From: Opitutaceae bacterium
GTDB lineage: Bacteria; Verrucomicrobiota; Verrucomicrobiia; Opitutales; Opitutaceae
Assembly: GCA_016794625.1 (NCBI GenBank)
Contig: JAEUGY010000070.1
Location: 1 to 64,000, forward strand
Length of the DNA: 64,000 bases
Direction of reading: 5' to 3'
Shown: positions 1 through 64,000 of the stretch, in pieces
Layout: every line of letters starts with the position of its first letter
Position numbering within the stretch: the first letter of the stretch is position 1
Made by a program: the position numbers and the translations under genes
Notes under the pieces: generated by a model
Databases searched by the model: none
What the model saw: only the letters and a program-made list of their open reading frames with translations
What the model was told of the DNA's origin: nothing

Positions 1-121
1 GTGGACGTTCGACGGATCCTCGAAAACCGCGGCGGCTGAAACAGGTCGCGACCACCTGAGTGGAGACGAAGTTCTTCGACTGCGGGGAGAATCACATCCC
101 CTTGTTTATCTGGAATATAGG

Positions 122-196
122 TGGCGCCCCCACGGGGAATCGAACCCCGCTTTGAAGAATGAGAATCTCCTGTCCTAACCGATAGACGATGGGGGC
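122..196 (-). tRNA. tRNA-Glu (anticodon CTC)
   Basis: Read on the minus strand, the 75 nt fold as a cloverleaf with a GC-rich 7-bp acceptor stem, a five-pair anticodon stem (one G-U), and a TTC-containing T loop on a GGGG/CCCC stem. The 7-nt loop TTCTCAT places CTC at positions 34-36, so it should read GAG. The 3' CCA is encoded (complement of 122-124). It lies downstream of the aminotransferase gene on the same strand. Bases 1-121 beyond it show no gene I can support. Confidence 0.93.
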
Positions 197-287
197 TTCC
201 CCTGAAGGGGGAGGAGTACGGCGGGTCGGGTGGGGTGTTTCAAGTCAAAAGGGAAACGGGGGATGCAGGGTCCCCGGGGGGGCGGTC

Positions 288-1208
288 TCAGGCGAGCTGG
301 CGTTGGGCTTGGGCGACGAGGTCGAGGCCGACGCGGGCGCTCCAGGCGGCGAGGAGGCGGTGGGTGACGGGCCCGACCTGGCCGTCACCAATGGTGAGGC
401 CGTTGAACTTGGTGGCGGGCATGATGCAGTAGGGGGTGCTGGTGAAAAACGCCTCGTCCGCTGTGGCGAGGTCGTACGGCAGCAGGCGGGTCTCGTGTAC
501 GGTCAGCCCGAGTTCGCGGGCGAGCTCGATGACGGTGGCGCGGCTGATGCCGGCGAGGCAGTTGTCAACACTGGGGGTGCGGAGCTCGCCTTTGGTCACA
601 ACAAAGACGTTTCCTCCTTTGTTCTCCGACACGTAGCCATCGACGTCGAGGATGACGACCTGGGCGTCGGGGTCGACGAGGCGGGCTTCCTGATCGGCCA
701 GGGTGTAGAACAATCGGCTGCGGTTCTTGACGCGGGCGTCGAGCGACTGCGCGGGGATGGCCCGGCTGAACGAGGTGACGGCGTGGCACCCTTGGGTGTA
801 ATACCGCGCCCAGCCGCGCAGGTCCATCGGGCTGTTGAAGATCATGACCGTCGCCGGGTTGCGCTGCGCCGGGTTGGGCCCGGGTTTGGTCAGGCCGCGC
901 GAGATGTTGTGCACAATCCAGAAATCATCGTCCGGCCCGAGCAGGTGGCGGTTCGCTTCGAAAAGCGCGAGGGTGGCGACCTTCAGCTCCTCCCGTGTCA
1001 TACCCAATTGAATACGACAGACCTTGAGCGAGAGGAAGAGGCGCTCAAGGTGGTCGTCGAGCTTGAACGGTTGGTGGCGAAAGGTGCGGGTCGACTCGGT
1101 GACGCAGTCGCCAAGGAGGACGGCGCTGTCGAAAATGGAGATGCGGGCGGTGGATTCAGGAACCCACTCGCCGGACAGGTAGACAACACGTTCAGGGCTG
1201 GAGGGCAT
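288..1208 (-). CDS. Class IV PLP-dependent aminotransferase
   Basis: A 306-residue fold-type IV aminotransferase. This family covers branched-chain aminotransferase (IlvE), D-amino-acid aminotransferase and aminodeoxychorismate lyase. The PLP Schiff-base lysine is probably K161 (in DARVKNRS), and the phosphate-side Glu is E195 in YVSENKGGN. The C-terminal LAGISRATV segment matches the family cofactor-binding loop. Length is typical (about 280-310) and the protein is cytosolic. Substrate cannot be decided from sequence: the short spacing and lack of clear IlvE signatures leave branched-chain, D-amino-acid and PabC-like roles open. It is transcribed toward the tRNA-Glu gene, with no operon partner upstream. 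Confidence 0.85.
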   Translation of the reverse strand: MPSSPERVVYLSGEWVPESTARISIFDSAVLLGDCVTESTRTFRHQPFKLDDHLERLFLSLKVCRIQLGMTREELKVATLALFEANRHLLGPDDDFWIVHNISRGLTKPGPNPAQRNPATVMIFNSPMDLRGWARYYTQGCHAVTSFSRAIPAQSLDARVKNRSRLFYTLADQEARLVDPDAQVVILDVDGYVSENKGGNVFVVTKGELRTPSVDNCLAGISRATVIELARELGLTVHETRLLPYDLATADEAFFTSTPYCIMPATKFNGLTIGDGQVGPVTHRLLAAWSARVGLDLVAQAQRQLA

Positions 1209-1764
1209 GGACGGAGGGGGGAGGGAGGCGGGACCGGCTGTGCGGAGACGGAGTCAATCCGTACCGCGGAGCGGCGGGAGGTTATTCCGGGTGGAAACTA
1301 TTCTCGCAGGTTGCGGGCGGAGTGGACGTCGGGTTCAGCGGTTTAACCACAGAGAGCACAGAGTGCACGGAATCAAACTCCGGAAGAACGGCGGTTCGGG
1401 GAGAATTTCACGCTGTGCGTTCTGTGCAATCTGTGGTCCAGGAATCAGAGGGCTTGACCGCGAAACACCCGGAAAGACGGAGCGAGGTTGCCTCGCCGTC
1501 GCCGTGTGGCGCTCGTCCGCAAATGGGGCGAATTCGGGGGCTTTCTCGGTGCTTTGGGCAAACCCGCTCGCTTGGCTGGGTGCGGAACCCGGCATGAATC
1601 TCGCCTTGCCGCGCGGCCCTGGGCGTTCGTAAATCCCACTGCTCGCAGACGGTCAGGCGAGCGACGATTTGGCATGTCAGGGAAGGCAGGTGGGTACGCG
1701 GCCGTATCAACGGCCGGGACCGACAGGCCAGATCAGGCGTCCAAGTCGTTGAAAGCCAAAGGTT
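1209..1764. other. Non-coding gap with repeat and hairpin
   Basis: This 556-bp gap has open frames on both strands, but none has a convincing start or a recognisable protein. It holds the ACCACAGAG-type inverted repeat (1346-1437) and a perfect hairpin CGGCCGT-ATCA-ACGGCCG (1699-1716) 48 bases upstream of tRNA-Arg. The frame through the repeat gives the low-complexity TTESTECTES peptide often seen when such repeats are translated by accident. Confidence 0.6.
1346..1437. repeat. ACCACAGAG-type intergenic inverted repeat
   Basis: Two 25-nt arms (1346-1370 and the complement of 1413-1437) match at 20 of 25 positions, separated by 42 bp. Each arm carries the periodic pattern ACCACAGA-NN-GCACAGA. 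Sequences of this style (a CACAGAG rhythm after AACC) occur as dispersed intergenic elements in several environmental phyla. That link comes from memory of the family, not from a search. Function is unknown. Confidence 0.6.
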
Positions 1765-1841
<77 letters not shown>

Positions 1842-1963
1842 CCTGTGCGCGCCGAGAAGCGCTCTCGGTTGACGATCGTCCTGGCGCCATGTGCGCGTTT
1901 CCGGCGCGGAAGGATCGTGGAGGTCGGCTGTGAAGGCAGTGTCACCTTGACTCAAGTCAGGAC

Positions 1964-1979
1964 CTATAGAAGTCTATAG
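1964..1979. promoter_or_regulatory. Likely antitoxin operator palindrome
   Basis: A perfect inverted repeat CTATAGA-AG-TCTATAG ends two bases before the GTG start of the antitoxin gene. RHH antitoxins typically bind short palindromes over their own promoter, so this is a natural autorepression site. A second palindrome, CTTGA-C-TCAAG (1946-1956), overlaps a TTGACT hexamer that could be a -35 element. No good -10 at normal spacing was found. Confidence 0.55.
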
Positions 1980-1981
1980 CT

Positions 1982-2272
1982 GTGCCGACGCTCTCCTTTC
2001 ATGCTCCTGAGGCGGAGTCCCGCAGGATTCGTGCGGCCGCACGGCAGCGTGGACAGCCGGTTTCGCGCTTTCTTCGTGACGCGGCGGAATCGGCCGCTGG
2101 CGTTTCTCCCGGTGGACTGGGACGGGAGCTGGAGCGCCTGGCCTTGGACGGCTTGGGCAAGATTGCACTGGAACGCATTCGCCAGCGAGCGAAGGACGCC
2201 GGGGCAGACAAGATCCCCGAGGCCCAGGTAACGGCGATCGTCAAGGCGGCCCGTCGTGACCGCCATGGCTAA
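1982..2272 (+). CDS. RHH-type antitoxin of a PIN toxin-antitoxin pair
   Basis: A 96-residue protein with an N-terminal ribbon-helix-helix pattern: a short strand (TLSFHAPEAE) followed by two amphipathic helices (RRIRAAARQRG and VSRFLRDAAES). The remainder is helical and charged, as expected for the toxin-wrapping part. The GTG start is forced by an in-frame stop at 1967-1969. No Shine-Dalgarno sequence is visible and the operator palindrome sits directly upstream, so the message may be leaderless or nearly so. It overlaps the toxin start by 8 bases, the usual coupling for such pairs. Its role is inferred from fold and neighbour. Confidence 0.7.
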   Translation: MPTLSFHAPEAESRRIRAAARQRGQPVSRFLRDAAESAAGVSPGGLGRELERLALDGLGKIALERIRQRAKDAGADKIPEAQVTAIVKAARRDRHG

Positions 2273-2681
2273 GGTCGTTGTCCTCGACACCTGCGTCTTT
2301 GTCGCCGGTCTGCTTTCGCCTCGGAAATCTGCCGGAGCCTTGGTTTCTGCCTTCTTTTCCGACCGGCTGCGACTTGCCTACACGGAACCGATTTTGGCCG
2401 AGTATGCGGAGGTCTTGGAGCGTCCCGACTTTGTTGGGATCATCACGCCCGCGGATAGAATCGGAATAATCCTGAAGGTACGCAGCTCAGGTGTACGGAT
2501 TGAGCCGTCCGCGGTTCCAAGTGTCAGGTGGCCAGATCCTGATGATCTACCATTTGTTGCCGCCGCACTCGGCACCGAAGATAAGCTGCTGGTGACGCTC
2601 AATCCTCGCGACTTCGAGCCCGCTGCGGCGTTCGGGTTGCAGATCATGAGTCCTGCTTTAGCAAAATTGAAACTGCTCTAG
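2265..2681 (+). CDS. PIN-domain toxin (putative ribonuclease)
   Basis: A 138-residue PIN-domain protein of the COG1569 type. The first acidic residue is in VVLDTCVFVAGLL, a conserved Glu lies in the LAEYAEVL helix, and the C-terminal acids are in DPDDLPFVAAAL and NPRDFEP. PIN toxins are Mg-dependent RNases held inactive by the cognate antitoxin. The ATG at 2265 gives the expected N-terminus; a GTG at 2256 in the same frame would add three residues. The pair has lower GC than its neighbours, which suggests acquisition. The next 254 bases (2682-2935) are also lower in GC and hold no gene I can support. Confidence 0.8.
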   Translation: MAKVVVLDTCVFVAGLLSPRKSAGALVSAFFSDRLRLAYTEPILAEYAEVLERPDFVGIITPADRIGIILKVRSSGVRIEPSAVPSVRWPDPDDLPFVAAALGTEDKLLVTLNPRDFEPAAAFGLQIMSPALAKLKLL

Positions 2682-2935
2682 CGACGGCAGGCGCCAGCAC
2701 CCACGACCTTTCCAATGAGAGTCTTTTACGCTACCACGTAAACTAACTCCATCATGGCGAGCTTCTTGAAGAGTGACGAGTGCCCCGACAGCGAGTGCAC
2801 ACATTGCCTGCCTCGATTCGTAAACGGACCAACGAATCGCGCTGATTTCCCACAATAGGGCCAAGCAGGTCTCGAAGAAACGGAGGCCTCTTCTCCAGGG
2901 AATCGCCTTCGTGTACGGTAGAGAAGTGGAGCTCG

Positions 2936-3415
2936 TTACCCCGCCGTCGGAAACCGATAGGTCGTGTTGAAGATCAGCTCGAGCTTCTCCGTGACAAACA
3001 CGCGCACCTTGATTTTACCCTCGGTCGGGGAGGCCGGCACGGCGCGGCCCTCGATGCGGCGAGGTTTGCCTTCCGTGGTTTCGGCCCGGCCCGTGAAGGT
3101 GATGGTCTCCCCGGCGGCCAGGCGGGCCAGGGCTTCGTCCGGCACCTCGATGGCGAGGGTGCCTTTCTCGTTGTAGAAGAAGTAGGGGAACACCTTGCAC
3201 ACGTACGTCGATTGGTACATCGCCCCCTCGCGCTGGAAGGTCGGCATGGTCAGGGACACGCTGCCGATGTAGATGGACGTGCGGGTGGGGGCGACGCTGA
3301 CCTGCGTCGTGACCGGCGGGGTGGGCACGGCCGGGGTCGGGCCTGGAGCGGGTGACGCGACTCCGGCGGCAGCCACCAGGACGCAAAGCAGGAACGTTGA
3401 CCAAATGAGGCGCAC
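2936..3415 (-). CDS. Secreted protein of unknown function
   Basis: A 159-residue protein beginning at a GTG with a classic signal peptide ([22 protein letters not shown]), a Pro/Thr-rich linker and a beta-rich globular part of about 120 residues. The frame is open far upstream, but the signal peptide fixes the start. I do not recognise the family. Visible features are a [10 protein letters not shown]-like aromatic patch ([14 protein letters not shown]) and alternating beta strands ending in [11 protein letters not shown]. It is divergent from argH, with 118 bases between the starts. Probably periplasmic. Confidence 0.6.
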
Positions 3416-3533
3416 GGCCGCGCACCGTGGCCCGGCTGGTGTGCTGGTGCAAACGCGAACTGCCTGCCGGTTCCGACCCGTTCTTTCGCGTTGCGCCGAC
3501 GCCGGGGGCGTCGTCTCCTGCGGCGAATCCTTT

Positions 3534-4937
3534 ATGGCCAAGCCTTCACAAGTGACCTGGGGCGGACGCTTCTCCGCCGGACCTGCCGAGCTCATGCTGC
3601 GTTTCAGCGAAAGCGTTTCGTTTGATGCGCGTCTCGCCCATTTCGACATCGCGGGCAGCAAGGCGCACTCCGCCATGCTGGCCCACGTGGGCCTGATCTC
3701 CAAGGCCGAGCGCGATGCGATCCACAAGGGGCTCGATGTCATCCTCGCGGAAATCGAAGCAGGCACCTTCGTCTGGAGCACGAAACTGGAGGATGTGCAC
3801 ATGAACATTGAGCACGCGCTGACCCAGCGCGTGCCGGCGGCGGCGCGGCTTCATACCGCGCGCAGTCGGAACGACCAGGTGGCGACCGACATGCGGCTCT
3901 GGTTCAAACACGCCGCGGCCGACCTGGTCGAGCGCGTGCGCGGCGCCCAGCGGGCCCTGCTTGAGCTGGCGACGCGGGAGGGCGACGTGCTCATCCCCGG
4001 CTACACCCACCTCCAGCGGGCCCAACCCGTCTTCCTCGCGCATCACCTGCTCGCGTGGATGGAGATGCTCGATCGCGACGCCGAACGCTTTGCGGAGGTC
4101 GGACGGCAGGCGAACTGGTGTCCCCTCGGCTCCGGTGCGATCGCGGGCACCACGCTGCCGATCGATCGTGAGTTCACGGCCAAGGCGCTGGGCTTCGTCG
4201 ACGCCCGGGGACGGCCCCAGGTGACGCAGAACTCGATGGATACCGTGGCGGATCGCGATGTCTTCATCGCCTTCGCCGCGGCGTGCGCGACCACCGGGGT
4301 GCATTTTTCCCGCATGGCGGAGGACCTCATCCTCTGGTCGAGCGTGGAGTTCAAGTACGCCGACCTGCCCGACGCGTTCTGCACCGGCTCGTCCCTCATG
4401 CCGCAGAAGAAGAACCCTGACTCGTGTGAATTGCTTCGCGGCAAATCAGCGCGACTGCAGGGCAACCTGCACACCCTGCTCACCCTGACCAAGGGACTGC
4501 CACTGACCTACAATCGTGATTTGCAGGAAGACAAACCGCCGGTCTTTGACAGCTACGACCAGACCTCGATCTGCCTCGACGTGCTGGCGGGCACTCTGGC
4601 CGGGATGAAAGTGAACCGCACCCGCTGTGCCGAGGCCGTGGCTGACCCGGCGCTGCTCGCGACAGACCTCGCCGACTACCTCGTCCTGCGCGGCGTGCCC
4701 TTCCGCGAGGCGCACCACGCCGTCGGTGCCGTGGTAAAGCTCGCGGAGGGTGAGGCGGTGAAGCTGGACCAGTTGAGCACGGAGGACGTGCAGACCGTGC
4801 ACCCGAAGTTCGGGCCCGACTGGGTGAAGGTTTTTGACCTCAAGCGAGCCATGTCCATGCGCCGCGGCACGGGCATGCCCGGTCCCGGCCAGGTCAAGCG
4901 CCAGCTGAGCCGATGGCGGAAAAAGCTGAAACCCTGA
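3534..4937 (+). CDS. argH: Argininosuccinate lyase
   Basis: Splits argininosuccinate into arginine and fumarate, the last step of arginine synthesis; a cytosolic homotetramer of the fumarase/aspartase superfamily. The protein is 467 residues, normal for ArgH. The signature [12 protein letters not shown] carries the flexible catalytic-serine loop. [12 protein letters not shown] and the HTHLQ-equivalent [11 protein letters not shown] are the other conserved blocks. The ATG at 3534 gives [13 protein letters not shown], the usual N-terminus. The 3' end overlaps the following transporter gene by 25 bases, so the two are probably co-translated. Confidence 0.97.
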
Positions 4938-6367
4938 CGGGCGAAATGCCGGCCCTTTTTCCGACCCCGCAGAGCGACCGGGAGCTGTATCCCTTCCGCT
5001 ACGGCCTCATCTTCGGGTTTTTCAATGCGCTGACCTGGCAGATCGGCATTGGCACGCCGATGGTGTTGTTTGCCGAGCAGCTCGGGGCGACACCGGCGCA
5101 GGTCGGCCTGGCCTACGCGTTCGTTTTCCTCCTCACGCCGATCCAAGTCGTGTCCACCGCGCTATTACCGCGGTTTGGGTTCAAGCAAGTCATGCTCGGC
5201 GGCTGGGGCATGCGCAGCCTGTTTCTGGCGGTCCCGCTGGTGCTCTCCATCCTCGCGCCGTGGTGGGGCGTGCAGGGCTGGATGGTGCACGCCCTCGTCT
5301 GGAGTGTGTTTTTCTTCTGCTTTTTCCGTTCGATCGGGGCGGCGGCGATCATTCCCTGGCTTTATTCGATTCTGCCGGCCGGAGTGCGCGGACGGTATTT
5401 CGGCAGCGACCAGTTTCTCTCCGGCATCGCCGGCGTGCTGACCCTGATCTGCTGCTCGGCCCTGTTCGCGCTGCTGCCGGTCTACACCGCGCTGCTGGTG
5501 CAGTATGGGATCGCGCTGCTGGGATCGACGCTGAGCTATCATGCGTTGAAGAAACTACCCGACGCGCCCAAGCCGACGGCGATCAGCCTGCGCACCGTGG
5601 CGAGAGACACCCCGCGCCACATGTTCCATCCGTCACCCTTCCGCAACTACCTGTGGCTGGCGGTGTGGTTCTCCGTGCTGTCGACTCCGATCCCGCCGTT
5701 TGTCGCCTACTACCTGAAGGTGGGACCCGAACTTTCGTTGGGGAACATCATGCTGTTCGAGGTGGCGCGGTACCTCGGCGTGATTGCGGCGGCGTGGGCG
5801 CTCAAGCGTCGCGTCGACGCCACCGGGGCCAAGCCCTTTCTTCTGCTCGGCCTGGGGCTTTACGCGATCGTGGCCCTGTACTGGTGGGTGTACCTGAGGA
5901 TCGACTCACACGCGATCGCCGGAGTCTTTGCGGCTTACTTTCTGCTCGGTCTGGGCACGGCCTGCTGGACGATTGCCAACCTGAATTACCTGCCGCAGGT
6001 GACGGGGGAGTCGCAACGCACCCTCATGGTCTCGATCCATGGTGCGGTCACCGCCTGCATCGGCGGCATGGCGCCGATTATCTGGGGATGGTTTCTCAAG
6101 GGATCGGGCGGAGGCGGTCCGGCGATCAACGTCGACGTCTTCCAGTGGTTTTTTTTGACGGTGCTGGCGAGCGTGGTCTGCCTTTCGTGGCTGGTGGCGC
6201 GGTTGCCGGAGGACAAATCGATCGCGGTGGAGCCGCTCGTCATTGGCAACGCCGTCCTGCGTCCGTTTCGCGCCGCCACCTATTTGATCAACCTGATTGA
6301 CCTGAAGAGCCTGCAGGCGCCCGAATCGCGCGCAGAATCGTCACCGAAGCCCCCGCCGGGACGCTGA
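4913..6367 (+). CDS. Major facilitator superfamily transporter
   Basis: A 484-residue polytopic membrane protein with about twelve hydrophobic segments, consistent with an MFS permease. After a short hydrophilic N-terminus, the first helix is [18 protein letters not shown]. The loop after helix two carries [17 protein letters not shown], in the place of the MFS A-motif. A central hydrophilic loop around residues 220-240 separates the halves. The chosen ATG overlaps argH by 25 bases; a later ATG at 4940 would nearly remove the overlap. The substrate is unknown. The argH neighbour may be coincidental. Confidence 0.75.
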
Positions 6368-6416
6368 AAAAGGGCTTTGCGCCGGAGGAGGTCTTCGGCG
6401 AATCTCGGACTGCTGC

Positions 6417-8291
6417 ATGGCCCACGTTCGCATCCTTTCCGATCGCGTTGCTAATCAAATCGCCGCTGGCGAGGTGATCGAGCGTCCCGCCGCCGTGATC
6501 AAGGAGCTGGTGGAAAATGCGCTTGATGCGGGTGCGACGAAGCTGGAGGTGGAGTTTCGTGTCGGGGGCCGGGCGCTGATGCGCGTCGAGGACAATGGGC
6601 ATGGCATGGCGCGTGATGATGCGCTGCTGGCCCTGGAGCGACACGCGACGAGCAAGATCGTCGAAGCGGACGACTTGAACCGACTGGCCAGTTATGGATT
6701 TCGCGGAGAAGCGCTGCCGTCGATTGCCAGTGTTTCCCGCTTCACGCTGCAGACACGGGTGGCCACGGAGGAGGCGGGCACGGAGATCCTCGTCAATGGC
6801 GGCCAGTTTGTGCACGTCCGCGAGTGTGGCCGTCCGGTCGGCACCCGCATTGAGGTGGCGCAGCTTTTCAACTCCGTGCCGGCGCGCCGCAAGTTTCTCA
6901 AGAGCGATCAGACTGAGGCCGCGCACATTGTGCAATGCGTCCGACTCTATGCCCTCGCGCGATCCGACGTCGCGTTCACCTTGATTGAGGACGGACGGAC
7001 CATCTTTCGGTCGCCCGAGTGCACGCGACTCGAGGAACGCGTGGAGGAGATTTTTGGCCGGCAAGTGGCGGAGGGACTGCTGCCGATCGAGGCCGCGGAG
7101 TCAGGCGCACGTTTGCATGGACTCATCGGGCGTCCTGGAGTGGGACGGGCGACGAGGCATGAGATGATCACGTTCGTCAACCAGCGTCCGGTCGACAGCC
7201 GGACCTTGAACTACGCCTTGATCGAGAGCTACCAGGACTCGTTGCCCAAGGGCCGTTATCCGCTCGCGTTTGTGTTTTTCGATCTCGATCCGGCGGCAGT
7301 GGACGTAAACGTGCATCCCGCGAAGCGCGAAGTCCGCTTCCGCAGTGAGCCGGGCGTGCGCAGTTTTGTCATTCGCAGTGTGCTGCAGCGACTCCGGGAG
7401 CTCAACCCGGCGACAGCGACGCCCGCGGCAAACCCGGGTCAGGACGTGACACCGGCGACCTTGACCACGCCGGGCGGCGGGGTGCACTCGGTCCTGCCCA
7501 CCTTGAAGTCGGCGGCGCCCCCTCCGTCCCCGACGGCCGGACCGACGCCGCGACCAACCGTGTCACCGACCGAACCCCGGCCCCGCGCCCCGGGTGCCCC
7601 GTTGGCGCCCGTACCGGCGCTGCCGCCCCGCACGCCCGTGCCGCCCCCGGCGCGCAGCTCGTCCGGCACCGGCCCCGTGCCGGCTTCGCTTCCCCCGAGT
7701 CCGGCCCGCCACACCGCGCCGAACTGGCGCTTTGTCGGCCTGGCCCACGGAGCGTATGTGCTGTTTGAAACTTCTGCCGGACTCGTGCTGCTCGATCGGC
7801 GGGCGGCCCACGAACGCATTTGGTTCGAACGCCTGCAAAGCCAGTTTCGAGCGGGCGACGTGCCCAGCCAGCGCCTGTTGCTCGCCGTGCCGATGGAGCT
7901 CGATCCGATCGCGAGCGCACTGCTGCTCGACCGCCTTGAGTTCCTCAATGCCCACGGCTTTGAGCTCGTCGAATTTGGACGGAATTTCTTCCGGATCGAG
8001 GCCGTGCCCACCTGGATGGAGCCCGGTGACGCGGAGGCGTTTGTGCGGGACCTGCTCGGAGCGCTGCGGGACGGCCGGCTACAGGAGAAGGACGTCCACC
8101 TCGCCCGCGAGGAGCTGGCAAGGATTGCGTGTGCCAAAGCCATCCGGCTGCCCACCCAGCCCAGCGAGACCGAAGTGGTCGGTCTCGTGGGCCAGCTCTT
8201 TGCCACCCGGGCGCCGCTGACCAGCCCGTCCGGCAAGCCCACCTATATCGAACTCAACCACGGCGAACTCTCCCGCCGGTTCCAAAAGTGA
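6417..8291 (+). CDS. mutL: DNA mismatch repair protein MutL
   Basis: Couples MutS mismatch recognition to downstream repair. The 624-residue protein has the N-terminal GHKL ATPase (ELVENALDAGA, DNGHGM, GFRGEALPSIASV), the transducer domain, a Pro-rich linker (about residues 350-440) and the C-terminal dimerisation domain. The endonuclease metal motif DQHA(X)2E(X)4E reads DRRAAHERIWFE (from D460), and the CPHGRP motif reads SPSGKP near residue 604. Both have lost their metal-binding side chains, so the protein is probably not a nuclease. The gene starts 49 bases after the MFS gene. Confidence 0.95.
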   Translation: MAHVRILSDRVANQIAAGEVIERPAAVIKELVENALDAGATKLEVEFRVGGRALMRVEDNGHGMARDDALLALERHATSKIVEADDLNRLASYGFRGEALPSIASVSRFTLQTRVATEEAGTEILVNGGQFVHVRECGRPVGTRIEVAQLFNSVPARRKFLKSDQTEAAHIVQCVRLYALARSDVAFTLIEDGRTIFRSPECTRLEERVEEIFGRQVAEGLLPIEAAESGARLHGLIGRPGVGRATRHEMITFVNQRPVDSRTLNYALIESYQDSLPKGRYPLAFVFFDLDPAAVDVNVHPAKREVRFRSEPGVRSFVIRSVLQRLRELNPATATPAANPGQDVTPATLTTPGGGVHSVLPTLKSAAPPPSPTAGPTPRPTVSPTEPRPRAPGAPLAPVPALPPRTPVPPPARSSSGTGPVPASLPPSPARHTAPNWRFVGLAHGAYVLFETSAGLVLLDRRAAHERIWFERLQSQFRAGDVPSQRLLLAVPMELDPIASALLLDRLEFLNAHGFELVEFGRNFFRIEAVPTWMEPGDAEAFVRDLLGALRDGRLQEKDVHLAREELARIACAKAIRLPTQPSETEVVGLVGQLFATRAPLTSPSGKPTYIELNHGELSRRFQK

Positions 8292-8407
8292 ACCGATCAA
8301 GGCTAATCGTTGGCAATAGTTTCCTGTCGCTTCGTCTTTTCCCAGGCTCAAAGGTCCGGTCGGACGAGCCGATGGCATAGTTTCTGGTTTGAGACCTCAA
8401 TCTTTGT

Positions 8408-10930
8408 ATGTGCGCTGCAATTAAATCAAAAAAGACCGCTCCCGCCGCTGCCAAGTCCGTCGCCGAGACGCCGGATACGGCCACGATCGACAGCGTCAAC
8501 GCCAAGTTCAAGCAGTCGATTCTTCGGCACCTGACCTATACGCTGGCGCGAGACATGGGTACGGCCGGTCCGCGGGACTGGTGGATTGCGACCGCGATGG
8601 CGGCCCGCGACACCATTCTCGCCCGCCTGATCGTGACGCAGGGCGTCCACAACGACCAGAATGTGCGCCGCCTCTATTACTTTTCGCTCGAGTACCTGAT
8701 GGGGCGGTTGCTGGAGAACAACCTCTACAACACGGGCCTCATTGATGCGGCCCGGACGGCGCTCAGTGAGCTGGGCGTGGACTTCGATACGATCCGGGAG
8801 CAGGAGGTCGACATGGGCCTCGGCAATGGCGGCCTCGGACGACTCGCGGCGTGTTTCCTCGATTCGCTGGCCACCCTGGATTTGCCGGCGATCGGGTATG
8901 GCATCCATTACGAATTCGGCCTGTTCAAGCAGGAGTTTGTCAGCGGCCACCAGATCGAACATCCCGACGCCTGGATGATCTTCGGCACGCCCTGGGAAGT
9001 CATCCGCCCCGAATACACGACTGAAGTCCAGATCTACGGTGAGGTGGAGAACGTGTTCAATGATCGCGGAGATTACCGGCCGCGCTGGGTCAAGACCCGC
9101 ACGATTCTGGGCGTGCCCTACGACATTCCAATCGTCGGCTACGGCACCAAGACCGTGAACCTGCTCCGCCTCTGGGCATCCAAGTCGACGGAAGAGTTCG
9201 ACCTCGCGGCGTTCAATTCCGGCGGCTACGTCGAGGCGGTGCGGGAAAAGGCGGTGGGAGAAACCGTGTCGAAGGTCCTGTATCCAAATGACAAGACCGA
9301 AAACGGCAAGGAGCTGCGCCTGGTGCAGCAGTACTTTTTCGTCGCCTGTTCGCTGCGCGACATCATCCGGCGGCATGTGCGTTTCCCCGGCAATTCGTGG
9401 GAGAACTTCCCGGCCAAGGTGGCCGTGCAGTTGAACGACACCCATCCGGCGGTGGCGGTGCCCGAGCTGATGCGCATCCTGCTCGACGAGTATGATATTG
9501 AATGGGATGAGGCCTGGAAGATCACCGTCTCAACCTTCGGTTACACCAACCATACCCTCCTGCCGGAGGCGTTGGAGAAGTGGGGCGTGCCGCTGTTTGC
9601 GCGCGTGCTGCCCCGCCACCTTCAGATCATTTTTGAGATCAACCGCCGGTTGATGCTCGAGCTCGACCAACGGTGGCCGGGGGACAACGAAAAGAAGCGC
9701 ATTTGTTCCCTCATCGAGGAGGGTGGCGCCAAGGCGATTCGCATGGCGAACCTCGCGGTGGTGGGCGCCCATGCGGTCAATGGTGTGGCCGCGCTGCACA
9801 CTGATTTGCTGAAACGGGACCTGTTCCCGGAGTTTGATGCGCTCTATCCGGGCAAATTCCAGAACAAGACCAACGGCATCACGCCCCGCCGCTGGTTGCT
9901 CGATTGCAACCCCCGCCTCGCCCGGCTCATCACCGAGCGCCTGGGCTCGGGCGAATGGGTTCGCGATCTCGACAAACTGCGCGGCCTCGAGGCGTTTGCC
10001 GACGATCCTGGATTTCAGGCGGAGTTCATGGCGATCAAGCGCGCCAACAAGGTCGACCTCGCCGCGGTGATCAAGGCCGAGTGCGGAGTGGATGTTTCGC
10101 CCGACGCGCTGTTCGACGTACAGATCAAGCGTCTGCATGAGTACAAGCGGCAGCACCTCAATCTGCTGCACATCATGGCGCTGTACCGCCGCCTGCTCAA
10201 GAACCCCCACCTGGAGGTGGTGCCGAGGGTCTTCGTCTTTGCCGCCAAGGCGGCGCCGGGCTACGATCTGGCCAAGAACATCATTCGTGCGATCAATGTG
10301 ATCGGAGCGCGGATCAACTCCGACACGCGCATCGCCGGAAAACTCAAGGTGGTGTTTCTTCCGAATTACCGGGTGTCGCTCGCGGAGAAGATCATTCCCG
10401 CGGCCGATCTCTCGGAGCAGATCTCCACCGCCGGCAAGGAGGCGTCCGGCACGGGCAACATGAAGCTCGCGCTGAACGGGGCCCTGACCATCGGCACGCT
10501 CGACGGGGCGAATGTCGAAATCAAGGAAGAGGTGGGCGACGACAACATCTTCATCTTCGGCCTGACCGTCGAAGAGGTCGTGGCCTTGAAGCAGCGCGGC
10601 TATCGTCCCTGGAGCTACTACGAGAACGACGAGGAACTGCGTGCCGTGCTCGACTGGCTGGGTTCGAATTATTTCGCGCCCGAGGAGCACAACGCCTTTG
10701 CGCAGGTGCACCACAGCCTGTTGGAGGGTGGTGACCCGTTCCTCGTCCTGGCTGACTTCCGTTCGTACAGCGACGCGCATGTCCGCGCGGATCGCGCCTA
10801 CCGCAATTCGAAGGCGTGGGCCAAGCAGGCCATTTTGAACACCGCCCGGGTGGGCAAATTCTCGAGCGACCGCACCATTCGCGAATATGCCCGGGACATC
10901 TGGAGCCTGCCGTCGGTGGCCGTGCGCTGA
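8408..10930 (+). CDS. glgP: Glycogen/starch phosphorylase
   Basis: Releases glucose-1-phosphate from the non-reducing ends of alpha-1,4-glucans using PLP as catalytic phosphate donor. The 840-residue length matches the GlgP/MalP family. The PLP-binding signature [14 protein letters not shown] is intact, as are the substrate-loop blocks ([33 protein letters not shown]). The N-terminal 30 residues are Ala/Lys-rich and poorly conserved, so the exact start is less certain. It is followed by a strong hairpin and then dnaX. Confidence 0.96.
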
Positions 10931-10936
10931 CGCCCT

Positions 10937-10968
10937 CTGCGCAACCGTCTGAGTTTTCGGTTGCGCAG
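10937..10968. repeat. Perfect 11-bp hairpin between glgP and dnaX
   Basis: The arms CTGCGCAACCG (10937-10947) and CGGTTGCGCAG (10958-10968) pair perfectly around the 10-nt loop tctgagtttt. The hairpin starts 7 bases after the glgP stop and ends 27 bases before the chosen dnaX start. No T-run follows on the plus strand, so it is not a textbook intrinsic terminator. It could be a processing site, an RNA-stabilising 3' hairpin or a control element for dnaX. Confidence 0.6.
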
Positions 10969-10995
10969 CGGCGGCGGCTGCTTGGAGTGAAGGCT

Positions 10996-12162
10996 GTGTC
11001 TTCCGCGTACCAAGTCATTGCCCGCAAATGGCGTCCCCAGACGTTTGACGACGTCGTGGGCCAGGACCACGTGGTGCGCACCCTGAAGAACGCGATCGCC
11101 CGCGGGCGCATCGCCCACGCCTACCTGTTTGTCGGTCCGCGCGGCACCGGCAAGACCTCGACCGCGCGCATCTTCGCCAAGGCGCTCAATTGCACCGGCG
11201 GGCCGAACGCTGACTTCGATCCGCAGGATCCGACGGTCAAGGCGATCGCCGACGGCACCTCGATGGATGTGATCGAGATCGACGGAGCTTCCAACAATTC
11301 GGTGGATCAGGTGCGCGACCTGCGCGACGACGTGCGCTACGCGCCATCGCAGGGCAAATACAAGATCTACATCATCGACGAGGTGCACATGCTCTCCAAT
11401 CAGGCCTTCAACGCCCTGTTGAAGACGCTGGAGGAGCCGCCGCCCCACGTGAAGTTTGTCTTCGCCACGACCGACGTGCAGAAAGTGCTGCCGACGATCC
11501 TGTCGCGCTGTCAGCGTTTCGACCTCAAGCCGATCCCTTCGGACCTGATCGTGCAGCGACTGAAGAAGATCGCAGTCGATGAGAAGGTCAGCGTGTCCGA
11601 TGGTGCCCTCGCGTGCATTGCCCGCATGGCCGACGGAGGCATGCGCGACGCCCAGTCGATCTTCGACCAGATGATTTCGTTCTGCGGACTCGAGATCGCC
11701 GAACCGGATGTGCTCGATGTGTACGGTCTGGTGTCGGCCGAGAAGATCGCCGAACTCGCGGGAACGCTCGCGACCGGAGACCACGCCAAGTTGGTGGAAA
11801 TTGTCGACGCCTGCGATGCCGGTGGACGCGACCTCGTCCGGCTTCTGGCCGACCTGCAGGCGCTCGTGCGCGATGCCTTGCTCGACGCCATTGCCCACGG
11901 CGGCAAGAGCACGCGCCTGGGCGGCGTGCCGATGACCACCGAACAAATCACCCGCCTGCTCGACGGCCTGCGCGAAGGCGAGGGCAGTGTGAAGTTGGGA
12001 CTGGCTGAACGCATCAATTTTGAAGTGACCTTGCTGAAGGCGATCGAGGCCAGTCGGGCCCGAGCCATCGACAGCTTGATCAAGGAACTGGCCGCCATGG
12101 CGGAAGAGCGCGCGGGCGCGGACGGCGAAGCGACGGACGACGGCTCAAAAAAAAAAGCCTGA
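10996..12162 (+). CDS. dnaX: DNA polymerase III clamp loader subunit, short form (gamma-like)
   Basis: AAA+ subunit of the polymerase III clamp loader. The 388-residue zero-frame product has the N-terminal [19 protein letters not shown], Walker [10 protein letters not shown], Walker B IIDEVHML, sensor 1 and the SRC motif ([10 protein letters not shown]), then the oligomerisation domain III. The usual zinc-module cysteines after ALNC are missing: only the first Cys remains and the following segment is acidic. The GTG at 10996 has GGAG eight bases upstream; a GTG at 10987 is an alternative. The frame ends just after a run of ten A, and a long -1 frame continues to 12641. Confidence 0.93.
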
Positions 12163-12200
12163 CGGCGCTGGGTCGACTGGATGAGCGGGTCGCAGCGGCC
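12147..12200 (+). promoter_or_regulatory. Probable dnaX frameshift/slippage site with downstream stem
   Basis: Ten consecutive A (12147-12156) lie directly before the zero-frame stop at 12160-12162. Seven bases further, GGCGCTG (12164-12170) can pair with CAGCGGCC (12193-12200) with one bulged G. The distance fits known -1 stimulators. A homopolymer this long also favours transcriptional slippage, as in Thermus dnaX, whereas E. coli uses ribosomal -1 shifting on A AAA AAG. Either route enters the open -1 frame. The exact mechanism is inferred. Confidence 0.75.
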
Positions 12201-12641
12201 TTGCAGGCCTTGCCCCGCATGGAGCTGAGCTCGCCCACGGCGGCTCCTGCTCCAGCCACGGCAAGCGCCGGCAAGAGCGGTCCCACGGCGGACCGGGCCG
12301 GCGACGAAGAAGGCGAAAGCGTGGCCGCCGTGAGAACCGGGAAACACGGAAGCGAGACCACCCCATTCGTCTCCGCGTTCGATGACGACGGTCCTCCGCT
12401 CGACGTCCTGGCCGCCGACGAGGCGAGCATGGGTTCATTGTCTGCGGACGTGCCCCGGGTTGCGGTGGAAGCCGCCCCTCGGCGCGAGGCCGCTGGCGAA
12501 GCCGAGAACCTCCCGACACCCCCTTTGGACGGACTGATCGAGCGGATTCCTGCTCCTGTGCGGGAGCTCATGGATGAGCTTTTTCGCGCGCGTTACGTCA
12601 AGGTCACCCGGATTCCGGCGGCCGTGTTGAAGGCGCGCTGA
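12153..12641 (+). CDS. dnaX: dnaX long-form (tau-like) C-terminal extension in the -1 frame
   Basis: From the A-run the -1 frame is open without a stop until TGA at 12639-12641, adding about 162 residues and giving a long product of roughly 548. It begins [19 protein letters not shown], passes through a Pro/Ala/Glu-rich linker and ends in a predicted helical segment ([20 protein letters not shown]) followed by [12 protein letters not shown]. This layout resembles tau domains IV-V, which tether helicase and polymerase. There is no convincing independent start or ribosome binding site, which supports expression by frameshift. The coordinates mark the frame, not an independent gene. Confidence 0.72.
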
Positions 12642-12659
12642 CCGGCGCGTGACCGCGGG

Positions 12660-13025
12660 CTAGCGAGGCTCGGTCCACACGGGGCCGAGCATCTCGCGTC
12701 CCGTGACACTGCGAGCGTAAACGTAGGCGTCGACCGGAGGGTGGCCCGCCGGTTCGCTCAGCGTCACGCGCTCCCGTCGGTAGAGTCCCTCCGCCAACCC
12801 TTCAAACGCGTCGAGTTCGGCCAAACCCGCGGCGTCCACCTCCCAAAGCTCGCCCTGAATGCCCACCGTGGCGGCGGAGTCCGCGACCAAACCCGGGTAA
12901 CCGTCCAGACGATAAAGCCGATAGTGGGGCGTGGTGCAGGCGAGTCCGAGGAACTGGTGCCGCGAGAGGCGCGCGTGGGAACGCCCTCCGCGTTTAAGCG
13001 TGCCGTAGATGAAAAGCCGGGACAT
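12660..13025 (-). CDS. Gamma-glutamylcyclotransferase-like protein
   Basis: A 121-residue small beta-barrel protein of the GGCT/AIG2 family. The N-terminal RLFIYGTLKRGG is the family substrate loop, and the conserved acid is in LAELDAFEG, followed by YRRERVTL. Members cyclise gamma-glutamyl amines or remain uncharacterised; the substrate here is unknown. It lies nine bases after the PP2C gene on the same strand, so the two probably form an operon. It is convergent with dnaX, 18 bases apart. Confidence 0.85.
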   Translation of the reverse strand: MSRLFIYGTLKRGGRSHARLSRHQFLGLACTTPHYRLYRLDGYPGLVADSAATVGIQGELWEVDAAGLAELDAFEGLAEGLYRRERVTLSEPAGHPPVDAYVYARSVTGREMLGPVWTEPR

Positions 13026-13034
13026 GACGCGAAG

Positions 13035-13898
13035 CTAGGGCGCCGAGGGGGAGTGCAGTTCGAAGACCAACGCGGTGGCGTTGTCGCGTCCCGATTGCTC
13101 CACCGCTTCCTTCACGATACGCTGTGCGACGGAAGGACGGACGACACCCGAGCCCGGATCGCGCACGATTTCGTCGAGGTGACGGTCCCACAGACCGTCC
13201 GTGACCCCGTCGGAGCAGATGAGGAAGCGGTCCCCGGGACCGACCGCGCAGGCGCCGATGTGAGGATCGATGGTCTTCAATCCGGCGCCGATGGCTTGAT
13301 GCAGCGAGTGACGCAACGGATGATTGCGCGCCTCCCGTTCCGTGATTTGCCCCTTCCGGCGCAGCCAGCCTACATGGTTGTGGTCGTCCGTCAGCTGGGA
13401 GATGCCGCCGGCGGCGGGCAGGGCGTAGATCCGGGAGTCGCCAACATGGCCGAAGTACAGCCGGTTGGCGGCCAGCCAGCACAAACTCAGCGTGGCCCCC
13501 ATGCCGGCACATTCCTCATAACTGGCGCCCAGCACCAACAAGTCGTGGTGGATCGACGAGAAGACCTTCGCCAGCACCGCCGCGCGCCCCTGATCGCCCG
13601 AGGAGGCGGCGTGGGCGAAGTGTTGCGGCAGCAACTGTGCGATCCGGTCCACGGCCAGCCGGCTCGCGATTTCGCCCGACTTTGCTCCCCCCATGCCGTC
13701 GCTCACCGCGAACAAGAACTCGTTGCCGGCCAGGGCGGCTTCGCCGGTCTTGCCCAGGTAACGGACCTCCTGCCCGTCGAAGGCGAGCGCGAGAAAGGCG
13801 TCCTCATTATTGGCGCGGACCTTGCCCCGATCGGTGATGCCCGACCAACGGACGAGCAAGGAGGACGGCGGGGGAAACGAGTCGACGGGTGTGTCCAT
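13035..13898 (-). CDS. PP2C-family serine/threonine phosphatase
   Basis: A 287-residue metal-dependent protein phosphatase, cytosolic, with no membrane segment. Motifs in order: GKVRANNEDAF (metal Asp), SDGMGGAKSGE, GATLSLC, FGHVGDSRIY, ICSDGVTDGLWD and RDNATALVF, all with their metal-binding acids present. Such enzymes usually oppose Hanks-type kinases. The next gene upstream encodes a very small kinase-like protein on the same strand, 34 bases away, which makes a functional pairing attractive but unproved. Confidence 0.92.
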   Translation of the reverse strand: MDTPVDSFPPPSSLLVRWSGITDRGKVRANNEDAFLALAFDGQEVRYLGKTGEAALAGNEFLFAVSDGMGGAKSGEIASRLAVDRIAQLLPQHFAHAASSGDQGRAAVLAKVFSSIHHDLLVLGASYEECAGMGATLSLCWLAANRLYFGHVGDSRIYALPAAGGISQLTDDHNHVGWLRRKGQITEREARNHPLRHSLHQAIGAGLKTIDPHIGACAVGPGDRFLICSDGVTDGLWDRHLDEIVRDPGSGVVRPSVAQRIVKEAVEQSGRDNATALVFELHSPSAP

Positions 13899-13932
13899 CA
13901 GGAGGTAAAGGTGCAGCCGGGACGGTTGTCCT

Positions 13933-14355
13933 TCAGATCACCGGTGGCCGGGTCGGGGAGACCGAGATCGCATTGCCCGCGGCATCGAGCAAGGTGGCGA
14001 ATTCAAAGTCGATCAGGCAAAAACGTCCGTCCGAAGTCCGGTAGGTGACATTTCGCAAAAAAGGATCCTCGTGCCGCACGCCAAACGGCAGCAATTCCGC
14101 GTACAAGCTGGTCATGCGGACCGGGTCGAGATGTTCCACGATCCGGCCGCAGTTCGTGGTCACGATTTTCAGGAGTTCCGGATCGCTTTCGAGCAGCTTG
14201 GGGACGAAGTCGCAGCCCCGCTCTTCCAGGTGTTTCAAGACACGCACCTCGTTTTCAAACCGTTCTTTGGCCAAAGGGCCCCGGAAGGTCTTGTGCACGC
14301 GCCCATCGTAGCCAATTCGAACCAAGGCGCGTTGGGTATCTTTGACCTGTTGCAT
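13933..14355 (-). CDS. Minimal kinase-like protein (140 residues)
   Basis: A compact protein carrying protein-kinase-fold landmarks in order: a beta-3 type lysine K22 (GRVHKTFRG), a helix-C type glutamate (E34 or E36 in RFENEV), a catalytic-loop motif HEDPFLRN (H95, D97, N102) and a metal-binding DFE (D116-E118). It lacks a normal C-lobe after the DFE motif and is about half the size of a canonical kinase. Similar small LPS/aminoglycoside-kinase-like proteins exist. Activity and substrate are unknown. The ATG at 14355 is the best start; a TTG upstream would lengthen it by about 15 residues. It is divergent from glnII and adjacent to a PP2C gene. Confidence 0.65.
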   Translation of the reverse strand: MQQVKDTQRALVRIGYDGRVHKTFRGPLAKERFENEVRVLKHLEERGCDFVPKLLESDPELLKIVTTNCGRIVEHLDPVRMTSLYAELLPFGVRHEDPFLRNVTYRTSDGRFCLIDFEFATLLDAAGNAISVSPTRPPVI

Positions 14356-14475
14356 GACCGGACCGTGGACAATTTCGAGCGTTGAGAGGCAAGGCAAGGG
14401 TGAGTTCTGGATCAATTTGAACACAAGGAGGCAAACGGCAGAAAAGGTCGCATGAACGAAACTTCTAGCTCGCTC

Positions 14476-14492
14476 TGGCACATAAGGTGCTT
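14476..14492 (+). promoter_or_regulatory. Sigma-54 (-24/-12) promoter of glnII
   Basis: TGGCAC-ATAAG-GTGCTT matches the RpoN consensus TGGCAC-N5-TTGCW except for G in place of T at the first position of the -12 block. The invariant GG and GC are separated by exactly 10 bases. It lies 86 bases upstream of the glutamine synthetase start. Nitrogen control of glutamine synthetase through sigma-54 is well known in other phyla, so the placement makes sense. Confidence 0.75.
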
Positions 14493-14577
14493 GGAATGAC
14501 CTGCCTGACGCGGACGACAGCCGGCTCCACCTTTCCGGTTGCCCTCCTTGCGTCACCCTCCTGAAAACCTCCCAATT

Positions 14578-15615
14578 ATGGCCAAAATCAAACTGGAATA
14601 CATCTGGCTCGACGGTTACACCCCGATGGCTGGAATGCGTAGCAAGACCAAGATCGTCGATGGCGACCTCGCCACGCTGAAATTGGAGGATCTCCCGGTC
14701 TGGGGCTTCGATGGAAGTTCGACCCAGCAAGCCGAAGGCAAGAGCTCCGACTGTCTGCTCAAACCGGTTGCTCTCTATCCGGATGCCACCCGCAAGAATG
14801 CGGTGCTGGTCATGTGTGAAGTGCTGCTGCCCAATGGCACCCCGCACCCGACGAATTCCCGTGCGACGATTCCGGATGATCCGGGCACCTGGTTTGGTTT
14901 TGAGCAGGAGTATTTCTTCTACCAAAATGGCCGTCCGCTCGGTTTCCCGGCAGACAGCGGCTACCCGGCTCCCCAAGGGCCGTACTACACGGGCGTCGGC
15001 TACAAGTACGTCGGCGACGTGGCGCGAGAAATCGTCGAGCAGCACATCGACCTCTGCATTGCGGCCGGCATCAACATTGAAGGCATCAACGCAGAAGTGG
15101 CCAAGGGCCAGTGGGAATTCCAGGTGTTCGGCAAGGGCTCGAAAGACGCGGCCGACCAGCTGTGGGTGGCCCGTTACCTGATGGCCCGCCTGTGCGAGAG
15201 CTACTGCATCGACATCGAATGGCACTGCAAGCCGATCCGCGGCGAGTGGGGACGTTCGGTCGATTGGAACGGTTCCGGCATGCACTCCAACTTCTCCACC
15301 ACCTTCATGCGCGAAGTCGGCGGCAAAGCCTACTTCGAGCGCCTCATGGCTGCCTTCGACAAGTATCGCGACGAGCATATCGCGGTTTACGGTCCGGACA
15401 ACCACCTGCGCCTCACCGGCCTGCACGAGACCCAGTCGATCGACAAGTTCTCCTACGGCCTGGCGGATCGCGGCGCCTCGGTGCGCATCCCGCACAGCTT
15501 CGTCAACAACGGCTACAAGGGCTACCTCGAGGATCGTCGCCCGAACTCCGCGGCGGATCCTTATCTGGTCGCTGGTCGCATCCTCAAGACTATCCAGACG
15601 GTGCCGACGACCTGA
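14578..15615 (+). CDS. glnII: Glutamine synthetase, type II (eukaryotic-like)
   Basis: Makes glutamine from glutamate, ammonia and ATP. The 345-residue length and sequence are GSII: N-terminal EYIWLDG, then VWGFDGSST, the metal-binding FGFEQEYF, INAEVAKGQWEFQVF, and NGSGMHSNFST. GSI enzymes are about 470 residues and carry an adenylylation tyrosine loop, absent here, so control is probably transcriptional through the sigma-54 promoter upstream. No Shine-Dalgarno sequence is visible before the ATG. A strong intrinsic terminator follows. Confidence 0.97.
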   Translation: MAKIKLEYIWLDGYTPMAGMRSKTKIVDGDLATLKLEDLPVWGFDGSSTQQAEGKSSDCLLKPVALYPDATRKNAVLVMCEVLLPNGTPHPTNSRATIPDDPGTWFGFEQEYFFYQNGRPLGFPADSGYPAPQGPYYTGVGYKYVGDVAREIVEQHIDLCIAAGINIEGINAEVAKGQWEFQVFGKGSKDAADQLWVARYLMARLCESYCIDIEWHCKPIRGEWGRSVDWNGSGMHSNFSTTFMREVGGKAYFERLMAAFDKYRDEHIAVYGPDNHLRLTGLHETQSIDKFSYGLADRGASVRIPHSFVNNGYKGYLEDRRPNSAADPYLVAGRILKTIQTVPTT

Positions 15616-15647
15616 GCGTCCACCTCTTCCTGGCCTTCTGTTTCAAG

Positions 15648-15679
15648 GACGCCGCCCGATTCGGGCGGCGTCTTTTTTT
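15648..15679 (+). terminator. Intrinsic terminator of glnII
   Basis: GACGCCGCCCGA (15648-15659) and TCGGGCGGCGTC (15661-15672) are perfectly complementary and followed by seven T (15673-15679). It lies 33 bases after the glnII stop. Confidence 0.93.
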
Positions 15680-15703
15680 GTGCGGTCAAGCGATCCGCCG
15701 GAC

Positions 15704-15732
15704 AAAAAAAGCCCGGGCGGTAAAGCCCGGGC
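15704..15732 (-). terminator. Intrinsic terminator of ilvB
   Basis: GCCCGGGC stems (15711-15718 and 15725-15732) enclose the 6-nt loop ggtaaa. A run of seven A (15704-15710) gives the U-tract on the minus strand. It faces the glnII terminator across 24 bases, insulating the two convergent genes. Confidence 0.92.
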
Positions 15733-15759
15733 GATGGAAGGCGTGCGTGTCCGGCGGGA

Positions 15760-17547
15760 CTACTTGAGGATCATCTCCTTGACCGTCTTGCCGGCCGGGA
15801 TCATCGGCAGCACGTGTTCGGTGTAAGGGACGATGATATCGAGCACGAACGGACCGTCGTGATCGAGCATCTCCTGGATCGCCTCGCGCAGTTCGCTCTT
15901 CTTGATCACGCGGCGGCCCTTCACGCCGAAGCCCTCGGCGATCTTGACGAAATCCGGGTACAGGCCCGCGGGATTGTCGGGGCTGCCGACATTCTTTTCG
16001 TCGCCCAGAATCGTATTGCCGCGGACACTACCGTAGAAGCGGTCCTCCCACTGCACGACCATGCCGAGGTGCTGGTTGTTCAGGATCATCGCCTTGGCCG
16101 CGATCTTCTCGATGTGCGCGGTGGCCAGCTCCTGGATGTTCATGACGAACGAACCGTCGCCATCGATGTCGATGACGTGTTTGTCCGGGCACGCCACCTT
16201 CGCGCCGAGCGCGGCGGGGTAACCGAAACCCATCGCGCCGAGCCCGAGCGAGCTGATGTAGCGGCGGGGGTGGTCAAAGCGGTAGAACTGCGCGGCCCAC
16301 ATCTGGTGCTGGCCGACGCCTGTGGTGATCACGGCGTCGCCCTTGGTCAGCTCATACAGAGTAGCCACAGCCTCCTGCGGGAGGATGTGCGGGCTCTTGC
16401 CGAAACCGGCGGAGCTGTCGAACGGATGGTCGCGCTTCCAGGTGTTGATTTGTTCGTGCCACGCACGCGTGTCCGGAGGCGTGAATTTGTCAATCGTGGC
16501 AAGCTCCACGAGTCGGGCCAGAGCGTACTTGACGTCGCTGAGAATCGGCAGGTGGACCCGCTTGTTCTTGTTGTGTTCGGCGGCGTCGATGTCGAGGTGG
16601 ACGATCTTGGCGCCGCTGGCGAATTTGTTCACGTCGCCGGTGATGCGATCGTCGAACCGCGCACCAAAGCACAGCAGCAAATCGCTCTGATCGACGGCCC
16701 AGTTGCCATAGGCGGCGCCGTGCATGCCGAACCACTGCATGGAGAGCGGGTGGGTTTCCGGGAAGGAGCCCACGCCCATCAGGGTGGTCGCGACGGGCAC
16801 ATTCACGCGTTCGGCGAAGGCGCGCAGTTCGTGGTGAGCCTCCGCGGTCACGATGCCGCCGCCGGTGTAGAGAACCGGCCGTTTGGCCTGGGCGATGAGG
16901 GCGAGCACCTGGCGCAGCGGTTCATCCGCGGCGTGATGGACCTCGTTCACGTAGGGGTTCTTGAACTCCACCGTGGCGGGGAAAACCGGACGGAACCGCG
17001 CCTGTTGCACGTCCTTCGGAATGTCGATGACCACCGGTCCCGGGCGGCCGGAGCGAGCGAGGTGGAAGGCCTCTTTGAAGATGCGCGGCAGATCGTGCAC
17101 ATTCAGCACCAGGTAGGAGTGCTTCACGATCGGCAGCGTCATGCCGAAAAAGTCCGTTTCCTGAAAGGCGCTCTTCCCAATGTATTTGGAAAAGACCTGG
17201 CCCGTGATGGCGACCATCGGGGTCGAGTCCATGAACGCATCCGCGATGGCGGAGACGAGGTTGGTCGCGCCGGGGCCGCTGGTGGCCATACACACGCCGA
17301 CTTTGCCGCTGGCGCGGGCGAAACCTTCCGCGGCGAACGAGCCACCCTGTTCATGACGCGGCAAAATGACGCGGACCTTGCCGGAGCGGGCGAAGGCCTG
17401 GTGCAGCTCCTGGGAAGCGCCGCCTGGGTAGGCGAAGATGGAGTCGACCCCCTCGCGGAGCAGGCACTCGACCACCGAGTCGGCACCATTCATTTCACGA
17501 CCAAGTTCAGGCTGGGGAAACGCGGAGGGCGAAGTGTTTGTTTTCAT
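15760..17547 (-). CDS. ilvB: Acetolactate synthase, large subunit
   Basis: A ThDP- and FAD-dependent enzyme that condenses two pyruvates (or pyruvate with 2-oxobutyrate) in the first common step of branched-chain amino acid synthesis. The 595-residue protein has the catalytic Glu region [15 protein letters not shown] and [12 protein letters not shown], the FAD-binding middle domain, and the ThDP motif GDGSFVMN with the [11 protein letters not shown] loop. The ATG at 17547 is preferred to upstream in-frame options because the preceding segment is not conserved in character. The regulatory small subunit (ilvN) is not next to it, which is unusual for many bacteria. Confidence 0.96.
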
Positions 17548-17702
17548 CGGTGCGGCAAATAGGCAGAGAGACCACGATAGAACCGGGCGCCCGACCGAGT
17601 GGCAAGTGCGGAAAAAGGAGGTGTCGCAGCCGCCGGGTGACGGCCCGGACCGGTGAAGGAAAGTTCTGGTCACCGCAAGCCGGCTCTCGCTGACTTCGAA
17701 GC

Positions 17703-18488
17703 GTGATTCGACTCTTGTTCATCGGTGATATCGTCGGAAGACCCGGTCGCGACCTCGTGCTGGCGCGGGTACCTGCGCTCCGGCGGGAGTGGGCGCTCGA
17801 TTTCGTCATCGCGAACGCGGAGAACGCGGCCGCCGGTGCCGGTTTGACCGGAAGCATCGCCCGCACCCTGACCGAGGGTGGGTTGGACGCGCTGACGCTC
17901 GGAGATCACGTCTGGGATCAGAAAGGGTTTGAGCGGGAGATTGTGGATCTCCCCAACGTCTGCCGCCCGGCCAACCTGCCGGCGCAGTGTCCCGGGCGCA
18001 CCCAGCTTATCTTGGAGAGCCAGGGTTTTCGACTGGTCGTGGCCACCGTGCTGGGGCGCCAGTTCATGGGACCCAAGGTGGACTGCCCCTTTCTCACCGC
18101 CGACGCCCTGGTGCGGCACACCGTGCAGGCGGGGCAGGCCGAGGGGGCTTTGATTGAAATCCATGCGGAGGCGACGAGCGAAAAACAGGCGCTTGGCTGG
18201 CACCTGGATGGACGGGCCGTGGCCGTGCTGGGCACCCATACGCACGTACCGACGGCCGACGCCGGCGTGCTCCGGGGCGGCACCGCCTTTTGCTGTGACG
18301 TCGGCATGACCGGCCCCTACACCAGCGTCTTGGGACGGGACCTGAATGCGGTGATTGCCCGCTTTCTCGACGGCATGCCCCGACGGTTTGATGTCGCGGA
18401 GGAGGACGTGAGAATCTCCGGGGTGCGGGTCGACTACGATCCGGCCCTGCGTCGTTCCACGCGCTGCGAATTGGTGACGATTCGCTGA
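17703..18488 (+). CDS. YmdB-like metallophosphodiesterase
   Basis: A 261-residue member of the TIGR00282/YmdB family of dinuclear-metal phosphodiesterases acting on 2',3'- or 3',5'-cyclic nucleotides. Metal-binding blocks are [30 protein letters not shown] (the family usually has TGNH, so Asp replaces the metal-ligand Asn here), [21 protein letters not shown] and CDVGMTGP. The start is GTG. It is divergent from ilvB, with 155 bases between them, and convergent with sodA across a shared hairpin. Confidence 0.85.
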
Positions 18489-18512
18489 CCCCGCAGGCCG
18501 GGTAACGTACGC

Positions 18513-18545
18513 AAAAAAGCCGCGCTCCCTCGGGAGCGCGGCTTT
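18513..18545 (-). terminator. Intrinsic terminator of sodA (possibly bidirectional)
   Basis: An 11-bp stem GCCGCGCTCCC/GGGAGCGCGGC around the loop tc (18519-18542) is flanked by six A (18513-18518), giving a U-tract for the minus-strand sodA transcript. Only TTT follows on the plus strand, so termination of the YmdB-like gene would be weaker. Confidence 0.88.
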
Positions 18546-18567
18546 GACTGAAAAGGAGGTGGGCTGA

Positions 18568-19197
<630 letters not shown>

Positions 19198-19324
19198 GGG
19201 ATGAGGGGATGTGGTTGAGTTAAAAAGGAATGAGCACAGTGGGCCGAGGTCGCGTCAGCGTCAACCCATGAGACCTTTTTCGAAGGAAGTTTGGTCGAAC
19301 GCTCAAGATCCGGCGTGCCGGCGG

Positions 19325-19849
19325 TCACTCAGCCAGGCGTTTCAGCCGGAAGAACGCCTGGATCAGTTCCCGGCACTCCGATTCCAGAACCCCACCGGCC
19401 GTCAATTCCAGATGATGGTTCACGCGCGGGAGGTCATTGAGGTTCGTGGCGCCGCCGAGGCAGCCCATTTTCGGATCGGGCACGGCATAACAAACCCGTT
19501 TGACGCGAGACATAAGCAGAGCCCCGGAGCACATCGGGCAGGGCTCCTTGGTCACGTAAACCGTGGCCCCTTCCAGTCGCCAGTCGCCGTAGGCAGTGGC
19601 CGCTTGGGTCAAGGCCAGCATTTCGGCGTGGGCCGTCGGATCCCGCGATCCTTCCACGGTGTTGTGAGCCAAAGCCACGACCTCGCCGTCCCGCTCGATC
19701 ACACAACCGATGGGCACTTCGTCGCGTCGCCAGGCATCGATGGCCTGGTTGAACGCCAGCGACATGTAGAACACGTCATCCCTCACCAGTTGGGACGGAA
19801 AGCGCTTCTCGAACGGGCACGGTGGCGGGGACGGATCGGTGGAGGGCAT
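19325..19849 (-). CDS. tadA: tRNA-adenosine deaminase
   Basis: Converts A34 to inosine in tRNA-Arg(ACG), allowing wobble reading. The 174-residue cytidine/deoxycytidylate deaminase-fold protein carries the zinc His and catalytic Glu in TAHAEMLAL and the two zinc Cys in EPCPMCSGALL. The ATG at 19849 is chosen; a GTG nine bases upstream is an in-frame alternative. The roughly 20 N-terminal Pro-rich residues before LVRDDVFYM are outside the conserved domain. Confidence 0.92.
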   Translation of the reverse strand: MPSTDPSPPPCPFEKRFPSQLVRDDVFYMSLAFNQAIDAWRRDEVPIGCVIERDGEVVALAHNTVEGSRDPTAHAEMLALTQAATAYGDWRLEGATVYVTKEPCPMCSGALLMSRVKRVCYAVPDPKMGCLGGATNLNDLPRVNHHLELTAGGVLESECRELIQAFFRLKRLAE

Positions 19850-19997
19850 GGAGGTCACTCGGCACGGAAGACGGCTGCCGTCCGAGGAAAACCTTGACTA
19901 AAGGGCGTAAGATCAGCGATTCAAGGGTCCCTTTTTGGATCTTATTCCCCCCACTGCATGATATCTTACACACTGTCTCGCGAAAGTACCCGCTGAT

Positions 19998-20258
19998 ATG
20001 GCCGACGATAAATCGATCGAAGTTGAAGGTAAGATCATTGCGGTGCTTCCGGGCACAATGTTCAAGGTGCAGCTGGCGAACGGGCACGTCGTCCTCGCGC
20101 ACATCTCCGGTAAATTGCGGAAGAACTTCATCAAGATTGCCGCCGGGGACAATGTGAAGATGGAGATGAGTCCTTACGATCTGGATAAAGCACGCATCAC
20201 CTATCGGATGAAGGATGCGAACCCGGCGCCCCGGATGGCGCCGCGACGTCGCTACTGA
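19998..20258 (+). CDS. infA: Translation initiation factor IF-1
   Basis: A single OB-fold protein that binds the 30S A site during initiation. The protein is 86 residues against the usual 71-73: after the standard core ([49 protein letters not shown]) it has a basic, Pro-rich tail ending PRMAPRRRY. It is divergent from tadA. A TTGACT hexamer at 19893-19898 may belong to its promoter, but a matching -10 is not clear. Confidence 0.96.
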
Positions 20259-20296
20259 CGCGACTCCCGGCGGGGAACTCCTTCTCGGGAGCGAGT

Positions 20297-21241
20297 ATGC
20301 GCGACGAAACCAGCCGGGCCCCGGAACGGTTTTCGTCCGAGATCAACGCGTTCATCGCCTACCTCCAATTGGAGCGGGGTCTGTCCGTGAACACCTGGCA
20401 GGCCTATCAGCGTGACATCGATCAATGTGCCGACTTCCTGGCACGGCGCGCACCGACGTCGGATTGGACCTCGGTGCAGGCTGCGGACCTCACCGCCTGG
20501 CTGCATCACCTGTCGGCCGGGGTCTTGAAGTCGTCGAGTCTGGCGCGAAAACTGACGGCGGTCCGGGTCTTTTTCCGGTACCTGGTGCGAGAGCAGCGAC
20601 GCGCGGACGATCCGACCTCACTCTTGATGGGCGCAAAACGTCAGCGCCGATTGCCGGGCACCTTGTCCGGACCGGAGGTGGAGCGACTGCTTCGGGCGCC
20701 CACGGGCGGAGACGCATTCGCGCTGCGCGATCGCGCGATCCTGGAAGTCTTTTACGCCAGCGGACTTCGGGTGTCGGAGTTGGCCCGCCTCGAGTTGAGC
20801 CAGATCGATTTGGAGCAAGGCTACGTGCGAGTGTTTGGCAAAGGATCGAAAGAACGGATCGTGCCCCTGGGCCGACGGGCGGCGGAGGCGGTCCAGGTAT
20901 ACCTCAGCGCCGGACGACCTCACTTTGTCCGGAGCAAGAAGACAGGCGGACAACTCTTTCTCAGCGAGCGAGGAGGTGCGCTCTCCCGGGTCATGCTGTG
21001 GGTCTTGGTCAAACGTTACGCACAAAAGGCGGGAATCACCCAAACCGTGAAACCTCACCTGCTGCGGCATTCGTTCGCCACTCATTTGCTCGGCGGAGGT
21101 GCCGACCTTCGTTCCATCCAGGAAATGCTGGGCCACTCAAACATTTCAACTACAGAAATTTACACATCCGTATCTCCCGACCGGCTCCGAGATCACCATG
21201 CGCGGTTTCACCCGAGAAACAAAGCGAAGGGGGCGCCGTGA
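20297..21241 (+). CDS. xerD: XerC/XerD-family tyrosine recombinase
   Basis: Resolves chromosome dimers at dif with a partner recombinase. The 314-residue protein has the N-terminal SAM-like core-binding domain (residues about 15-100) and the catalytic domain with Arg in YASGLRVSELARLEL, HLLRHSFATHLL (His-x-x-Arg), LGHSNISTTEIYT (His and the nucleophilic Tyr). Length and layout favour XerD, but XerC cannot be excluded without comparison. It starts 38 bases after infA. No integron or phage context is visible. Confidence 0.88.
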   Translation: MRDETSRAPERFSSEINAFIAYLQLERGLSVNTWQAYQRDIDQCADFLARRAPTSDWTSVQAADLTAWLHHLSAGVLKSSSLARKLTAVRVFFRYLVREQRRADDPTSLLMGAKRQRRLPGTLSGPEVERLLRAPTGGDAFALRDRAILEVFYASGLRVSELARLELSQIDLEQGYVRVFGKGSKERIVPLGRRAAEAVQVYLSAGRPHFVRSKKTGGQLFLSERGGALSRVMLWVLVKRYAQKAGITQTVKPHLLRHSFATHLLGGGADLRSIQEMLGHSNISTTEIYTSVSPDRLRDHHARFHPRNKAKGAP

Positions 21242-21393
21242 CTTCTGGCGCGCGAGAAACCCCTTGACCGTTTTGCGGTTCACAGCGTCATCGTCTGATT
21301 TTAACGGCCCGTGAAAACCTTGCTCTTCGGCCTGTCCTCTCTCTCCCCCTTGGCCGGGTCCGCCTGAACCGTCGCCTTCCCTCTACGCGCACC

Positions 21394-22506
21394 ATGGTTT
21401 CGGCCTCGACCCCACCGGCTCCGGATCCCCTGCCATGCTCTCCCTCGCAGGCGGAGGGTGGGTGGGAAGCGCTGGTCCCCCCGGCACTGGAACGCGCCTG
21501 GGGTTGGTCCCCTGAAAAGGCGAAGCTGGTGGATCCGGCGGCGAAAGACCTTTTGCCCGCCTTGGTCCGACTGATGGCCCTGCGATCTGCGGCGCGGGCG
21601 GACAGCACCACAAGCTCCGTCCTTGATCCCTGGGACCGGATGGCGCAGCGCGCGACCCTGCTTCATCCTCGTTGCGGGGGAGGTTGGACGATTGCCGGAC
21701 GCTGGTTGCAGGCTCTGGCTGCCCGGAAGCACCTGGAAGCGGTGGCACCGGGAGTGAAGGCGACGAGCCCTGCACCCGAGGGAACCGAAAGCCGTTTTTA
21801 CGGTGGAGGATGGGCGCAAGGACTGCGCGAGACGGCCGCAGCCCTTTCCGTTACCCTGGCCCCCGCTGAGGAAATCTGGATTTCCGAGGACAGCCCGGTG
21901 TCGGCAGCCGTGCAGGTCTGGAGTCGTGCGGTGTCCCGTGAAGCTCCCGATGCCGGGCCTTCCCAGTCTGGGGCCCTCCTGCCCGGCGAACGGCTTTGGC
22001 TGCTCGGAGGTGAGGCTGGCGGGCTGGCCGGCAGTCTCTATCAGGACTCGATTTTGCGGATCCGGGCCGGGGTGCCGACGCCGGTGGACCCTGCCTCGCT
22101 GCTCCGACTCGAGCCACTGCTCCGTCGGCTCCGGGCGGAGGGACTGGCCCGCGAGGTGCGTGCGGTGGGCGAGGGGGGGCTGATGGCGACCCTTGCGGAC
22201 TGGTTGGTTGACTCCGGACCGGGACGCGGCGCCGTGCTGGCCGTGCATCCCCGGCACGTGCGGCGGCGCGATGCGTTCCTGTTTGGCGAGGATGTCCAGC
22301 GCCTGCTGGTGTCGGTGCCGGCTGCAGGCGAGGAGGAGATTCGCGCAGCCGCGGGAAAGGCCGAGGTGTGCGCACTCCCACTCGGCGAGGTGACGGAGGG
22401 CATCGCGCTGGCGCTCCAGGTGGGCGGAGTGGTGATGGCCTGGCGCGTCGAACAGCTGGGCGGCCCGGCCGCTCGTATGACTGTCCAGCGGGAGAACCTA
22501 GCGTGA
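21394..22506 (+). CDS. Stand-alone PurL-like second half (AIRS domains)
   Basis: A 370-residue protein resembling only the second PurM-like half of FGAM synthase PurL. Recognisable pieces are GERLWLLGGEAGGLAGS (PurL GD.I.LLG....GLGGS), VPTPVDPASLLRLEPLLRRL (the P.vD.e....l..l segment), AVGEGGLMATLADWL (PurL HDVSDGGL..alAE) and DAFLFGEDVQRLLVSV (LFSE..gR.lV.V). The first half, with the catalytic His loop and main ATP site, is absent, and the HDxSDGG motif is degraded. It stands 15 bases before purF in a purine cluster. It could be a degenerate paralogue or a regulatory/structural subunit. Composition is very Ala/Gly/Pro-rich. Confidence 0.65.
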   Translation: MVSASTPPAPDPLPCSPSQAEGGWEALVPPALERAWGWSPEKAKLVDPAAKDLLPALVRLMALRSAARADSTTSSVLDPWDRMAQRATLLHPRCGGGWTIAGRWLQALAARKHLEAVAPGVKATSPAPEGTESRFYGGGWAQGLRETAAALSVTLAPAEEIWISEDSPVSAAVQVWSRAVSREAPDAGPSQSGALLPGERLWLLGGEAGGLAGSLYQDSILRIRAGVPTPVDPASLLRLEPLLRRLRAEGLAREVRAVGEGGLMATLADWLVDSGPGRGAVLAVHPRHVRRRDAFLFGEDVQRLLVSVPAAGEEEIRAAAGKAEVCALPLGEVTEGIALALQVGGVVMAWRVEQLGGPAARMTVQRENLA

Positions 22507-22521
22507 ATCGAACCTTCGACC

Positions 22522-24438
22522 ATGAGTGACTCGATACGTCATGAATGCGGCATCGCCCTCGTGCGTTTGCTCAAGCCGCTTTCCTATTATCAGGAAAAGT
22601 ATGGAACGCCCCTCTGGGGGTTCTCGAAGCTTTTCCTGCTGATGGAAAAGCAGCACAACCGCGGCCAGGACGGCGCGGGGGTGGCCTGCGTGAAACTCGA
22701 CATGCCGGCGGGCGAGCCGTTCATGTTCCGCGAACGGCACGTGAAGGCCAACCCACTCGACAAGATCTTCAAGCTCCTGCTCAACCAGTACCAGGAAAAG
22801 CAGGCGACCGGTGTGGTGCATCCCGAGTTTCCGGATACCGTCAAGAAGCATTTCGATTTCGGCGGGGAGCTGCTCATGGGCCACCTGCGCTACGGCACGA
22901 GCGGCGGCTACAGCCTCAGCTCCTGCCATCCGTATTTCCGACGTTCCCCGTGGCCGACGCGCAATCTGGCGCTCGCGGGCAATTTCAACATGACGAACAC
23001 GGCGGAGCTCAACGATTCGCTCATCGCCATGGGGCAGCATCCCATTTTTGCGACCGATACGCAGGCGCTGCTGGAGAAGATCGGCTTCTTCCTCGATGAA
23101 GAACACGAGGACCTCTACCGCTACCTGCGGACCCGCAGCCTGGAAGGCGCGGAGATCTCGCGGCGCATCAGCGAAGACCTCGACATCGCCCGGGTCATCA
23201 CCCGCGCGTCGAAAAAGTGGGATGGTGGCTACGCACTGGCCGGCATGGTGGGGAACGGTGATGCGTTCGTCGCCCGCGATCCCGCCGGAATCCGTCCGTG
23301 CCACTATTTCCAGAATGACGAGGTGGTGGCCTTCGCCTCGGAGCGTGCGCCGCTGATGACCTCCTTTGACCTGACGGCAGAGCAGGTCCGCGAGGTGGAG
23401 CCCGGTCACGTCGTGACCATCAAGAAGCGCGGCGAGTTGAAGTCGACCCGGTTTGTCGATGCGCTCCCGCGCGCCTCCTGTTCGTTCGAGCGGATCTACT
23501 TCTCCCGGGGCAACGACCTCGACATTTACGCCGAGCGCAAGGCGCTGGGGGCGCAGCTGGCCGACCAGGTGATCCGCTCAGTCGGCAATACCTGGGCCAA
23601 CACCGTGTTCAGTTTCATTCCCAACACGGCCGAGGTGGCCTACTACGGCCTGATGTCGGCGCTGCGTGAGCGCCGGCGCGACGAGGTGAAGGCGGCGATC
23701 CTCAAGGCGAGCCAGGCCGGCGAGTTGACGGAGGCCCTGCTCGACGACCTGATTCTGCGCAACTGGCCGCGGGGCGAGAAGGTGGTAAGCAAGGACGTCA
23801 AGATCCGCACCTTCATCGGACAGGAGAGTTTCCGGAACCAGCTGGCGAGCCACGTGTACGACATCACCTATGGCTCGGTGAAGCCCGGCGACCACCTCGT
23901 CTGCGTCGATGACTCGATCGTGCGCGGCACCACGCTCCGGCGTTCGATCCTGCGCATTCTCACGCGACTGGGACCGAAGAAGATCGTGATCGTCTCGACA
24001 GCGCCGCAGATCCGGTATCCGGATTGTTATGGCATCGACATGTCCGAGCTGGGCAAGTTCATCGCGTTTGAAGCCGCGGTGTCCCTCCTCAAGGAGCGCG
24101 GGCAGACCGAGGTGCTGGAGGAAACCTACCGGGCCTGCCAGGCCGAGGTGGCCAAGCCGGCCGACGTGACCCTGGAGAACCAGGTCCGCCGGATCTACGA
24201 CAGCTTTACCCCGGAGGAAATCTCGGCCCGGATCACCGATCTGGTCCGTCCGAAGGGCATCGAGTGGAAGGGTGAGATCGAGATCATCTTCCAGTCGATC
24301 TCGAACCTCCACGCCGCGGTCCCCCATCACCGGGGCGACTGGTATTTTACCGGGAAATACCCGACGCCCGGTGGTTACCGGGTGGTGAACCAGGCCTACA
24401 TCAATTACTACGACCGCAACGAAGGTCGCTCCTACTGA
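22522..24438 (+). CDS. purF: Amidophosphoribosyltransferase (long form)
   Basis: Catalyses the first committed step of purine synthesis: glutamine-dependent conversion of PRPP to phosphoribosylamine. The 638-residue protein is longer than the roughly 505-residue E. coli type. An eight-residue leader precedes the N-terminal nucleophile Cys9 (RHECGIALVRLL), so processing is expected. The glutaminase domain carries NRGQDGAGVAC and LRYGTSG. The PRTase domain carries the PRPP loop VCVDDSIVRGTTLRR. Long inserts and a C-terminal extension of about 60 residues match the long family also seen in Bacteroidota. Its TGA overlaps the purM start by one base. Confidence 0.93.
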   Translation: MSDSIRHECGIALVRLLKPLSYYQEKYGTPLWGFSKLFLLMEKQHNRGQDGAGVACVKLDMPAGEPFMFRERHVKANPLDKIFKLLLNQYQEKQATGVVHPEFPDTVKKHFDFGGELLMGHLRYGTSGGYSLSSCHPYFRRSPWPTRNLALAGNFNMTNTAELNDSLIAMGQHPIFATDTQALLEKIGFFLDEEHEDLYRYLRTRSLEGAEISRRISEDLDIARVITRASKKWDGGYALAGMVGNGDAFVARDPAGIRPCHYFQNDEVVAFASERAPLMTSFDLTAEQVREVEPGHVVTIKKRGELKSTRFVDALPRASCSFERIYFSRGNDLDIYAERKALGAQLADQVIRSVGNTWANTVFSFIPNTAEVAYYGLMSALRERRRDEVKAAILKASQAGELTEALLDDLILRNWPRGEKVVSKDVKIRTFIGQESFRNQLASHVYDITYGSVKPGDHLVCVDDSIVRGTTLRRSILRILTRLGPKKIVIVSTAPQIRYPDCYGIDMSELGKFIAFEAAVSLLKERGQTEVLEETYRACQAEVAKPADVTLENQVRRIYDSFTPEEISARITDLVRPKGIEWKGEIEIIFQSISNLHAAVPHHRGDWYFTGKYPTPGGYRVVNQAYINYYDRNEGRSY

Positions 24439-25544
24439 TGAGTCTCAGCTACGAATCCTCCGGCGTCCGCTACGATCAGCTCGACGCCTTCAAGCGGGCC
24501 TGCCAGGTCGCCGCCCGCACCACCGCGCCGCTGCTGGCCGGGCATGGTTATGCCGAGCCGGCCTCCGTTCGTGGTGAAAGCGCCTATCTGATCGAGGCGG
24601 CGGATCACTACCTGGCCCATGTCGAGGAGGGTCTCGGCACGAAGAACCTCGTGGCCGACGCGGTCTATGCCGGGGGCGGCGGGTGTTTCTACCGCGAGAT
24701 CTCGATCGATACCGTGGCGACCATCGTCAATGACCTCATCACCTGCGGGGCGCTTCCGATTTCGGTCGCGATGCACGCGGCGGTGGGCGACTCCGGCTGG
24801 TTCGCCGACGAGGTGCGCATGAAGGCGCTGGTCGCCGGATTTGCCGAGGGCTGCCGTCAGGCCGGCGCGGTCTGGGGCGGTGGGGAAACGCCCACTCTCA
24901 AGGGCATTGTGCAGCCCGAGACCATCGTGCTCGCCGGTTCCGCGCTCGGCCGGATCGCCCCGAAGTCGCGTCGCATCACCGGTGCCGTGCAGGACGGAGA
25001 CGCGATCGTTTTCCTCGCGTCGTCCGGTGTGCAGACCAACGGACTTTCCCTCTGCCGGCTCATCGCCGACGCGTTGCCGCAGGGCTACCGTACGCCGATC
25101 GGCCACGGCGATGCGCGCACCTATGGCGAGGCCCTGCTGGCGCCGTCCGTCATCTATGTGTCCTTTGTGCGTGCGTGCCTGGAAAAGGCCGTTCCGGTGC
25201 ACTACCTCGCGCATGTGACGGGCCATGGCTGGCGCAAGCTGATGCGCCTGGAGGAACCGTTCGTCTATGAGATCACCCAGCCGGGACCGATTCCGGCCTT
25301 GTTTCAGTTTCTGATGCAGGCCGGTCCCATCTCGCTACGGGAGGCCTATGCCACATTCAACATGGGCGTGGGATTTGCCGCCTATGTGCCGGCCGACCGG
25401 GCGGACGAGGTCACGGCTCTCGCCCGGGCCGCGGGCCACGAGGCCTGGGTGGCGGGCACGGTGCGCAAGGAAGGCACGCGCAAGGCCGTCATCGTGCCCT
25501 CCTTGGGGCTCGAGTTTTCGGGCGACACCCTGCAGGTGCGCTGA
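24438..25544 (+). CDS. purM: Phosphoribosylformylglycinamidine cyclo-ligase (AIR synthase)
   Basis: Closes the imidazole ring of FGAM to AIR with ATP. The 368-residue protein is of the longer PurM type: SGVRYDQLDAFKRACQ at the N-terminus, LVADAVYAGGGGCFY, VNDLITCGALP, WGGGETPTLKG and VQTNGLSLCR. The TGATG junction with purF indicates translational coupling and co-expression. A good intrinsic terminator closes the cluster. Confidence 0.93.
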   Translation: MSLSYESSGVRYDQLDAFKRACQVAARTTAPLLAGHGYAEPASVRGESAYLIEAADHYLAHVEEGLGTKNLVADAVYAGGGGCFYREISIDTVATIVNDLITCGALPISVAMHAAVGDSGWFADEVRMKALVAGFAEGCRQAGAVWGGGETPTLKGIVQPETIVLAGSALGRIAPKSRRITGAVQDGDAIVFLASSGVQTNGLSLCRLIADALPQGYRTPIGHGDARTYGEALLAPSVIYVSFVRACLEKAVPVHYLAHVTGHGWRKLMRLEEPFVYEITQPGPIPALFQFLMQAGPISLREAYATFNMGVGFAAYVPADRADEVTALARAAGHEAWVAGTVRKEGTRKAVIVPSLGLEFSGDTLQVR

Positions 25545-25552
25545 GCAGGAAG

Positions 25553-25580
25553 TCCCGCCGGCCGCAGCCGGCGGGATTTT
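25553..25580 (+). terminator. Intrinsic terminator of the purine cluster
   Basis: TCCCGCCGGC (25553-25562) pairs perfectly with GCCGGCGGGA (25567-25576) around the loop cgca, followed by TTTT. It lies 8 bases after the purM stop and just before the convergent helicase gene. Confidence 0.9.
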
Positions 25581-25598
25581 GCGTGAACGCGGGAGCGA

Positions 25599-26921
25599 CT
25601 AGCGTCCGTCGCGCCGGCGCCAGTGCTGACCCGGCTTGCCACTCGGATGGTGCGATGGGTTGCCGCCGCCGTGCGGACGTCCACCTGGATCGCGACTCTG
25701 GTTGCGACCGGGGGAACCCGGTCCGCGGCCCGCGCGCGGGCCGCTCTTGGGCCGGCTCGGACCGGGGCGCTGAGTGTCGATCACCGGAGCCCGACCGCCG
25801 AGGTAGGGGAAGGCATCCAGCGCGAGTTGCGGGATCTTGTTGCCGATGAAGCGCTCGATGTCACGGACATCGCTGGCGTTCTCCGGAATGGCGAGGGTGA
25901 AGGCATCGCCCACGGCCATGGCGCGGCCCGTGCGCCCGATGCGGTGGACGTAGTCCTCGGGGTTTTCCGGCACGTCGTAGTTGATGACGTGTGACACACC
26001 GGCCACGTCGATGCCGCGGGCGGCGATGTCCGTGGCCACCATGATCTCGTAGCGCCCCGCCTTGAACCCCTCGAGCGCCTCGACCCGCTGGTTTTGGGAG
26101 CGGTTGGCGTGCAGGACGGCGACCGAGTGATTGGCGCTCTTCAGGCGGCGGGCAATGCGGTCTGCGCCATGCTTGGTGCGCGAGAAGATGATGACGCTTT
26201 GGAAATCGGTCTTCTCCAGCAAACCCAGCAGAAGGTCGAACTTCTGGTCGTTGACGACCGGGAAAATGGCGTGCTTGACGGACTCATTCACGGAGCGGGC
26301 GACGCCGATCTCAATCCGCGCCGGATCCTTGAGGGCGAAACGGGCGATCGCCTCGATCTCCGGCGGCACCGTGGCGGAGAAAAAGAGTGTTTGCCGCTGC
26401 TTCGGACACAGTTCGACGATGCGTTTGACATCGTTGATGAAGCCCATGTCCAGCATGCGGTCCACCTCGTCGAGAATCAGGACCTCGACGGAATCGAGCC
26501 GCAGGGTCTTTTCCTGGAGGAAGTCGAGCAGACGTCCCACCGTGGCGATGACGATGTCGGATCCGGCGCGCAGTTCGCCGCGCTGACGACCATAACCGAC
26601 GCCACCATGAATCACGGTCGCGCGCACATCGGTGAAGCGACCGAAGTCGCGGAAGGCAGTCTCCACCTGGGCGGCCAGTTCGCGGGTGGGTTCGAGCACC
26701 AGCACCCGCGGATGGCCCGGGCGATGGGGCCCCAGGCGGTTGAGCACCGGCAGGGCGAAGGCGGCGGTTTTGCCGGTCCCCGTTTGGGCTGATGCAATCA
26801 GATCGCGCCCCGAAAGAACCACGGGTATGGCCCGCAATTGGATCGGCGTGGGGTCGGTGTAACCCATGGCTTGGACCCCGCGGAGGAGACTGGTATGAAG
26901 GCCTAACTTCGAGAACGGCAT
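25599..26921 (-). CDS. rhlE: DEAD-box RNA helicase, RhlE-like
   Basis: An ATP-dependent RNA helicase for ribosome assembly or RNA turnover. The 440-residue protein has the Q motif (GYTDPTPIQLRAIP), Walker A AQTGTGKT, PTRELAAQ, DEVD in place of DEAD (LILDEVDRML), SAT, and motif VI HRIGRTGRA. The C-terminal 70 residues are low-complexity Arg/Gly/Pro/Ser, typical of an RNA-binding tail. The ATG at 26921 is preferred to upstream codons because it gives MPFSKLGLH, the RhlE-type start. It is divergent from the next helicase, with 111 bp between. Confidence 0.88.
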   Translation of the reverse strand: MPFSKLGLHTSLLRGVQAMGYTDPTPIQLRAIPVVLSGRDLIASAQTGTGKTAAFALPVLNRLGPHRPGHPRVLVLEPTRELAAQVETAFRDFGRFTDVRATVIHGGVGYGRQRGELRAGSDIVIATVGRLLDFLQEKTLRLDSVEVLILDEVDRMLDMGFINDVKRIVELCPKQRQTLFFSATVPPEIEAIARFALKDPARIEIGVARSVNESVKHAIFPVVNDQKFDLLLGLLEKTDFQSVIIFSRTKHGADRIARRLKSANHSVAVLHANRSQNQRVEALEGFKAGRYEIMVATDIAARGIDVAGVSHVINYDVPENPEDYVHRIGRTGRAMAVGDAFTLAIPENASDVRDIERFIGNKIPQLALDAFPYLGGRAPVIDTQRPGPSRPKSGPRAGRGPGSPGRNQSRDPGGRPHGGGNPSHHPSGKPGQHWRRRDGR

Positions 26922-27032
26922 GAAGGGAGTGCGGCCGAAACGGGGCGAAAGGCGAGCCAAACGAGCAGGGGGCCTTCGGGGTGGGGGGAAGTTTACGCTC
27001 GTGACTGACACGGGGCTCGGCAGGATGGGCCG

Positions 27033-28796
27033 ATGGAAAAACGCCCATTCACCGAGCTAGGTCTCGCTCCGGAACTCCTGAAAGCAGTGGACAAGATGGG
27101 GTTCGAAGAGGCGTCCCCCATTCAGACCGCCGTGATCCCGGTGGCGCTGACCGGTCGCGATGTCGTCGGACAATCAGCGACCGGATCGGGTAAAACCGCG
27201 GCGTTTGCCGTTCCCGCGATTACCCGGGTCGATTCCCATCTGAAGGCCGTGCAGGTCCTGGTGCTCTGCCCGACCCGTGAGCTCGCCGTGCAGGTGGCGG
27301 AGGAAGTGGGCAAATTGTCGCTCTTCAAGCGAGGCGTGCATGCCGTTCCCATTTACGGTGGTCAATCCTATGAACGGCAGTTCCGCGCCCTGGCGGCAGG
27401 CGTGCAGATTGTCATTGGGACGCCGGGGCGCGTGATGGATCACATGGAGCGCGGGACGCTCAAACTCGACGCGCTGAAGCTGGTCATCCTCGACGAGGCG
27501 GATCGCATGCTGGACATGGGCTTCCGCGACGACATTGAGCACATCCTTTCGCGATCCCCCGCCACCCGCCAGTCGCTCTTCTTCTCGGCGACGATGCCTC
27601 GCGCCATCCAGGAGCTGATCAGCCGTTACTCGAAAGACCCGGCCTGGATCAAGATCGAGGCCCACGCGAAGAATGCGCCGCAGGTCGACCAGGTGTACTT
27701 TGAAGTCGATCGCCGGACGAAAATCGACGTGCTCACGCGCCTCATCGATCTCTACGATTTCCGCTACGGTATCATTTTTTGCAGCACCAAGATCATGGTC
27801 GACGAGCTGGACGAACACCTGCACGCGCGCGGCTACGCCACTGACCGCCTGCACGGCGACATCAGTCAGGCGCAGCGCGACCGCGTCATGGACAAGTTTC
27901 GCCGTCGCGGCTTCGAGTTCCTCGTGGCCACCGACGTGGCGGCGCGCGGACTGGACCTCGATGACCTCGAGGTGGTGTTCAATTTCGATCTGCCGAACGA
28001 TGCCGAGGACTACACGCACCGCATCGGCCGGACGGGCCGGGCGGGCAAGACCGGCAAGGCCTTCACCTTCGTGTCGGGACGGGACCTGTGGAAACTGCAG
28101 AGCATGGTCCGCTTCGCGAAACTGAAGATCCGTCGTGAGAATGTGCCCTCCCTCGATCAGGTGGAGGAGGCGCGCGCGAACCTGTTCTTTGAGAAGCTCC
28201 GGACGACGCTCGACCAGGCCACCTACCGCAAGCAGGACCGCTTGATCGACCGCCTGCTGGAGCAAGGGTATGCCAGCACGGACATCTGCTCCGCGCTGAT
28301 CCACCTTCTCCAGGGCGGTGAAACTGCGGCGGACCCGGCTCCGACTCCGGCCGCGAAACCCGAGCGCAAGGCGCTTCCACCCGCCGAGGCCGACGCTGAA
28401 GCCCGACCCATTCCCGCCGTGGCGCCAGTGGGCGGCGCCGATGAGCCCGCTCCCCGAGCGCCGCGAGCGCTGGAGGCGCCGAAGGCACGGCCCGCTCCGC
28501 GCGAGGCGTATGCCCCCGCTTCACGCACGGGTAAAGATCCGGGATTCACCACGGTGTTTCTCAATGTCGGCCGGAAAAACCTGGTCACGCCGGCCGACGT
28601 GGTGGGCAAGATTGCCGGTGTCACCCGTCTGCCCGCCCAGATCGTCGGGGCGATTGACATCCGGCAACGTCACACGCTCGTCGATGTGGTCGACGAGCAT
28701 GCGGCGTTTGTCCTCGAGAAACTCAAGGGCATCCGCGTGAAGGGTCAGGCCCTGGTTCCGGCCCTCGCGACCGAGAAAGACGCCGCGACGGAGTGA
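27033..28796 (+). CDS. DEAD-box RNA helicase with DbpA-like RNA-binding C-terminus
   Basis: A 587-residue helicase of the DeaD/CsdA class. The two RecA-like domains carry SATGSGKT, PTRELAVQ, LDEADRMLDMG, SATMP and HRIGRTGRAGKTG. After a helical dimerisation-like stretch and a Pro/Ala/Glu-rich linker (about residues 440-500) comes a C-terminal RRM-like domain (TTVFLNVGRKNLVTPADVVGKI...) similar to DbpA domains that bind rRNA or structured RNA. Likely role: ribosome assembly or cold adaptation. Its head-to-head arrangement with the RhlE-like gene suggests shared control. Confidence 0.9.
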   Translation: MEKRPFTELGLAPELLKAVDKMGFEEASPIQTAVIPVALTGRDVVGQSATGSGKTAAFAVPAITRVDSHLKAVQVLVLCPTRELAVQVAEEVGKLSLFKRGVHAVPIYGGQSYERQFRALAAGVQIVIGTPGRVMDHMERGTLKLDALKLVILDEADRMLDMGFRDDIEHILSRSPATRQSLFFSATMPRAIQELISRYSKDPAWIKIEAHAKNAPQVDQVYFEVDRRTKIDVLTRLIDLYDFRYGIIFCSTKIMVDELDEHLHARGYATDRLHGDISQAQRDRVMDKFRRRGFEFLVATDVAARGLDLDDLEVVFNFDLPNDAEDYTHRIGRTGRAGKTGKAFTFVSGRDLWKLQSMVRFAKLKIRRENVPSLDQVEEARANLFFEKLRTTLDQATYRKQDRLIDRLLEQGYASTDICSALIHLLQGGETAADPAPTPAAKPERKALPPAEADAEARPIPAVAPVGGADEPAPRAPRALEAPKARPAPREAYAPASRTGKDPGFTTVFLNVGRKNLVTPADVVGKIAGVTRLPAQIVGAIDIRQRHTLVDVVDEHAAFVLEKLKGIRVKGQALVPALATEKDAATE

Positions 28797-28859
28797 GGCC
28801 GGCCCGTTTCGGTGCCGTCCCGGACCGCGACCGGTCTCGGACTGGCAAGGGTTCCGCGC

Positions 28860-29405
28860 TCAGCCGGCCGGAGCCTTGGGCGCGACACGATAGGTCAGAA
28901 GTAGCGTATCACTTTGAGCGATACGCTCGTGGCGCTCCAGGGTCAGATGCAGGTCGAGCCTGCCTCCGACCAGAGGCACGCCGGAGCCGAAGATCCGCGG
29001 TTCGACGCTGAGCTCCAGAAAATCGACGCACCCGGCCGCGAGGAACAACCGGTGGACCTGGGCGCCCCCCAGAAGGGCGCAGCGCCGGTGACCCTGGCTT
29101 GCGAGCTGGCGGACAAGCTCGAGCGGTGAGGCGGAGGTGAACTCCAGCTGGCCGGGCACGGCGTCCCCCGCGTAGGCTCCGGGATTGCGGGTCAGGACCA
29201 GGCGGCGGCGCGCCGCGGTCAGACGGGATCGAATGACGGACCGGGCGACCCGATAGGTCTCTCCCCCCATCACGCTCGCATCGAACCGGGCCAGCGTGGC
29301 CGCGAAGTGGGTCTTGTCGGCCGCGGACGTAAAGGCGGTGCCCGGTTCGTCGTGCCGAGTGATGAAGCCGTCGAGCGATTGCGCGGCAATGAGGGTGACC
29401 TCCAT
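28860..29405 (-). CDS. RibD C-terminal/dihydrofolate reductase-like protein
   Basis: A 181-residue DHFR-fold protein: N-terminal MEVTLIAAQSLDGFI, SVMGGETYRVARS as the NADPH-binding region, and a C-terminal LLGGAQVHRLFLAAGCVDFLELSVEPRIFGSG block typical of the RibD reductase domain. There is no deaminase domain, so this is not a complete RibD. Members include stand-alone pyrimidine reductases and uncharacterised reductases. The ATG at 29405 is preferred because the upstream in-frame extension is Arg-rich and unlike the family. It is convergent with the helicase gene. Confidence 0.82.
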   Translation of the reverse strand: MEVTLIAAQSLDGFITRHDEPGTAFTSAADKTHFAATLARFDASVMGGETYRVARSVIRSRLTAARRRLVLTRNPGAYAGDAVPGQLEFTSASPLELVRQLASQGHRRCALLGGAQVHRLFLAAGCVDFLELSVEPRIFGSGVPLVGGRLDLHLTLERHERIAQSDTLLLTYRVAPKAPAG

Positions 29406-29522
29406 CCGCCCGACCGTACGGCCGCAACCCGGCGACTCAACGTCCATTTCCTCGCGCCCGTTGCCGCGGGGGGGCGCTCGAACGACGGCGCCCATGCGAA
29501 CCAGGATTCGCCTCTGTTGGAG

Positions 29523-29788
29523 GCGGGGTCGCCGACCCATAGGCGTTAACTTAAGACGCAGGTGGAGTCCTCAGTTCAACGGAAGCCACGCCGAATAGGC
29601 TCGGGTGGAGGGCGTCGCTCCGTCGACGCCGGGGGACGAACCCCGCAACTCTGCGACCGTACGCTCTGGGTGAACGCAACGCGCAACCGGCGTCGACGGA
29701 GCGACGCCCTCCATCGATCCTGCGCTCAGCGCGGTGGTCTTCGCCGCGTTGTTTTTCAAGGTTAACGCTGATGGGTCGCCGACCCCGC
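29523..29788. repeat. Nested palindromic repeat element
   Basis: Outer arms of 28 bp (29523-29550 and complement of 29761-29788) differ at three positions and carry GGGGTCGCCGACCC plus GTTAAC ends. Inside them, 27-bp arms (29606-29632 and complement of 29687-29713) are perfect and each is itself a hairpin GGCGTCG-CTCCGT-CGACGCC. A further hairpin CGCCTC-TGTTG-GAGGCG (29509-29525) abuts the left end. The whole resembles a REP/BIME-style element or a small non-autonomous unit. The 571-bp gap around it (29406-29976) has no credible gene. Confidence 0.8.
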
Positions 29789-29882
29789 GGGACGGGGCGT
29801 CGCCGGAAAACGTCCGGCTCCGAACACAAGGGCGGTCGACCCTCCTGGTGTGGCGTTGGGGATTTTCCAGCGGATCCCAAAT

Positions 29883-29931
29883 CACCCCAAATCAGGGGTG
29901 TTCAAACGAACTCAAAATCCATAACTATAAT
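29883..29931 (+). promoter_or_regulatory. Possible promoter of the M48 protease gene
   Basis: An AT-rich patch contains TATAAT (29926-29931), 45 bases before the ATG. The best -35 candidate, TTCAAA (29901-29906), is 19 bases upstream, slightly too far. A perfect inverted repeat CACCCC-AAATCA-GGGGTG (29883-29900) just upstream could be an operator. Positions are visible; function is inferred. Confidence 0.35.
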
Positions 29932-29976
29932 TATTATAACAATTAACGGAAGCCGAGCGCTTCGGGTGGATAAGCG

Positions 29977-31278
29977 ATGTTGAGGTCTGGCTTTACGCCG
30001 CGCCAGATTGGCATCCTCTTGACGGTTATGAGTATTGTGCTTTTGGCGGTGGTCGTCCTGATGCTGGCCCGGCTCGGAGGGGAGCTCTGGCTTGAGTTGC
30101 TCAACCGACGCGAGGTGCTGCGCACGGCGAAACAGCCGCCTGCCGCGGTGACGGCGATCATGGATGCGGCGACGTTCAAGAAGGCGGGAGACTACACCCT
30201 GGCCCATCAACGCTTTGACATGGTGGAAACCGTCTTCGACACCGCCGTGCTCGGGCTGGTGCTTTTTGGCGGCATCCTGCCGGTGCTCTTTGGCGACATG
30301 GCGGCCTGGGCTCCGGGGGCGGCCCGCTGGGATGACGCGCTCTTCATCCTCGTCGCGAGTGTGCTTCTGAGCGTGCCCGGGCTTCCCTTTGAATGGTGGT
30401 CCCAATTCCGCCTGGAAGAACGCTTTGGTTTCAACAAAAGCACGCCGCAGCTCTGGATCATGGACAAACTCAAGGGGCTGGCGCTCACGTTTGTCATCGG
30501 ATTCCCCCTGTTGTGGCTGCTGCTGTCGCTGGTCGGTTGGGTGGGGCAGGCCTGGTGGCTGTGGGGCTTCGCGGTGATCTTCGGATTCCAGCTGCTCATG
30601 CTCGTGCTCTATCCCAAGTTGATCCTTCCCCTTTTCAACAAACTGACGCCGCTGCCGGAAGGCGAATTGCGCACGCGCCTCATGGCGCTGGCGGACCGGA
30701 CCGGATTCAAGGCCAGCACGATCGAAGTGATGGACGGTTCGAAGAGATCGGGACATTCCAATGCCTTCTTCACGGGTTTCGGACGATTTCGTCGCATTGT
30801 GCTCTTCGATACGTTGATCGCCCAACTGACGCCGGAAGAGCTCGAAGCCGTGCTGGCGCACGAGGTCGGACACTATCGTCGCGGTCACATTCCGAAGATG
30901 CTCGCCGTCTCGGCGGTGATGCAGTTTGCCGCATTCTTCGCCATCGCCTGGCTGGCACGTTCGGACTGGTTCAACCCCTCCTTCGGATTTCCAGCGGGGG
31001 AGCTGGCCCCGGCCTTCCTCCTCTTTGGACTGCTCAGCGGACTGGTGACCTTCTGGTTCTCGCCGATTGGAAATTACTTCTCGCGCAAGCATGAGTATGA
31101 GGCGGATGGATTCGCGCGCGACGCCATGGGAGGTCCCGCCGCCATGGTGGGCGCCTTGCGCAAACTGGCGCAAAAGAACCTCACGAATCTCACCCCTCAC
31201 CCGTGGTACAGCGGCTTTCACTACTCTCATCCCACCTTGGTCGAACGCGAGCGTTCGCTCCAGGCGGCTTCGGTCTGA
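29977..31278 (+). CDS. M48-family membrane zinc metalloprotease (STE24-like)
   Basis: A 433-residue integral membrane protease of the CAAX-protease (STE24/M48A) type. Several N-terminal hydrophobic helices (around residues 12-35, 85-110, 115-140, 170-210) precede the zinc motif HEVGH (H295, E296, H299) and the third-ligand block EYEAD (E373-D377). More hydrophobic segments lie between them. In bacteria such enzymes take part in envelope quality control; the substrate is unknown. It is followed 11 bases later by an EEP-family gene. Confidence 0.88.
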   Translation: MLRSGFTPRQIGILLTVMSIVLLAVVVLMLARLGGELWLELLNRREVLRTAKQPPAAVTAIMDAATFKKAGDYTLAHQRFDMVETVFDTAVLGLVLFGGILPVLFGDMAAWAPGAARWDDALFILVASVLLSVPGLPFEWWSQFRLEERFGFNKSTPQLWIMDKLKGLALTFVIGFPLLWLLLSLVGWVGQAWWLWGFAVIFGFQLLMLVLYPKLILPLFNKLTPLPEGELRTRLMALADRTGFKASTIEVMDGSKRSGHSNAFFTGFGRFRRIVLFDTLIAQLTPEELEAVLAHEVGHYRRGHIPKMLAVSAVMQFAAFFAIAWLARSDWFNPSFGFPAGELAPAFLLFGLLSGLVTFWFSPIGNYFSRKHEYEADGFARDAMGGPAAMVGALRKLAQKNLTNLTPHPWYSGFHYSHPTLVERERSLQAASV

Positions 31279-31289
31279 ACGCGAGCGCC

Positions 31290-32216
31290 GTGTGGCCGGA
31301 GCTGTTCCGGGCCCTCGCTTTCCGGTTCTGGGCGCTGGCCGTCGGACTGGCTGGTCTTGGCGGTGCGGCCGCGGCCCACGGGGCCGCGGGCTGGAGCGTG
31401 GCGACCTTCAATGTTGAAAACTACACCTTGGCCGACCGTCTGGTGGAAGGCGTCTACCGACGCGACTATCCAAAACCTGAGACGGCCAAAACGGCGGTCC
31501 GCCGCACCCTCATCGACCTTGCGGCGGAGATCGTAGTTCTGCAGGAAATGGGAGGTCCGGAGTTTCTGACGGAGTTGCAGCGGGATTTGCGCAGCGAGGG
31601 ATTGAACTACCCGTACGCAGCGCTCGTGACCGCGGCGGACCAGGACCGCCGCCTTGCGCTGCTCGCCCGGAACGCTCCCCTCGAGTTTCGTGCCCACACC
31701 GATCTGACCATATCCTACTTTGGTGGCCGGGAGGCGGTAAAACGCGGTCTGCTCGAAGCCGTCTTTGCCCACCCCGATGGACCGATCACACTCTTTGCGG
31801 TCCATCTTAAGAGTCGTTACACGGATCGACCTGATGACCCCCAGTCGGCGTTGCGCCGGGCCGCCGAAGCGGTGGCGCTGCGCGACCGAATCCTGGAGCG
31901 TTGTCCCGATCCGGAGCGCATGCCCTTTCTCGTGGTGGGCGACTTCAACGACCTTCGGCCGATGCGCCCCATCCGCGCCTTTTTGCAGCGCGGAGAGCGC
32001 CCCCTCTCACTTCTGCTTCCCGCGGCGGATTCGCGTGGGGAGGTCTGGACCCACCGCTACCAAAAGGAGGACACCTACAGTCGGGTCGACTACGTCCTGG
32101 TGTCACCGGGACTGTATCCCTGGATCGAAGGCGGTCAGGCCACGATTGCCGATAGCCCGTGGGTGCGTCAGGCGAGCGATCATCGACCCCTTCTGGTTCG
32201 AGTGTCCCTCCGGTGA
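31290..32216 (+). CDS. Secreted endonuclease/exonuclease/phosphatase-family protein
   Basis: A 308-residue EEP-fold protein with an N-terminal hydrophobic signal (FRFWALAVGLAGLGGAAAAHG). Catalytic blocks are ATFNVENYT, VVLQEMGG (metal Glu), HLKSRYTD, VVGDFND (Asp/Asn) and the C-terminal SDHRPLLV (Asp-His). This fold includes DNase I-like nucleases and sphingomyelinase/inositol phosphatases; the substrate cannot be assigned. The GTG at 31290 gives the complete signal peptide. Probably co-transcribed with the M48 gene. A bidirectional terminator follows. Confidence 0.85.
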   Translation: MWPELFRALAFRFWALAVGLAGLGGAAAAHGAAGWSVATFNVENYTLADRLVEGVYRRDYPKPETAKTAVRRTLIDLAAEIVVLQEMGGPEFLTELQRDLRSEGLNYPYAALVTAADQDRRLALLARNAPLEFRAHTDLTISYFGGREAVKRGLLEAVFAHPDGPITLFAVHLKSRYTDRPDDPQSALRRAAEAVALRDRILERCPDPERMPFLVVGDFNDLRPMRPIRAFLQRGERPLSLLLPAADSRGEVWTHRYQKEDTYSRVDYVLVSPGLYPWIEGGQATIADSPWVRQASDHRPLLVRVSLR

Positions 32217-32245
32217 TCGATGTCGCCGTCGTGAACGGGAAAACA

Positions 32246-32269
32246 AAAAGCCGCCCGAAGGCGGCTTTT
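32246..32269. terminator. Bidirectional intrinsic terminator
   Basis: AAAAGCCGCC (32246-32255), loop cgaa, GGCGGCTTTT (32260-32269). A T-tract is formed on both strands, serving the EEP gene from the left and the lipoprotein gene from the right. Confidence 0.88.
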
Positions 32270-32295
32270 GAAACGGAGAAACTCAGAAGGATGTT

Positions 32296-33213
32296 TTACT
32301 TCACGGTCACGGGAATCGTGACTTCGCCAGAGCCATAGCCCTTGAGGAACAGACTGCCCGTGCCCGGACGACCGCCGGTCACCGTGACCGTGACCGAGGT
32401 TTGCCCGGCCGGAACCAGGACTTCCGGCATGATGACGCTTTCCGGTACGTCGGTGGTCAGGTCGAGGAGGAGTCCACCCGAGGGTGCGGCATTCGGCACC
32501 GTGAAGGTCAGCGTTTGGTTTTCACCGCCGCGCAACGACAGCGAGTCCGGGAGCACGGTGACCATGCCACCGTCGACGCGGAACGTGCCCACCGGCGAGT
32601 TGCCGGCCGCCCCGCCGAGCGAGACGCGATAGTTGCGATTCGCGGCGACGGCCGGCACGAAGAAGCCGAGAGCATTGGCCGATTCGAACACCGTGCGCGC
32701 CGGCTGGTCGTCGAGGTAGACCACGTCCTGCGGTGTGAAACCGCGACCGAGGATGCTCACCTTGGCGCCGACCGGGCCCCGGTTGACTTCGAGCGAGAGC
32801 ACATACCGACCGACCACACTGACCGAACGAACGGCGGTGTAGGCTTCACGAGAGGAGACCACGCCGTTGTTTTCAACCTGGAAGGTGACCAGAAAATAGT
32901 ACGCCAATTGATTGCGCCCGGCGGGCAGGGAATAGTCGAACTCGTAGATGTCCTGACCCAGCGGACTGGCCTTCATGGTGAAGTTCTTGCCATCAATGAC
33001 AATGCGCGGAACCAGGCTTCCCGGTACCATGGCGGTCGCCTTGGGCGTGGCTCGCATGGAGATCGTGTAGATCTGCGATGGATTCTCGGCCAGGGAGGAC
33101 GGCGTCAAGTCGTTGATCTTAACCTCTTCGCAGCCTGAGAGCAGGACGAGGCCAAGCGCGGCGCAGAGGCTGAGGACGAATCGTCTCGCGTGAAGGATAC
33201 GGCTGTTATGCAT
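32296..33213 (-). CDS. TIG/IPT-type lipoprotein of unknown function
   Basis: A 305-residue predicted lipoprotein: basic N-terminus, hydrophobic stretch and lipobox LLSGC with Cys28. The mature part is beta-rich. The middle (NRGPVGAKVSILGRGFTPQDVVYLDDQPA) looks like an IPT/TIG immunoglobulin-like domain, and the C-terminus (VPAGQTSVTVTVTGGRPGTGSL) looks like a Calx-beta or BIG-type repeat. No enzyme motif is visible. It is divergent from hemW, 23 bp apart, so the promoters must overlap the neighbouring coding starts. Confidence 0.75.
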   Translation of the reverse strand: MHNSRILHARRFVLSLCAALGLVLLSGCEEVKINDLTPSSLAENPSQIYTISMRATPKATAMVPGSLVPRIVIDGKNFTMKASPLGQDIYEFDYSLPAGRNQLAYYFLVTFQVENNGVVSSREAYTAVRSVSVVGRYVLSLEVNRGPVGAKVSILGRGFTPQDVVYLDDQPARTVFESANALGFFVPAVAANRNYRVSLGGAAGNSPVGTFRVDGGMVTVLPDSLSLRGGENQTLTFTVPNAAPSGGLLLDLTTDVPESVIMPEVLVPAGQTSVTVTVTGGRPGTGSLFLKGYGSGEVTIPVTVK

Positions 33214-33236
33214 TGGTCGTTTAGGAGAAAAACCGG

Positions 33237-34478
33237 ATGGGAACGCAACAGAAAGACCCGGCATTGGCAATGAATGAGTTGACCGCCGGAACGATGGAAA
33301 GTGCCCGCTCGACGAGTGAACAGCTCGGACTGTACGTGCATGTCCCGTTTTGTTCGAGCACCTGTGACTTCTGCGCGTTTTATCAGGTCAAGCCCGACAC
33401 TCGGAAGATGGCCCTCTATTTCGACGGCCTGGAGGACGAACTGGCGTTGGTGTCGTGGGACCGGCCCTTGTCATCGGTGTTCTGGGGCGGCGGCACGCCT
33501 GGATTGCTCTCGCCGGATCAGTTGCGGCGCCTGGGGGGACTCGTTAATCGCCTGCCCAAGGTCTCGGAACGCATCGAATGGTCCGTCGAGATGGCGCCAG
33601 CTTCTGTCACGGATGCCCGTTTGGCAGCCCTCCAGGACGTCGGTGTCACCCGAATATCCCTCGGAGTGCAAAGCCTGCGCCCGGACCTGCTGGACAACCT
33701 CGGGCGACAGCACACGCGCGAGCAAGCGCTGCGGGCCTACGAACGCGTGCGCAACCGCGGGTTTCCGAGCGTGAACATTGACCTGATGTTCGCGCTGCCC
33801 GGGCAGGAGGAGGATGTCTGGATCGCCGACCTGCAAGAAGCCCTGGCCTTGCAGCCCGATCACGTTTCGACCTACTGCCTTACCTTCGAGGAGGATACGG
33901 CCCTCTGGGTAAAATTGTCCCAAGGCAAGGTGAAGTTGGATCCGGCGCATGAGGCTCGACTGTACGAACGGACCTGGACCGTGTTGGCCGAGGCCGGATA
34001 CCTTCAGTATGAGGTGTCGAATTTCGCACGTCCGGGTCACGCCTGTCAGCACAACCTGAACACCTGGACCATGCAGAGTTGGGTCGGGCTGGGCCCTTCC
34101 GCCGCGTCCCAGTTTGCCGGTGAACGCGGCAGCAACCCCGCCGACCTTGCTCTCTGGCGTGACCAGGTTGCCGTGGGCATTCGGGCCCGCGAAGACCACT
34201 CCGTCCTCACACCCGGGCTGTTGTGGGAGGATGCCTTGATCTTTGGTTTGCGGATGAATGCCGGAGTTCATCTCGACACCTTGCGTCGTCGCTTTGGCGG
34301 GACCTCGGACGAGGCGGAGCGTGCCCAGACCGAGATTGGACGACGCCTGGAGACGCTGGTTGCGGACGGGTTGGTGGAGCGGCGGGCGGACCACGTTTTT
34401 CTGACCCCCCGGGGACGTTTGCTTGCCGACTCGGTGGGACGCGAAATCATGGGGGCCCTTCAAGATTCACCCGCATGA
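33237..34478 (+). CDS. hemW: HemW-like radical SAM protein
   Basis: A 413-residue radical SAM protein of the HemN/HemW family, thought to act as a haem chaperone rather than as coproporphyrinogen oxidase. The [4Fe-4S] motif is CSSTCDFC, preceded by LGLYVHVPF. GGGTPGLL and VNIDLMFALPGQ follow. The haem-linked HNxxxW block reads QHNLNTWTMQSWVGLGPSA. The ATG at 33237 has AGGAG 10 bases upstream; in-frame ATGs at 33270 and 33294 also exist. It is the first gene of a four-gene run coupled by ATGA overlaps. Confidence 0.88.
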   Translation: MGTQQKDPALAMNELTAGTMESARSTSEQLGLYVHVPFCSSTCDFCAFYQVKPDTRKMALYFDGLEDELALVSWDRPLSSVFWGGGTPGLLSPDQLRRLGGLVNRLPKVSERIEWSVEMAPASVTDARLAALQDVGVTRISLGVQSLRPDLLDNLGRQHTREQALRAYERVRNRGFPSVNIDLMFALPGQEEDVWIADLQEALALQPDHVSTYCLTFEEDTALWVKLSQGKVKLDPAHEARLYERTWTVLAEAGYLQYEVSNFARPGHACQHNLNTWTMQSWVGLGPSAASQFAGERGSNPADLALWRDQVAVGIRAREDHSVLTPGLLWEDALIFGLRMNAGVHLDTLRRRFGGTSDEAERAQTEIGRRLETLVADGLVERRADHVFLTPRGRLLADSVGREIMGALQDSPA

Positions 34479-35371
34479 ACCTACCTGGCTGCGTTGCCGT
34501 CTTCCTCCTTGCCTCCCTGGCCGCCTCGGCCAAATCCGCGCTGGTGCTGCAGTCCGACTTTGGATTGCGCGACGGGGCGGTCGCCGCGATGAAAGGTGTG
34601 GCGTTCGCGGTCGATGCCCACCTGCCGATCTTCGACCTCAGCCATCTGAACCGACCCTATGACATCTGGGAAGGTGCCTATCGACTCAAGCAGACGGCTG
34701 GTTACTGGCCCGCGGGAACGGTTTTCGTCTCGGTGATCGATCCGGGTGTGGGTACGGACCGCAAGTCGGTGGTGCTCAAGACCAAGAGCGGCCACTATTT
34801 TGTCGGTCCCGACAACGGGACCTGGACCCTGGTGGCTGAGGACCTCGGAATCGAGCAGGTCAGGCAGATCGACGAGACCAAGCACCGACTCAAAGGGTCG
34901 GCGAAGAGTTATACGTTTCACGGGCGGGATGTGTATGCCTACGCCGGGGCTCGCCTCGCATCGGGACAGATTGTCTTTGAGGACATCGGTCCGGCGCTGG
35001 CAGGCGGCGTGGTGCAGTTGCCCTATACCCGCGCCCGGCGCATGGGAGACGTCCTGGAAGGCGGAATTCCGCAGCTTGACGTGCAGTATGGGAACGTCTG
35101 GACCAACGTGCCGGATCACCTCTGGGAGGAGTGGGCGCCCCGGGCCGGCGACCGGTTCAAGGTGTCCTTTTTCAAGGCGGGTAAGCTCGTGTACGAAGGC
35201 GAAATGCCCTTTGCGAAGACCTTCGGAGAGGTGCCAAAGGGCAGTCCTCTCCTCTATCTGAACAGCCTGCTGAATCTCTCGGTGGCACTCAATCAAGGCA
35301 GCTTCTCCGCCGTGCAGGGAGTCGAAGCCGGTGCCGACTGGTCGGTCCGCATCGAAAGGCTGAAGCGATGA
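34475..35371 (+). CDS. Secreted SAM hydroxide adenosyltransferase-like protein (DUF62)
   Basis: A 298-residue member of the DUF62 family, whose cytosolic members hydrolyse SAM to adenosine and methionine and are related to fluorinase/chlorinase. Diagnostic blocks are LQSDFGLRDGAVAAMKG, VIDPGVGTDRKSVVL, YFVGPDNGTWTL and the C-terminal DVQYGNVWTNVP. The ATG at 34475 overlaps the hemW stop (ATGA) and opens with a clear signal peptide (CVAVFLLASLAASAKSA), predicting export. A periplasmic location is odd for an enzyme using SAM. It lies in an operon with a lipoprotein and an M23 peptidase. Confidence 0.82.
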   Translation: MNLPGCVAVFLLASLAASAKSALVLQSDFGLRDGAVAAMKGVAFAVDAHLPIFDLSHLNRPYDIWEGAYRLKQTAGYWPAGTVFVSVIDPGVGTDRKSVVLKTKSGHYFVGPDNGTWTLVAEDLGIEQVRQIDETKHRLKGSAKSYTFHGRDVYAYAGARLASGQIVFEDIGPALAGGVVQLPYTRARRMGDVLEGGIPQLDVQYGNVWTNVPDHLWEEWAPRAGDRFKVSFFKAGKLVYEGEMPFAKTFGEVPKGSPLLYLNSLLNLSVALNQGSFSAVQGVEAGADWSVRIERLKR

Positions 35372-35874
35372 GCGCCATTGGTCGCTGGAACTGGCGCTGG
35401 AGCCTGGTGGCGATCACCCTCGTTCTTCAAGCGGGGTGCAGCACCTGGAGGCAGCCCCCGCCGCCGGCGCTCGTGGCGCGGTTTTTCCTCGAGGCGGACC
35501 CCCGGGAGGCCGGACGCGCGGTGGTGCTCCCGCAAAGCGGGGTGTCCATCACGATCGCGCCCAAGCCCATCCTGATGGAGTTCGACTTCACCGATGTGCA
35601 GGTCGTGCAGGTGCCGCTCGGACGCTGCCTCGCATTTCGACTGACCTTGGCGGCCGGACGCGACCTGTTTCGGTTGACCGGACGAGAACAGGGACGGCGC
35701 CTGGTGCTCACGCTGAACGATGAAGTACTCGCCGCCCGGCGCATCGACCAGCCCATCGAAGACGGCGTGCTCATGGTCTTCCTGGAGGTGCCGGATGAGC
35801 GGTTGCCGGCACTTGCGGAAGCGCTCCGACAAACGTCCACGGAAATCCAGCGCCGTCTGGTGCGTAAACAATGA
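35368..35874 (+). CDS. Lipoprotein with SecD P1-head-like domain
   Basis: A 168-residue exported protein with signal sequence and a lipobox-like LQAGC (Cys24; Gln at -3 is atypical). The mature part resembles the periplasmic P1-head subdomain of SecD: FRLTLAAGRDLFRLTGREQGRRLVLTLNDEVLAARRI follows the SecD pattern of ...T..G...f..lT..n.Gr.lai.ldg.v..ap.I, written here in overview. No transmembrane translocase part is present. Coupled by ATGA overlaps to both neighbours. Confidence 0.6.
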   Translation: MSAIGRWNWRWSLVAITLVLQAGCSTWRQPPPPALVARFFLEADPREAGRAVVLPQSGVSITIAPKPILMEFDFTDVQVVQVPLGRCLAFRLTLAAGRDLFRLTGREQGRRLVLTLNDEVLAARRIDQPIEDGVLMVFLEVPDERLPALAEALRQTSTEIQRRLVRKQ

Positions 35875-36893
35875 GTCGCCGCGGGTGGTGGGTGATCGCC
35901 GCCGGGCTGGTCCTCTGCGCGGAAGCGTGGGCGGGCGGGCAGCGACTCGAGCTGAGCTGGCCCACGCCGGCGACGGGATGGAGCGAGCGCCGACCGCTGG
36001 AGTCGTTTGTGCAGCCGACGGCGTCGGGCGATCCGCTCTCCGGGACCTTTGGCAGCGTGCGCAGCGGGGGCACGCAGTTTCACGAGGGACTCGATCTCAA
36101 GCCCGTGGGGCGCAACCGCCAGGGCGAAGCGGAGGATCCGGTCTTCGCCGTGCTCCCGGGCATCGTCCGGCACATCGCCACCCGGGCCGGCGACAGCGGA
36201 TACGGACGCTACGTGGTGCTCGAACACCCCGAGGCCACGCCCGCCGTGTATTCACTCTACGCTCACTTGGCGGCGATCCAGCCGGGCCTGCAGCGGGGAG
36301 CCCGCGTGACCGGCGGTCAGGTGCTCGGGACCATGGGGAGAAGCGCCGGCGGCTACACCATACCGAAGGAACGCGCCCACCTGCACTTCGAGATAGGCCT
36401 GATGGTCACTGAGGAATTTCCCTCGTGGTACGCCGCGCGCGGTTTTGGCAGCCGCAACGAGCACGGACTCTGGAACGGCATGAACCTGATGGGCATCGAC
36501 CCGCTCGACTTCTTCCGGACCTATCACGGGAGGAGCGTCGACTCCTTCTCCGATTACTTCTCCCGAATGCCGGCGGCCGTGCGGTTGCGCATCGCGACGC
36601 GCCGCATTCCGGACTTCACGAAACGGTATCCGTCGCTCGTGACCGCGGGATCCGGCGAATTGCTGGCGGGTTGGGAGGTGTGGTTCACCGCCACCGGCCT
36701 GCCGTTTCGTTGGTCTCCGGTCGGCATCGCGTCCGTGATGGGATATCGCCCCAACGAAGTGCGCATCCTTGAGGTCGATGACGCCCTGCTTAAGACCATG
36801 CGGGGACGTTCGCTCATTGCGAAACGATCCGGTCGGCCGGTGCCGGGACGCGATCTGGAGACGGTGCTGCAACAACTCTTCGGATTGCCCTGA
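35871..36893 (+). CDS. M23-family peptidase, secreted
   Basis: A 340-residue exported protein with signal peptide (VIAAGLVLCAEAWAGG) and an M23/LytM domain at about residues 45-190. Zinc ligands are HEGLD (HxxxD) and HLHFE (HxH), with the core GYGRYVVLEH and SLYAHL. M23 enzymes cut peptidoglycan cross-links or regulate amidases. The C-terminal roughly 150 residues are not recognised. It ends the coupled operon that starts at hemW. The operon suggests an envelope-linked role for the secreted DUF62 protein as well. Confidence 0.87.
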   Translation: MSRRGWWVIAAGLVLCAEAWAGGQRLELSWPTPATGWSERRPLESFVQPTASGDPLSGTFGSVRSGGTQFHEGLDLKPVGRNRQGEAEDPVFAVLPGIVRHIATRAGDSGYGRYVVLEHPEATPAVYSLYAHLAAIQPGLQRGARVTGGQVLGTMGRSAGGYTIPKERAHLHFEIGLMVTEEFPSWYAARGFGSRNEHGLWNGMNLMGIDPLDFFRTYHGRSVDSFSDYFSRMPAAVRLRIATRRIPDFTKRYPSLVTAGSGELLAGWEVWFTATGLPFRWSPVGIASVMGYRPNEVRILEVDDALLKTMRGRSLIAKRSGRPVPGRDLETVLQQLFGLP

Positions 36894-36961
36894 GCGCGTC
36901 CTCCGGCCGGACCGGGTTTGGAGTTTGCTTCGCAAGGCTCCGCCGGACATCACCTCACGAC

Positions 36962-38740
36962 GTGGCTGTGACGCCTTCCTCACCTCCCTTTGCTCCCGCG
37001 GTGCGCTCCGTGCTGGTGTTCGCCTGGCTGGTGATTCTTGGAGGAAAACTGGCGACCATCGGCGCGTTCGGTACCGATCTGCCGTATTGGGACCAGTGGG
37101 CCAAGGAAGGGGAGCACATCCTGATGCCCTGGTTCCGCGGTCAGAGTTTTCTGACGGGCCTCGTTTCGCCGCACAATGAACATCGCATTGTCCCGACCCT
37201 CCTCCTCAATCTCGGGCTGGTGGTCGGGGGCGGCCAATGGGACGCCCGGGTGCAGTGCATCGCGAGCGCAGCCGTCCACGCCACCCTGCTGATCGGCATT
37301 GTCGGCTGGGCGTGGCGGCGGGTGGGCCGACATTTTGGGCTGGCCGCCCTCGGTTTGGCGGTGTTGATCGGCGCGTTTCCGATCGCGTGGGACAATGTCC
37401 TCGGTGGATTTCAATCCCAGTACTACTTTCTGGCGGGAGCGTCGCTGCTGGCGATGGAGCGCCTATTGTCGGCGCCGGTCGCCCGGTGGGGCTGGTGGGT
37501 GGGTCTCGCCTCCGGCCTGGTTTCGCTGGTGTGCATGGGATCCGGATTGCTGGTGGCAGTCCCTGTCCTCCTGGTCGTCCTGCTCCGGGCGGTGCGGCGT
37601 GAACCGCGCGGGCGCGACCACGTCGCCACGTTTCTGGCGGCCGCGCTGGTCCTTGGCGTGGGCATCTGGCTGCATGCAGCCGCACCGTGGCATGCCACGT
37701 TGCGGGCCAAAGGAGTCGCGGATTTTGTGCTCTACGTCCTCCGGAGCATGGCCTGGCCGGTGCCGGGAGTGATGGCGTTCGCACTGCTCGTGTGGGGCCC
37801 GTGGGTGACCCTGACAGTGCGGCGGATCCTGGGACACCGGTCGCCGGGTGACGACGCCCTGATCGCCGCCGGGCTTTGGGTTCTGCTGCAGTTCGCGGCC
37901 GTCGCGTATTCGCGGGCCGGCGGTTCGACTCATCCCGCCGCGCGCTACGGCGACATCTCCTCGCTCGGGCTGCTGTTTGGATTCCTTTCCCTGGTCTCCG
38001 TGGCGACCGCCTGGCCCGCGACGACACGGCGCGTGACCGCGTGGGTGACAGGAGTCTGCGCGGTGGCGGCACTGGTGGCCGCGGTGGTGCAGGTCTGGAA
38101 AGGAGATCTTCCCGTCCGCAAGGGTCAGTATTGGGCTTTCGAGGACGCCGTTCGGAGATTCGTCGCCGACGATAATTTTGCCGAATTTGAGAAACGCCCG
38201 TTGCCCTTTCCTTTGGCGGACTGGCTGGCGCGCATCCTTCGCGATCCAGGGATCCGGAACGCCATGCCGTCGAGCGCGGGGGTTTCCCTGGCCGGCGAGA
38301 ATCAGGTCAGTGTTCCCCGCGCCGGCGACGGACAGGCGGCGTCGCGCGTCTGGACGAGTGAGCCGCTGCGGCCGGGCGCGCCGTATTGGCGATTGGAGTT
38401 TGCGGGCACGTTTGATCCCCGGTCAGCCCATCTGACGGTGCGGGATGAAGGGGGCGCGGTGTTGCGCTCTGTGCCCTGGCCGGAAAAGGGAGTAGGCCCC
38501 CGCGGTGAAATCATGATTGCGGCGCCGTCGGTTCCGAGCCGACTCGAACTGCGCCTCGACGGCGCGGCGGACGAAGTCACGCTGGTGCTGCCGCGGGCGG
38601 TTAGCCTCGTGTCGTGGCTGGGCTGGCGCCTTGCCTCCTGGGGATGGATGATAGTCGGGCTGGCGACGGCCGGAGCGATCATCAGCGCCGTGCAAGTCGC
38701 TCGGCGCGCTCCGGACGGCGCGCCGGAAGGCGCTCGCTGA
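36962..38740 (+). CDS. Polytopic membrane protein, paralogue A (unknown, possibly GT-C)
   Basis: A 592-residue protein with roughly 9-11 hydrophobic segments, an N-terminal helix, a large conserved first loop and a soluble beta-rich C-terminal part ending in one more helix. The first loop carries WDQW..EG, PHNEHR and GQWDAR; further on come NVLGGFQSQYYFL and MGSG. The same blocks occur in order in the protein encoded at 41238-43121. An acidic first extracytoplasmic loop after TM1 is typical of GT-C glycosyltransferases, but no sequence signature proves this. The start is GTG at 36962 (or GTG at 36968). Confidence 0.6.
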   Translation: MAVTPSSPPFAPAVRSVLVFAWLVILGGKLATIGAFGTDLPYWDQWAKEGEHILMPWFRGQSFLTGLVSPHNEHRIVPTLLLNLGLVVGGGQWDARVQCIASAAVHATLLIGIVGWAWRRVGRHFGLAALGLAVLIGAFPIAWDNVLGGFQSQYYFLAGASLLAMERLLSAPVARWGWWVGLASGLVSLVCMGSGLLVAVPVLLVVLLRAVRREPRGRDHVATFLAAALVLGVGIWLHAAAPWHATLRAKGVADFVLYVLRSMAWPVPGVMAFALLVWGPWVTLTVRRILGHRSPGDDALIAAGLWVLLQFAAVAYSRAGGSTHPAARYGDISSLGLLFGFLSLVSVATAWPATTRRVTAWVTGVCAVAALVAAVVQVWKGDLPVRKGQYWAFEDAVRRFVADDNFAEFEKRPLPFPLADWLARILRDPGIRNAMPSSAGVSLAGENQVSVPRAGDGQAASRVWTSEPLRPGAPYWRLEFAGTFDPRSAHLTVRDEGGAVLRSVPWPEKGVGPRGEIMIAAPSVPSRLELRLDGAADEVTLVLPRAVSLVSWLGWRLASWGWMIVGLATAGAIISAVQVARRAPDGAPEGAR

Positions 38741-38744
38741 TCCG

Positions 38745-41186
38745 TTAGCGCAGCAAGTCGCGGAGGTCGGAGAGCGAGAGCTTGGCGGCGGCGGCGTCGC
38801 TCGCCTCGAAGACATCGGCGAGCAGGGCGCGCTTTTCTTCCTGTAGCGCGAGCACCTTTTCCTCGACCGTGCCGGAGCAGATCAACTTGTAGCTTGTCAC
38901 CACCTTCTGTTGCCCGATGCGGTGCGCACGATCCGTGGCTTGGGCCTCCGCGGCGGGATTCCACCACGGATCGAAGTGAACCACGGTGTCGGCGCCGGTC
39001 AGATTGAGTCCGGTGCCGCCGGCTTTGAGGGAGAGCAGAAAGACGGGCAGGTCGCGCTCCGACTGGAAACGATCCACTTCGGCCTGACGCTGGCGTGTCG
39101 TCATGGAACCATCGAGGTAGGCATAGGGCACCTCCTGCTGGTCCAGTTCCTGCCGCAAGAGGGCGAGCAACGAGGTGAACTGGGAGAAGACGAGCAGGCG
39201 ATGCCCATCATCCAAGGCCTCCGCGAGCAATTCACGGAAGGCTTCCAGCTTGGCCGAGTCGGCGGTCTCCGTGGAAGCATCCGCGGATGAGCCCAGGAGC
39301 CGTGGGTCGCAGCAGACCTGTCGCAACCGCAACAATTGAGTCAGCGTCGCGAGCCGCAGGGCGTTCTCGCTGGCGCCGCCCGCCTCGAGATCGAGCAGCG
39401 CTCGTTCGGTTTGCTCCTGAACCGAGCGGTAGAGTGCAGCCTGGGGAGCGGACAATTCACACCAGAGGACCTGCTCGATTTTGGAGGGCAGTTCGGGGGC
39501 GACCGCGATTTTCGTGCGCCGCAGAATATACCGGGCGGTCTGCGCACGCAGACGTTCGTCATACCAGGCCCGTTCGTCGCCCCGGGTGCCTGCGGGCACC
39601 GGGGAGAGAAAACCGGGCATGAGAAAGTCGAAGAGCGACCGCAGGTCATCGAGCGAGTTCTCCAGCGGCGTGCCCGTCAGCAGACAGCGTCCTCGACTAC
39701 GCAGCGAGCGCAGGGCCTGCGCGTTCTGGGATCGGCGGTTCTTGGCGTGTTGCGCCTCGTCGCCCACGATGCACGCAAATTCGATCGCATCGAGCCAGGT
39801 GTGGTCGCGCACGAGGGTTCCGTAGGAAGTGACGACCAGGTCGCAGGCGAGCAACGAAGCGGCTGACGCGGTGCGACCGGCCCCATGATGAACACAGACG
39901 CGCAGGTGCGGGGTGAAACGGGCGGCCTCGCGCCGCCAGTTTTCCAGGAGGGAGGCCGGGCAGACCACCAGCGCCGTACCACCGCCGTCGGCCAGCACGG
40001 AGCTGATCAAGCCAAGGGCCTGCAGCGTCTTTCCGAGTCCCATCTCGTCCGCAAGAATGCCCGCGAGCCGGTGGCGATGCAGGTGATGAAGCCACGCGAC
40101 GCCCAGTCGCTGATAGGGACGCAGCGCGCTGGAGAGTGGCTCCGCCAGCGTGACGGGAGCGAGAGCCGTGAGGGTGCGCAACGCCTCGCTCCGGGCCTTC
40201 CAGCTGGCCGGCGGTTCAAAGTGAGGGGCGACCTCGGCCAGAATGTCCTGGGCCTCGGACAGCCGGGCCGCCGGCAGCCGGTGCACCCGCCGCGCCGCCA
40301 ATCCCTGTGTCCCCGCGTCGCCCGCCAGAGCACGTTGCGCATCACTCAGCCGCTTGAGCTGGTGGGGATCAATGAGGTACACCTTGCCCTGATCCTCGAT
40401 GTAGCCCCGATTCGCCGCCACCGCGCCGCTGACCGCGGCGTCGTCCGCCCGACCGGCGCGCAGGCCGAGCGAGAGGGTAAAGCCGTCGCGGGCTTCCACC
40501 GCGTCCGCGGTCACCTCGACCGCCCGGATATGAGCGGTATTCCGTTCAAAGTTCGACGAGAACTCCGCCCGGAAATCCGCCCGCAGAAGGGAACCATGCG
40601 CGGCGAGAAAGTTCAGCACCCGGTGACGATCCCGCAGCCACCAGCGACGGTTCGAGGGCTCCAGCGCAAATCCGCTCCCTTTGAGCAGGTCATGCGCGGC
40701 TGCATACGAAGCGTGGTCCCGGGACGGCAGCGCGATTGAGAGAAAATGCTCCGATCCGTCCACCTGCAGCGGTGTGGCGACCGACACGCTGCCCTGGGTG
40801 GAACGAAGAGATGGCGCGGGGCGTGCAGCGCCCGAGGATGCGGCCGGGGCAGCGGGGGCGGCCAGTGGGGAAGGGGACGTTGCCGTCTCCAGCAGTTCAC
40901 TCACGCCTCGCAGAAGATGCCCCACCCACAGCAACGGCCGTTGCGGTTCATTGACCCAGAAAAATGCCGGCAGTCCCTTGAGATGGCCGACCAGTTCACG
41001 CAGCTGGCTGCGATTCAATTGGAGCATCAGGACCGCCGCCGGCCGGGCCCCGAAGCGTTGCAGCGCGGCCAGCGCCGGAAGCCACTGAGGTTCCGGCGGG
41101 CGCGACAGGTCGAGTTCCACCTTGATGGCGATGGCATCGCGGACGGCGGCCGAGGAAAGATTGGGAGGGAGCAGCAGCCTAAGCAT
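38745..41186 (-). CDS. SNF2-family helicase
   Basis: An 813-residue Swi2/Snf2-type ATPase, a double-strand DNA translocase of the RapA/HepA-like bacterial group. The N-terminal 350 residues are poorly conserved with an Ala/Pro-rich linker. The helicase core has ILADEMGLGKTLQALG (motif I), DEAQ box (VGDEAQHAKN), LTGTPLENSLDDLRSL, RRTK, the motif IV-V region LLVFSQFTS, SLKAGGTGLNLTGAD and DRAHRIGQ. No SWIM zinc finger is seen. It ends 4 bp from the stop of the convergent membrane-protein gene and is preceded by the paralogous membrane-protein gene. Confidence 0.92.
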   Translation of the reverse strand: MLRLLLPPNLSSAAVRDAIAIKVELDLSRPPEPQWLPALAALQRFGARPAAVLMLQLNRSQLRELVGHLKGLPAFFWVNEPQRPLLWVGHLLRGVSELLETATSPSPLAAPAAPAASSGAARPAPSLRSTQGSVSVATPLQVDGSEHFLSIALPSRDHASYAAAHDLLKGSGFALEPSNRRWWLRDRHRVLNFLAAHGSLLRADFRAEFSSNFERNTAHIRAVEVTADAVEARDGFTLSLGLRAGRADDAAVSGAVAANRGYIEDQGKVYLIDPHQLKRLSDAQRALAGDAGTQGLAARRVHRLPAARLSEAQDILAEVAPHFEPPASWKARSEALRTLTALAPVTLAEPLSSALRPYQRLGVAWLHHLHRHRLAGILADEMGLGKTLQALGLISSVLADGGGTALVVCPASLLENWRREAARFTPHLRVCVHHGAGRTASAASLLACDLVVTSYGTLVRDHTWLDAIEFACIVGDEAQHAKNRRSQNAQALRSLRSRGRCLLTGTPLENSLDDLRSLFDFLMPGFLSPVPAGTRGDERAWYDERLRAQTARYILRRTKIAVAPELPSKIEQVLWCELSAPQAALYRSVQEQTERALLDLEAGGASENALRLATLTQLLRLRQVCCDPRLLGSSADASTETADSAKLEAFRELLAEALDDGHRLLVFSQFTSLLALLRQELDQQEVPYAYLDGSMTTRQRQAEVDRFQSERDLPVFLLSLKAGGTGLNLTGADTVVHFDPWWNPAAEAQATDRAHRIGQQKVVTSYKLICSGTVEEKVLALQEEKRALLADVFEASDAAAAKLSLSDLRDLLR

Positions 41187-41237
41187 GACGGTTCGGAGAC
41201 GCAGGGACCGACGGCCGACGGCCGCCGTTCCGCGGGG

Positions 41238-43121
41238 TCACGGCGTTGAAAGGGACGCCTTCTCCCCTTCGTCCGCCGCGCCAGCGCGCGTGACTGCAGG
41301 AAGCGTGATGAGGAGGAAGCCGGCGCTGATCCACGTCAGCAGGGGAGCGTGGGAGGCCAGCCGCCAGCACCAGTAAGAACCCGAGGCCATGCCGATGGGA
41401 GCCGAGAAAGCCAGCCAACCCTTCGGATCCTCATCGCGCGCCACCACGCGGAAAGGTTCGTTGGGTGCCGCCACATAGGCGGCGCGCCATTGGTTCGGAA
41501 CGGTCTTGCTCGGTCGGACATGACCCAGGCGGCGCGTCATATCCGCCGACCAAAGTTCGAGCCGGGTCCGCTCCCGGCCGAGATCGCCCGACGTCTCGAA
41601 GACCAGATAGCCAAACTCGGGCCTGGGCTGCACCGCACTGCGCCATTCACCCGTGCCATCGGCACCGCGGATACGATCAAACGAACCCCACGTTGGCGCG
41701 AGGAGCAGGTCGGGTGTTTCCGGGGACGCACCCGGCGACTGAAAGCCCGTGCTGCGATCCTCCGCCAGCGGCATGGCGGCGCGCACGCTGGCTGGAAGCA
41801 GGTGCCGCAGTTCCGGGTGGGCAGTCCGTTCGATGAAGAGTTCGACGCTGGGATAGGGAATTTCGCCCTCCTTCAACCACGACGCGTCCTGGGTGGCCAG
41901 ATACAGTCGGGCGTGGGTCGTGCTGCGCTTGTACCACTTGCCCACCTCGATCAGATCGTAAGTGAAGAGTCCGCGGGCATGTCCGTAGAGCCCGTGTCCG
42001 ATGGCCAGGGTCCATGCGCCGATCGCCACCACCGCACCAAGCCGTGCGCGGTGGCCGAGATTCGAGCGATTGAGCAGCACCATGCCGGCGGCCAGATTGA
42101 CCAGCAAACCCGCGGTGTTTGTGTCGAAGTACCGCGAAGCCGGCCAGAGCCCGCCGGCGCCGCGGGCGTAGGCGGCGGCGAGAAACTGGACGATGACCCA
42201 ACCGCCAATCGCCACGATTACCCGCTCGCGCGGATCAAACTCCGGCCGCGACTGAATCCAGAGCACACGGACCGCCAGGATCAACCACGGGAGATACGTG
42301 AGCGCACCGAACGGCGTGAACGAGGTGACCGGCCATTGCAGCGAACGCCACAGCGTCCACCCAAACTCAGCGAAGGAATGCGCCCGCAGCGGTTCATGCG
42401 CGGTGAACTCCACGTGCAGCGCAATGCCCGCGGCCATGACGATGAGACACGCGATCAGGGTGATGGCATGACGTCGGGCGGCGCGCCAGGGCGCTCCCTC
42501 GAGGACGAGCAACGAGACGAAGACCATGCCGGCCGCGGCCGGACCTGACGCCATGCTGAAAAGGACGAGGATCAGACACAGGATGCCCAGCCACCAACCC
42601 GCCGTCAGGGCCCGGCATCTCAGGCAGCGGTCGATGCCGATAAAGGAGAGACCAAGCAGAAAGTACTGCTGCGAATGAAATCCGCCCAACGTGTTTTGCC
42701 ACGCGTGGGGAAGCGCGAAGGTCGCTACGAGTGCGAGCGCCCACAGAAGCCGTTGCCAGCGTTGCAGCAGTAGAGGGCGAACCCAGAACCATAGCGCGAC
42801 GGCAAGTGCGCTGTGCAAAGCCGAGTTCACAAAAATCTGAATGCGAGCGTCCCATTGGCCATTCACGAGCACGACGCCAAGCGCCACCAGTTTCGTCAGT
42901 ACGACGCGGTGTTCGTTGTGAGGGGCAAACAGGTCGAGGACGTGGAGCTTTCCCTGGCTCCAGGGCAGGAGCAGATTCACCCCCTCCGCGTCCCACTGAT
43001 CCCAGTTGGGCACGTCGCTACCGTAGTTTTCCACCACCCACAGTTTGGCGAAGAAAAGGGTGCAGAAGAGCGCGACTGCAAAGACAACGCGGTTGGATGA
43101 ACGGACAACGGAATGGAGCAC
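41238..43121 (-). CDS. Polytopic membrane protein, paralogue B (unknown, possibly GT-C)
   Basis: A 627-residue homologue of the protein at 36962-38740. Shared blocks in order are GSDVPNWDQWDAEG, LFAPHNEHRVV, VNGQWDARIQ, NTLGGFHSQQYFLLG, a GWW..G helix, MASG, and a C-terminal beta-rich domain after PSVELFIERTAHPELRHLLP. About ten hydrophobic segments are visible. The strictly kept polar residues in the first loop (W-D-Q-W, H-N-E-H-R) look catalytic or ligand-binding. The downstream (minus-strand) neighbour is the SNF2 helicase 51 bases away. Function unknown; a polyprenyl-linked sugar transferase is the leading guess. Confidence 0.6.
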   Translation of the reverse strand: MLHSVVRSSNRVVFAVALFCTLFFAKLWVVENYGSDVPNWDQWDAEGVNLLLPWSQGKLHVLDLFAPHNEHRVVLTKLVALGVVLVNGQWDARIQIFVNSALHSALAVALWFWVRPLLLQRWQRLLWALALVATFALPHAWQNTLGGFHSQQYFLLGLSFIGIDRCLRCRALTAGWWLGILCLILVLFSMASGPAAAGMVFVSLLVLEGAPWRAARRHAITLIACLIVMAAGIALHVEFTAHEPLRAHSFAEFGWTLWRSLQWPVTSFTPFGALTYLPWLILAVRVLWIQSRPEFDPRERVIVAIGGWVIVQFLAAAYARGAGGLWPASRYFDTNTAGLLVNLAAGMVLLNRSNLGHRARLGAVVAIGAWTLAIGHGLYGHARGLFTYDLIEVGKWYKRSTTHARLYLATQDASWLKEGEIPYPSVELFIERTAHPELRHLLPASVRAAMPLAEDRSTGFQSPGASPETPDLLLAPTWGSFDRIRGADGTGEWRSAVQPRPEFGYLVFETSGDLGRERTRLELWSADMTRRLGHVRPSKTVPNQWRAAYVAAPNEPFRVVARDEDPKGWLAFSAPIGMASGSYWCWRLASHAPLLTWISAGFLLITLPAVTRAGAADEGEKASLSTP

Positions 43122-43284
43122 GGAGGACAGGAACGGAGAAAGATCAGCAAAGCGGAGCTGAGTGATCGGTTGCGAATCGAAAAGCGGACGTCCAAGTTGC
43201 GAGCACAGTCATTCGCAGATAAAGTGCAAGACCTGAGCGGGTGGCTCCTCCCAGTGTCGGGCGGGTCGCGGAAGACAGCCGGGA

Positions 43285-44268
43285 TCAGCGCCAGGCGTGT
43301 GCGAACAGGTTGTAGTAAAGAGGCGTGCCCTCTGGGCTGCGCAGGGGATGTTCCGTGTGCAGCCCCACTTCGATGTTCGGGTAGAACGGCCGCAGTGCTT
43401 CGGCCAGACTCCAGCGCGTGAAGAAGTTCTTGTGGTCGGCCTCCAGCATGTGCCACGGCACCGCCAGGTAGCGTCGCAAGTAGGCCAGTAGTTCCGCGTT
43501 GGGCACGGAAAGAAACAGTCGGTCCGGCGCGACCCGTCGCACTTCGCGAAGAAACGCCGGCACGTCCGCGATGTGTTCCAGCACTTCGATCGCCATGGCG
43601 GCGGCGTAGGCGCCGTCGGGAAATGGGAGCGCGCCGCCCTGAACCTGGGTATGGGGCAGGCCGGCCGCAGCCATGGCCGCGCAGTCCTCCGCCTTCATCT
43701 CCGCTCCGTGCCAGCGATGGCCCAGGGCTCGGAGTTTGGAGCCGTACCAGCCCAGGCCACAGCCCACGTCGAGAATGGAAACCGGTTCCGGACCGAGGCT
43801 GCGGGCGATGAGGGCAAGGACCTCACCGCTGCCTTCGGCTTGTGAAGGTCCTGAGGTGTAGATGTGCTCGCGATGGTGCAGGGGTGGAAAGTCCTGCCGC
43901 AGCAGAATGCCGTAGTCGCTGGTTCGATGGTCGAATCCACTCCACGACAACATCCGCTCCGTTGACGCGAGTATCCGTCCCTCTCCTTTGACGAGCACCC
44001 GCAATGGCGCTTCGCCACCGAAGGGTCCGGCCGCCGCATGGGCGACAAGCGAAAACCCGCTGCGCGTACCCTCGCTCCAACCCTGTTGGAGATTCACGTC
44101 GGGGCGGACGAAGAGGTGCCGGGTTGAACCCACGCAGTGCCCGCCCACCCAGGCTTCGACGAGGATCGCCTGGTCTCCGGATCCGTCCGGCTGCAGCCAG
44201 CCTTCCACGCGAAAGCAGAGGGCATCGCAGCGCTGGCCCGCCTGGGGCGTGTCGAGACAAAGCAGCAT
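43285..44268 (-). CDS. SAM-dependent methyltransferase with N-terminal extension
   Basis: A 327-residue class I methyltransferase. The first 130 residues are a separate beta-rich region (FRVEGWLQP..., VLVKGEGRI) of unknown role. The methyltransferase domain starts near SILDVGCGLGWYGSKL (motif I), with LPFPDGAYAAAMAIEVLEHI (post-II) and FLSVPNAE. This resembles Methyltransf_11/UbiE-like enzymes and those found in glycan clusters. The substrate is unknown. It is transcribed toward the membrane-protein paralogue B, 163 bases upstream of it, which may point to a shared cell-surface role. Confidence 0.8.
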   Translation of the reverse strand: MLLCLDTPQAGQRCDALCFRVEGWLQPDGSGDQAILVEAWVGGHCVGSTRHLFVRPDVNLQQGWSEGTRSGFSLVAHAAAGPFGGEAPLRVLVKGEGRILASTERMLSWSGFDHRTSDYGILLRQDFPPLHHREHIYTSGPSQAEGSGEVLALIARSLGPEPVSILDVGCGLGWYGSKLRALGHRWHGAEMKAEDCAAMAAAGLPHTQVQGGALPFPDGAYAAAMAIEVLEHIADVPAFLREVRRVAPDRLFLSVPNAELLAYLRRYLAVPWHMLEADHKNFFTRWSLAEALRPFYPNIEVGLHTEHPLRSPEGTPLYYNLFAHAWR

Positions 44269-44656
44269 GACTCAGGGTGAAGGTAAACAGGGCATCTCGC
44301 CGAGGCGAAAGTAAGAGGCGGGCGTGAAGAAAGGGCCGCCGATAAGCCAGAGTACAGGCGCGGAGCGACAAGTTGGCCACTCCCTGCGGCGAACAACAAA
44401 GGGAGAGGGAGTGGGCTCGAGAACCTGTGCTGACACCGGCCTTACCGTGAAATTCATGCTAAAGTGAACGTGTCGCCGCCGCCTCGTTTGCCGATCCCGC
44501 GGAGGGAGAAGTCCCAAGCCCATGGGGTGCTGTTACCTCGGAAAAAGCCTGATTGACGCATGCGGGACTGGCCGGTCTCCCTGCTGTTTCACTTGCGTCA
44601 GTGCAACCTCGGCCCCCGCGCGAATGCTTGCAAAGTAGGGGCGTCGCGGTTCGGTC
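44269..44656. other. Divergent intergenic region, no gene seen
   Basis: The 388 bp separate the divergent methyltransferase and subtilase genes and must hold both promoters. I see no convincing -35/-10 pair, no sigma-54 site, no known riboswitch core and no RNA gene. Short open frames here lack starts and family resemblance. Confidence 0.5.
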
Positions 44657-47600
44657 ATGCTTGTGAAATCTCGCGTAATCCGGGCCTTTTTCGGTCTGGC
44701 TGTTGTTCTTGTCGTCGGTCTGACCTGGCTTGCCGTCCGTCCGCTTCCCGATGCGGCGGTGACGGACACGGCCGCGTTGAGCCGCGCCGCGACGGCACCG
44801 AAAGTCGTCGATGCGAGACAGGATGCCGCGACAAAACCGGCCGGAACGGAGGCGGGGCGGGCGTCGAAGGGCAGGAGTGAGCTCGCGGCGGGGGCTGCGC
44901 AGGTCCTGGGACATCGGTTTCCTGAGGGACGCGTGCGCGACGAGCGGCTGGAGGTCGTGTCCGCTGGTCGGAAACGTTGGATACAGTGGATCGAAACCCC
45001 GGGAGCGTTTCCGCAGGTGCGGGCCGAGTTGACGTTCGAGTCGGACGACAAAGGGCTTCGCCTCGTGGAGGAACACTACGTCCTGGCTGATAGCGTCCTG
45101 GTCGAGCGACCCCGCTCGGTTTCGCCCTCCGAGTTCGCTGCACGCTTGCGCGGCCTCGGGCTGCGGGCCGGACCCCAATACGATTTTTCGCCGGCGGTCC
45201 GGGTGTTTGTACCCGATCCGCTCCACCTCGATTCGGTCCCTGAGGCCTTGGGTCGCCTCGGGTCGCAGGAACCGGGCTGGAAGGCCACGCCCGATCCGCT
45301 GGCGTTCTCCAGTGCCACGCCGAACGATTTTGATTCCCGGGAATTGTGGGCCCTTGCCCGGATCAATGCTCCATCGGCCTGGGAGGTGAACACCGGCTCT
45401 AACACCGTGGTCGTGGCCATCATTGATTCCGGGTTGAGTCGGCAGCACCCGGATCTCTCCTCCAACGTCTGGCAGAATCCCGCCGAGCTCGCGAACGGCC
45501 TGGACGACGACAGCAACGGTCTGGTCGATGATCTCTACGGCTGGGATTTCGCCGGGAATGACAATGATCCGGCGGATCAGGAAAGCCACGGCACCCATGT
45601 GGCGGGCATCATCGGTGCGACGGGCAACAACGGGGTTGGTGTCACGGGCGTCAATTGGCGGGTCCGCCTGATGGGTCTGCGCACGGGCGACCAGTCGCTC
45701 TCCACGAGCGCAGTGATCCAGGCGACCGACTATGCGACCGGGCAGAAGCTGAAAGGCGTGCCCGTCGTCGTGATCAACAACTCCTACACTTCGACCAGTT
45801 TCAACACCCTGCAGCGCGACTCGATTCAGCGGGCGAGAGACGCCGACATCCTCTTTGTGGCCGCCTCGGGCAACGATGCCCGGAGCCTGGACCAAAGCGG
45901 TTTGTTGTATCCCATCGGATACGCCGTGAGCAATCTGGTGGGGGTCGCTTCGACCGACCTGGGTGACACCTTGTCCGACTTTTCCAACTGGGGGACGAGC
46001 TCCGTGCACCTCGCGGCTCCAGGTTCGGCGGTGCTCTCCACCGTCCCGGCCGACCGCTATGGAGTGAAGGATGGTACCTCGATGGCGGCCCCGCTCGTCA
46101 CCGGTGCGCTGGCCCTCCTGCGGGCGGCCGAGCCGACGCTCGGCGCCCAGCAGCTGAAAAACCGCCTGCTCACCACGGTCCAGGTGCTGGATTCGCTCAC
46201 CGGCCGGGTGGCGACGGGAGGACGCCTCGATCTGCAGCGCATGGTCAATCCCTCCGGCAGCCTGCCCCGGATCACCCCGATCGCACCGACGGCCGAGATC
46301 TATGGACTGGAGACGACGTCGCAGTCCGTGATCCTTTCCGTCCGCGGCTCCCGCTGGGTCAACGGCATTGAGCAGGCGGAGATTCCCGTCACTTGGTCAA
46401 AGGTCTCCGGACCCGGCAATGTCACGTTCGTCGACGCCGGCGTCAACCGGGTCACCACCACTTTTTCCGCGACCGGACTCTATCGCATACGCGCATCCGC
46501 GTCGGCAGGGGGCGTGACTGCCACCCTCGATCGAAGCGTGGTGGTGGGATCTGTGTCCGTGCCGGCGACCAACCTGCTCGGCCGCTGGACCTTTGGGGAA
46601 ACCTCGGGTCCCGTGCTCGATTCGTCAGGGCAGGGCCGGAATGGCGTGCTGTTGGATGGGCCGACCCGGGACGCGGGGCCTTACACGCTGCCGGGATTGC
46701 GGTTCAATGGCACGCTGTCGGCCGTGCAATTCTCCGCCCCCGCACCGGCGCAGGTGACCCTGGCGGGCTGGATCCACATGGATACGGCGGGCAACAGCAT
46801 TTTCCCCCGCGTCATCAATACGCCGGCTTACTACCTCTTTGTTGGACGGGATGGCGCCTCCGGTCTGGACGGCAACGCGGGCACGGTCAAATTCCTCGCG
46901 AACTGGACGACCACCGACGGCGTCTGGCACACGCCGCCCGGGCTGATTGGCAACGGCTCGTGGTATCACGTCGCCGCCAGCTATGACAGTACGCGGGGCA
47001 GCCGCGAGCTGCCGCGACTTTACCTCAACGGGCGCGAGCTGGAGGTCGGGGCGCAGACGCCGGCGGCCGGCGCGCCGGATCTGGCCACGGGAAACGGCTA
47101 CCTCGGAAACAACGAGGAACGGACGCGGGCCCTGGCCGGACGGCTCGCCGATTCGCGCATTTACGGCCGTGTGCTGGCTTCCGAGGAGATCGCCTATCTG
47201 GCGCGCGAGTCGGTGATGTCGGATCTTCGAAACTGGGAAGTGGTGGTGCAAAGTGCGACGCCCACGACTGCGGTGGTCGGACTACGGCGGGCGGACGGGC
47301 GCGTGCCGGGTTCCACGCTTAGCGCCGTGTGGCAGCAACTCACCGGTCCCGGCTCACCCGCGATCGCTTCGACCCAAGGAACCCAGGCCACGCTCGGATT
47401 CACCGAGGCCGGTTCGCACACGGTCACCTTTGATCTCTATGACGACGGGGTCATGCTTCGCCGTCAGGTCACCCTCGCCCTGCCTGGCGTGGTCGCGCCG
47501 CCCGTTGCGCCCGGATTTGTGCGCGCCCCGGCCAGCCGGACGGCGGCCGCGGGTTCAACGATCACCCTGGAGGTTGAAGCCTCGGGAACGCCGCCTCTCA

Positions 47601-49564
47601 CTTATCAGTGGCTCTTCAATGGCGTGCCGATCAACGGACAGACCCTGTCGCAACTGGTGCTGGCGGCCGTGCGGACCGGGGATTCCGGGAATTACTCAGT
47701 CCGGGTGACCAACGCAGCAGGCACGGCGACCAGTCCGGAGGCCACGCTGACCGTCCTGGACCCGCCCAGCATTGTCACCCAGCCGCAAGGGCAGTTGGTG
47801 GCCGCCGGTTCGCGGGTGGAGCTGCGCGTGGTGGCGGCGGGGAGTCCGACCCTGCTGTACCAGTGGCAGCGGGCGGGCACGCCCATCCAGGGAGCCACGG
47901 GCCCGACCTATATTCTGGAGAACATCACCTCGTCACAGACGGGCAACTACTCCGTCGTGGTGACCAATTCGGTCGGCTCCGTCACCAGCACCGCTGCGCT
48001 GGTGGAGGTCCTGGAGCCGCCGGCGATTGTGTCCCAGCCGGCCTCCCAGACCGTGGTGGCGGGAAGAACCATTGTGCTCGACGTGTCCGTCTCGGGCACG
48101 GTTCCGTACACCTTCGCGTGGTTCAAGAACGGCGTTTTGATGCCCAATGAAGTCCTGCCGACGCTCCGTTTCACCGTGGTGAAACTTGAGGACGCGGCCA
48201 CGTACACCTTCCGGGTGAGCAATGCGGTCGGCACCGCCACCACCACACCCATTGTGCTAACCGTGGTTTCGCCTCCCATGATTGTCCGGCAGCCCGCGAC
48301 GCAGGCGGTGGCTCTCGGACGCCCGGCGACATTCTCGGTGGAGGTCACCGGCACCGCCCCAATGACGTATCAGTGGCAGCGCAACTCGGCCAATCTTCCC
48401 GGCGAGACGGGTCCGCAGCTGACGATCCCACGCGTCGGAACTGAGGATGTGGGCAGCTACACGGTGGTCATCAGCAACGCGATCGATTCCGTGCGCAGTG
48501 CCGCCGCGTACCTCGACATCGTACCGTTGCCGACGATCAGTCAGCAACCCGTGAGCACCACCGCTGCCCTCGGAAGTTCGGTGACCCTGGAGGTCGGTTC
48601 CAGCGACGCCCCGGGCTCTATTTTCTACCGTTGGTGGCACAATGGCACCCCGGTCCCCAATTCCAACAGCGCGCGGCTCGTGCTGCCCACGTTGGGGGTC
48701 GCCCAGGCGGGCGTTTACATCGCCGAGCTGACCAACAGCGGAGGAACCCGCATGAGCCGTCCTGCCGTGGTCGGCCTCGCGCTCACCACCAAACTCGCCG
48801 GTGCCGTCGGCACCCGTCCCGAGTGGCAGAACATCGCTCATCCCAACGGGAACGCCTACGATCAGTTCCTGCTCGAAGGTACGGCCGGGGCGCTCACGGC
48901 CGATCCCGGCCAGATTTCGCGCATGTCCTTCATCGATCCGCAGGGGGACATCGTGCAGGTTGAGCTCGCGGGCAAGGGAACGCTGACGGTTCTCCTCGAG
49001 GCCGCGACCGGACCGGCCACGCCGACCCTTTACCAGCAGCCCGGGGTGCTCTACATGCAGGGACAGGCGACCTTGATCCTGGCGGATACGGACGAAACGA
49101 CCCATATGTCGGCCTACTCGGTCGGTCCCGCCAATAACCCCGGCGCGGTGCGCCCGGACGTCACCTACGAGGGTTGGGCGTCCATCCGGGCCCTCGGTGT
49201 GCACAGCACCACCGGACGCGTGAACGGCCTGCGTCTGGGCAATGCGCGCTTTGAAGCCTCGTCGGGTGCGACCGGTCTCTGGGCGCAGGGTGTCCGGGCC
49301 GAGACAGTGTTTCTCAGTGACATTGCCGCGTTCACCTCCGCGGTTCCCGTGCTGGCGATTTCCCTGGAGACGGAAGTCGGAATCACGGGTGGCAGCCTCT
49401 TGCAGCCCAACGGCCAGCCCATCGTTGTCGATGGGGTCAAGGGCATCCGGTTGCGCGAAGGGGCGGCGTCGACCGGGCAGCGGGTCGGCCCGAAGGTGCT
49501 GCAGGGGCGGCTCGAGCGGAACGGCGTCGACGTATCCAGCATTCTCTTGCTGCCATCATCCTGA
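44657..49564 (+). CDS. Secreted subtilisin-like protease with LamG and Ig-like repeats
   Basis: A 1635-residue exported multidomain protein. In order: a signal anchor (residues 9-26); a propeptide-like region to about 225; an S8 protease domain with intact triad D257 (IIDSGLS), H311 (SHGTHVAG) and S475 (DGTSMAAPLVTG); a beta-sandwich linker; a LamG/concanavalin-like domain at about 638-855; five Ig-like repeats at about 945-1380, each with a YQW...G.Y.V.V.N pattern; and a roughly 250-residue C-terminal domain of unknown type. The combination suggests surface degradation or adhesion. Start ATG 44657. A similar Ig-plus-tail layout is common in Opitutaceae surface proteins (from memory). Confidence 0.9.
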   Translation: MLVKSRVIRAFFGLAVVLVVGLTWLAVRPLPDAAVTDTAALSRAATAPKVVDARQDAATKPAGTEAGRASKGRSELAAGAAQVLGHRFPEGRVRDERLEVVSAGRKRWIQWIETPGAFPQVRAELTFESDDKGLRLVEEHYVLADSVLVERPRSVSPSEFAARLRGLGLRAGPQYDFSPAVRVFVPDPLHLDSVPEALGRLGSQEPGWKATPDPLAFSSATPNDFDSRELWALARINAPSAWEVNTGSNTVVVAIIDSGLSRQHPDLSSNVWQNPAELANGLDDDSNGLVDDLYGWDFAGNDNDPADQESHGTHVAGIIGATGNNGVGVTGVNWRVRLMGLRTGDQSLSTSAVIQATDYATGQKLKGVPVVVINNSYTSTSFNTLQRDSIQRARDADILFVAASGNDARSLDQSGLLYPIGYAVSNLVGVASTDLGDTLSDFSNWGTSSVHLAAPGSAVLSTVPADRYGVKDGTSMAAPLVTGALALLRAAEPTLGAQQLKNRLLTTVQVLDSLTGRVATGGRLDLQRMVNPSGSLPRITPIAPTAEIYGLETTSQSVILSVRGSRWVNGIEQAEIPVTWSKVSGPGNVTFVDAGVNRVTTTFSATGLYRIRASASAGGVTATLDRSVVVGSVSVPATNLLGRWTFGETSGPVLDSSGQGRNGVLLDGPTRDAGPYTLPGLRFNGTLSAVQFSAPAPAQVTLAGWIHMDTAGNSIFPRVINTPAYYLFVGRDGASGLDGNAGTVKFLANWTTTDGVWHTPPGLIGNGSWYHVAASYDSTRGSRELPRLYLNGRELEVGAQTPAAGAPDLATGNGYLGNNEERTRALAGRLADSRIYGRVLASEEIAYLARESVMSDLRNWEVVVQSATPTTAVVGLRRADGRVPGSTLSAVWQQLTGPGSPAIASTQGTQATLGFTEAGSHTVTFDLYDDGVMLRRQVTLALPGVVAPPVAPGFVRAPASRTAAAGSTITLEVEASGTPPLTYQWLFNGVPINGQTLSQLVLAAVRTGDSGNYSVRVTNAAGTATSPEATLTVLDPPSIVTQPQGQLVAAGSRVELRVVAAGSPTLLYQWQRAGTPIQGATGPTYILENITSSQTGNYSVVVTNSVGSVTSTAALVEVLEPPAIVSQPASQTVVAGRTIVLDVSVSGTVPYTFAWFKNGVLMPNEVLPTLRFTVVKLEDAATYTFRVSNAVGTATTTPIVLTVVSPPMIVRQPATQAVALGRPATFSVEVTGTAPMTYQWQRNSANLPGETGPQLTIPRVGTEDVGSYTVVISNAIDSVRSAAAYLDIVPLPTISQQPVSTTAALGSSVTLEVGSSDAPGSIFYRWWHNGTPVPNSNSARLVLPTLGVAQAGVYIAELTNSGGTRMSRPAVVGLALTTKLAGAVGTRPEWQNIAHPNGNAYDQFLLEGTAGALTADPGQISRMSFIDPQGDIVQVELAGKGTLTVLLEAATGPATPTLYQQPGVLYMQGQATLILADTDETTHMSAYSVGPANNPGAVRPDVTYEGWASIRALGVHSTTGRVNGLRLGNARFEASSGATGLWAQGVRAETVFLSDIAAFTSAVPVLAISLETEVGITGGSLLQPNGQPIVVDGVKGIRLREGAASTGQRVGPKVLQGRLERNGVDVSSILLLPSS

Positions 49565-49620
49565 TTGATCCGGCGCCGCGGATCTCCGTCCGGTCGTCCG
49601 GGGTCGCACCGGACGCCGCT

Positions 49621-50991
49621 TCAGGCGGGATCGGGGTGCCCGACGGGCAGGGTGATCCGGGCGATGCAGCCGCGGCTCGTTCCGCGGTCGGTCAGAACCA
49701 GGGTGCCACCATGGTTTTCGACGATCTGTCGGCACAGCACCAGACCGATGCCGGAGCCTTCGGGTTTGGTGGTGAAAAACGGCACGAACAGGTTGGAGGT
49801 CTCGGCGATCCCGGGGCCGTCATCCTCGACCGAGATCTCCAGACCCTGCGGCCCTCGTTTCCATCCGATGCGCACGCCGACCGATGCCGACGTCGCCTCG
49901 GCGCCAACCCGTTCGAGGACGGCCTCGACCGCATTCTTGGTGAGATTGATCAGGACCTGTTCGATCTGCGCCCCGTCGCAATCGACGGTGAGGTTGGGTC
50001 CCCCCGTCACCACGACGGGCAGCCGCTGTTCCAAGGCCACCACGCGGTGCACCAGCGCGGGAATCGGGCAGGGGGAACGCACGGGCTGGGGAAGGCGTGC
50101 CAGTCGGGCATAGGCCTGCATGAAGCGCGCCAGGCCATCCGCCCGCGCCTCAATGATCTCCAGTCCGCCCCGCAGATCATCCTCCCAGTCCGGGGCGCGC
50201 TTCTGACGTTTGAGCAACGTGCCGAGGCTGCCGGCGATGGATTTGATGGGGGCAAGGGAGTTGTTCAGCTCGTGGCCCAGCACGCGGACCAGCCGTTGCC
50301 AGGCCTTCAGCTCTTCGTCGCGCAGCGGTTGGCTGAGATCGGCGATCACAATCAGCTGGTGCGGCAGACCGCCTTCCCGAAAGAGGGTGCGGCGCATACC
50401 CCAGCGACCGCTCCCGCCCGGGAACGTCACGTGGGCAAGCACGCGGGTGGGTTCGCCGGACAGGCACTCGGCAAGACCGATGTCTGCCGCCGGCCGGCCT
50501 AGAATCCGTTCCGCGGGCTGGGCCAGCAGTTCCTGTCCCGCACGATTGACCAGCCTGAGGGTGGATCCGCCGTCCACGGCAAAGATGGCGACATCGATCT
50601 CCTCCATGACCGTGCGCAGCAAGGTGGTTGCTTCCAAGGCGCCCAAACGCTGCTCCTGGAGCACTCCGCCCAGGGTATTGATTTCCGCGAGCACATCGCC
50701 CAGCGGTTCGTCCCTCCTCGCGCCACGGGCGCGGATGGAGAAGTCGCCCTCCCGCAGAGCGGAGAGCAGATTGGCCATCGTCTGCAGAGGACGCACCACC
50801 TTCGCGCGCACGCTGGCGGCGAACCCGAGCCAGAAACTCAGGATCAGCAGGGAGAGCGTCCATTGCTCCTTGGGTGTCTGATCGCCGCCCCAGAGGTAGG
50901 CCATGGATACGACCACGCCCGGCAGTCCCGCCAGCAGCGCGTGCAGGAACACGTTCTGATCGTGGGAAAGACGGCGGGTCGACTTGGGCAT
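49621..50991 (-). CDS. Sensor histidine kinase, NtrY-like
   Basis: A 456-residue membrane kinase. Two N-terminal hydrophobic segments (about residues 14-35 and 43-60) with almost no periplasmic loop suggest sensing in or at the membrane. A HAMP-like stretch (VVRPLQTMANLLSALREGDF), a PAS-type domain (about 125-230), the H-box VLGHELNNSLAPIKS and the ATPase boxes (NLTKNAVEAVL, DDGPGIAE, GSGIGLVLCRQIVE) follow. It is 77 bases after the sigma-54 response regulator gene on the same strand, its obvious partner. Confidence 0.92.
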   Translation of the reverse strand: MPKSTRRLSHDQNVFLHALLAGLPGVVVSMAYLWGGDQTPKEQWTLSLLILSFWLGFAASVRAKVVRPLQTMANLLSALREGDFSIRARGARRDEPLGDVLAEINTLGGVLQEQRLGALEATTLLRTVMEEIDVAIFAVDGGSTLRLVNRAGQELLAQPAERILGRPAADIGLAECLSGEPTRVLAHVTFPGGSGRWGMRRTLFREGGLPHQLIVIADLSQPLRDEELKAWQRLVRVLGHELNNSLAPIKSIAGSLGTLLKRQKRAPDWEDDLRGGLEIIEARADGLARFMQAYARLARLPQPVRSPCPIPALVHRVVALEQRLPVVVTGGPNLTVDCDGAQIEQVLINLTKNAVEAVLERVGAEATSASVGVRIGWKRGPQGLEISVEDDGPGIAETSNLFVPFFTTKPEGSGIGLVLCRQIVENHGGTLVLTDRGTSRGCIARITLPVGHPDPA

Positions 50992-51068
50992 GGAGCGGAC
51001 CGGCGGGTTAGCTCGATGCGGGGGCCATGGCAGCGAAAGGGCGCAAAGGCATCAGTCGGGGAGGCGCG

Positions 51069-52427
51069 TCAGAGACCAAATTTCTCCAAGCGGCGATAGA
51101 AGGCGCTCCGGCTCAGGCCCAGTTCTTCGGCGGCTCGACGGGCGTTGCCATCGCACCGGGCCAGCGTCTTGCGAATCAGGAAGCTTTCAACCTCCTCCAG
51201 ACTCATGTCCTCCAGGCGCGGGGCTGATTGACCGGCGTTGAGCCCAAGATCGACGCCGCGCACGACCTTGCTGGACGCCATCAACACACCGCGCTCGACC
51301 GAGTGGTCCAGCTCGCGCACATTGCCCGGCCAGTTGTAGTTGCGCATGGCCTCGGTCGCCGACTCGTCAAAACCCGTGATGGCTTTGCGGTAGCGGGCCA
51401 CGTGTTGCTTGAGAAAATGCTGGGCCAGCAGCTCGATGTCTTCGCGTCGTTCACGCAGCGGGGGCAGGTGAATGTGAATCGTGTTGAGTCGGAACAATAA
51501 ATCCTGCCGGAAGCGTCCTCCGCCGACTTCGACCTGAAGATCGGCATTGGTGGCGGAGATGAGGCGCACATTGGCCCGGTAGGTGCGGGATGAACCCACC
51601 CGTTCGAAATCTCCCGTCTCCAGCGTCCGCAGAATCTTCGCCTGCTGGCTCATCGGAATGTTGCCGATTTCGTCCATGAACAAGGTGCCGCCATCCGCCA
51701 GCTCGAATCGGCCGGCGCGGTCGCTCTTCGCGTCCGTGAACGCGCCGCGCACATGACCGAACAGCTCACTTTCAAAAACGCCTTCCGGCAGCCCGCCCAT
51801 GTTCACGGAGATGAACGGCTTTCCCGAGCGAGTGGAGACCGCATGCAGGGCCTGTGCGATCACGCCTTTGCCCGTACCGTTTTCACCGGTGATAAGTACA
51901 TTCGCGTCCGAAGGACCCACCCGCGACACAATCTCGAGCACCGGCCGCATGGCCGCAGATTGGGCGATGAGATTGGGACCTCCCTTGCCGCGTAGAATCT
52001 GATTTTCCTCCTCCAGTCGCTTGTACGCCCGCACAGCGCCACCCAATTCGATTTGGTTGCGCACAATGGCCAGCAGGCGCGGGTTTTCCCAGGGTTTGGC
52101 GACGAAATCCTTCGCACCCCGTCGCATGGCCTCGACGGCGAGATCCACGCTGGCCCAGGCGGTCATGACCACCACGGGAAGCGCGGCATCCAGGGTCTGC
52201 AGCCGGCTCAGCAAATCGAGACCTTCGCGCCCACTGGTGGTGTCGCGCGCATAATTGAGGTCGATCAGGGCCAGATCAAAGTCGCGCGACTCAAGCGCCT
52301 TGAGCGCACTGGCGGGCGATTTGGCCGTCTCAATCTGATAACCCTCACCTTTCAGAAGCAAACGAAGGGCTTCCAAAATGTCGGGTTGATCATCGGCAAT
52401 CAGGATGCGGGGGGCGTCGGCGGGCAT
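51069..52427 (-). CDS. Sigma-54-dependent response regulator, NtrC/NtrX type
   Basis: A 452-residue activator: receiver domain (phospho-acceptor D56 in LALIDLNYA), AAA+ domain with Walker A GENGTGKG, and a Fis-type HTH at the C-terminus (NARRAAEELGLSRSAFYRRL). The sigma-54 contact loop reads GAFTDA instead of GAFTGA, a variant I recall from Bacteroidota-type regulators. A sigma-54 promoter of its own lies upstream, implying autoregulation. With the histidine kinase and the ABC exporter genes it forms a regulatory locus, so the exporter is a likely target. Confidence 0.93.
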   Translation of the reverse strand: MPADAPRILIADDQPDILEALRLLLKGEGYQIETAKSPASALKALESRDFDLALIDLNYARDTTSGREGLDLLSRLQTLDAALPVVVMTAWASVDLAVEAMRRGAKDFVAKPWENPRLLAIVRNQIELGGAVRAYKRLEEENQILRGKGGPNLIAQSAAMRPVLEIVSRVGPSDANVLITGENGTGKGVIAQALHAVSTRSGKPFISVNMGGLPEGVFESELFGHVRGAFTDAKSDRAGRFELADGGTLFMDEIGNIPMSQQAKILRTLETGDFERVGSSRTYRANVRLISATNADLQVEVGGGRFRQDLLFRLNTIHIHLPPLRERREDIELLAQHFLKQHVARYRKAITGFDESATEAMRNYNWPGNVRELDHSVERGVLMASSKVVRGVDLGLNAGQSAPRLEDMSLEEVESFLIRKTLARCDGNARRAAEELGLSRSAFYRRLEKFGL

Positions 52428-52539
52428 GGGAAAGAGTGACGGATTAGGAGCTGGGCTCTGTCAAGGTGACGGCGGACGGGAGGGACCGCAGGAGAGAGGG
52501 GACGGAAAGCGGACTGGGAGGGGCATCGCGACCTTCCCT

Positions 52540-52556
52540 TTGCACACCCCGTGCCA
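52540..52556 (-). promoter_or_regulatory. Sigma-54 (-24/-12) promoter of the response regulator gene
   Basis: On the minus strand TGGCAC-GGGGT-GTGCAA has the invariant GG and GC 10 bases apart. As in the glnII promoter, the first base of the -12 block is G. It lies about 113 bases upstream of the regulator ATG. The transcript would start near 52530. Confidence 0.72.
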
Positions 52557-52603
52557 CCGCGGGGTCAGCAAATTAAACCGCTGTCAATCAACAACTCGTG
52601 CAG

Positions 52604-52627
52604 AATGAGGGAGGCCGGCGCCTCATT
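52604..52627. repeat. Hairpin between permease and regulator genes
   Basis: AATGAGG (52604-52610) pairs with CCTCATT (52621-52627) around a GC-rich inner part. No T-run follows on either strand. It may be a weak terminator or attenuator for the ABC operon. Confidence 0.4.
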
Positions 52628-52662
52628 CCGGAGCTCGGAAGCAGCCGGCACTGGGATTGAAT

Positions 52663-52680
52663 CGTCCCAAAAATGGGACG
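52663..52680. promoter_or_regulatory. Candidate enhancer palindrome for the sigma-54 regulator
   Basis: The perfect inverted repeat CGTCCCA-AAAA-TGGGACG sits about 107 bases upstream of the -24 element at 52556, a normal distance for an NtrC-type enhancer. It also lies 24 bases after the permease stop, so a terminator hairpin is the alternative, though no U-tract follows. Confidence 0.45.
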
Positions 52681-52703
52681 CGCGGGACGGATTCGCCGCT
52701 GGC

Positions 52704-53912
52704 CTATTCGAACCGCAAGGCGTCAATCGGATCAAGCTGTGATGCTTTGTGGGCCGGGTAAAAACCGAAGACCACCCCGATGAAGGCAGATACGCTGACG
52801 GCGAGCACGACCGACATGGTGGACACCAGGACAGGCCAGCCCAGCTGGACGGAAACGAGCTCCGACGCTCCGATGCCAAGCAAGACCCCGAGCACACCGC
52901 CGAGCAGGCTCAAGATCATGGCCTCGATCAAGAATTGTAGCCGGACATCGCGGTCATGGGCGCCGATGGCAAGGCGGATGCCGATTTCGCGGGTGCGTTC
53001 AGTCACCGAGACCAGCATGATGTTCATGATGCCGATCCCGCCGACGATCAGGGAGATTCCGGCGATGGCGCCGAGCAAGGCGGTCATGGTCTTGGACGTG
53101 GCGGTGGCGGCCTCGGCGAGTTCCATCTGATTGCGCACGTTGAAATCGGGCTCCCGACCACCGCGACGTTGCTGGAGCAGATCCGTGATTTCCTGTTGAA
53201 TACGCGGCATCGCGTCGGGCGACTGGGCCTGGATCAGGATGCTGCTGAGATTGGTCCGCCGGGCCACGCGGCGCATCGCGCTCGTGGTTGGGACAATGAC
53301 CACATCATCCTGATCCGAACCGAAGAAGTTGAAGCCCTTGGGCTTCAGCACGCCGAGGATCTTGAAGGGGAGATTGCGAATGCGAATGGTCTGCCCCACC
53401 GGGTCGCCGTCGGTATAGAGATTGTTGGCGACCGTACGTCCGATGATCGCGACCTTTGCCGTGCTGCGCTCATCCGCCTCGGTGAACATGGTTCCGGTCT
53501 CCAACTCCCAGGCTCGGATGCTCAAGTAGCCCGGGGACTCGCCCATGACGGTTGTGTTCCAGTTGAGTCCGTTGGCCAGGACTTGCTGGCGATCGCGGAC
53601 CTCGCCGCTCACGGCGACCACTCCCATGACCTCGCGCTCGATCGCCTGGGCGTCCTCGATCGTGAGAGAACTGGAGGAGCCCCAGCCACCCCGCATGCCG
53701 CCCATGTTGGAACTGCCAGGAAACACCGTGATCACATTCTGGCCGAGGCTGGCAATCTGGGACTCCACGGAGCTCTTCGCACCATTGCCGATGCTGACCA
53801 TGGCGATGACCGCGGCGACGCCGATAATGATGCCGAGGGCGGTCAGAATGGAGCGCAACTTGTTGCGGCGGAGGGCGCGCAACGCGATGATGGAGGTGGC
53901 GGTAATGCGCAT
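52704..53912 (-). CDS. MacB-like ABC transporter permease
   Basis: A 402-residue permease of the MacB/LolCE (type VII) class. It has an N-terminal helix (RSILTALGIIIGVAAVIAMVSIG), a large periplasmic domain (about residues 50-265) and three C-terminal helices (LLGAIAGISLIVGGIGIMNIMLVSV; MILSLLGGVLGVLLGIGAS; VVLAVSVSAFIGVVFGFYP). It contains the ...RTREIGIRLAIGA coupling motif. Such systems export peptides, macrolides, lipoproteins or siderophores. It is 9 bases after the ATPase gene. The cargo is unknown. Confidence 0.92.
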   Translation of the reverse strand: MRITATSIIALRALRRNKLRSILTALGIIIGVAAVIAMVSIGNGAKSSVESQIASLGQNVITVFPGSSNMGGMRGGWGSSSSLTIEDAQAIEREVMGVVAVSGEVRDRQQVLANGLNWNTTVMGESPGYLSIRAWELETGTMFTEADERSTAKVAIIGRTVANNLYTDGDPVGQTIRIRNLPFKILGVLKPKGFNFFGSDQDDVVIVPTTSAMRRVARRTNLSSILIQAQSPDAMPRIQQEITDLLQQRRGGREPDFNVRNQMELAEAATATSKTMTALLGAIAGISLIVGGIGIMNIMLVSVTERTREIGIRLAIGAHDRDVRLQFLIEAMILSLLGGVLGVLLGIGASELVSVQLGWPVLVSTMSVVLAVSVSAFIGVVFGFYPAHKASQLDPIDALRFE

Positions 53913-53921
53913 GGGGGGACG

Positions 53922-54689
53922 TCAGGCGGAATGGATCAGTTTGGCGGCCGCTTCAGCGTTGCGCAGCTTTTCCATTTCCACGGCGGAAATGGAGCGATCG
54001 CGCACGGCTTCGTCCCGCACCACCTTGCCATCGCGCACGATCAGGTTGCGCTTGCAGTAGTGTGCGATGTCGAGTTCGTGCGTGACCATGACAATGGTGA
54101 TGCCTTGATCGTTCAGCCGCTGGAAGACGCCCATCACCTCCACCGAAGTACGACTGTCGAGATTCCCGGTGGGTTCGTCCGCCAGAAGGATCTGCGGGTG
54201 ATTGACCAGGGCGCGAGCGATGGCGACGCGCTGTTGCTGTCCTCCCGAGAGTTGGTTGGGCAGGTGATCCGCCCGGTCGGCCAGACCGACGATGTCGAGC
54301 GCCTTCATCGCGCGCTCGCGCATCTCTGCGGGCGGCACACGAATCGGGCTGTAGAGCATGGGGAGTTCGACATTCTCGACGGCGGTGGTGCGGGCGAGCA
54401 GGTTGAACCCTTGGAAAACGAACCCAAGTTTTTGGTTTCGCAGGTCGGCCCGTTCATTGCGTTCGAGCCCGGAGGTGTCGACTTGGTCCAGCAAGTAGCG
54501 GCCCTTGGTGGGTCGATCGAGACAACCGAGAATGTTCATCAACGTCGACTTGCCGGAGCCGGACGAGCCCATGATGGCGACAAACTCGCCTGATTCGATC
54601 TGGAGTGTCACCCCCCGAACAGCGTGCACTTGAACCTCGCCGTTGGTGTAGGTCTTGTAGATGTCCTCAAGTAAGACGACCGGTTTCAT
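53922..54689 (-). CDS. ABC transporter ATP-binding protein (MacB/LolD-like)
   Basis: A 255-residue nucleotide-binding subunit with Walker A GSSGSGKST, Q-loop GFVFQGFNLL, signature LSGGQQQRVAIARAL, Walker B ILLADEPTGNLD and switch His in MVTHELD. It is a separate polypeptide here, unlike the fused E. coli MacB. The C-terminal 30 residues extend past the domain. Operon order on the minus strand is fusion protein, ATPase, permease. Confidence 0.94.
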   Translation of the reverse strand: MKPVVLLEDIYKTYTNGEVQVHAVRGVTLQIESGEFVAIMGSSGSGKSTLMNILGCLDRPTKGRYLLDQVDTSGLERNERADLRNQKLGFVFQGFNLLARTTAVENVELPMLYSPIRVPPAEMRERAMKALDIVGLADRADHLPNQLSGGQQQRVAIARALVNHPQILLADEPTGNLDSRTSVEVMGVFQRLNDQGITIVMVTHELDIAHYCKRNLIVRDGKVVRDEAVRDRSISAVEMEKLRNAEAAAKLIHSA

Positions 54690-54706
54690 GCGTGCGCGAG
54701 AGAGGA

Positions 54707-56176
54707 CTAGAATCCGCGGCGCCCGCTGCCGGGGCCACTGCTGGGACTGAAGGGGTTGCGGGCGGGTTGGCTGCTGCCGACGGCAGCTCCGGGGATGATG
54801 AAACTGGTGATAAGGATGTCCCCTTCCTTCAACCCCTCGATGACTTCGGTCGCCGTGCCGTCCGTGATCCCCAACTTGACCGTCACTGCTTCCGCTCTCG
54901 GCTTCGACGCATCGCCGGCCAGTTTGTACACCGTGCGAGTCGTCACCGTGCCCGGAGCGCTGCTCCGGCCGCCCATGAACCGTTCCGGCAGCTCGATCCC
55001 ACGTTCCTTGGCCAGGGCCTGCAATTTGGCCAGAGCCTCCGGGGAAGGCGGACCACTGCGGAAGTCGACGCCGGCATCGGCCATGAGCTGGCGCATGCCC
55101 TCGCGTCCGCCGCCACCGCCGCCCCCCTTGGTGCCGCCTGCACCCGCGGGTCGCGGTGCAGACGTTCCTGCTGCTGCCGGGGCTTTACTGGCCGCCGCAC
55201 CGGCCGCCGGGGTGGGCGCGGCTGCAGCAGGTTGTCCGATCAGGTATCCTTCTGGAATGCGCGTGCGCAGGGCGGCATTCGGAATCTTCAGCGCGCCTTC
55301 CCGTTTGGCCACGATGATGGAGACATTCGCGGTCATGCCGGGTTTCAAGCGCAGGTCGTCATTGCGCACGCCGATGATCGTGGCGTACGTGACGACGTTC
55401 TGGGCGGTGGTCGGCAGGTTCCGCAGTTGTTCCACCCGGCCCCGAAACTGGCGGTTGGTGAAGGCATCGACCGTAAAGGTAACATCCTGGCCCACTTCCA
55501 CGTTACCAATGTCAGCTTCCGCCACCGCAGCCTTGATCTGCATCTTGGTCAGGTCATTGACGATGGTGAAGAGGGTGGGAGCGTTCAGACTCGCGGCGAC
55601 GGTGCGCCCGACCTCGGCCAGGCGATCGATGACAATGCCGTCGATGGGAGCATAGATCGTGCAGCGCGACAGGTCGGTCTTGGCGTTTTCCACCGCGGCA
55701 GTCTGAATCAGCAATTGGGCATTGGCCTGCTGGTACTGAGCTTCCATCTGATCCAACTCTTGTTGCGACACCAGATTACGTTCGAAAAGCAGCTTGGATC
55801 GATCGAGGTTGAGCTTCACCAATGTGTGGTTGGCGCGGGTGTTCGCGAGTTGAGCCTCGGCCTGACGCAGACGCGAGTCATAGGTCGCGGTATCGAGCCG
55901 GGCCAGGATGTCGCCCTGCTTCACCTTCGAATTATAGTCCACCCGCACCTCAATGATCTGTCCGGAAATTTGAGAACTCACGTCCGTCGTCACCACCGGC
56001 TGCAGGTCTCCGGTCGAGGTGACGACCTGCACCACATCGCCCTTGGCGATCGCGGTCGTCATGATTTCCGGCGCCTTCTCCGCCCCTCGCTGCCAGTACC
56101 AATAGCCGCCCGCGGCGGCCCCCAAGATGATGATTACGACCAAGATGAGGCCGCCGTAACTGCGTGATTTCGCCAT
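54707..56176 (-). CDS. Membrane fusion protein of the MacA/HlyD type
   Basis: A 489-residue periplasmic adaptor with one N-terminal membrane helix (GGLILVVIIILGAAAGGYWYW), the lipoyl-type halves (ISGQIIEVRVDYNSKVKQGDIL and CTIYAPIDGIVIDR) flanking an alpha-hairpin (about residues 110-190), a beta barrel and a membrane-proximal domain. Between barrel and C-terminus is an unusual insert of about 120 residues: Ala/Pro-rich, then a run of seven Gly, then a helical segment (ALAKLQALAKERGIELPERF). The ATG at 56176 gives the normal start. First gene of the exporter operon. Confidence 0.92.
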   Translation of the reverse strand: MAKSRSYGGLILVVIIILGAAAGGYWYWQRGAEKAPEIMTTAIAKGDVVQVVTSTGDLQPVVTTDVSSQISGQIIEVRVDYNSKVKQGDILARLDTATYDSRLRQAEAQLANTRANHTLVKLNLDRSKLLFERNLVSQQELDQMEAQYQQANAQLLIQTAAVENAKTDLSRCTIYAPIDGIVIDRLAEVGRTVAASLNAPTLFTIVNDLTKMQIKAAVAEADIGNVEVGQDVTFTVDAFTNRQFRGRVEQLRNLPTTAQNVVTYATIIGVRNDDLRLKPGMTANVSIIVAKREGALKIPNAALRTRIPEGYLIGQPAAAAPTPAAGAAASKAPAAAGTSAPRPAGAGGTKGGGGGGGREGMRQLMADAGVDFRSGPPSPEALAKLQALAKERGIELPERFMGGRSSAPGTVTTRTVYKLAGDASKPRAEAVTVKLGITDGTATEVIEGLKEGDILITSFIIPGAAVGSSQPARNPFSPSSGPGSGRRGF

Positions 56177-56380
56177 GGAGTGAAGGAGGTGGATCGTCGT
56201 TCGGAGCAGAGGGGATGTGGATGGCTCGAGACACTCGCGGTACCGATTGCGAAGTTCCAGAGCCCAGTCTCCCCGGGGAAAGACGGTGCGGGCAGCTGTC
56301 AGGTTACCAAGGTTTTTTTGGTGGGAATTCAGATTGCCCCGGCAATTTTCCGCCCGTTGCCTCCATGGATCACGTTCTCC

Positions 56381-59245
56381 ATGCGCCTCCCTCTGACCGT
56401 AGCGGCTCTCTTCGTTTTTTTGACGGGGTTGACCCCACTGGCGGGACAAACCCGGGTTACGCCGCGTCCACCTGACCCGAAGGAGTTTGATTTCTACAGC
56501 CGGGGGCCCCTGCGGCCGGCGGTGCCCCGTCCAGCGACGGTCTTGGGTTATGAGCCGGGAACGTTTCACACCACCTACGGAGGCTACGAAAAGGTACTAC
56601 GTGCATTCGCCGGCGCGACGGACCGCTTGAAGACCTTCGAACTGGGTCGGACGCCCGAATACCGGTCGCTCTATCTGCACGCCATCAGTTCTCCGGCGAA
56701 TCTGGCCCGTCTCGATGAAATTAAATCGAATCTGAAACGCCTGGCTGATCCCCGCGTGCGCTTAAGTGATGCCGAACGCGACGCCCTCATCGCCCGGACC
56801 CCGCTGGTGGTCTGGCTCAGTTATTCGATCCACGGTGATGAGACAGCTGCGTTCGAGGCCGGCCTGCACGTGCTGTACCTGCTGCTCGCCAGCGAGGACA
56901 AACGTATTCTCGCGGCGCTCGATCAAGTGGTGGTGGTGATGAATCCCTGCCAGAACCCAGACGGACATGAGCGGTTTGTCGCGTGGTACAACACCCATGG
57001 CATCGGCCGTCCGGAACCATTCGCTTGGGAGAAAGAGAACCCCTGGAATGTATCGGGACGCCTCAATCACTTCTATTTCGATTTGAACCGCGACATGCTC
57101 GCGCTCTCGCAAATCGAATCGAAAACGGCAGCGGCGGCCTTCCGCGAATGGAGGCCCCAGGTGGTGGCGGATCACCACGGAGAGACTCCGTCCTACTTCT
57201 TTCCGCCGGCTGCACTGCCGATCAATCGGAATCTGCCGCGCGATGACTACGTGCGCTGGCTCGACCTGTTTGGGCGGGGCAATTCCGAAGCCTTCGACCG
57301 GTACGGTTGGATGTACTTTGTCCGGGACACGTTTGACGTGTTTTACCCGGGGTATTGGGACTCCTGGCCTTCGTTGCACGGGGCGACGGGCATGACCTAC
57401 GAAACCGAAGGTGGCGGCAAGCGAGGTCTGCGCGAACGGCGTGATGACGAAACGGAAATTACGCTGCGCGAATCGATCGCCATGCATGTCACCGCCAGCC
57501 TCGCCACCCTTGAAACGGCCGCCCAGCATCGGGTGCGGAGACTGCAGGACTACCGCCAGTTTTTTGTCGACGCGCTGCGGGAAGGGGCGGCCGGTCCGAT
57601 TCGGCGCTTTATCTTTCCGCCGGCGGTGGATGCGGCGCGATTGGGTCGGCTGGTCGATGTTCTCGAGCGAAACGGAGTGGAACTTGAACGCATTACGTCT
57701 CCTGTGACTCTCCACCTCACCTTCGATTATTTTGGCAATCAACCGGCGCGCCGGGACCTGCCTGCGGGCACGTTGGTGGTCGATCTGGCGCAACCCCAAG
57801 GACGCGTGGCGAAGGCGCTCCTTGAGCTCGAAACGCCGCAGGATGATGCGTTCCTCGAACGACAGGAGCATAAGCGCCGTCGGAATGAGAAGCGGGGAGA
57901 GCATGCGGCCAAGGAAGACTACGAATTCTACGATTTCACGGCGTGGGCCTTGCCCCTGGCGTTTGGCGTCGAGGCCTACTGGACAGGGGAGGGCACTCCC
58001 TTGCCGACCCAACGCCTCACTGAACCGTGGCGTCCCGACCCCAAGCCCGCCCCTCAGCCGGCGACAACCGCCTATCTCTTTACCCCGGAAACAGAGTCCG
58101 GATACCGGCTCGCGCTGGCGTTGTTGAGCGATGGCTACCGGGTTGCGGCGGCCACCCGCCCGCTGCGTGCGGCCGGCCGGCTGTTTCCGCGTGGCACGTT
58201 TGTTGTTCGCGTGGGACGGAACGCCCGCACACTCCACGAGAGAATCGCCTCCTGGGCCCAAACGTGGAATGTCGCGGTGACTCCCCTCGATACGGCCTAT
58301 ACCGACGAAGACATCACCGGGGTGGGCTCGGGTACGGTCGTCGCGCTCCAACGTCCGCAAATCGCGCTGGTGGTGGGATCACCCACCCATCCGACCAGCT
58401 ACGGCACCGTACGCGCGGTGCTCGAGCAAACGTACGGGATCGACTTCGTGCCCCTTTCCGTGGGGGCCCTGCGCAATGCCCGTCTGAACGACTTTAACGT
58501 GGTGATCCTGCCGGATGGTTCCCCCGGCGCGTATGGCGAAGCCCTCGGAGAAGCCGGCGTGGCGAAACTGAAGGGATGGGTGGAGCAGGGCGGCACGCTG
58601 ATCGCGGTGGGGGGGGCCGCAGAGTTTGCGGCGGGCAAGACCACGAAGCTGACCACGGCCACGCTGGTGGGGCGCGAGGATGACGATGAAGACGACGCCG
58701 ATGCCGTGGAACACGAACCGGCCAAAGCCAAGGAGCCGCCGCCGTCCGCGCCCGCCGAAGCGCTGAGTCAAAACGAGAAAGGTCCGCCTCCCGCACCGCC
58801 AGCTGGTCTTGATGCGTCACGCAGCGCCGCTGGCCCGACCGATGAGAAGAAATCCAAGAAACCCCTGCCGGTGCCCGGAGCCATCCTCCGAGCGAAGGTG
58901 GATCGCTTTCATTTTCTCTCGTTTGGGTTCGAGCAGGATGTCCTGCCCGTGCTGGTCGAAGGCGACACCTTTTTCCGCACCAGCAAGACGGGCACGAACG
59001 TCCTGACATTCGACACCGAGAATGCGGATCAATCGCTCCGCCTCGCGGGTTTCGTCTGGAAGGACAATACGGAGCGCTTGTTGCGTGGGACTGCGGCGGT
59101 GATCGAGGAGCCGTTGGGCGAGGGACACGTCATTCTCTTTTCCAATGAACCCGGACAACGCTTGATCTGGCACGCCACGACCCGACTGCTCCTGAACGGC
59201 GTGCTGTACGCTCCGTCGATCAATCACATCGCCACCGGCTACTGA
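56381..59245 (+). CDS. Secreted M14-family zinc carboxypeptidase-like protein
   Basis: A 954-residue exported protein. Signal peptide (LPLTVAALFVFLTGLTPLAGQ), then an M14 peptidase domain with SIHGDETAAFE (zinc His and Glu), NPCQNPDGHERF, DLNRD, DHHGE (third zinc His) and the catalytic-Glu region TGMTYETEGGG. The middle and C-terminal parts include a class I glutamine-amidotransferase-like Rossmann region (residues about 665-765) and an acidic/Pro linker (near 770-830). Long M14 proteins of this design occur in several environmental phyla. It is divergent from the fusion-protein gene. Substrate unknown. Confidence 0.87.
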   Translation: MRLPLTVAALFVFLTGLTPLAGQTRVTPRPPDPKEFDFYSRGPLRPAVPRPATVLGYEPGTFHTTYGGYEKVLRAFAGATDRLKTFELGRTPEYRSLYLHAISSPANLARLDEIKSNLKRLADPRVRLSDAERDALIARTPLVVWLSYSIHGDETAAFEAGLHVLYLLLASEDKRILAALDQVVVVMNPCQNPDGHERFVAWYNTHGIGRPEPFAWEKENPWNVSGRLNHFYFDLNRDMLALSQIESKTAAAAFREWRPQVVADHHGETPSYFFPPAALPINRNLPRDDYVRWLDLFGRGNSEAFDRYGWMYFVRDTFDVFYPGYWDSWPSLHGATGMTYETEGGGKRGLRERRDDETEITLRESIAMHVTASLATLETAAQHRVRRLQDYRQFFVDALREGAAGPIRRFIFPPAVDAARLGRLVDVLERNGVELERITSPVTLHLTFDYFGNQPARRDLPAGTLVVDLAQPQGRVAKALLELETPQDDAFLERQEHKRRRNEKRGEHAAKEDYEFYDFTAWALPLAFGVEAYWTGEGTPLPTQRLTEPWRPDPKPAPQPATTAYLFTPETESGYRLALALLSDGYRVAAATRPLRAAGRLFPRGTFVVRVGRNARTLHERIASWAQTWNVAVTPLDTAYTDEDITGVGSGTVVALQRPQIALVVGSPTHPTSYGTVRAVLEQTYGIDFVPLSVGALRNARLNDFNVVILPDGSPGAYGEALGEAGVAKLKGWVEQGGTLIAVGGAAEFAAGKTTKLTTATLVGREDDDEDDADAVEHEPAKAKEPPPSAPAEALSQNEKGPPPAPPAGLDASRSAAGPTDEKKSKKPLPVPGAILRAKVDRFHFLSFGFEQDVLPVLVEGDTFFRTSKTGTNVLTFDTENADQSLRLAGFVWKDNTERLLRGTAAVIEEPLGEGHVILFSNEPGQRLIWHATTRLLLNGVLYAPSINHIATGY

Positions 59246-59283
59246 GGTCACCGGGTCGGCAGCCGAGGCCGGGAACGGGATCC

Positions 59284-59772
59284 CTATCCCGGGCCCCGCG
59301 CGAACGCCACTTTGAGTGCCGCGGCCACGTTGGGCGGCACAAAGTGACTGACATCGCCCCCAAAGCGCGCCACCTGCTTCACCAGGGTTGAACTACAATA
59401 GCTGAACTGCTCGTTCGGCATGACAAAGAGCGTCTCGATCGCCGGTTGCAGATGGCGATTCATCAGAGCCATGTTGAACTCGAATTCGAAATCGGAGAGA
59501 GCCCGCAGGCCGCGGATGATGGCGTCCGCCTTTTGGGCCATGGCGAATTCCATCAGCAGACCTCCGAACGGAGTGATGGCGACATTCGGGAAGGCCGCGA
59601 TATTCGGACCGAGCATCTCCATGCGTTGCTCGACCGAGAACAGCGGCCCCTTGCCCGGATTGTGAGCCACTGCGATGGTGACCCGGTCAAAGATCTTGGC
59701 CGCCCGCGAGAGTACATCAAGGTGACCGTACGTGATCGGGTCGAAGGTGCCGGGATAGATGCAGTGTCGCAT
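59284..59772 (-). CDS. coaD: Pantetheine-phosphate adenylyltransferase
   Basis: Transfers AMP to 4'-phosphopantetheine in coenzyme A synthesis. The 162-residue protein has the nucleotidyltransferase motif YPGTFDPITYGHLD, the LMEFAMAQKADAIIRGLRALSDFEFEFNMA block and YCSSTLVKQVA, all typical. Normal length, cytosolic. It is convergent with the M14 gene. The 105-bp gap up to the ABC gene holds nothing recognisable. Confidence 0.96.
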   Translation of the reverse strand: MRHCIYPGTFDPITYGHLDVLSRAAKIFDRVTIAVAHNPGKGPLFSVEQRMEMLGPNIAAFPNVAITPFGGLLMEFAMAQKADAIIRGLRALSDFEFEFNMALMNRHLQPAIETLFVMPNEQFSYCSSTLVKQVARFGGDVSHFVPPNVAAALKVAFARGPG

Positions 59773-59877
59773 GAAGAAGAAGGGCCGACCGTCCGAGATG
59801 GACCCAACCCCTCCCGCAAGGCAAGGGTAACCGGACAGCGCCAGAACCGGCCGAGCGGGTCCAAACCGATGGACGGC

Positions 59878-60852
59878 CTAAAGATCGTAGTGGCAGGACA
59901 CCGTGTGACCGGACGCACCCGGCGCAGGACGCAAGGCGGGAACTTCCGCCCGGCACCGATCCGTGGCATGCGGACAACGGGGGTGAAAAGGACAGCCGGA
60001 CGGCGGGTTGATGGGCGACGGCACATCACCGCTTAGGACGATGCGATTTTGTCGGTGACGCGGATCAGGCTGCGGAATGGCCGAGATCAAGGCCCGGGTG
60101 TACGGATGCCGTGCGTTCCGGTAGATCTCATCCGCGTCGGCCAGCTCGACGATCCGACCGAGGTACATGATCGCGACCTGGTCGGAGACATGCTTCACCA
60201 CGGCGAGATTGTGGGCGATAAAGAGATAACTCAGCCCCATGTCCCGTTGCAGGTCGAGCATCAGGTTGAGCACCTGGCTCTGGATCGACACGTCAAGCGC
60301 CGACACCGGCTCGTCGCACACGATCAGCTTGGGTTCGAGCGCGATGGCCCGGGCGATACCGATGCGCTGCCGCTGGCCGCCGGAGAACTCAAAGGGGTAG
60401 CGCTCCGCGGCGTTGGCCGGCAGACCCACCCGGTCAAGCAGGTCGAGCACCTTGCGCCGGCGCCAGCCGGCGTCGCCCATCGCGTGGATGAGAAAGGGCT
60501 CGGCCAGGATTTCCCCCACCATGTGACGCGAGTTCAACGACTCCACCGGATCCTGGAAGATCATCTGCAGCTGCCTCCGGTGCGGCTTGAGGCTCGAGGT
60601 GGAGAGCCCCGCCAGCTCCGTATCCATAAATCGGATTGATCCGGAGGTGGGCTGGTGCAGACGGACGATGCACTTGCCCAGGGTGGACTTGCCGCAGCCG
60701 GACTCTCCCACCAGGCCGATGGTGCTTCCGGCCGGCAGGCTGAGAGTGACGCCGTCGACCGCCCGGCACACCTTGCGGGCGCGCTGGAAGACGCCTTCCT
60801 TCACCGGAAAGTGCATCTTCAGATCCTGGACTTCGAGAAGTGCGGCGCTCAT
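59878..60852 (-). CDS. Oligopeptide ABC transporter ATP-binding protein (OppF-like)
   Basis: A 324-residue ATPase with Walker [10 protein letters not shown], signature [15 protein letters not shown], Walker [13 protein letters not shown] and the C-terminal oligopeptide/dipeptide extension with a cysteine cluster ([14 protein letters not shown]) that may bind Fe-S or metal. Its ATG overlaps the preceding OppD-like gene (ATGA). It pairs with that protein as the second ATPase of the importer. Confidence 0.93.
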
Positions 60853-61898
60853 GGGGAGACGGGCAGGGAGGGCAGTTCACGCCAGCGGTGGCAGGCGGAC
60901 CGGTGACCCGGACCCACCTCCTCGAGTGCAGGCTGGACCGAACACGCATCGATCCGGTACGGACAACGATTCTGGAAGCGGCATCCGGCCGGCAGTTCCG
61001 CCAGGCTCGGCACCATGCCCTCGATGATGGGGAGCCGGCTCTTGCGTGGCGTCGTCAACCGGGGAATCGAGTTCAGCAAACCGCGGGTGTAGGGGTGCGA
61101 CGGCGTGGAAAACAGGGTTTGCACGGGCCCGGATTCCGCGATCCGGCCGGCGTACATCACGACCACGTCATCACACATGTCGGCGATGACCCCGAGATCG
61201 TGGGTGATCAGCATGATCCCCATGCCCATCTCATCCTGCAGCGACTGCATGAGCTCGAGGATCTGCGCCTGAATGGTCACGTCGAGGGCGGTGGTCGGTT
61301 CGTCGGCGATGACGACGTCCGGCTTGCAGGCCAGCGCCATGGCGATGACCACACGCTGGCGCATGCCGCCGGAAAGTTGGTGGGGATACTCTCCAATGCG
61401 GATCTCCGGTGATGGAATCCCGACCTTGCGCAGCATTTCAACCGACATCTGCAGCGCCTCCCGTTCATTGCGGGTGCGGTGCAACAGAAAGACCTCGCTC
61501 AACTGGCGCCCGATCGAATGCACGGGGTTCAGCGCCGTCATGGGCTCCTGGAAAATCATTCCGATCCGACCGCCGCGGATCTTGCGCATCTCCTCGGTTG
61601 GCAACGTGGCCAGATCTTTGCCGTCGAAGAGAATCGATCCGCTGCGGATTTTCCCCATCGGTTGCGGCAGCAGACGCATGATCGACAGCGCGGTGACGCT
61701 CTTGCCGCAGCCCGATTCCCCGACGATGCCGAGGGTGCGGCCCCGTCGCACGGGGAAACTGACGCCGTCCACGGCCGTCAAGGTGCCCGCATCGGTGTCG
61801 AAGGTGGTGACAAGGTCGCGGACTTCGAGCACCACCTCGCCCGCGGAGGCCGGGGAGGTGGAAGGTGAAGACACGGGAGGCAAAGCGGAGGAATCCAC
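60849..61898 (-). CDS. Oligopeptide ABC transporter ATP-binding protein (OppD-like)
   Basis: A 349-residue ATPase with Walker [10 protein letters not shown], signature [15 protein letters not shown], Walker [13 protein letters not shown] and the C-terminal [14 protein letters not shown] cysteine cluster. The N-terminal 20 residues are Ser/Pro-rich. It sits between the binding-protein gene (9 bases) and the OppF-like gene (4-base overlap). Confidence 0.93.
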
Positions 61899-61907
61899 GG
61901 GGCCGGC

Positions 61908-63944
61908 TTACTGCTTGTACTGGTCAAAGATCTGCACCGCGGACGGGAATGTCCGATCCGATTTCCTGGCCTCCTCGACGGCTTTCTTTTCCTCCGGGTC
62001 GATCCAATGCACGAAGAACTCCTCGGCGGTGCGGCTGCTGGCCACATTGAAGGCCGCCGGCCATTTGACGTAGCGCGCGTATCCCACCCGATAGAATGGC
62101 AAGGCCCAGCCGTTCACCCACGAGGCATCATCGTAAATGATCTGTTCGATCTGCGCCCCGATCCGTTGGATGTCGTCCAAGGTTTGGGCCCGGTCGTAAT
62201 CCTCGATCAACCGGTCAAGCTCCGGAATGAAGGTCATAGTCATGTTGTTCGTCTGCACCCGGATCTTCTGCGGATTCGGGTTCGGCTTTCCGGCGGCATA
62301 TGTCTCGACGAACTTGCCGGATGGATCGAGGTAGGCGTCCTCAAAGGCGTTGGAGCCGTGGTACATCTCCCAGTAGCGCGGGTAGATCTCGACCGACCGT
62401 GAGAGCGCAATGAGGGCGATTTCGTGATTCTTCTCCTGGATTTTCTTCCAACCGGTGGTCTGGTCGAGGATCTCCAGCTTGAACTCGAGCCCCGCCTTGA
62501 TCGCTTCCTGCGCAAGAATGGGGAGCAGGTCGCGCAGGTCGGGGCGGAAGGTGGTGATGGTGAACGAGAGCCGGCGACCGTCGGCCGAGCGCAGCACACC
62601 GTCGGGTCCCTGGGTGGTAAAGCCGGCTTTGGCGAAGTACTCGCGCGCCTTTACCGGATCGAACGGGCGGGCCGTGATGGTCGGATGCGCCCGGAAGGGA
62701 TAGCCGTCGGAGCGGGTTTGCAGCCGCACGGCGTCACCCCGAAAGAACTGGGCGCACACCAGGTCAAAATTGGTTGCATGCTGGATGCCGAGCCGCACGT
62801 CGAGGGAGTCCAGGCCGGGTTTGCGGCTGTTGATCCACAGGCCCCAGTCCGGGCGTGGGGTCCGATTGAAAAACTTGGCCCGCACCAGGTAGCCGGCCTT
62901 CACCGCGGGATGGTCGGCGGAAATGCTCTCGTACCAGAACTTCGGGAGCCCGAGGGTGAACATATCGATGTCTCCGCGCGCAAAGGCCTCGGCCGCCTTG
63001 TCGATGTCGCGAATGATCTCGAACCGGTACCGATCCGGATTGTAGCGACCGCGGAAGAACCGTTTGTCGCGCGCCCACCAGTCATCCTGCCGCGTCAGCG
63101 TGATGGAGCGTCCCTTCTCGATGTCCTTTTCCTTCAGCACATAGGCCCCGGTCGTCGGCGGCGTCCGCCATTGAAACCGTTCCAGCCAGCCGGGTCCGAA
63201 GTCGCCGTAAGCGTGCCTCGGATATGGGGCGAAAAGGCTCGACCGGCTGGGCAGGTCGGGCTTGTTTTCGGGCATGGTGAGCGCGAAGGTCATCTTGTCG
63301 TAGACGGTGAGGCTCGTGTACTTGGTGCTGTAGTAGTTGTTGTACCACGGCTCGTTCAGATGCGGGCTGCGCATGAAATAAAACGTGAAGACGAAATCAT
63401 CGGTCGTGATCGGCCGTCCGTCCGACCACCGGGCATCCGGATCGATCCGGAAGTAAATGGTGCTGGTGGCGCCATCGACGGCCCACTGTTTGGCGATGCC
63501 CGGGTAAACCTTGCCGGCTTCGTTCGGGTGATCGTGCAGCAAATAGACCGCGGTGTAGTCCAGCAGGTACTGGCGCATGCCTCCGGTGGCGTCGGGCCCG
63601 AGGGTCCGCAGCGTGCGGGGAAAGTCCTGCATGAAATAGTTGAACGTGCCGCCCTTTTTCGCGTTGAGGTCGGCGAATTCCGGCAGGTCTGATCCGTCCT
63701 GCCAGGCGAGACCCGCGGGAAGTTCCGAAAGGGGTTTGAAGCGGTAGAACGACGCCTGTTCCTTCAGCGTGCGGGCAAGATCGATTTCCATCATCGAATC
63801 CGCGGCCGCCGGTGCGGGTGCAGACGCGGATGTGGACGTGGCGGGGCTGGTCGCGGATTTGGGGCCGCATCCGGTGGCGAGGGAGAGGCCGGCGGCGACC
63901 ACGAGGGCCGCGAGCGTTCGCTGGAGGGTCGGGAGGGAGATCAT
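61908..63944 (-). CDS. Extracellular solute-binding protein, family 5 (YejA-like lipoprotein)
   Basis: A 678-residue peptide-binding lipoprotein: signal peptide with lipobox SLATGC (Cys26), Ala/Ser/Pro linker, then the SBP_bac_5 fold. Landmarks are LNAKKGGTFNYFMQDFPRTL, WSDGRPITTDDFVFTFYFM and the C-terminal RVGYARYVKWP. Length and the early ...KGG...F motif resemble YejA of the YejABEF importer (microcin C-like peptides). It is followed by the two ATPase genes and preceded by a permease gene four bases away. Confidence 0.9.
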   Translation of the reverse strand: MISLPTLQRTLAALVVAAGLSLATGCGPKSATSPATSTSASAPAPAAADSMMEIDLARTLKEQASFYRFKPLSELPAGLAWQDGSDLPEFADLNAKKGGTFNYFMQDFPRTLRTLGPDATGGMRQYLLDYTAVYLLHDHPNEAGKVYPGIAKQWAVDGATSTIYFRIDPDARWSDGRPITTDDFVFTFYFMRSPHLNEPWYNNYYSTKYTSLTVYDKMTFALTMPENKPDLPSRSSLFAPYPRHAYGDFGPGWLERFQWRTPPTTGAYVLKEKDIEKGRSITLTRQDDWWARDKRFFRGRYNPDRYRFEIIRDIDKAAEAFARGDIDMFTLGLPKFWYESISADHPAVKAGYLVRAKFFNRTPRPDWGLWINSRKPGLDSLDVRLGIQHATNFDLVCAQFFRGDAVRLQTRSDGYPFRAHPTITARPFDPVKAREYFAKAGFTTQGPDGVLRSADGRRLSFTITTFRPDLRDLLPILAQEAIKAGLEFKLEILDQTTGWKKIQEKNHEIALIALSRSVEIYPRYWEMYHGSNAFEDAYLDPSGKFVETYAAGKPNPNPQKIRVQTNNMTMTFIPELDRLIEDYDRAQTLDDIQRIGAQIEQIIYDDASWVNGWALPFYRVGYARYVKWPAAFNVASSRTAEEFFVHWIDPEEKKAVEEARKSDRTFPSAVQIFDQYKQ

Positions 63945-63948
63945 GGAC

Positions 63949-64000
63949 TTATTGATACGTGGTGAATTTCTTTGGATCGAATGCCTCGCGCACCGCCTCG
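63949..64000 (-). CDS. ABC transporter permease, partial (C-terminal end)
   Basis: Only the last 16 codons are in the window, reading EAVREAFDPKKFTTYQ and stop. The ending resembles those of YejE/OppC-type permeases (GVRDAFDPRK), and the position four bases before the binding-protein gene supports that. The rest lies outside the window. Confidence 0.65.
   Translation of the reverse strand, partial: EAVREAFDPKKFTTYQ

Follow-up and report, generated by a model that had tools for sequence, protein, structure and literature searches.

The 64-kb stretch of Opitutaceae DNA analysed here (the window) carries two related genes, named A and B after the subfamilies of their products, which lie on opposite strands around a helicase gene (Table 1). 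Both reading frames are open over their whole length, and a BLASTP comparison of the two proteins gave 32% identity and 47% positives over 498 aa (E 1e-57), confirming the proposal of an earlier note on this DNA that they are full-length paralogues. The source genome has exactly these two copies. That note also described the pair as flanking a helicase and adjoining a methyltransferase, in agreement with the PF00176 and PF13489 matches of the two neighbours. The methyltransferase is 50% identical to its copy at locus L099. Among the loci seen, the A-helicase-B order occurs only here and in the congener L062, and the helicase was set aside as a functional partner.

Table 1. Coordinates of the A and B genes, their predicted functional elements and the adjacent genes (positions in the window)
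Feature	Position	Strand	Remarks
Subfamily B gene	36962..38740	+	592 aa, GTG start; GT-C membrane core and C-terminal beta-sandwich
Asp44 codon (WDQW), B	37091..37093	+	Predicted catalytic base, tip of juxtamembrane helix 1 (44-58); invariant 71/71
HNEHR motif (71-75), B	37172..37186	+	First outer loop; N72, E73, H74 invariant
Arg318 ... Arg328-Tyr329, B	37913..37948	+	Predicted donor-phosphate/sugar site; invariant; putative role after the AftB and GT136 papers (PMC12041299, PMC11127046)
C-terminal beta-sandwich (440-548), B	38279..38605	+	AF2; generic beta-sandwich matches only, Z about 8
SNF2 helicase gene between A and B	38745-41186	-	PF00176, E 1.6e-57
Subfamily A gene	41238..43121	-	627 aa, GTG start; GT-C membrane core and EmbC-like C-terminal carbohydrate-binding domain
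C-terminal domain (447-579), A	41385..41783	-	Like EmbC C-terminal carbohydrate-binding domain 3pty
Arg320 ... Arg330-Tyr331, A	42129..42164	-	Predicted donor-phosphate/sugar site; all three invariant 71/71
HNEHR motif (68-72), A	42906..42920	-	First outer loop; N69, E70, H71 invariant 71/71
Asp41 codon, A	42999..43001	-	Predicted catalytic base, tip of juxtamembrane helix 1 (40-55); invariant 71/71
SAM methyltransferase	43285..44268	-	PF13489, E 3.7e-15; N-terminal domain of ~150 aa; conserved partner gene upstream of subfamily A

Profile searches and distribution of the family

The two proteins matched no Pfam, NCBIfam or PHROG family by hmmscan, and 24 members of the family gave no Pfam or NCBIfam match below E about 0.02; the description of an unrecognised membrane protein family is thus borne out, and our literature search found no paper on it. 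The GT53/Emb profile PF04602 had no match in the source genome at E <= 10, in a search that detected the C. glutamicum positive control, and hmmscan of the members was likewise negative for it. Of the families named for comparison in the earlier note, GT39/PMT did not match: the PMT/GT39/PMT_2 profiles PF02366 and PF13231 found none of the 24 members at E <= 1. The closest architecture was that of EmbC (GT53). As judged by profiles, membership of GT53 and of PMT is excluded. Profiles of the full family and of its C-terminal domain, run against the PDB sequences, matched no solved GT-C enzyme; the sole match under E 1, a photosystem fragment (E 0.008), was judged to be due to chance.

The distribution survey that had been suggested placed members in several phyla, including Verrucomicrobiota, Pseudomonadota and Chlorobiota, in a collection scan built on the ten closest members and therefore biased towards carriers of WDQW and PHNEHR. 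The plasmid and phage collections contained no members.

Predicted fold and candidate active site

AF2 modelled both proteins with high confidence (pLDDT 94.6 and pTM 0.93 for A; pLDDT 93.6 for B), and both models contain the multi-TM core of GT-CA enzymes, in which juxtamembrane helices separate TM1 from TM2; TM1 of A lies within residues 2-33. Mycobacterial EmbC was the top Foldseek match of both (E 2.7e-8 for A, 1.2e-6 for B). Their VIA lists were full of GT-C enzymes (OST/AglB, PglB, Pmt, ALG3/ALG12, AftB, AftA, ArnT, EmbB/C; Z 9-16), the best of which aligned with the membrane core over 280-390 residues (Z 12-16), and whole-chain superposition on EmbB/C was loose, with an rmsd of 11-14 A across domains. 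These models support the GT-C-like fold that had been proposed, and a topology other than GT-C was seen in neither. A shared GT-C fold is by itself no proof of catalysis.

The C-terminal domain of A superimposed on that of EmbC (3pty) with a VIA Z of 12.4 (rmsd 2.7 A, 130 residues, 22% identity), the next carbohydrate-binding module reaching Z 8.4; in the EmbC paper, this domain had no structural neighbour above Z 6.9 (PMC3044687). The EmbC domain was absent from the VIA list of B. The earlier note had described the two C-terminal domains as similar and beta-rich: both are indeed beta-rich, but they share only 20% identity and a specific structural match was obtained only for A.

The four sequence blocks previously noted follow one another in both proteins: WDQW (residues 43-46 in B, 40-43 in A), PHNEHR (70-75 and 67-72), GQWDAR (91-96 and 88-93) and LGGF[QH]SQ[YQ]YFL (147-157 and 145-155). 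The polar residues had been said to cluster in the first extracytoplasmic loop. In the models this position holds for WDQW and PHNEHR only; the helix that comes next opens with GQWDAR, and LGGF.SQ falls in the second outer loop. Lys and Arg are nearly absent at 34-39, 136-149 and 186-196 and abundant at 112-123 and 204-222, and because of this charge pattern the loop with the Asp is predicted to face the outside. The expectation of a GT-C-like catalytic acid in the first outer loop is also supported, as the Asp of WDQW, invariant in all 71 sequences compared, is predicted to sit where the helix after TM1 begins, at the tip of juxtamembrane helix 1; D36, close to Asp41 in A, is not conserved, unlike Asp41. 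The catalytic Asp of the GT-CA enzyme AftB occupies the tip of the same helix, and the phosphate is held there by two Arg (PMC12041299).

In the mechanism that we propose, Asp41 (Asp44 in B) would activate the hydroxyl of the acceptor, the donor sugar would be bound by Asn69-Glu70-His71 in that loop, and Arg320 together with Arg330-Tyr331 would hold the lipid phosphate. The C-terminal beta-sandwich would bind the acceptor glycan in the manner of the EmbC domain.

Candidate donor sugars and probable partnership of A and B

Our best reading, in which GT136 is compared by description only, is that of a new GT-C family acting outside the cytoplasm to glycosylate a surface polysaccharide. A and B are very probably glycosyltransferases of the cytoplasmic membrane that transfer sugar from a polyprenyl phosphate at its outer face to a cell-surface polysaccharide. 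The basis for this reading is homology, predicted fold, conserved residues, gene neighbourhood and the A/B fusion, from which we infer catalysis, donor, acceptor and A-B cooperation. An unannotated membrane protein family of several phyla would thus find its place among the GT-C glycosyltransferases, with candidate residues named.

The neighbourhoods of the family genes bear on the donor. Multi-domain glycosyltransferases containing a GT2 domain were found in 37 loci, and homologues of the methyltransferase in 24/72, on the same strand in 27/28 cases. A DPM-type GT2 gene lies downstream in 19 loci, mostly on the same strand, beside these two kinds of gene, and GMD-like sugar epimerases occur in 10. 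This arrangement is consistent with a GtrB-type system in Opitutaceae, where the DPM-like GT2 would charge undecaprenyl phosphate with a hexose for transfer by the family enzyme to an O-antigen-like polysaccharide. We regard such a system as a serious candidate that falls somewhat short of probable, given that the GT2 homologues of the source genome that might make the donor are general ones (E 3.5e-13 and weaker), with none in the window, and that no GtrA was found in that genome.

Many non-verrucomicrobial members adjoin genes of the polyprenyl-phosphate-arabinofuranose pathway, namely DprE1 (NF053785, E 6.7e-94), DprE2 (NF053786, E 5e-54) and UbiA, the last including matches to decaprenyl-phosphate phosphoribosyltransferase (NF008978, E 3e-44). 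Several or all of the genes for the UbiA-type synthase, DprE1/DprE2 and a flippase were found near the members at L116, L127, L137, L138, L139, L140 and L182; the DPA-type set does not accompany every non-verrucomicrobial locus. Independent evidence came from 384 Alphaproteobacteria, where DprE1 was present in 3/4 genomes with a family relative vs 50/380 without (Fisher p 0.009). In G949 and G920 both genes lie a few kb apart on one contig, the G949 cluster comprising UbiA-HAD, DprE1, AmOx, GtrA and the family gene. These data suggest that the donor in Pseudomonadota and Chlorobiota, to which we limit the claim, is probably polyprenyl-phosphate-pentofuranose, and loci with the full DPA pathway are candidates for new pentofuranose glycans.

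Extending this donor to the whole family, the source organism included, would make all members pentofuranosyltransferases like Emb/Aft and GT136, with polyprenyl-phosphate arabinofuranose, ribofuranose or xylofuranose as donor. The EmbC-like architecture and C-terminal domain speak for this view, which we nevertheless consider rather unlikely. The source genome (95% complete) lacks DprE1, its nearest matches being general FAD oxidases (best E 1.2e-13), and the UbiA-type synthase model NF008978 is unmatched in it, so that the DprE1/DprE2/UbiA context was dropped as a guide to the donor in this organism. Among its relatives, true DprE1 was found in 0/22 family-positive genomes and in 4 family-negative ones, and the Verrucomicrobiota and Geobacterales members have a DPM-type GT2 nearby instead. 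Moreover, the arabinosyltransferase of the L116 cluster could be its PMT_2-type membrane protein, and other DPA clusters encode further multi-TM proteins. It is improbable, though conceivable, that Emb-like, arabinan-type glycosylation extends beyond mycobacteria and their relatives and spans the Gram-negative phyla, with the Opitutaceae A-B pair or double enzyme building a pentofuranose polymer or side chain by a DprE1-independent donor route.

Subfamily B forms a clade with an SH-aLRT support of 100. A and B are partner subfamilies, and other Opitutaceae encode them fused as one double enzyme of ~1,240-1,390 aa, because of which the two probably act together on the same glycan; such fusions offer a simple route to studying the pairing of GT-C enzymes. 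We think it doubtful that one copy, most likely B, is a catalytically silent scaffold that positions the acceptor. In favour of a scaffold, each of the 8 B rows in the tree shares its locus with an A-type partner or with the C-terminal domain of one, the C-terminal domain of B is shorter and diverged, and B carries Ala, Gly or Glu at position 44 (A numbering). Against it, none of the invariant residues assigned to the predicted active site is missing from B.

Finally, large polytopic membrane proteins of glycan loci are often transporters, flippases or O-antigen polymerases/ligases without a GT-C mechanism, a role that is very unlikely for A and B given their GT-C matches throughout, the lack of transporters in both VIA lists, the weak transporter matches in Foldseek (probability <=0.2) and the lack of any match to transporter, Wzx, Wzy or ligase Pfam profiles, so that the known transporter or O-antigen family named earlier as the alternative was found neither by profile nor by structure.

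Comparison with known glycosyltransferases

STT3, AglB, PglB and Pmt gave the top VIA scores for the membrane core (Z 13-16), but they carry other soluble domains, the Pfam PMT profile is unmatched here, and the gene context points to a surface glycan rather than to protein glycosylation. AftB and AftA (GT89/GT85) and ArnT (GT83) share the GT-CA core (VIA Z to the A model of 14.5 for AftB, 12.6 for ArnT and 11.4 for AftA); however, their solved chains were unmatched by sequence profile, and the C-terminal domain matched EmbC instead.

GT136, represented by the pentofuranosyltransferase ORF12 of Citrobacter youngae from three-component systems, likewise combines a multi-TM GT-C core with a C-terminal carbohydrate-binding domain. 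In ORF12, D31 after TM1, E34, H106 and R349 are essential and Y350 is important, R349-Y350 being an adjacent Arg-Tyr pair (PMC11127046). By published residues, not by sequence, D31 and R349-Y350 resemble D41 and R330-Y331 of A, whereas His106 and Glu34 have no clear counterparts by spacing. DprE1/E2 homologues also occur in Araf systems, but the partner of ORF12 is a MATE flippase and several DPA-type loci here carry GtrA.

The likeness to EmbA/EmbB/EmbC (GT53, PF04602) lies in a GT-C membrane core with an extracytoplasmic carbohydrate-binding domain behind it, and in pairing, as Emb proteins are dimers, EmbA-EmbB included, and A and B are encoded by neighbouring genes or by a single fused one. 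Emb enzymes are the targets of ethambutol, and EmbC is a tuberculosis drug target. The family differs in lacking the Emb N-terminal extracytoplasmic domain, since residues 7-579 of the A model align to EmbC 248-947 and the alignment thus begins near EmbC residue 248. According to the EmbB authors, Emb proteins resemble no protein overall outside mycobacteria and related genera (PMC7305291). The family studied here is not actinobacterial, and with it the Emb enzymes gain structural look-alikes in Gram-negative bacteria.

Fold and predicted active site of the paralogues

The two membrane proteins, here called A and B, had been described in the earlier note as full-length paralogues, and the comparison bears this out (32% identity, 498 aa, E 1e-57). 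All four motif blocks that it listed (WDQW, PHNEHR, GQWDAR and LGGF.SQ.YFL) were found in both proteins in the same order, and a search of their own genome revealed no third copy. Its description of the family as unrecognised holds for Pfam, NCBIfam and PHROGs: Pfam and NCBIfam gave no convincing match for A, B or 24 relatives, and the PHROGs search covered the pair.

AlphaFold2 models built with 71 family sequences reached pLDDT 94.6 and pTM 0.93 for A, and 93.6 and 0.93 for B. Foldseek against the PDB returned EmbC as the top match (E 2.7e-8 for A, 1.2e-6 for B), followed by matches that include other GT-C enzymes. Structural alignment of the models with VIA-align retrieved oligosaccharyltransferases, Pmt, ALG3/ALG12, PglB, AftB, AftA, ArnT and EmbB/C, with membrane-core Z scores mostly of 10-16; the rows with a long membrane-core alignment were GT-C enzymes or GPI-transamidase. 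The C-terminal domain of A aligned with that of EmbC (3pty) over 130 residues (Z 12.4, 22% identity, rmsd 2.7 A), and the next carbohydrate-binding module scored Z 8.4; the authors of 3pty reported neighbours of the EmbC domain all with Z <= 6.9 (PMC3044687). The C-terminal domain of B is shorter and gave only general beta-sandwich matches.

Eight residues never change in the 71 sequences (Asp41, Asn69, Glu70, His71, Asn143, Arg320, Arg330 and Tyr331, A numbering) and all are retained in B; Asp36 is not conserved. In the A model Asp41 is residue 2 of the helix after TM1, and the AftB study locates the catalytic Asp of all GT-CA enzymes at the tip of this helix (PMC12041299). Lys/Arg counts in the loops fit an outside location of the Asp loop. 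In AftB the donor phosphate is held by two Arg (PMC12041299); in the equivalent loop of EmbB the donor sugar is flanked by D285 and E313, the phosphate being held by R495 (PMC7305291). Asp41 and Glu70 are 29 residues apart, versus 28 for the EmbB pair, and from this similar spacing we infer that they correspond to D285 and E313.

Duplication, fusion and gene neighbourhood

A maximum-likelihood tree on the membrane core separated clade A (35 rows), which contains A, from clade B (8 rows, support 100), which contains B. Clade B also took in the second halves of double-length proteins from four other loci (L086, L088, L096 and L107), along with the second gene of the L073 tandem; the first halves or genes, where included (L073, L086, L088 and L096), fell in clade A. 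This placement indicates that the pair is an old duplication, carried by other Opitutaceae as a single polypeptide that holds two complete GT-C cores in roughly 1,240-1,390 aa. Fusion and co-occurrence suggest that A and B act together. Among the loci compared, only in the window and in a congener (L062) does a helicase gene split the pair, with the same relative orientation in both.

Upstream of the family gene, Opitutaceae loci commonly carry a multi-domain glycosyltransferase that contains a GT2 domain, together with a methyltransferase whose N-terminal domain is unusual; the common downstream genes encode a large membrane protein and a DPM-type GT2. The window retains the methyltransferase, which shares the strand of the A gene, lies directly upstream of it and is 50% identical to the L099 copy. 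Its N-terminal domain of ~150 aa matched no Pfam model and may be a sugar-binding module. The large membrane protein has about 1,050-1,110 aa and about 14 predicted TM segments; the L107 copy had no Pfam match.

Coordinates of the family genes and their neighbours (L, locus in another genome)
Feature	Location	Remarks
A gene	41238-43121 (-)	627 aa
B gene	36962-38740 (+)	592 aa
SNF2 helicase	38745-41186	4 bp from B gene, 51 bp from A gene
SAM methyltransferase	43285-44268	homologues in 24 loci, recurrent beside family gene
S8 subtilase	44657-49564	1,635 aa; laminin-G-like domain, several immunoglobulin-like repeats
Large membrane protein after family gene	L107:9811-13041, L088:11656-14814, L099:9676-13017	Opitutaceae loci
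NAD-dependent epimerase and PRK07233-type flavoprotein	L134:499-1488, L140:3533-4474, L127:12691-13707	recurrent beside DprE1/DprE2; L140 flavoprotein NF005560, E 7e-156
Two remote relatives side by side	L183:5964-9435	alphaproteobacterium

Distribution and the pentose question

The family occurs in 22 of 57 near relatives and, in a sample of 288 genomes spanning the phylum, in 25. A collection scan with one genome per species gave 157 encoding stretches; the best 79 of these, retained as loci, were mostly from Opitutaceae and other Verrucomicrobiota, together with Pseudomonadota (Thiomargarita, Rhodopseudomonas, Ancylobacter, Devosia, Luteibacter and Stenotrophomonas), Chlorobiota, Geobacterales and one record titled Deltaproteobacteria. 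The family is rare in Gammaproteobacteria (5/229, weak matches included) and Alphaproteobacteria (5/385, four of them remote). One L183 relative has EEW in place of DQW, so that the predicted catalytic Asp may be Glu there.

At several Pseudomonadota loci and one Chlorobiota locus the family gene neighbours DprE1, DprE2, a UbiA-HAD polyprenyl-phosphate phosphoribosyltransferase and GtrA (polyprenyl-phosphate-arabinofuranose, or DPA-type, loci), as well as the epimerase and flavoprotein. To avoid choosing loci by eye, 385 Alphaproteobacteria were searched for the family and DprE1, the centre genome being excluded from the counts: DprE1 was present in 3 of 4 family-positive versus 50 of 380 other genomes (p 0.009), small numbers in which all four are remote relatives. 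One alphaproteobacterial genome carries UbiA-HAD, DprE1, AmOx, GtrA and the family gene in a single cluster. Neither the window's genome nor its family-positive relatives yielded a true DprE1, and the former gave no match to a UbiA-type synthase. Among the 57 relatives DprE1 occurred in 0/22 family-positive versus 4/35 negative genomes, a non-overlap that is not significant (p 0.15). Locus L116 additionally encodes a PMT_2-type membrane protein (E 2.7e-6), so even there the enzyme that uses the pentose donor is not certain. That the family is a GT-C glycosyltransferase of a surface glycan is well supported; members at DPA-type loci are likely pentofuranosyltransferases, a reading confined to those loci.

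Relation to known GT-C families

The PMT families, a check named in the earlier note, gave no profile match. An Asp that follows TM1 and an Arg with an adjacent Tyr are important in GT136 (PMC11127046); its members may be relatives, which would make the family less novel, and a careful statement is a new family of the GT-C kind, GT136 being compared by its published description only. Emb proteins (GT53) have an N-terminal Emb domain that is missing here, and PF04602 (GT53) gave no match; the family is therefore not filed under GT53, and it may work like GT53.
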